Shown here piece after piece: positions 1 to 17,518 of a stretch of DNA of 17,518 nt. The position numbers were made by a program, and so were the translations under genes. The notes beneath the pieces were generated by a model. The model worked only from the letters and a program-made list of their open reading frames with translations. It had not been told where the DNA came from and made no database searches. Source of the stretch: Prevotella sp. Lineage in GTDB: Bacteria; Bacteroidota; Bacteroidia; Bacteroidales; Bacteroidaceae. Location of the stretch: the NCBI GenBank assembly GCA_017623335.1, contig JAGAPI010000053.1:1-17518 (forward strand). The letters run 5' to 3'. Position 1 is the first letter of the stretch. Each line of letters begins with the position of its first letter.

Positions 1-1
1 A

Positions 2-1234
2 CGCATCAGAATTATGGTGAGCGTTGACCTGTTCTCTGAGGGGTTCGACTGTCCCGATGTGGAGTTTATACAGATGGCACGTCCTACGCTTTCGTTGGCT
101 AAATATCTTCAGATGGTGGGGCGCGGACTGAGGAAGTCAAAAGGTAAAAAGAGCTGCGTGATGATAGACAATGTGGGACTTTACCGTATGTTCGGGCTTC
201 CTGCTGCCGACCGTGACTGGCAGGCGATGTTTGAGGGACGAATGGCTGGCAAGGGGAGCAAGGCAAGAGATAATGCCGTGTGCAACTATGCTGTGAAGGC
301 TGATGTGGAAACCTGCACTATTGCAGATACGGACTTGGAGGAAATAATCTGCCATGAAGGTCTGACTGCACTGCTGGAGCGGAACACTGACCTGCGGCTG
401 ACGGAGAACGGAATCCTCGCAATAACGGGCAGGGGCAGCAGGACACGGTATGTGGACCTGCGGAATGACATGGAATATACGAGCCGTCCGATGTCTGTAT
501 GGTTCGGAAGAGTGGAGATGCTGAAGGTCGGTGACAAGTATTACGACAGGACAAAACATCCGTACAAGGCGGGATTCAGCGGCAAGAAGTACTGTATAAA
601 GGACAGGGGATTCTATGTGGACATATTCATGAACAACGATGCTGAATGGCGACATATGCTGGAGGGTATGGGAAAGCCCAGCATTCTGCACACCGCCTGC
701 ATACTTGCCAACGACGACACAGACTGGTATATTGTAAGCTCAACGCTGGAGGACGGAAGCATCATCATTCTTGACTGCGAGAAGAATTACTATCATGCGG
801 AGAACGGCAGGGAGAAACGATATATCGGAAATGAGTTGAATGACAGTGAAGTGCAGAAACTGATATCAGCAATCAGGCAACTGAGGGAAAAGGCAAGCAG
901 GAAAGTGGAGCGCATACAGACGGAGAAACAGAGAAAACAGCTGACGCAACTGCGTGACGTTGAGCCGTTCTGCTCAAACAACAAATGGGGACTGCGACTT
1001 GACGGACGGGTGATAGTGCCTCCCATCTACCGCAGCATCAAGGAGCCTGTGGGCAACTACTGCGCTGTGGAGCTGAGTCCGCAGCGATGGGGTGTAATAC
1101 AGCTTGACGGCAAGTTGATAGTGGATACATGTTATCACGACGTGGACATCGGGAAGAATGGAACGGCAAGAATTACGGTTTTTCCAGGAAAGACCAGAAA
1201 AGTGAAATTAGGGAAAAGTAAAATGATGGATTAA
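2..1234 (+). CDS. DEAD/DEAH-box (SF2) helicase, C-terminal part with WG-type repeats (5' end outside window)
   Basis: The reading frame is open from base 2, so the gene begins upstream and only the end of the second RecA-like domain and the C-terminal region are seen. The visible part opens with helicase motif V (SEGFDCPDVEFIQMARPT) and motif VI (QMVGRGLR, with the Q..GR..R arginine-finger pattern), typical of SSL2/RecQ-like superfamily 2 ATP-dependent helicases. About 270 residues of unrecognised sequence follow. A lysine/arginine-rich, probably coiled stretch (around 845-960) leads into two WG-repeat-like units with WG at 986 and 1088, each with the pattern WG-x(3)-DG-x-hydrophobic-x(3)-Y. 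Helicases fused to WG repeats occur in Bacteroidetes. The substrate (DNA or RNA) cannot be told from this part. The stop codon lies inside a terminator hairpin shared with the convergent ygiQ gene. Confidence 0.85.
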   Translation, partial: RIRIMVSVDLFSEGFDCPDVEFIQMARPTLSLAKYLQMVGRGLRKSKGKKSCVMIDNVGLYRMFGLPAADRDWQAMFEGRMAGKGSKARDNAVCNYAVKADVETCTIADTDLEEIICHEGLTALLERNTDLRLTENGILAITGRGSRTRYVDLRNDMEYTSRPMSVWFGRVEMLKVGDKYYDRTKHPYKAGFSGKKYCIKDRGFYVDIFMNNDAEWRHMLEGMGKPSILHTACILANDDTDWYIVSSTLEDGSIIILDCEKNYYHAENGREKRYIGNELNDSEVQKLISAIRQLREKASRKVERIQTEKQRKQLTQLRDVEPFCSNNKWGLRLDGRVIVPPIYRSIKEPVGNYCAVELSPQRWGVIQLDGKLIVDTCYHDVDIGKNGTARITVFPGKTRKVKLGKSKMMD

Positions 1235-1252
1235 ATCCATCATTTTACTTTT
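1214..1252. terminator. Perfect 19-bp hairpin between convergent genes, with T-run on + strand
   Basis: Bases 1214-1232 are the exact reverse complement of 1234-1252, with one base (1233) between them; in practice the loop would open to 3-5 bases. The right arm runs straight into a T tract (to 1256), the form of an intrinsic terminator for the plus-strand helicase. On the minus strand the hairpin ends in four U only, so it would be a weaker terminator for ygiQ. The helicase stop (1232-1234) and the ygiQ stop (1245-1247) both lie within the hairpin. Confidence 0.85.
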
Positions 1253-3188
1253 TTTTATTATTACTTTTTTTTCTACATTTTGTCATGTCTGTTGCTGTAA
1301 GTCTTTTTTCTTTGTACGGCTGCTGAGAAGTGGCATCATGTTTTAGTGAAGCCGCTCTTCTGTTGCCGCCAAACAATTGTTGTATAAGGTCCGTTCGTCC
1401 TATACGGCGCAAGGTCTGCTCGATTTTCCGGCGCTCTTCAGGCTTATACCAGAAGAAGAACTGACGCTGCGCCAATTTCTCGGCAGGAGTCTTTGCACTG
1501 AACACAGGTTTCAGAGTATATGGATGCACGCCTGTGTACCATGCCTCTGTGCTCACAGTCATAGGGGTAGGGGTGAAATCCTGCACCTGCTCCAAGTGAA
1601 AGTCCAGCTGTTTGGTCAGCACTGCAAGCTCAGCCATGTCTGCCTCGGTACATCCGGGATGACTGCTTATAAAATAAGGTATTATATGCTGGTTAAGATG
1701 TTCTTCCCGATTTATGCGGTCGAAGATACGTTTAAATTCCTGAAACTGAGAGAACGGCGGTTTACGCATAAGCATAAGCACGCTGTCGCTGGTATGTTCT
1801 GGAGCCACTTTCAGTCGTCCGCTGACATGTCGGCAAATCAGCTCACGTGTGTACTGCATGGCGGCTCGGTTGGTTGCCTCATCCTTGCTGTGGTGCAGCA
1901 GCAGGTCATAACGCACGCCACTGCCTATAAAACTCTTCTTTATGCCGGGCAGTGCGTCAACGGCATGATAGATGTCAAGCAGAGGTGCATGATTGGTGTT
2001 GAGATTGGGGCAGATTCGGGGATGAACGCATGAGGGACGGGCACATTTCTCACACAACTTAGTGTCATTGCCGTGCATACCGTACATATTTGCCGACGGT
2101 CCGCCTAAGTCACTCAGATATCCCTTAAAATCGGACATGGCAATAATTTTCTTCACTTCTTTCAGTATGCTTTCCTTGGAACGGCATGAAATGAATTTGC
2201 CTTGGTGGGCGGAAATGGTGCAAAAGGCACAACCGCCGAAGCATCCGCGGTGAATGTTCACCGAGAACTTTATCATCTCGTATGCCGGAATACGCTTCCC
2301 CTTGTATTTGGGGTGCGGCAGCCGAGTGTAGGGCAGGTCAAACGAGGCGTCAATCTCCTCGGTGGTCATGGGCGGGTAGGGTGGATTCACCACCACCCAC
2401 TTGTCATCGGTCTGCTGCAACAGCCGTTTTGCATGCATTTTATTGCTCTCTTCCTCTATATGGCGGAAATTTTCTGCCTGATTACGTTTGTTTTTCAGAC
2501 ATTCGCCGTGACTGTGGAGTACAATGTCTGTGTCAGCATTTATTCCGTGCGGTATGTCGCGCTGGCTTAACAGCATCACCGTCTGCGGAATGTCACGGAT
2601 GGCAGATATATGCTCACCGTTATCAAGGCGGTTGGCAAGTTCCACTGTGGGTTTCTCGCCCATACCATAGATTATCATGTCAGCAGGAGCATCACAGAGA
2701 ATACACTTCTTCAGCGAGTCACTCCAATAGTCATAGTGAGTGAGCCGTCGCAACGATGCTTCAATGCCTCCAAGAATTATTGGAGTGTCAGGATATAACT
2801 GGCGCAGAATTTTACTGTACACAATTGTTGGATATTCTGGACGCATGTCGTGACGGCCGTCTGGACTATAGGCATCTTCAGACCGCAGCCTCCTGGCAGC
2901 AGTATATTTGTTTACCATTGAGTCCATGCAGCCAGGACAAATGCCGAAAAACAGCCGGGGGACACCAAGTTTGCGGAAGTCGCGGAAGTCGCCGTGCCAG
3001 TCAGGCTGTGGTATTATTGCCACTCGATAGCCTGCTGCTTCAAGAGTGCGTCCTATCACAGCTGCTCCGAATGACGGATGATCAACGTATGCATCGGCTG
3101 AGAACAGGATTATGTCAACATAATCCCATTTTCTCAGCTCTGTTTCCTTTTTGGTTGTTGGTAAAAAGTCTGTCAGCCGATATTCCAT
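1245..3188 (-). CDS. YgiQ family radical SAM protein
   Basis: This 647-residue protein matches the YgiQ (UPF0313) family of radical S-adenosylmethionine enzymes, whose reaction is not established. The N-terminal domain (about 20-190) carries family blocks such as SADAYVDHPSFG, FFGICPGCMDS and LGGIEASLRR and resembles the cobalamin-binding-like half of this family. The radical SAM core follows, with the [4Fe-4S] ligands C316, C320 and C323 in CFGGCAFC. A second cysteine set (C379, C382, C387, C393) could hold another metal. The C-terminus is a lysine-rich, disordered tail. The ATG at 3188 gives the conserved family N-terminus. It is probably the last gene of the minus-strand operon, 89 bases after the 105-residue gene, and its leader contains a strong multi-hairpin structure. 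No promoter box is visible in that gap. Naming is confident; function is not. Confidence 0.93.
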   Translation of the reverse strand: MEYRLTDFLPTTKKETELRKWDYVDIILFSADAYVDHPSFGAAVIGRTLEAAGYRVAIIPQPDWHGDFRDFRKLGVPRLFFGICPGCMDSMVNKYTAARRLRSEDAYSPDGRHDMRPEYPTIVYSKILRQLYPDTPIILGGIEASLRRLTHYDYWSDSLKKCILCDAPADMIIYGMGEKPTVELANRLDNGEHISAIRDIPQTVMLLSQRDIPHGINADTDIVLHSHGECLKNKRNQAENFRHIEEESNKMHAKRLLQQTDDKWVVVNPPYPPMTTEEIDASFDLPYTRLPHPKYKGKRIPAYEMIKFSVNIHRGCFGGCAFCTISAHQGKFISCRSKESILKEVKKIIAMSDFKGYLSDLGGPSANMYGMHGNDTKLCEKCARPSCVHPRICPNLNTNHAPLLDIYHAVDALPGIKKSFIGSGVRYDLLLHHSKDEATNRAAMQYTRELICRHVSGRLKVAPEHTSDSVLMLMRKPPFSQFQEFKRIFDRINREEHLNQHIIPYFISSHPGCTEADMAELAVLTKQLDFHLEQVQDFTPTPMTVSTEAWYTGVHPYTLKPVFSAKTPAEKLAQRQFFFWYKPEERRKIEQTLRRIGRTDLIQQLFGGNRRAASLKHDATSQQPYKEKRLTATDMTKCRKKSNNKKK

Positions 3189-3208
3189 TGTTTTAATTTT
3201 AAATTATT

Positions 3209-3268
3209 TAAGTTTCGCATATCCTTGATATGCTGTCAGTAAACAAGTTCTCGAACTTGCGAAACTTG
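3209..3268 (-). other. Cloverleaf-like inverted-repeat cluster in the ygiQ leader
   Basis: Three nested inverted repeats fill this spacer. The outer stem pairs 3210-3217 (AAGTTTCG) with 3260-3267, and inside it are hairpins 3217-3223/3227-3233 (GCATATC, 3-base loop) and 3244-3250/3253-3259 (CAAGTTC, 2-base loop). Together they could form a three-way junction in the transcript. The outer stem can extend to 10 bp at the cost of the inner hairpins. No T-run follows on the minus strand, so it does not look like a terminator. Its role is unknown; RNA stability, processing or regulation of ygiQ are possibilities. Confidence 0.6.
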
Positions 3269-3277
3269 AGATAATTA

Positions 3278-3595
3278 CTAAATATTTTCTCCTGCCTCTA
3301 TGTTCTTCAGCCGCATCCAGTTGATATATAGCACTATGAGCTGCTGCAATGCAAACGCCTTCATGTTAGGATGATAAATAACATCGAAGCAGAGCGCAAG
3401 CAGAGCCTTGTCGCCATTGCTCGACTCAATGAGCGACCTGATGTTGAGTTTCAACTTGTCCAACACAGCCTCGTCAACGAATCCGTGGGAGTCGATAAGG
3501 TCACGGAAAAGCAGATGCTTTTCTATTGTTTCAAGGTGCTCGTCGCTTATTTCCATGTGACGGGTGCCTGAGGGGTTTGATTGTATTTTATACAT
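3278..3595 (-). CDS. Small protein of unknown function (105 aa)
   Basis: I do not recognise a family. The product is predicted to be mostly alpha-helical and soluble, with charged residues in the first half (EHLETIEKHLLFRDLIDSH) and a more hydrophobic helix near the C-terminus (around FALQQLIVLYINWMRL). There is no signal peptide and no cysteine or metal motif. The ATG at 3595 lies 30 bases after the stop of the upstream amidase gene, and the gene is followed by ygiQ on the same strand, so it is probably co-transcribed. The overlapping plus-strand frame is not protein-like. I consider it a real gene because of its position in a tightly packed operon and its plausible composition. Confidence 0.72.
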   Translation of the reverse strand: MYKIQSNPSGTRHMEISDEHLETIEKHLLFRDLIDSHGFVDEAVLDKLKLNIRSLIESSNGDKALLALCFDVIYHPNMKAFALQQLIVLYINWMRLKNIEAGENI

Positions 3596-3625
3596 AACGA
3601 TTAATATTTTTTGGTTGTTTGGTTA

Positions 3626-6319
3626 TTATTTCTGTTCTCTGTTTACTTTCTTGTTACTATAAGTGAGAAAGTGGAATATGTCGCGGAGAAGTTTCTCGCG
3701 GCAGTTCCGATCTCTTATACATTCCATTGGAAATCCGCAAGTCATTGTGCGGTAGTCGCTGCCGTTATATACAACAGCCGCATATCCTACACCGTTGTAA
3801 GTCAAAGCTTCATATCCTTTGCCCGTTGCCTTCAGTTTGTCTGGATTCATTGCAGCATAATGCTGCTCGTTTATGGCATGATAATAGGTGCACTGCTGTC
3901 CCATACCGCTGATGCTGTCTTTGGGTGAGTCCACCTTGCCTGCAAACTTGCACTTCAATACATCATCCAAAAACTGTTGCTCCTGTGGGGCTGTCATATC
4001 GCTTGCCACATTGGCACCGCTCACAAACAGTGCTCCGCCACGTGTGGTGTAATCTTTCAAACTCTGCTGCATATTCTGACTGAAAGTCTTGTATTTCACA
4101 AGTGAACATGAATCATTTTTCTCCAAACCGAGTATCAGGTCCACAGCCTCACAGCTGTCTATGACAATTGTACCGTTGTCAATGGCGTCACTCTGGCAGC
4201 TGAAGATGGTATATCGCCCAGTTGCCGCCAGTGCCTCAGCGTGACTGCGCACATAGTCTTGGGTGTTGCCGGCAATGAGCATTCCCATAAACGACTCGTC
4301 GCCAGAGCCAAATTGATCTGTAAGAGGGTTATCGGAAGCAGGACGGGCAAAATTGGTCTGTCTTCCGCACCATCCGAAAGTGCTGCCAAGAGTCAGTCCG
4401 GGATCTTTGTCCATGTCAAATCCCTGCCGCCAAGTGTCGTCAATCACAGCCGGCGAAGCCAGTCGGTGAAAACCGTTTATAATCATTATTCTTGCCTTTG
4501 CCTGTGGTGTCCACTGTGCTGACAGCAGTTCCGACGGAGCACTTACTCCTCCCTCGTTAGCCGCCGCTATGCGGAAGTTGTAGAGTGTATCAGGCGATAG
4601 AGTAAGACTATAGTCGCTGATATTCTTTATCTCAGTACCGTTATCAAAGCCGTTATCTCCCTTTGCCACATATACTATATACGATGTTGTGGCGGCTGAA
4701 TCATCATGCTTGTCAGCGGTTGGCGTGGCGCTTACAGTCAGCGTTCCGGAATTGTCTATATTCAGTGCAAAGTTGTGTGGTGTAAGCGGTGCCACCACGC
4801 ACGGTTGACTATGTTGTGAACATATATATTTCAACAAGGTTCTATATATTGAGCGTGCAATGGCAAACTTGAAGTTAGGGTCCTGCGCCATCTGCATGTC
4901 CTTGAAATTCTGGTGCGACATCATTTCCATAATGGCACTCGGCACCTCCGGCGTGCGCGATTCAGAATAGTTACGGTCCCACATATATCTCATTCTCCAT
5001 GTCCCAAATTCTTTTATCATGTCGTACATGGTGTTGTTGCGCAGCTGATATGCCAGTGTCTTGGAGGCGTTGCGTGAGATGCCACTATTCAGCAGTCCGT
5101 CGTTGTGCTGAGTAGTACAGATGGTGAGAGTTCCCATCAGCTCATCATCTGTATAGTATCCGGCATCGCTGTGCAGTGCAAGTGTCAGCTCTATTGGCAC
5201 CTTACAGCCAGGTATGGTGGGCATAAACACAGAGCCGCCCCCTAAATAGTTGGTCATCAGTGACCGCGCATTGATATCGTCACCATAATCGTCCTGTCCG
5301 TTTTTCGAGCTGTACACCTCGTATGGCATTCCTGCCCATTGGGCGTAGTATCGTGAGCCTTCCAGGCAGCGCGGCAGTCCACTTACGGTGTTTCCTCTTG
5401 CAATGTTTCCCATGCCTCCGCCAAACCTCACAGCATCAGCTGTCACCACACCGCCGTTCTCGCTATAGTTTGTCAGCATCACACAATTACGCCTGCTCAT
5501 GCCAGCCTCAAAGTCAAATGTTCCAAGATACACCCATGTGCCTCCTCCCATCTGCTGGTTTACGCTGAACGTGGTTGCCACATCTTTATTATATACAATG
5601 TACTGTGCATTGTCTACACTCTTCTTCACAGTCTGATAGCTCACGTAAACAGCATATCTGCCGCTTTCAGGAATATTGGGCACATAATAAATCTGACTTT
5701 CGTTATTGTGCTTCTGTGTGGTCTTTGCCTGTCGCACACTACCTGCATTGAATGGGTTTTCACCGTCAACATATACTCCTTCATGCAGGGCAAAGCCAGG
5801 TTCGTCGGCATCTTTCCACCGGTGGCGCCCGTTGTCCTCAATATATGATTTGCCATTGTCGTCCCCATCGTTGTCAACAATAATCTCATGACGTTGCCAG
5901 TCGCGCTCCCTTGGAGTGAATACGTATGCTCCCGCACGCTCAAGCATCGGGATGAGGTAGGGCACTACAATGGTCTGTGTAAAGAGATCCTCAGTGGTGC
6001 AATATATATTGGGGCGTTGCCACTGCCATTGACTTTTCGCAATGTCATAGTATCGCCCGTGGCTTGCCCAAATAGAAAGGTGTCGCCCCTGCAGTCCTTG
6101 TGTTATGCTGTGGGGAGCCGACAGATTTTTCACCCATGGCTCACCGTGGTAATCAATGTTGCCCCATAAACCTGTATTATTTATATACTGCTTTTCCTCC
6201 TCAGGATTGGTGTCCTGCCGGAGCTGTGCGTGCATGGTCACTGCCGCAATCGCAGTCATTGCCGCCACGGCTATTATTCTGTATTTCCTCTGTGCTGCCG
6301 GATGATATGTCATAAACAT
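3626..6319 (-). CDS. Exported amidase-like protein with inserted golvesin C-terminal-like domain and FN3 domain ('xanthan lyase' type)
   Basis: Large secreted protein of 897 residues from the ATG at 6319, four bases after the acyltransferase stop; an upstream TTG and an ATG at 6313 are alternatives. A signal peptide with a basic start (QRKYR) and hydrophobic core ends near VTMHA-Q31/32, with no lipobox cysteine. The sequence fits a zinc amidase (Amidase_3, N-acetylmuramoyl-L-alanine amidase) fold: H87 in SHGRYY, E110 in TTED, H383 in LALHSDAG, and a possible catalytic E465 in SAIMEM. A golvesin C-terminal-like beta domain (about 210-301) is inserted between the second and third zinc ligands. 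An FN3-like domain follows (about 510-605, ending in YNFRIAAANEGG), then a C-terminal domain (about 608-890) with a flavodoxin- or ThuA-like look. Such proteins are often labelled xanthan lyase by homology to golvesin-type domains. Peptidoglycan cleavage in the periplasm is my inference. Confidence 0.85.
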   Translation of the reverse strand: MFMTYHPAAQRKYRIIAVAAMTAIAAVTMHAQLRQDTNPEEEKQYINNTGLWGNIDYHGEPWVKNLSAPHSITQGLQGRHLSIWASHGRYYDIAKSQWQWQRPNIYCTTEDLFTQTIVVPYLIPMLERAGAYVFTPRERDWQRHEIIVDNDGDDNGKSYIEDNGRHRWKDADEPGFALHEGVYVDGENPFNAGSVRQAKTTQKHNNESQIYYVPNIPESGRYAVYVSYQTVKKSVDNAQYIVYNKDVATTFSVNQQMGGGTWVYLGTFDFEAGMSRRNCVMLTNYSENGGVVTADAVRFGGGMGNIARGNTVSGLPRCLEGSRYYAQWAGMPYEVYSSKNGQDDYGDDINARSLMTNYLGGGSVFMPTIPGCKVPIELTLALHSDAGYYTDDELMGTLTICTTQHNDGLLNSGISRNASKTLAYQLRNNTMYDMIKEFGTWRMRYMWDRNYSESRTPEVPSAIMEMMSHQNFKDMQMAQDPNFKFAIARSIYRTLLKYICSQHSQPCVVAPLTPHNFALNIDNSGTLTVSATPTADKHDDSAATTSYIVYVAKGDNGFDNGTEIKNISDYSLTLSPDTLYNFRIAAANEGGVSAPSELLSAQWTPQAKARIMIINGFHRLASPAVIDDTWRQGFDMDKDPGLTLGSTFGWCGRQTNFARPASDNPLTDQFGSGDESFMGMLIAGNTQDYVRSHAEALAATGRYTIFSCQSDAIDNGTIVIDSCEAVDLILGLEKNDSCSLVKYKTFSQNMQQSLKDYTTRGGALFVSGANVASDMTAPQEQQFLDDVLKCKFAGKVDSPKDSISGMGQQCTYYHAINEQHYAAMNPDKLKATGKGYEALTYNGVGYAAVVYNGSDYRTMTCGFPMECIRDRNCREKLLRDIFHFLTYSNKKVNREQK

Positions 6320-6323
6320 TATG

Positions 6324-6869
6324 TTACATAGCAAAGTTTTCAGGACGCTTGCCCTTGAATTCCTTGAAATATTGCTTTATATGTCTGATGTCGCCTTCCA
6401 CGTCGCCAGTGGGAATAAAAGTCTTGGTACACTGTATCAGCTTGCGTTCATAGTCCACGCCATATAATAATATAGGTATGCTTGCTTTTTGCGCAATAAA
6501 GTAAAAACCCTTCTTCCAGTCGGGATTGGGCTTGCGTGTCCCCTCGGGGGTGATACACAGATGAAACGTCTCCATTTTCATGGCTGTGGCGGCAAGGTTA
6601 TCGGTCATACTCGTGTGCTTGCTGCGCCACACGGGAATGCCGCCCAATTTCTTGAAAAAGGGACCCAGCGGCCAGAAAAACCACTCCTTCTTCATCAAAA
6701 AATTACACTTCAGCCCCACAGCTCCCGAATAGAGCTGTCCGATGATAAAATCCCAGTTGCTGGTGTGGGGTGCAAGACATATAACAAACTTGTCCGATAG
6801 CTGTTGCGTGGTGTTGATGGTCCATCCCATCCGTTTCAGCAACAGCCATCTGCAAAATGATTGCCACAT
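6324..6869 (-). CDS. PlsC-like 1-acyl-glycerol-3-phosphate acyltransferase family protein
   Basis: This 181-residue protein has the signatures of the glycerolipid acyltransferase (LPLAT/PlsC) superfamily: the catalytic H35-x4-D40 box (HTSNWD), the GGIPVWR block at 76-82, and the PEGTR motif at 108-112 that binds the phosphate of the acceptor. Members transfer acyl groups from acyl-ACP or acyl-CoA to lysophosphatidate or other acceptors at the inner face of the cytoplasmic membrane. It is short compared with E. coli PlsC (about 245 residues) and has no clear N-terminal membrane segment, only a hydrophobic start (FCRWLLL). The exact acceptor is therefore open: lysophosphatidate, an aminolipid, or another compound. 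Only 4 bases separate its stop from the amidase start, so translational coupling is likely, and it follows the 89-residue gene by 13 bases. Confidence 0.9.
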   Translation of the reverse strand: MWQSFCRWLLLKRMGWTINTTQQLSDKFVICLAPHTSNWDFIIGQLYSGAVGLKCNFLMKKEWFFWPLGPFFKKLGGIPVWRSKHTSMTDNLAATAMKMETFHLCITPEGTRKPNPDWKKGFYFIAQKASIPILLYGVDYERKLIQCTKTFIPTGDVEGDIRHIKQYFKEFKGKRPENFAM

Positions 6870-6882
6870 AAATTATATAATA

Positions 6883-7152
6883 TCAGTTGAGATTGTTTAT
6901 TTGGTCGATAATCTCTGTGGTCTGGGCATTGAAACTCTCTACGAGATTCTTGAAATAAGTTTTTGCACTCATTCCACTTTCCACATGACTGATACGGTTC
7001 ACATAATCATTCTGAACCTTAATGATTGATTGCAGTAGAGTAGTGGTGTTCTCAATGTTCACCTTATTATATAGTGACATCGCGATGCACTCGTTGAACA
7101 AATCTCCGCATGCCAACTTGATATTGGCTTTCAGTATTCTTCTTTTAGCCAT
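6883..7152 (-). CDS. Small helical protein of unknown function (89 aa), first gene of the operon
   Basis: I do not recognise a named family. The product starts with a basic segment (MAKRRILKANIK) and is then predicted to be almost wholly alpha-helical, with a heptad-like C-terminal part (TYFKNLVESFNAQTTEIIDQINNLN) that could form a coiled coil. There is no signal peptide or membrane span. It is the first gene after a good Bacteroidetes promoter and lies 13 bases before the acyltransferase gene, which argues that it is a real, expressed gene. The start is the ATG at 7152, about 40 bases from the predicted transcription start. Confidence 0.78.
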   Translation of the reverse strand: MAKRRILKANIKLACGDLFNECIAMSLYNKVNIENTTTLLQSIIKVQNDYVNRISHVESGMSAKTYFKNLVESFNAQTTEIIDQINNLN

Positions 7153-7198
7153 AACATTTATTTTTATTGTTTTACCTATTTTGATTAATTTTCAGTGT

Positions 7199-7230
7199 CA
7201 AAGTTAGGCATTTTTTTTGATATACAACAA
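7199..7230 (-). promoter_or_regulatory. Bacteroidetes-type promoter for the minus-strand operon
   Basis: On the minus strand the -7 box TAACTTTG (7206-7199) fits the TAnnTTTG consensus of the Bacteroidetes housekeeping sigma factor. A TTG (-33 element) lies 21 bases upstream at 7230-7228, with a second TTG 18 bases upstream at 7227-7225. Transcription would start near 7192 and leave a leader of about 40 bases before the ATG at 7152. Confidence 0.6.
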
Positions 7231-7252
7231 TAATTTATTAATAAAAAATCCT

Positions 7253-7310
7253 AAAATCGTTATTTTTGTTACTTTTCATTCTTTTTTCTAACAAAAAAAT
7301 CGTATTTTTG
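7253..7310 (+). promoter_or_regulatory. Two tandem candidate promoters for pfp
   Basis: Two near-identical sequences lie 42 bases apart: AAAATCGT followed by TATTTTTG (7253-7268), and AAAATCG followed by TATTTTTG (7296-7310). TATTTTTG fits the Bacteroidetes -7 consensus TAnnTTTG. The -33 regions are only T-rich and lack a clear TTTG. From the second box, transcription would start near 7317, about 47 bases before the pfp ATG. The second box is the better-placed one. Confidence 0.55.
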
Positions 7311-7363
7311 CACTTCAAAAAACGAAAACGATTGTTTATTTAAAATAAAGAAATTAAGCGAAA

Positions 7364-8998
7364 ATGGAAAAAAGTGCTTTACAAATCGCAAGAGCCGCTT
7401 ATCAGCCAAAGCTGCCAAAGGCTCTTCAGGGTGCGGTAAAGGTGAGTGAGGGTGCTCCTACCCAGAGTGTGGATAACCAGGCGGAAATCAAGGAGTTGTT
7501 CCCTAACACTTACGGAATGCCCGTAATCGAGTTTGTAGAAGGTGAGGCTCAGCAGCTTCCACCATTCAATGTGGGTGTAATCCTCAGCGGCGGTCAGGCT
7601 CCTGGCGGCCATAACGTTATTTCAGGTCTTTTCGACGGTATCAAGAGCCTCAATGCCGACAGCAAGCTCTATGGTTTCATTCTGGGCCCCGGCGGTCTGG
7701 TTGACCATAATTATATGGAGCTTACAGCCGACATTATCGACGAGTACCGCAACACCGGCGGTTTCGACATCATCGGCTCAGGCCGTACAAAACTGGAGGA
7801 GGTAGACCAGTTTGAGAAGGGTATCGAGATTCTCCGTGAGCTCAACATCAAGGCTCTTGTAATCATCGGTGGCGACGACTCCAACACCAATGCCTGCGTG
7901 CTGGCTGAGTACTATGCAGCAAAGAAGTACGGTGTACAGGTTATCGGCTGTCCGAAGACCATCGACGGTGACTTGAAAAACGCTCAGATTGAGACTTCAT
8001 TCGGTTTCGACACTGCTTGTAAGACATATTCAGAGCTTATCGGCAACATTCAGCGCGACTGTAACTCTGCACGCAAATACTGGCACTTCATCAAGCTCAT
8101 GGGCCGCTCGGCTTCTCACATTGCCTTGGAGTGCGCACTGCAGTGCCAGCCAAACATCTGCCTCGTGTCTGAGGAGGTTGAGGCAAAGGCAATGTCGCTC
8201 GACGAGGTTGTTACATATATAGCAAAGGCCGTGGCTGCACGTGCTGCTGAGGGCAACAACTTCGGTACTGTGCTTATTCCTGAGGGACTCATCGAGTTCA
8301 TTCCGGCAATCAAGAAACTTATCGCAGAGCTTAACGACGTTCTTGCCACCGACGAGGCTCAGGGCATTGCACGCGACCAGCAGATTGACTTTGTCAAGTC
8401 TCACATCTCGGCTGAGAATCTGGCTGTGTTCAACTCTCTGCCTGCCGATGTGGCATCACAGCTGGCTCTCGACCGCGACCCGCACGGCAACGTTCAGGTG
8501 TCGCTCATCGAAACAGAGAAGCTGCTCTCACGTATGGTTGAGAAGAAACTTGCAGAGATGAAGGCTGCCGGCGAGTATGTCGGAAAGTTTGCAGCCCAGC
8601 ACCATTTCTTCGGCTATGAGGGACGCTGCGCCGCTCCTTCCAACTATGACGCAGACTACTGCTACTCTCTCGGTTTCAACGCATCACGCCTCATTGCCAA
8701 CGGCAAGACTGGCTATATGTCAATCATCAAGAACACCACAGCTCCAGCCAATGAGTGGATTGCAGGCGGTGTGCCTATCACAATGATGATGAACCTTGAG
8801 CGCCGCAACGGTAAGATGAAGCCTGTAATCCGTAAGGCTCTCGTTGAGCTCGACGGTGCCCCGTTCAAGTTCTTTGCAAGCAAGCGTGACGAATGGGCTA
8901 ATCAGACAGCATACGTTTATCCCGGACCAATCCAGTATTTCGGTCCCTCTGAGGTTTGCGACCAGAGCACAAAGACTCTGCAGCTTGAGCAGAATTAA
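7364..8998 (+). CDS. pfp: Diphosphate--fructose-6-phosphate 1-phosphotransferase (PPi-dependent phosphofructokinase)
   Basis: Catalyses the reversible transfer of phosphate from pyrophosphate to fructose 6-phosphate, giving fructose 1,6-bisphosphate and phosphate in cytoplasmic glycolysis and gluconeogenesis. The 544-residue length fits the long, plant-beta-like PFP class. Motifs seen: [11 protein letters not shown] (74-84) for phosphate-donor binding; GGDDS (169-173), where the second aspartate replaces the glycine of ATP-dependent enzymes and marks PPi use; KTIDGDL (198-204) with the catalytic aspartate D201; and MGRSASH (246-252) for fructose-phosphate binding. Codon use is strongly biased, as in highly expressed genes. 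It is preceded by tandem promoter-like boxes. Its TAA stop is the first part of a GA-heptamer palindrome that separates it from the GH25 gene. Confidence 0.97.
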
Positions 8999-9090
8999 AT
9001 GAAGAGTGAAGAATGAAGAGTGAAGAATGGGGCTGCGCACAGCTCATTTCAATTTTCACTCTCCATTCTTCACTCTTCATTCTTCATTTA
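8996..9090. repeat. Heptamer (GAAGAGT/GAAGAAT) tandem array with inverted copy, 24-bp perfect stem
   Basis: Left arm: four tandem 7-bp units at 9001-9028, alternating GAAGAGT and GAAGAAT. Right arm: the complementary units (ATTCTTC/ACTCTTC) at 9065-9085, preceded by two degenerate units back to 9051. Bases 9007-9030 are the exact reverse complement of 9063-9086. The centre holds a small GCTG-CGCA-CAGC hairpin. The ends are TAAATGAAGA and its complement TCTTCATTTA. The pfp stop codon forms the left edge. No T-run follows, so it is not a standard terminator. A sister element lies at 14499-14628. Confidence 0.85.
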
Positions 9091-9111
9091 TCAAAATTCT
9101 TCATTTTCACA

Positions 9112-9954
9112 TTGGCACAAAAACGTAGGAAAAACAAAGTAACATCGTACAGGAAACGCCCCGGCATCATTATCCGCCTGCTGCAACGCCTGCCAGGCTG
9201 GGTGTGGTGGGTTGGCGGTGCCAGCATAGTGTTTGCCTACATTTGGTTTTTCTATTATTTTTTTGTGGGGCCGTTCGGTTTCCGCTGGCGCGCCTTGTAT
9301 GGCGATGTGAATTATCCCGACGGTTATGAAATCCACGGCATAGACATATCACATTATCAGGGCAAGATAGACTGGGACGAGCTGCGCGACAATGGAAAAA
9401 TTAAGAAATCGCCCATCCGCTTCATCATGATTAAGGCTACCGAGGGCAGCACGCGCATCGACCCCATGTTTAAAAGCAATTTCCATGAAGCACGCGAACA
9501 CGGTTTCACACGTGGAGCCTATCATTTTTGGAGCAACCGCTCCACAGGGCGCGCGCAGGCTGAGCATTTCATCAAGAATGTGAAACTTGCCGACGGCGAC
9601 CTGCCTCCAGTACTCGATGTAGAACATAAGTCGAAGACGCAAACCGATGCAGAATTTAAGGAGAGCATTCTCACATGGCTGAGGCTCATTGAGCAGCGCT
9701 ATAAGGTGAAGCCTATCATCTATACTTATTACAAGTTCAAGATGACATATCTCAGTGACTCAGTGTTCAACGAGTATCCATATTGGATAGCACATTATTA
9801 TGTAGACAAGGTGGAATACAAGGGTGAATGGAAATTCTGGCAGCATACTGACTGCGGGAAACTGCCGGGCATCAAAGGCTTTGTCGACTTTAATATCTAC
9901 AACGGTTCGTTCTACGACCTGCGCCGTCTCACCATCGGTTTCGATGATGAATGA
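9112..9954 (+). CDS. Membrane-anchored glycoside hydrolase family 25 muramidase (lysozyme)
   Basis: GH25 enzymes cleave the beta-1,4 bond between N-acetylmuramic acid and N-acetylglucosamine in peptidoglycan. Numbering from the TTG at 9112 (280 residues), the protein has a basic tail (AQKRRKNK), one membrane span at about 29-53 (rich in W, F and Y), and then the catalytic domain. Conserved residues are D68 in GIDISHYQG, D169 and E171 in LDVE, WQH near 243-245 and VDFN near the end. The frame also opens at an ATG at 9013, but the first 33 residues from there are encoded by the GA-heptamer palindrome and look artefactual, so I chose the TTG. The gene would act on the periplasmic side of the inner membrane. 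It follows pfp on the same strand with no promoter box between them, and its 3' end converges with the receptor gene, 42 bases away. Confidence 0.9.
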   Translation: MAQKRRKNKVTSYRKRPGIIIRLLQRLPGWVWWVGGASIVFAYIWFFYYFFVGPFGFRWRALYGDVNYPDGYEIHGIDISHYQGKIDWDELRDNGKIKKSPIRFIMIKATEGSTRIDPMFKSNFHEAREHGFTRGAYHFWSNRSTGRAQAEHFIKNVKLADGDLPPVLDVEHKSKTQTDAEFKESILTWLRLIEQRYKVKPIIYTYYKFKMTYLSDSVFNEYPYWIAHYYVDKVEYKGEWKFWQHTDCGKLPGIKGFVDFNIYNGSFYDLRRLTIGFDDE

Positions 9955-9996
9955 CATCCTTTTGCTTTCACTGAGTCATAACCCACGTCTGCATTA

Positions 9997-12366
9997 TTAC
10001 AGCTCTACGCTGACACGGGCGTTGACCTGACGTCCCGTGAGATAGTTAGGCACGGCATACTGCTGGTTGGTGACGTCGGTCACCCAGTAGTAGGAGCTTA
10101 CATTGTTGATACCGAAAAGATTGAGGCAGTCCACTCCCACCCAGACATTCTTCACCGGCGATTTCCTTTTGCCCTCAGCATTGTTGAAGGCAAGATAGCT
10201 CATGCCTATGTCGGCACGCTGGTAGGCAGGGGCGCGGAATGGCATCGACTCCAGTCCCTTGTGTGGCGCACCGAATGGAAGTCCGTCGGCAAAGGCAAGC
10301 TTCAGCGTCATCTTCCAGCGTGTTGTGCCGGGAAAATAGTCGGTGAAATGCAGGTTGGCACCCCACCGCTGGTCGGTGGGCAGCGGTGTCTTTATGCCGT
10401 TGATGGTCTGTTGTGTCTTCATCACCGACAGCGTGAGCCACGAATCGGTGCCCGGCACAAATTCACCATACAGTTTCAGGTCGAGTCCCATGGCATAGCC
10501 GTCGCACTGCTTACTGGCATCGTAGGTGATTTTCAGGTTCTGCACGTTATAGGGTATGAGATTGTGCAGATTTTTATAATATGCCTCGGCAGTGAACTTA
10601 AACGGACGGTCATTCATCTTGAAACGGTAGTCCATGGCGACTATGAACTGCAGCGACTGCTGGCTTTTCACTTTAGGGTTAAGCTCCACCACCGTTCTGC
10701 CATTCTGCGTCACGGTATCGCGTAGTTCCTTATAAAAAGGTGTCTGATAATACAGTCCTGTGGCAAAACGCAGGGTCATGTCCTGACAGTGTGCGGGAAT
10801 GATGGCGAGCGACAGGCGTGGTGACACTATTGTCTCGCGGTTATAGCTCCAGTGACTCATGCGCAGCCCGTAGTTCAGGGTGTAGTGGGTGCCGCCCTCG
10901 CTGCCCGATGCCCAGCGGTAAGTGTCTTGAATATATCCCTCCACACGGTTGCTCGACAGTTTGTTGCGTGAAATCAGCGAATAGATAAGATTCAGACGGT
11001 CGGGCGAGTGGGGGATATTGTATCCGCTGGAGTCACGCATCTCATATTCGCGTGAGTTCTCCTTTATGTCCTCCCATTTCACGGTCACGCCAGCCTCGCT
11101 CTGGTGGCGTCCCCATTTGTGGTTTGCCATGAGCTTTACGCTCTGCATGTTTGAAGTGAGATAGTTGCGGGCATGCTCATGGTATGTTCCCACACCGAGG
11201 TTCTCGCTGCTCTGTGTGTCGTCCAGCCAATACTGTCCCTGTATGTCGTACGTCTCCTTTTCCTTGCTGTGGAATGCAGATAACAGCAGTTTCATGCTTG
11301 TCCTGTCGGTAAACTTGCGCTCTATTCCCACTGTGCCGAAAAGTGTCCTGAACACATCTTTCTCCTGACCGTCGAAATACACACGGAACGACTTCACGTC
11401 CTCCATTGTTCCAAACGATGTCTCACGTGACGATGGTATGAAGTTGTAGTGGTTTTCGCTTATATCACCAATTAGGTCAATCTTCCACCGCTCATTTGGC
11501 GTATATGTGATATAAGTCTGATAGTCAAGAAAATTAGGTTTATATTCGCCCTGCGTGTCAAGCGAGCCGAGCAGGTTGCGGTTGGTCTTGTAGCGCAGTC
11601 CGTGGCTCATAGTCAGCTTCTTGGTTTTCACGGCAGCGTAAGCACTTGCGCCAAGCAGCGATGCCTCCAGCCGTGCCTCGTTTTTCTTTGGCTGCCTATA
11701 CTGTATGTCGAGCGCCGACGACATCTTGTCGCCATAGCGTGCCTCAAAGCCGCCGGTAGAGAATGCAACGCTCTCCACCATGTCGGCGTTGATCACGCTC
11801 AGTCCCTCCTGCTGTCCGCTGTTCACGAGCATCGGACGGTACATCTCCACATTATTTATATATACGGAGTTCTCGTTAAACGAACCGCCTCTCACGTTGT
11901 ATTGCGACGACAGTTCGTTGTGGGTCGACACGCCCGCCTGCTGCTGTATCATGTCCTCCACGACGTTGCCCGTGCTGCTTGGCGTCTGCTTCATGTCTTT
12001 CACGTCGAGCTGCTGGGTGCCCGTGGTCTGGCGCTTCTTTTCTGTCACCACCACCTCACCGAGCGCAGCCATCGACGGCAGCGTCACCTCAATGTTCAGC
12101 TTTCCACGCGGGCGTCTCAACACACGTTTACGGGCGGCATAACCCACCATTGAAAATTTTACCACCACCGAGTCGGCAGATTTCAGACTTATGCTGAACT
12201 CTCCCTTCAGGTTTGTCATTGCCACCTTGCCCTGCTCCACGCAGCTCACCGTGGCAAGCTCTATAGGGTTACGTTCCTCGTCCACCACACGCCCGGTGAG
12301 CGTCACCGTCTGTGCCTTTGCCGCCATTCCCGTCAATATGACAATCGCCAATATTATATTTCTCAT
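9997..12366 (-). CDS. TonB-dependent outer membrane receptor with carboxypeptidase-regulatory-like domain
   Basis: This 789-residue outer membrane receptor would import a ligand using TonB energy. A signal peptide ends at about A16-K-A-Q19. A carboxypeptidase-D regulatory-like domain follows (about 20-97: LTGRVVDEERNPIELATV, then DSVVVKFSMVGYAARKR). The plug domain begins near GEVVVTEKK (103-110) and contains YNVRGGSFNENSVYINNVEMYRP and FSTGGFEARYGDKMSSALD. The rest is a beta-barrel with many aromatic alternating strands, ending in NARVSVEL. Length is below the roughly 1000 residues of SusC proteins, and no SusD-like lipoprotein gene is adjacent, so a glycan-utilisation role is not supported; metals, siderophores or other small ligands are possible. 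It is divergent from ilvD and seems monocistronic. Confidence 0.93.
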   Translation of the reverse strand: MRNIILAIVILTGMAAKAQTVTLTGRVVDEERNPIELATVSCVEQGKVAMTNLKGEFSISLKSADSVVVKFSMVGYAARKRVLRRPRGKLNIEVTLPSMAALGEVVVTEKKRQTTGTQQLDVKDMKQTPSSTGNVVEDMIQQQAGVSTHNELSSQYNVRGGSFNENSVYINNVEMYRPMLVNSGQQEGLSVINADMVESVAFSTGGFEARYGDKMSSALDIQYRQPKKNEARLEASLLGASAYAAVKTKKLTMSHGLRYKTNRNLLGSLDTQGEYKPNFLDYQTYITYTPNERWKIDLIGDISENHYNFIPSSRETSFGTMEDVKSFRVYFDGQEKDVFRTLFGTVGIERKFTDRTSMKLLLSAFHSKEKETYDIQGQYWLDDTQSSENLGVGTYHEHARNYLTSNMQSVKLMANHKWGRHQSEAGVTVKWEDIKENSREYEMRDSSGYNIPHSPDRLNLIYSLISRNKLSSNRVEGYIQDTYRWASGSEGGTHYTLNYGLRMSHWSYNRETIVSPRLSLAIIPAHCQDMTLRFATGLYYQTPFYKELRDTVTQNGRTVVELNPKVKSQQSLQFIVAMDYRFKMNDRPFKFTAEAYYKNLHNLIPYNVQNLKITYDASKQCDGYAMGLDLKLYGEFVPGTDSWLTLSVMKTQQTINGIKTPLPTDQRWGANLHFTDYFPGTTRWKMTLKLAFADGLPFGAPHKGLESMPFRAPAYQRADIGMSYLAFNNAEGKRKSPVKNVWVGVDCLNLFGINNVSSYYWVTDVTNQQYAVPNYLTGRQVNARVSVEL

Positions 12367-12426
12367 CTGTCTTTCCTGCGTTTTTTCAATGAATATCCTA
12401 CATCTTTTGTATTAACGGCATATTAG

Positions 12427-12434
12427 CAAATTTA
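12427..12434 (-). promoter_or_regulatory. Candidate -7 box for the TonB receptor gene
   Basis: On the minus strand this reads TAAATTTG, which fits TAnnTTTG. The nearest TTG-like -33 element is at about 12460-12463, slightly too far (25 bases). Transcription would start near 12420, about 55 bases before the ATG at 12366. A second TATTTTTG box on the minus strand at 12565-12558 also lacks a good -33 element. Confidence 0.35.
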
Positions 12435-12607
12435 TTATATTATAGTGAAATATTGATTCCAAAATTGCAATGTAATAAAAGTCTGCAAATTTTAAACTTT
12501 AACGGGATAATTCGAAGAAATTATACTTAAAATTCTTATTATTTATCAATAAAAGCGCAAAAATAATTATGAATTGAAAGTTTACAGGAAAAAATATTGT
12601 AAAATCG

Positions 12608-12638
12608 TTGGTGGTACGATAAAAAATGACTACCTTTG
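12608..12638 (+). promoter_or_regulatory. Bacteroidetes-type promoter of the ilv operon
   Basis: The -7 box TACCTTTG (12631-12638) fits TAnnTTTG exactly, and a TTG (-33 element, 12608-12610) lies 20 bases upstream, the expected spacing. Transcription should begin near 12645, with a leader of about 60 bases. An inverted repeat ATCGT-N7-ACGAT (12604-12620) overlaps the -33 element. The leader ends with an AAGGAT purine stretch just before the ilvD ATG, a possible ribosome binding site. Confidence 0.72.
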
Positions 12639-12656
12639 CAAACAATTTAGAAAATA

Positions 12657-12671
12657 GTTATCAGTGATAAC
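12657..12671. promoter_or_regulatory. 15-base palindrome after the ilv transcription start (candidate operator)
   Basis: GTTATCA (12657-12663) and TGATAAC (12665-12671) form perfect 7-bp arms around one base. The site lies about 12 bases after the predicted start of transcription and 33 bases before the ilvD ATG, a position where a repressor could block transcription or an RNA hairpin could form. No regulator gene is in the window, so the binding protein is unknown. Confidence 0.45.
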
Positions 12672-12704
12672 ATATTTGTCAAGGATAAAAAAAGAAATAA
12701 GGAT

Positions 12705-14513
12705 ATGAAACATCAACTGAGAAGCAGTGTTTGCACAGAAGGTAGAAGAATGGCTGGAGCCCGCGCCCTGTGGGTTGCCACCGGTATGAAGCGCGAGCAG
12801 TTTGGCAAGCCGATTATTGCCATCGTCAACTCGTTTACACAGTTTGTGCCGGGTCACACCCATCTTCATGAGATTGGTCAGATAGTAAAGAAAGAGATTG
12901 AGGCAATGGGCTGCTATGCGGCAGAGTTCAACACCATCGCCATCGACGACGGTATTGCCATGGGGCACGACGGCATGCTGTATTCGCTGCCGAGCCGCGA
13001 CATCATTGCCGACTCAGTGGAGTATATGGTGAATGCCCACAAGGCCGACGCCATGATTTGCATATCCAACTGCGACAAGGTTACCCCGGGAATGCTCATG
13101 GCAAGTATGCGCCTGAACATCCCTACGGTGTTCTGCTCGGGCGGTCCGATGGAGGCTGGTAAGTGGCGCGGTGAGAACGCCGACCTTATCACTGCTATGA
13201 TTAAGGGTGCCGATCCGTCGGTGAGTGATGCTGATATGGCAGAGATTGAGAGCTGCGCCTGTCCTGGCTGTGGAAGTTGCTCGGGAATGTTCACCGCCAA
13301 CTCTATGAACTCATTGACTGAAGCAATAGGTCTGTCACTGCCCGGCAATGGTACTATCCTTGCAACCCACAAGAACCGTATTGAACTGTTTAAGGCAGCC
13401 GCCCGTCAGGTGGTGAAAAACGCTTTCGCATATTATGAGGACGGCGACGAGAGCGTGCTGCCACGCAACATAGCCACCCGCAAGGCATTCATGAACGCTA
13501 TGGCGCTCGACATAGCCATGGGAGGCAGCACCAACACCGTGCTCCATCTCTTGGCTGTGGCACAGGAGGCAGGCGCCGACTTCAAGATGAAGGACATCGA
13601 CGAGCTGAGCCGCAAAGTGCCTTGTCTGTGTAAGCTGGCTCCAAACACACAGAAGTACAGTGTGCAGGAGTGCAACCGTGCCGGCGGTATTCTCGGCATT
13701 CTCAACGAGCTTAACAAGGGCGGACTCATCGACGGCAGCGCTATTCGTGTTGACGGCAAGACTCTTGCCGAGCAGATGGCAGCCTATGACATTACAAAGG
13801 CAGAGATTGACGATGAGGCAAACCGTATATACCAAAGTGCGCCGGGTGGACGCTTCTCCACACAGATGGGAAGTCAGGACGCACAGTGGGGCACGCTCGA
13901 CACCGACCGCGCCAACGGTTGCATTCGCGACCTTGAGCACGCCTACACCAAGGACGGCGGACTGGCTGTGCTCTTCGGCAACATTGCCCAGGACGGCTGC
14001 GTGGTGAAGACTGCCGGTGTTGACGAGAGCATCTGGCACTTTGAGGGCCCTGCAGTGTGCTTCGATTCTCAGGAAGATGCCTGTGAGGGCATTCTCGGCG
14101 GAAAGGTGAACTCAGGCGACTGCGTGGTTATCACCCACGAGGGACCAAAGGGCGGTCCGGGTATGCAGGAGATGCTTTATCCTACATCTTATATTAAGAG
14201 CCGTCACCTTGGCAAGGAGTGTGCGCTGATTACCGACGGACGTTTCTCTGGCGGTACGTCAGGACTGAGCATCGGTCACATCTCTCCGGAGGCTGCCGCA
14301 GGCGGCAACATCGGCAAGATTAAGGATGGCGACATCATCGTGATTGACATCCCAAGCCGTTCAATCAACGTGAAGCTGAGTGATGAGGAACTTGCCGCGC
14401 GTCCACAGCAACCGCTGAAGCGCGACCGCGTGGTGAGCAAGGCACTGAGAGCATACGCGCAGAGCGTAAGCTCGGCAGATAAGGGTGGAGTGAGAATCTT
14501 AAATGAAGAGTGA
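12705..14513 (+). CDS. ilvD: Dihydroxy-acid dehydratase
   Basis: Converts 2,3-dihydroxy-isovalerate and 2,3-dihydroxy-3-methylvalerate to the 2-oxo acids that become valine, leucine and isoleucine. The 602 residues closely follow the E. coli-type Ilv[14 protein letters not shown] (42-54), the Mg-binding [11 protein letters not shown] block (81-91), the iron-sulfur ligand C123 in SNCDK, the cysteine-rich [17 protein letters not shown] (184-200, C192 the expected cluster ligand), and [10 protein letters not shown] with S515, the serine thought to act as base. The ATG at 12705 gives the family N-terminus. It is first in the ilv operon and has a strong promoter. Its last codons (NEE) and TGA stop are formed by the first heptamer of a GA-rich palindrome, so the native C-terminus may have been changed by the repeat. 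Confidence 0.97.
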
Positions 14514-14628
14514 AGAATGAAGAATGGGCTACGCCTATATAGTTATGGATTAATGAGAGGAAGAACGAAAATTATTCGCAAAGCTCATCAGCTTCGCATT
14601 CTTCATTCTTCACTCTTCATTCTTCATT
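14499..14628. repeat. Heptamer tandem array with inverted copy between ilvD and ilvB, 25-bp perfect stem
   Basis: Left arm: units GAAGAGT, GAAGAAT, GAAGAAT at 14505-14525. Right arm: complementary units ATTCTTC, ATTCTTC, ACTCTTC, ATTCTTC at 14598-14625. Bases 14502-14526 are the exact reverse complement of 14597-14621, with 70 bases between. The loop contains a smaller AAGCT-CATC-AGCTT hairpin (14581-14594). The ilvD stop codon (14511-14513) lies inside the left arm, and the right arm ends about 20 bases before the ilvB ATG. No T-run follows the stem. Confidence 0.87.
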
Positions 14629-14648
14629 AAAAAAATTGGAAAATTTTT

Positions 14649-16364
14649 ATGAAACAGACAATAACAGGAGCGGAAATATTGATGAAGGCTCTTCAGAACG
14701 AGGGCGTTAAGACCATCTTCGGCTATCCCGGAGGGTCGATAATGCCTGTGTTCGATGCCTTATACCATTATACAAGAGGTGAGAAAAAAGCATTCGACCA
14801 CATTCTTGTGCGCCATGAGCAAGGGGCGGCACATGCCGCACAGGGCTATGCCCGTGTGAGCGGCGATGTGGGTGTGGCGCTTGTAACCAGCGGTCCTGGT
14901 GTCACCAACACTCTCACGGGAGTGGCTGATGCCATGATGGACTCAACGCCTATCGTGGTCATTGCAGGCCAGGTGGGCACCAGCGTGCTTGGCACCGATG
15001 CCTTTCAGGAGATAGACCTCGTGGGCGTGGCTCAGCCAATATCAAAATGGAGCTACCAGATACGTCGTCCAGAGGATATCGCGTGGGCTGTGAGCCGTGC
15101 TTTCTATATTGCGCGCAGCGGCCGTCCCGGTCCAGTGGTGCTCGACTTCCCGAAGAATGCTCAGGTGAACTCGGCTGTGTGGGAGCCGCAGACAGTGCGC
15201 TGTGTGCGCAGCTATGTGCCTTATCCCGCCGTTGATGAAGGCAAGGTGAAGGAGGCTGCCGAGCTTATCAATAACGCCAAGCATCCTTTTGCACTTGTTG
15301 GTCAGGGTGTGGAACTTGGAAATGCCCAGCAGGAGTTGGTGGAGTTTCTTGAAAAAGGTGATATTCCTGCAGGACGCACTCTGCTCGGACTGTCGGCACT
15401 GCCCAGCGACCACCGTCTGAACATGGGTATGCTCGGAATGCACGGCAACTTTGCCCCCTCGATAAAGATTCAGGAGTGCGACGTGCTCATTGCCATCGGC
15501 ATGAGGTTCAGCGACCGTATCACGGGGTTGCCGAAGAACTTCGCAAAGCAGGCAAAGGTGATACACTTGGAGGTTGACCCGTCGGAAATCGACAAGGTGA
15601 TAAAGGTAGATGTGCCTGTGGTGGCAGACTGTAAGGAGTCGCTGCCTGCAATAACCAAACTGCTGAAGAAGGGCAGTCACGGCGCATGGCGCGAGAGCTT
15701 TGCCGAGTACGACAAACAGGAGTATGAGAAGGTGATAAAGCCTGCAATTCATCCCACTGAGGGACCACTGCTTATGGGTGAGATTGTTAATGCCGTGGCT
15801 GAGGCTGTCAAGGGCGATGCCGTGCTTGTGACCGATGTAGGTCAGAACCAGATGTTTGCATGCCGCTACTTCCACTTCAAGCGCAACCGCTCACTTGCCA
15901 CCAGCGGCGGTCTCGGCACGATGGGATTCTCCATTCCGGCTGCCATTGGAGCCACTTATGGTGCTCCCGACCGCACGGTGTGTATGTTTGCCGGCGACGG
16001 CGGTTTCCAGATGAACATCCAGGAGCTTGGCACCATCATGGAGCAGAAGCGCCCAGTGAAGATGTTTATTCTCAACAACAATTATCTCGGCAACGTGCGC
16101 CAGTGGCAGGACATGTTCTTCGGCAAACGCCGCTCGTTTACCGAGATGATGAACCCGGCATACGAGAAGATTGCTATGGCTTACGGCATTCCGTACATGC
16201 TGCTGAAAGACCGCGAGGACATAGGCAAGGCTATGCAGTTTATGCTCGACAATGACGGGGCGGTGATAATAGAATGTGTTATCAAGGAAGACGCCAATGT
16301 GCTGCCTATGACACCTCCGGGAAATAATGTAGATGATATGCTCTTAGAGTTGCACCTTGACTGA
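14649..16364 (+). CDS. ilvB: Acetolactate synthase, large (catalytic) subunit
   Basis: The thiamine-diphosphate enzyme that condenses two pyruvates to acetolactate, or pyruvate with 2-oxobutyrate to acetohydroxybutyrate: the committed step to branched-chain amino acids. At 571 residues it has the usual three-domain length. The N-terminal PYR domain contains IFGYPGGSIMPVFDAL (23-38) and the catalytic glutamate E57 in VRHEQGAAHAAQGYAR, followed by TSGPGVTN. The central FAD-binding domain contains GMLGMHGNFAP. The C-terminal PP domain has the ThDP/Mg motif starting GDGGF (449-453) and ending with the NNN at 476-478 in LNNNYLG. It lies 135 bases after ilvD across a long palindrome and 45 bases before the small-subunit gene, and should be feedback-regulated through that subunit. 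Confidence 0.97.
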   Translation: MKQTITGAEILMKALQNEGVKTIFGYPGGSIMPVFDALYHYTRGEKKAFDHILVRHEQGAAHAAQGYARVSGDVGVALVTSGPGVTNTLTGVADAMMDSTPIVVIAGQVGTSVLGTDAFQEIDLVGVAQPISKWSYQIRRPEDIAWAVSRAFYIARSGRPGPVVLDFPKNAQVNSAVWEPQTVRCVRSYVPYPAVDEGKVKEAAELINNAKHPFALVGQGVELGNAQQELVEFLEKGDIPAGRTLLGLSALPSDHRLNMGMLGMHGNFAPSIKIQECDVLIAIGMRFSDRITGLPKNFAKQAKVIHLEVDPSEIDKVIKVDVPVVADCKESLPAITKLLKKGSHGAWRESFAEYDKQEYEKVIKPAIHPTEGPLLMGEIVNAVAEAVKGDAVLVTDVGQNQMFACRYFHFKRNRSLATSGGLGTMGFSIPAAIGATYGAPDRTVCMFAGDGGFQMNIQELGTIMEQKRPVKMFILNNNYLGNVRQWQDMFFGKRRSFTEMMNPAYEKIAMAYGIPYMLLKDREDIGKAMQFMLDNDGAVIIECVIKEDANVLPMTPPGNNVDDMLLELHLD

Positions 16365-16372
16365 AATAGAGT

Positions 16373-16400
16373 GAAGAACGAAGAGGGAAAAGTGAAGAAT
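16373..16400 (+). repeat. Degenerate GA heptamer array between ilvB and ilvN
   Basis: Four consecutive 7-base units, GAAGAAC, GAAGAGG, GAAAAGT and GAAGAAT, occupy most of the 45-base spacer, starting 8 bases after the ilvB stop. They match the units of the two palindromic elements at 8996-9090 and 14499-14628, but there is no inverted copy here. It may be a decayed or one-armed member. Being purine-rich and close to the ilvN ATG at 16410, it might also affect ribosome binding. Confidence 0.6.
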
Positions 16401-16409
16401 TAAAAAGAT

Positions 16410-16961
16410 ATGGAAGAAGATAAGAAACTATATACTTTGCTTGTGTATTCGGAGAACATCGCTGGTGTGCTCAACCAGATAACGGCTGTGTTCACACGCC
16501 GTCAGGTGAATATCGAGAGCCTCAATGTGTCGGCATCGAGCATCCCTGGCATACACAAATATACCATCACGGCATACAGCGATGAGGATCAGATAATAAA
16601 GATAACAAAGCAGATTGAGAAGAAGATTGACGTGGTGAAGGCTTCATACTATCTCGACGAGGAACTGTTCCTACGTGAGACTGGTCTCTACAAGCTCAGC
16701 ACTCCCAAGGTGATGGCTAATCCGCTGATTTCGCGCGCTATACGTAAGTATGAGGCACGCATCACTGAGGTAAACCCCACCTACATCATTGTGTCGAAGA
16801 GCGGCAAGACTGAGCACATCATGGAGCTTTATAATGTGCTCAAGGAGTTTGACTGTGTGCAGCAGTATACGCGCTCTGGACGCATCGCCGTTACCCGTAA
16901 TCCTTTTGAGGAGGTGAGCGAATTCCTTGAGGGACGTAAGCAGGAGTTGAAAGGAAAATAA
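16410..16961 (+). CDS. ilvN: Acetolactate synthase, small (regulatory) subunit
   Basis: Regulatory partner of IlvB; it raises catalytic activity and confers feedback inhibition, usually by valine. The 183-residue protein has an N-terminal ACT domain (about 6-82) with the typical start LYTLLVYSENIAGVLNQI; N16, G19 and the NIESL at 34-38 are the family marks of the effector-binding face. A C-terminal domain follows (about 88-165, RETGLYKL to SGRIAVTRN). It is slightly longer than E. coli IlvH (163 residues). The ATG at 16410 follows ilvB by 45 bases, and the stop is two bases before the thioesterase start, so the three are surely co-transcribed. The name ilvH would be equally valid. Confidence 0.95.
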   Translation: MEEDKKLYTLLVYSENIAGVLNQITAVFTRRQVNIESLNVSASSIPGIHKYTITAYSDEDQIIKITKQIEKKIDVVKASYYLDEELFLRETGLYKLSTPKVMANPLISRAIRKYEARITEVNPTYIIVSKSGKTEHIMELYNVLKEFDCVQQYTRSGRIAVTRNPFEEVSEFLEGRKQELKGK

Positions 16962-16963
16962 AG

Positions 16964-17518
16964 ATGGACAAGGTAGGACGCTATGAGTTTGCGGCAGACG
17001 CATTCCACTGTGACTTCGGTCACCGGCTGTTTATGGGACACTTGGGCAACCACATGCTCAATGCTGCCGACTTCCACTCCTCGGAGCGGGGATTTGGCAT
17101 GCGCTATCTCAACACTGTGAATAAGACGTGGGTGCTGTCAAGACTCTCCATAGAGATGGATGAGATGCCTGCCGAGGGCGACAGATTCTTTGTGGAGACA
17201 TGGGTGGAGAGCGCCATGCGTTTCTTTACCAACAGAAACTTCCGTGTGGTGTCGCCTGATGGCAAGGTCTACGGTTATGGTCGTAGTATTTGGGCAATGA
17301 TTGACACTGTGACACGCCAGCCACAGGATATACTCGCCATACGCGACGGTGAGATTAACGGCTGGATAGAGCGTGAGAAGGAATGCCCGATAGGCAAACC
17401 GTCGAGAGTGAAGATGGGTGACGGGGCGAAGTTGGAGAGCTCATTCATCGCTTCCTACAACGACATCGACGTGAACGGGCATCTCAACTCGGTGAAGTAC
17501 ATTGAGCATGTGCTCGAC
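16964..17518 (+). CDS. Acyl-ACP thioesterase (3' end outside window)
   Basis: The frame opens at the ATG at 16964, two bases after the ilvN stop, and stays open for 185 codons to the window edge. The sequence resembles bacterial members of the FatA/FatB-like acyl-ACP thioesterase family, which hydrolyse acyl-acyl carrier protein to free fatty acid. The first hotdog domain includes ADFHSSERGFGM (43-54), NKTWVLSRLSIEMDEMP and the ETWVES block. A second hotdog begins near 160 with YNDIDVNGHLNS, where D169, N171 and H173 match the catalytic Asp-Asn-His arrangement of plant-type enzymes. Placement inside an ilv operon is seen in other Bacteroidetes, and the next gene is probably ilvC. A role in branched fatty-acid balance is my inference. 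Confidence 0.9.
   Translation, partial: MDKVGRYEFAADAFHCDFGHRLFMGHLGNHMLNAADFHSSERGFGMRYLNTVNKTWVLSRLSIEMDEMPAEGDRFFVETWVESAMRFFTNRNFRVVSPDGKVYGYGRSIWAMIDTVTRQPQDILAIRDGEINGWIEREKECPIGKPSRVKMGDGAKLESSFIASYNDIDVNGHLNSVKYIEHVLD

Follow-up and report, generated by a model that had tools for sequence, protein, structure and literature searches.

Heptamer palindromes between Prevotella genes as probable gene-less relatives of S23p-type intervening sequences

The main outcome of this analysis is that two palindromes built from 7-bp tandem repeats, one behind pfp and one behind ilvD in a Prevotella sp. genome, are probably (at a rough probability of 0.7) gene-less, MITE-like copies of elements that resemble intervening sequences (IVS) with their S23p gene. 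The window, by which we mean the whole analysed stretch of 17,518 nucleotides, is a Prevotella-like piece of chromosome, the closest relative compared at the GH25 gene (L001) being 83% identical. At the level of sequence, the interpretation draws on the anatomy of the elements, their occurrence as a family, their link to genes for the four-helix-bundle "23S rRNA intervening sequence protein" (IVP, Pfam PF05635) and their turnover at orthologous sites; from these we infer that RNase III would cut the elements, that the IVP protein would bind them and that they could be mobilised in trans. Taken as a family, they seem to be small mobile elements of messenger RNAs, a class that has received little notice. 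The link to IVP genes lay beyond the reach of the original prediction, which had described the palindrome behind pfp.

The palindromes in the window

Much of the original description is confirmed by the positions of the repeats (Table 1). GAAGAGT and GAAGAAT do alternate four times (9001-9028), the array stands directly 3' of the pfp stop codon (TAA, 8996-8998), positions 9007-9030 are fully complementary to 9063-9086 and form the perfect 24-bp stem, and there is no T-run after 9090. Copy 1 reads TGAAGAG, TGAAGAA and the same two units once more, followed by a 27-base core and the inverted array. The recurrence announced near 14499 is a second copy, with left units from 14502 and the right array at 14597-14631; it has a perfect stem of 25 bp and occupies the ilvD/ilvB gap, where 135 nt separate the ilvD stop from the ilvB start. 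What had to be given up are the supposed conserved ends, TAAATGAAGA, as the TAA of copy 1 is the pfp stop codon and the elements of relatives end otherwise. A third array, between ilvB and ilvN, did not figure in the original prediction; no inverted partner was noticed for it, and it may act as a purine-rich leader of ilvN.

Table 1. Coordinates of the heptamer elements and adjoining genes in the window
Feature	Position	Strand	Remarks
pfp (presumed; diphosphate-dependent phosphofructokinase), upstream cistron	7364..8998	+	ORF list; 75-93% protein identity to orthologues
Left arm, copy 1: tandem heptamers TGAAGAG/TGAAGAA	9000..9029	+	purine-rich on sense strand
Core, copy 1 (27 bases)	9030..9056	+	small inner hairpin 9030-9045
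Right arm, copy 1: inverted heptamer array	9057..9090	-	
GH25-type lysozyme-like gene (presumed), downstream cistron, longest ORF	9013..9954	+	ORF list; orthologous junctions
ilvD (presumed)	12705..14513	+	last codons and stop AAT GAA GAG TGA come from the element
Left arm, copy 2	14502..14526	+	
Core, copy 2	14527..14596	+	inner hairpins
Right arm, copy 2	14597..14631	-	
Degenerate single array, gap between ilvB (stop 16364) and ilvN (start 16410)	16368..16400	+	remnant or one-sided copy

The gene names in the table are those we presume to apply, pfp having been used in the original prediction as well. The longest ORF of the GH25 gene begins within the left arm of copy 1, at an ATG. As this ATG (9013) is in frame with GH25, an N-terminal tail derived from the element is possible; the likelier start, in our judgement, is the TTG at 9112, 3' of the element. 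No IVP gene occurs within the window, and both copies are gene-less. Searches of the window with Rfam gave no family at gathering scores, and a tRNA search gave none.

Chance is excluded as the origin of these palindromes, because three successive GAAGART units (with up to 2 mismatches) match 9 times in the window and 0 times in each of 200 dinucleotide shuffles, and because the predicted RNA folds of copy 1 (-49.3 kcal/mol, z -10.1) and copy 2 (-47.9 kcal/mol, z -6.05) stand well apart from expectation. Folding energies of this strength would also suit hairpins that serve the host at mRNA 3' ends, as terminators or stabilisers under selection, where the stem alone matters and the unit drifts freely. 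We consider this improbable. The lack of a T-run argues against it, the one terminator-like match (9030-9045, sense strand) being weak and falling short of an intrinsic terminator.

A family of period-7 arrays

The palindrome behind pfp is a member of a large, fast-changing family of intergenic elements in Prevotella and its relatives. In 80 related loci (1.44 Mb), which were picked via the GH25 gene and hence not for their repeats, a search for tandem arrays with periods of 4-21 returned 58 arrays of period 7, in 33 loci, the next best being period 9 with 11; a second-order Markov control of the 80 loci returned 0 arrays. The interspersed family that had been predicted is equally apparent in a genus sample of 299 genomes, 176 of which contain at least one match (with up to 3 mismatches) to the 28-mer GAAGAGT/GAAGAAT array, with a maximum of 264 in one genome. 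Exact copies of this 28-mer are also present in nine IMG/VR viral contigs (L081-L089), either through phage carriage or as mis-binned host DNA.

Units are diverse across the 80 loci (TTTGAGG, GTTTATA, TCTTAAT, CCATTCT and others); judged from these loci, it is the layout that is kept within the family and not the repeat sequence. Inverted partners within 300 bp (score of at least 14) were detected for 17 of the 58 arrays, as compared to 0 with the flanks of other arrays and 4 direct partners. The corresponding values were 18 of 65 arrays in G010 (7 with flanks of other arrays, 6 direct) and 20 of 63 in G007 (7 and 10), where the controls are raised because a single genome reuses its own units. 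Three pairs of gene-less palindromes, situated at separate places within G007 or G010, are 92-95% identical over 84-109 nt and are thus dispersed, near-identical gene-less copies as known from MITEs. Of the two guesses in the original prediction, they favour the small non-autonomous mobile element; the other, a role of the palindromes at mRNA 3' ends, is possible. Filled and empty sites were compared across species, at a divergence too high for element ends to be placed to the single base, and no target-site duplication is established from them.

A rival account is that these are plain simple-sequence arrays, which grow by polymerase slippage in place at tolerant spots behind stop codons and become palindromes by fold-back copying, with the IVP genes discussed below being unrelated. 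An earlier survey (Mrazek 2007, as summarised in the cited part of PMC4679880) ranked heptamers first among long simple repeats in most of its genomes. One-sided arrays are indeed common, 41 of the 58 having no inverted partner at a score of at least 14, and L054 and L077 differ in the length of one array at a shared site. Tandem, near-exact 7-bp units above chance, the hallmark of long simple-sequence heptamers, are certainly present, but the pairing of arrays and the presence of an IVP gene are left unexplained by this account, and the near-identical copies at separate places in G007 and G010 speak against growth in place. We therefore rate it as unlikely.

Two further features of the arrays were noted. 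At 14669-14689 of L033, heptamers on the stop-free strand encode an apparent hydrophobic signal-peptide stretch (LFTIHCSLFTIS), a possible reuse as coding sequence. Single right-hand arrays in L154, L155, L156, L157, L158, L164, L166 and L187 stop a few bases before a TACCTTTGCA-like box, presumably the Bacteroidota-type -7 promoter motif.

IVP genes between inverted arrays

In L078, the gap between pfp and GH25 contains a 122-aa gene flanked by inverted heptamer arrays. Its product is assigned to Pfam PF05635 (23S_rRNA_IVP) and to NCBIfam TIGR02436 (four helix bundle protein). In a first sample of 12 genomes plus L078 and L174, 25 of 28 strong IVP loci (one place counted twice) had an inverted repeat across the gene, 13 of them with strict period-7 arms, as opposed to 8 of 263 control genes with an inverted repeat, 1 being of period 7.

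The set was extended to 144 recognised IVP loci, 139 of them non-redundant, these being best-scoring matches rather than a random draw. Inverted arms with a score of at least 13 are found at 121 of the 139 non-redundant loci but at only 11 of 263 small control genes, which come from a different set of genomes, many of the genomes compared being possibly incomplete; at a score of at least 20 the numbers are 89 and 2. The other 18 IVP loci have no arms at the threshold. This association is hard to reconcile with simple-sequence arrays to which the IVP gene would be unrelated. Among the 126 loci with arms (duplicates included), the best period, where periodicity was clear, was 7 in 79, 8 in 28, 9 in 5 and 10 in 3. 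Measured arm to arm, the elements have a median length of 496 bp; a gene of about 120 aa often lies inside the stem, which speaks against a hairpin that serves the host at the 3' end. The top Pfam-scoring PF05635 loci (L219-L247) mostly have 8-bp units, with arms of about 180 bp in L219. Duplicate IVP genes in G126 are part of a 1070-bp duplication and are uninformative on element ends.

PF05635 genes exceed the family cut-off in 236 of the 299 genomes of the genus sample and in 60 of 80 genomes of a phylum sample. The protein of L208 has solved relatives (2rld, clear; 2gsc, weak), while that of L201 has a weak similarity, below curated cut-offs, to Avd of diversity-generating retroelements. 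The distance between heptamers tracks the distance between proteins (Mantel r 0.41, reached in 0 of 2000 permutations; 79 loci including a few duplicates). On the sequences compared, this agreement could reflect recognition of the repeat by the protein and plain co-inheritance alike. A search of the open-access literature by title and the start of abstracts retrieved no paper that ties PF05635 genes to heptamer palindromes.

The IVP subfamily that fits the heptamers of the window is that of L208. Inverted arms are present at 29 of the 30 loci whose IVP is nearest to that of L208; the remaining one, L313, is at a contig end. In 22 of the 30, both arms contain at least two TGAAGAR units, the type found in the window, and 7 have variants (TGAAAAR or mixed). 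Conserved inner ends, ATTTGCTNCCGC, occur in 12 of these 30 loci. The same sequence stands next to period-7 arrays at 27 of 34 sites in stretches of G010 and at 19 of 20 in stretches of G007, both sets having been chosen around array matches, while the 80 loci contain it at one site, without an array. Such conserved inner ends beside arrays would not be expected from slippage. The window copies have no ATTTGCTNCCGC inner ends. Their own inner end, GGG(G)CTNCGC, was sought behind TGAAGAR arrays in 59 other loci and found at none of the 62; ATTTGCTNCCGC followed 31 of these arrays and another sequence the other 31. A full-length partner with the same ends, as defines a MITE, is thus found in relatives, and the window copies share the arms only.

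Genome copy number of the 28-mer follows the IVP subfamily, another point against simple-sequence arrays. The median is 49 copies in the 18 of 249 genomes with a close L208-type gene and 2 in the other 231; at a looser cut of E<=2e-33, 44 of the 249 genomes have a median of 29, the remainder 1 (Mann-Whitney p 4.7e-13). Pointing the other way, copies of the 28-mer (2, 4, 6, 11 and 18) are also present in 5 of the 20 listed genomes that had no IVP match.

The pta/ackA gap is the site of 10 of the 30 L208-type loci, and one of the two genes is seen at another two; the remaining 18 have neither pta nor ackA by a simple string test, one of them (L213/L310) being seen beside another gene. Because L208-type loci are found in such differing gene contexts, the gene seems to move together with its arms. 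The same gap is a recurrent insertion site that holds differing IVP subfamilies across species (L174, L191, L208, L214, L327, L333, L335).

Placement and turnover

For the 100 loci where a frame on the same strand lies upstream, the median distance between its stop codon and the start of the IVP element is 1 nt. The IVP gene and its two neighbours share one strand at 88 of 121 loci (6 undetermined downstream), as compared to 142 of 268 small control genes with both neighbours co-directional, which were counted by a different ORF caller. For the arrays, gene context was taken from a simple longest-ORF caller. By this measure, 22 of the 58 arrays in the 80 loci are in called ORFs and 2 at edges, and of the other 34, 29 have co-directional genes on either side and 2 are in divergent gaps. 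In G007, 39 of 63 arrays are in ORFs, with 20 of the other 24 being co-directional and 2 divergent; in G010, 37 of 65 are in ORFs and 1 at an edge, with 17 of the other 27 co-directional and 8 divergent. The 8 arrays in G010 indicate that divergent gaps are not always avoided.

Comparison of orthologous sites points to rapid turnover. At the pfp/GH25 junction, 8 of 78 orthologues have a period-7 array, 6 of these with a detected palindrome, and the heptamers differ. The distance from the pfp stop to the conserved part of GH25 is at most 100 nt in 47 of the 78; by eye, other junctions in relatives have ordinary terminator-like hairpins or nothing, and the closest relative has a different hairpin. 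The element is therefore dispensable at this position. In the closest relative, G001, the ilvD/ilvB gap is without an element, ilvD ending in ATA ATA GAT TAG 12 nt before the ilvB start; the search returned five relatives, of which G004 has no element, G012 has other heptamers, and no ilvB start was recognised in L340 and L341. Before an lpxA-like gene, an IVP element is found in G305 and G112, another palindrome in G306 and a mini-palindrome in G010. At the site of L211, where G305 has an IVP element and G112 has none by eye, an apparent old left arm in G306 is read into the protein tail, with a new palindrome from a different family behind it. One palindrome is located in frame within ygiQ of L037. 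The cited part of PMC5524665 lists, among phage elements of Flavobacterium columnare, a gene for a four helix bundle protein between guanylate kinase and nicotinic acid mononucleotide adenylyltransferase, with gaps of about 35 nt, an intercistronic placement like that of the Prevotella IVP elements.

Some of this is what hairpins maintained for the host would also produce. The pfp/GH25 junctions alternate, by eye, between terminator-like hairpins, heptamer palindromes and nothing, and at one site the heptamer palindrome of L056 corresponds to a terminator-like hairpin in L047, a relative with 92% identity. Selection on a stem would equally suit L024 and L056, which are 85% identical: at two sites, orthologous elements have homologous cores and flanks but different units (TTTATAG vs TTTGAAC at one, TTTGAGG vs TTTGAAC at the other), and the right arm is the matching complement in each species, the unit having been swapped in both arms together. 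Dispensability at the pfp junction, with palindromes in only 6 of 78 cases, and the in-frame copy within ygiQ speak against such a service to the host. The matching of arms is general: in 121 IVP elements, the two arms of one element match each other with a mean of 25.5, versus 21.4 when swapped with a close relative and 7.0 and 5.2 with others. A joint change of this kind could come about by selection on the stem, by gene conversion between arms or by replacement with a newer element.

The arms are clearly asymmetric in composition, with a mean purine content of 0.66 on the left and 0.35 on the right. A three-frame stop-codon trap was considered as the driving force of the 7-bp period. Stops in all frames are indeed present in 66 of 121 left arms and 26 of 121 right arms (sign test p 3.3e-6, left over right), but shuffling within units gives an expectation of 56 and 12; as composition accounts for most of the excess, the idea was rejected.

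Proposed mechanism and significance

We favour the interpretation of the window palindromes as gene-less copies of IVS-like elements, and envisage the following scheme. A full element consists of two inverted short-tandem-repeat arrays (7 bp, in some lineages 8) that flank one IVP (PF05635) gene, about 500 bp in all; most are placed between co-directional genes, directly at the upstream stop codon. Once transcribed, the arms would pair as a stem of about 25-40 bp. By analogy with 23S rRNA IVSs, RNase III may then cut the stem and drop the element, so splitting the operon message while leaving both reading frames unharmed, and a stub of hairpin would stay on the 3' end of the upstream gene. A multimeric IVP protein probably has the tandem repeats as its cognate site, and gene-less copies could therefore be spread in trans by the IVP of another copy. 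An intervening sequence of messenger RNA would explain the placement at stop codons, the same-strand neighbours and the matching of arms without a fixed sequence.

A more far-reaching version, to which we attach a tentative and rather doubtful status, is that Bacteroidota possess a genome-wide class of mRNA intervening sequences. In each lineage, an Avd-like four-helix-bundle protein would recognise its own heptamers or octamers and spread copies, both with and without the gene, to intercistronic sites, perhaps by way of excised hairpin RNA and a reverse transcriptase, with RNase III performing the excision. Unit and protein would then change together, and the layout would therefore be inherited while the sequence would not.

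PF05635 four-helix-bundle genes are common. If the proposal is true, a large set of orphan genes and the long-standing question of why these genomes have 7-bp repeats share one explanation, and intercistronic stems overlooked by annotation may be places where many operon messages are cut or folded. The mobility of 23S rRNA IVSs would also become testable in tractable gut Bacteroidota.

Comparison with known systems

REP elements, which have an associated RAYT transposase, and the palindromic elements of Rickettsia are small palindromes with many copies per genome, some of them in frame within genes. Such families retain a conserved sequence, whereas in Prevotella the layout is kept and the unit changes. 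The likeness to REP elements drawn in the original prediction fails on this point, as no conserved palindrome sequence is found among the heptamer elements, their units varying freely between and within genomes.

BrickBuilt of Porphyromonas gingivalis is likewise a minisatellite within a MITE-like element of Bacteroidales, but it has a 23-nt unit with small inverted-repeat ends around one direct array and is always intergenic, and the cited part of the report names no IVP (PMC4596501). The TAACTGA heptamer repeats of Beggiatoaceae, Cyanobacteria and Bacteroidetes, of which the main genome has 169 direct sets and a single indirect repeat, share the 7-bp unit, the mostly intergenic position near start and stop codons and the patchy distribution across species; they differ in being direct repeats of one sequence, and the cited part of that study gives no link to an IVP gene (PMC4679880).

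The closest parallel is the 23S rRNA IVS of Coxiella, described in the cited part of PMC4990558 as a selfish element, 428-444 nt long, that is excised by RNase III; it has an S23p gene, a terminal stem of 28 bp and, upstream of S23p, tandem heptamers (GACAGAT) that vary in number between strains. According to the same text, 23S rRNA IVSs with S23p also occur in Leptospira and Brucella, and their mobility is suspected but unproven (PMC4990558). The S23p four-helix-bundle gene (PF05635), the terminal inverted repeats, the heptamers and the approximate length (428-444 nt in Coxiella, a median of 496 bp in the Prevotella elements) are common to both, as far as the IVS is described there. Stem-forming terminal repeats are present in the window (24 and 25 bp) and at 121 of 139 IVP loci, and the inner S23p/IVP gene is present in relatives, the window copies being gene-less. 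Going by the same description, the Prevotella elements differ in having tandem arrays in both arms and several gene-bearing and gene-less copies per genome. The host also differs, being helix 45 of 23S rRNA for the IVS but protein-coding operons in Prevotella; window copies and the loci of relatives alike lie among protein-coding genes. They are therefore best described as elements that would work like an IVS and are related to it through IVP, rather than as 23S rRNA IVSs.
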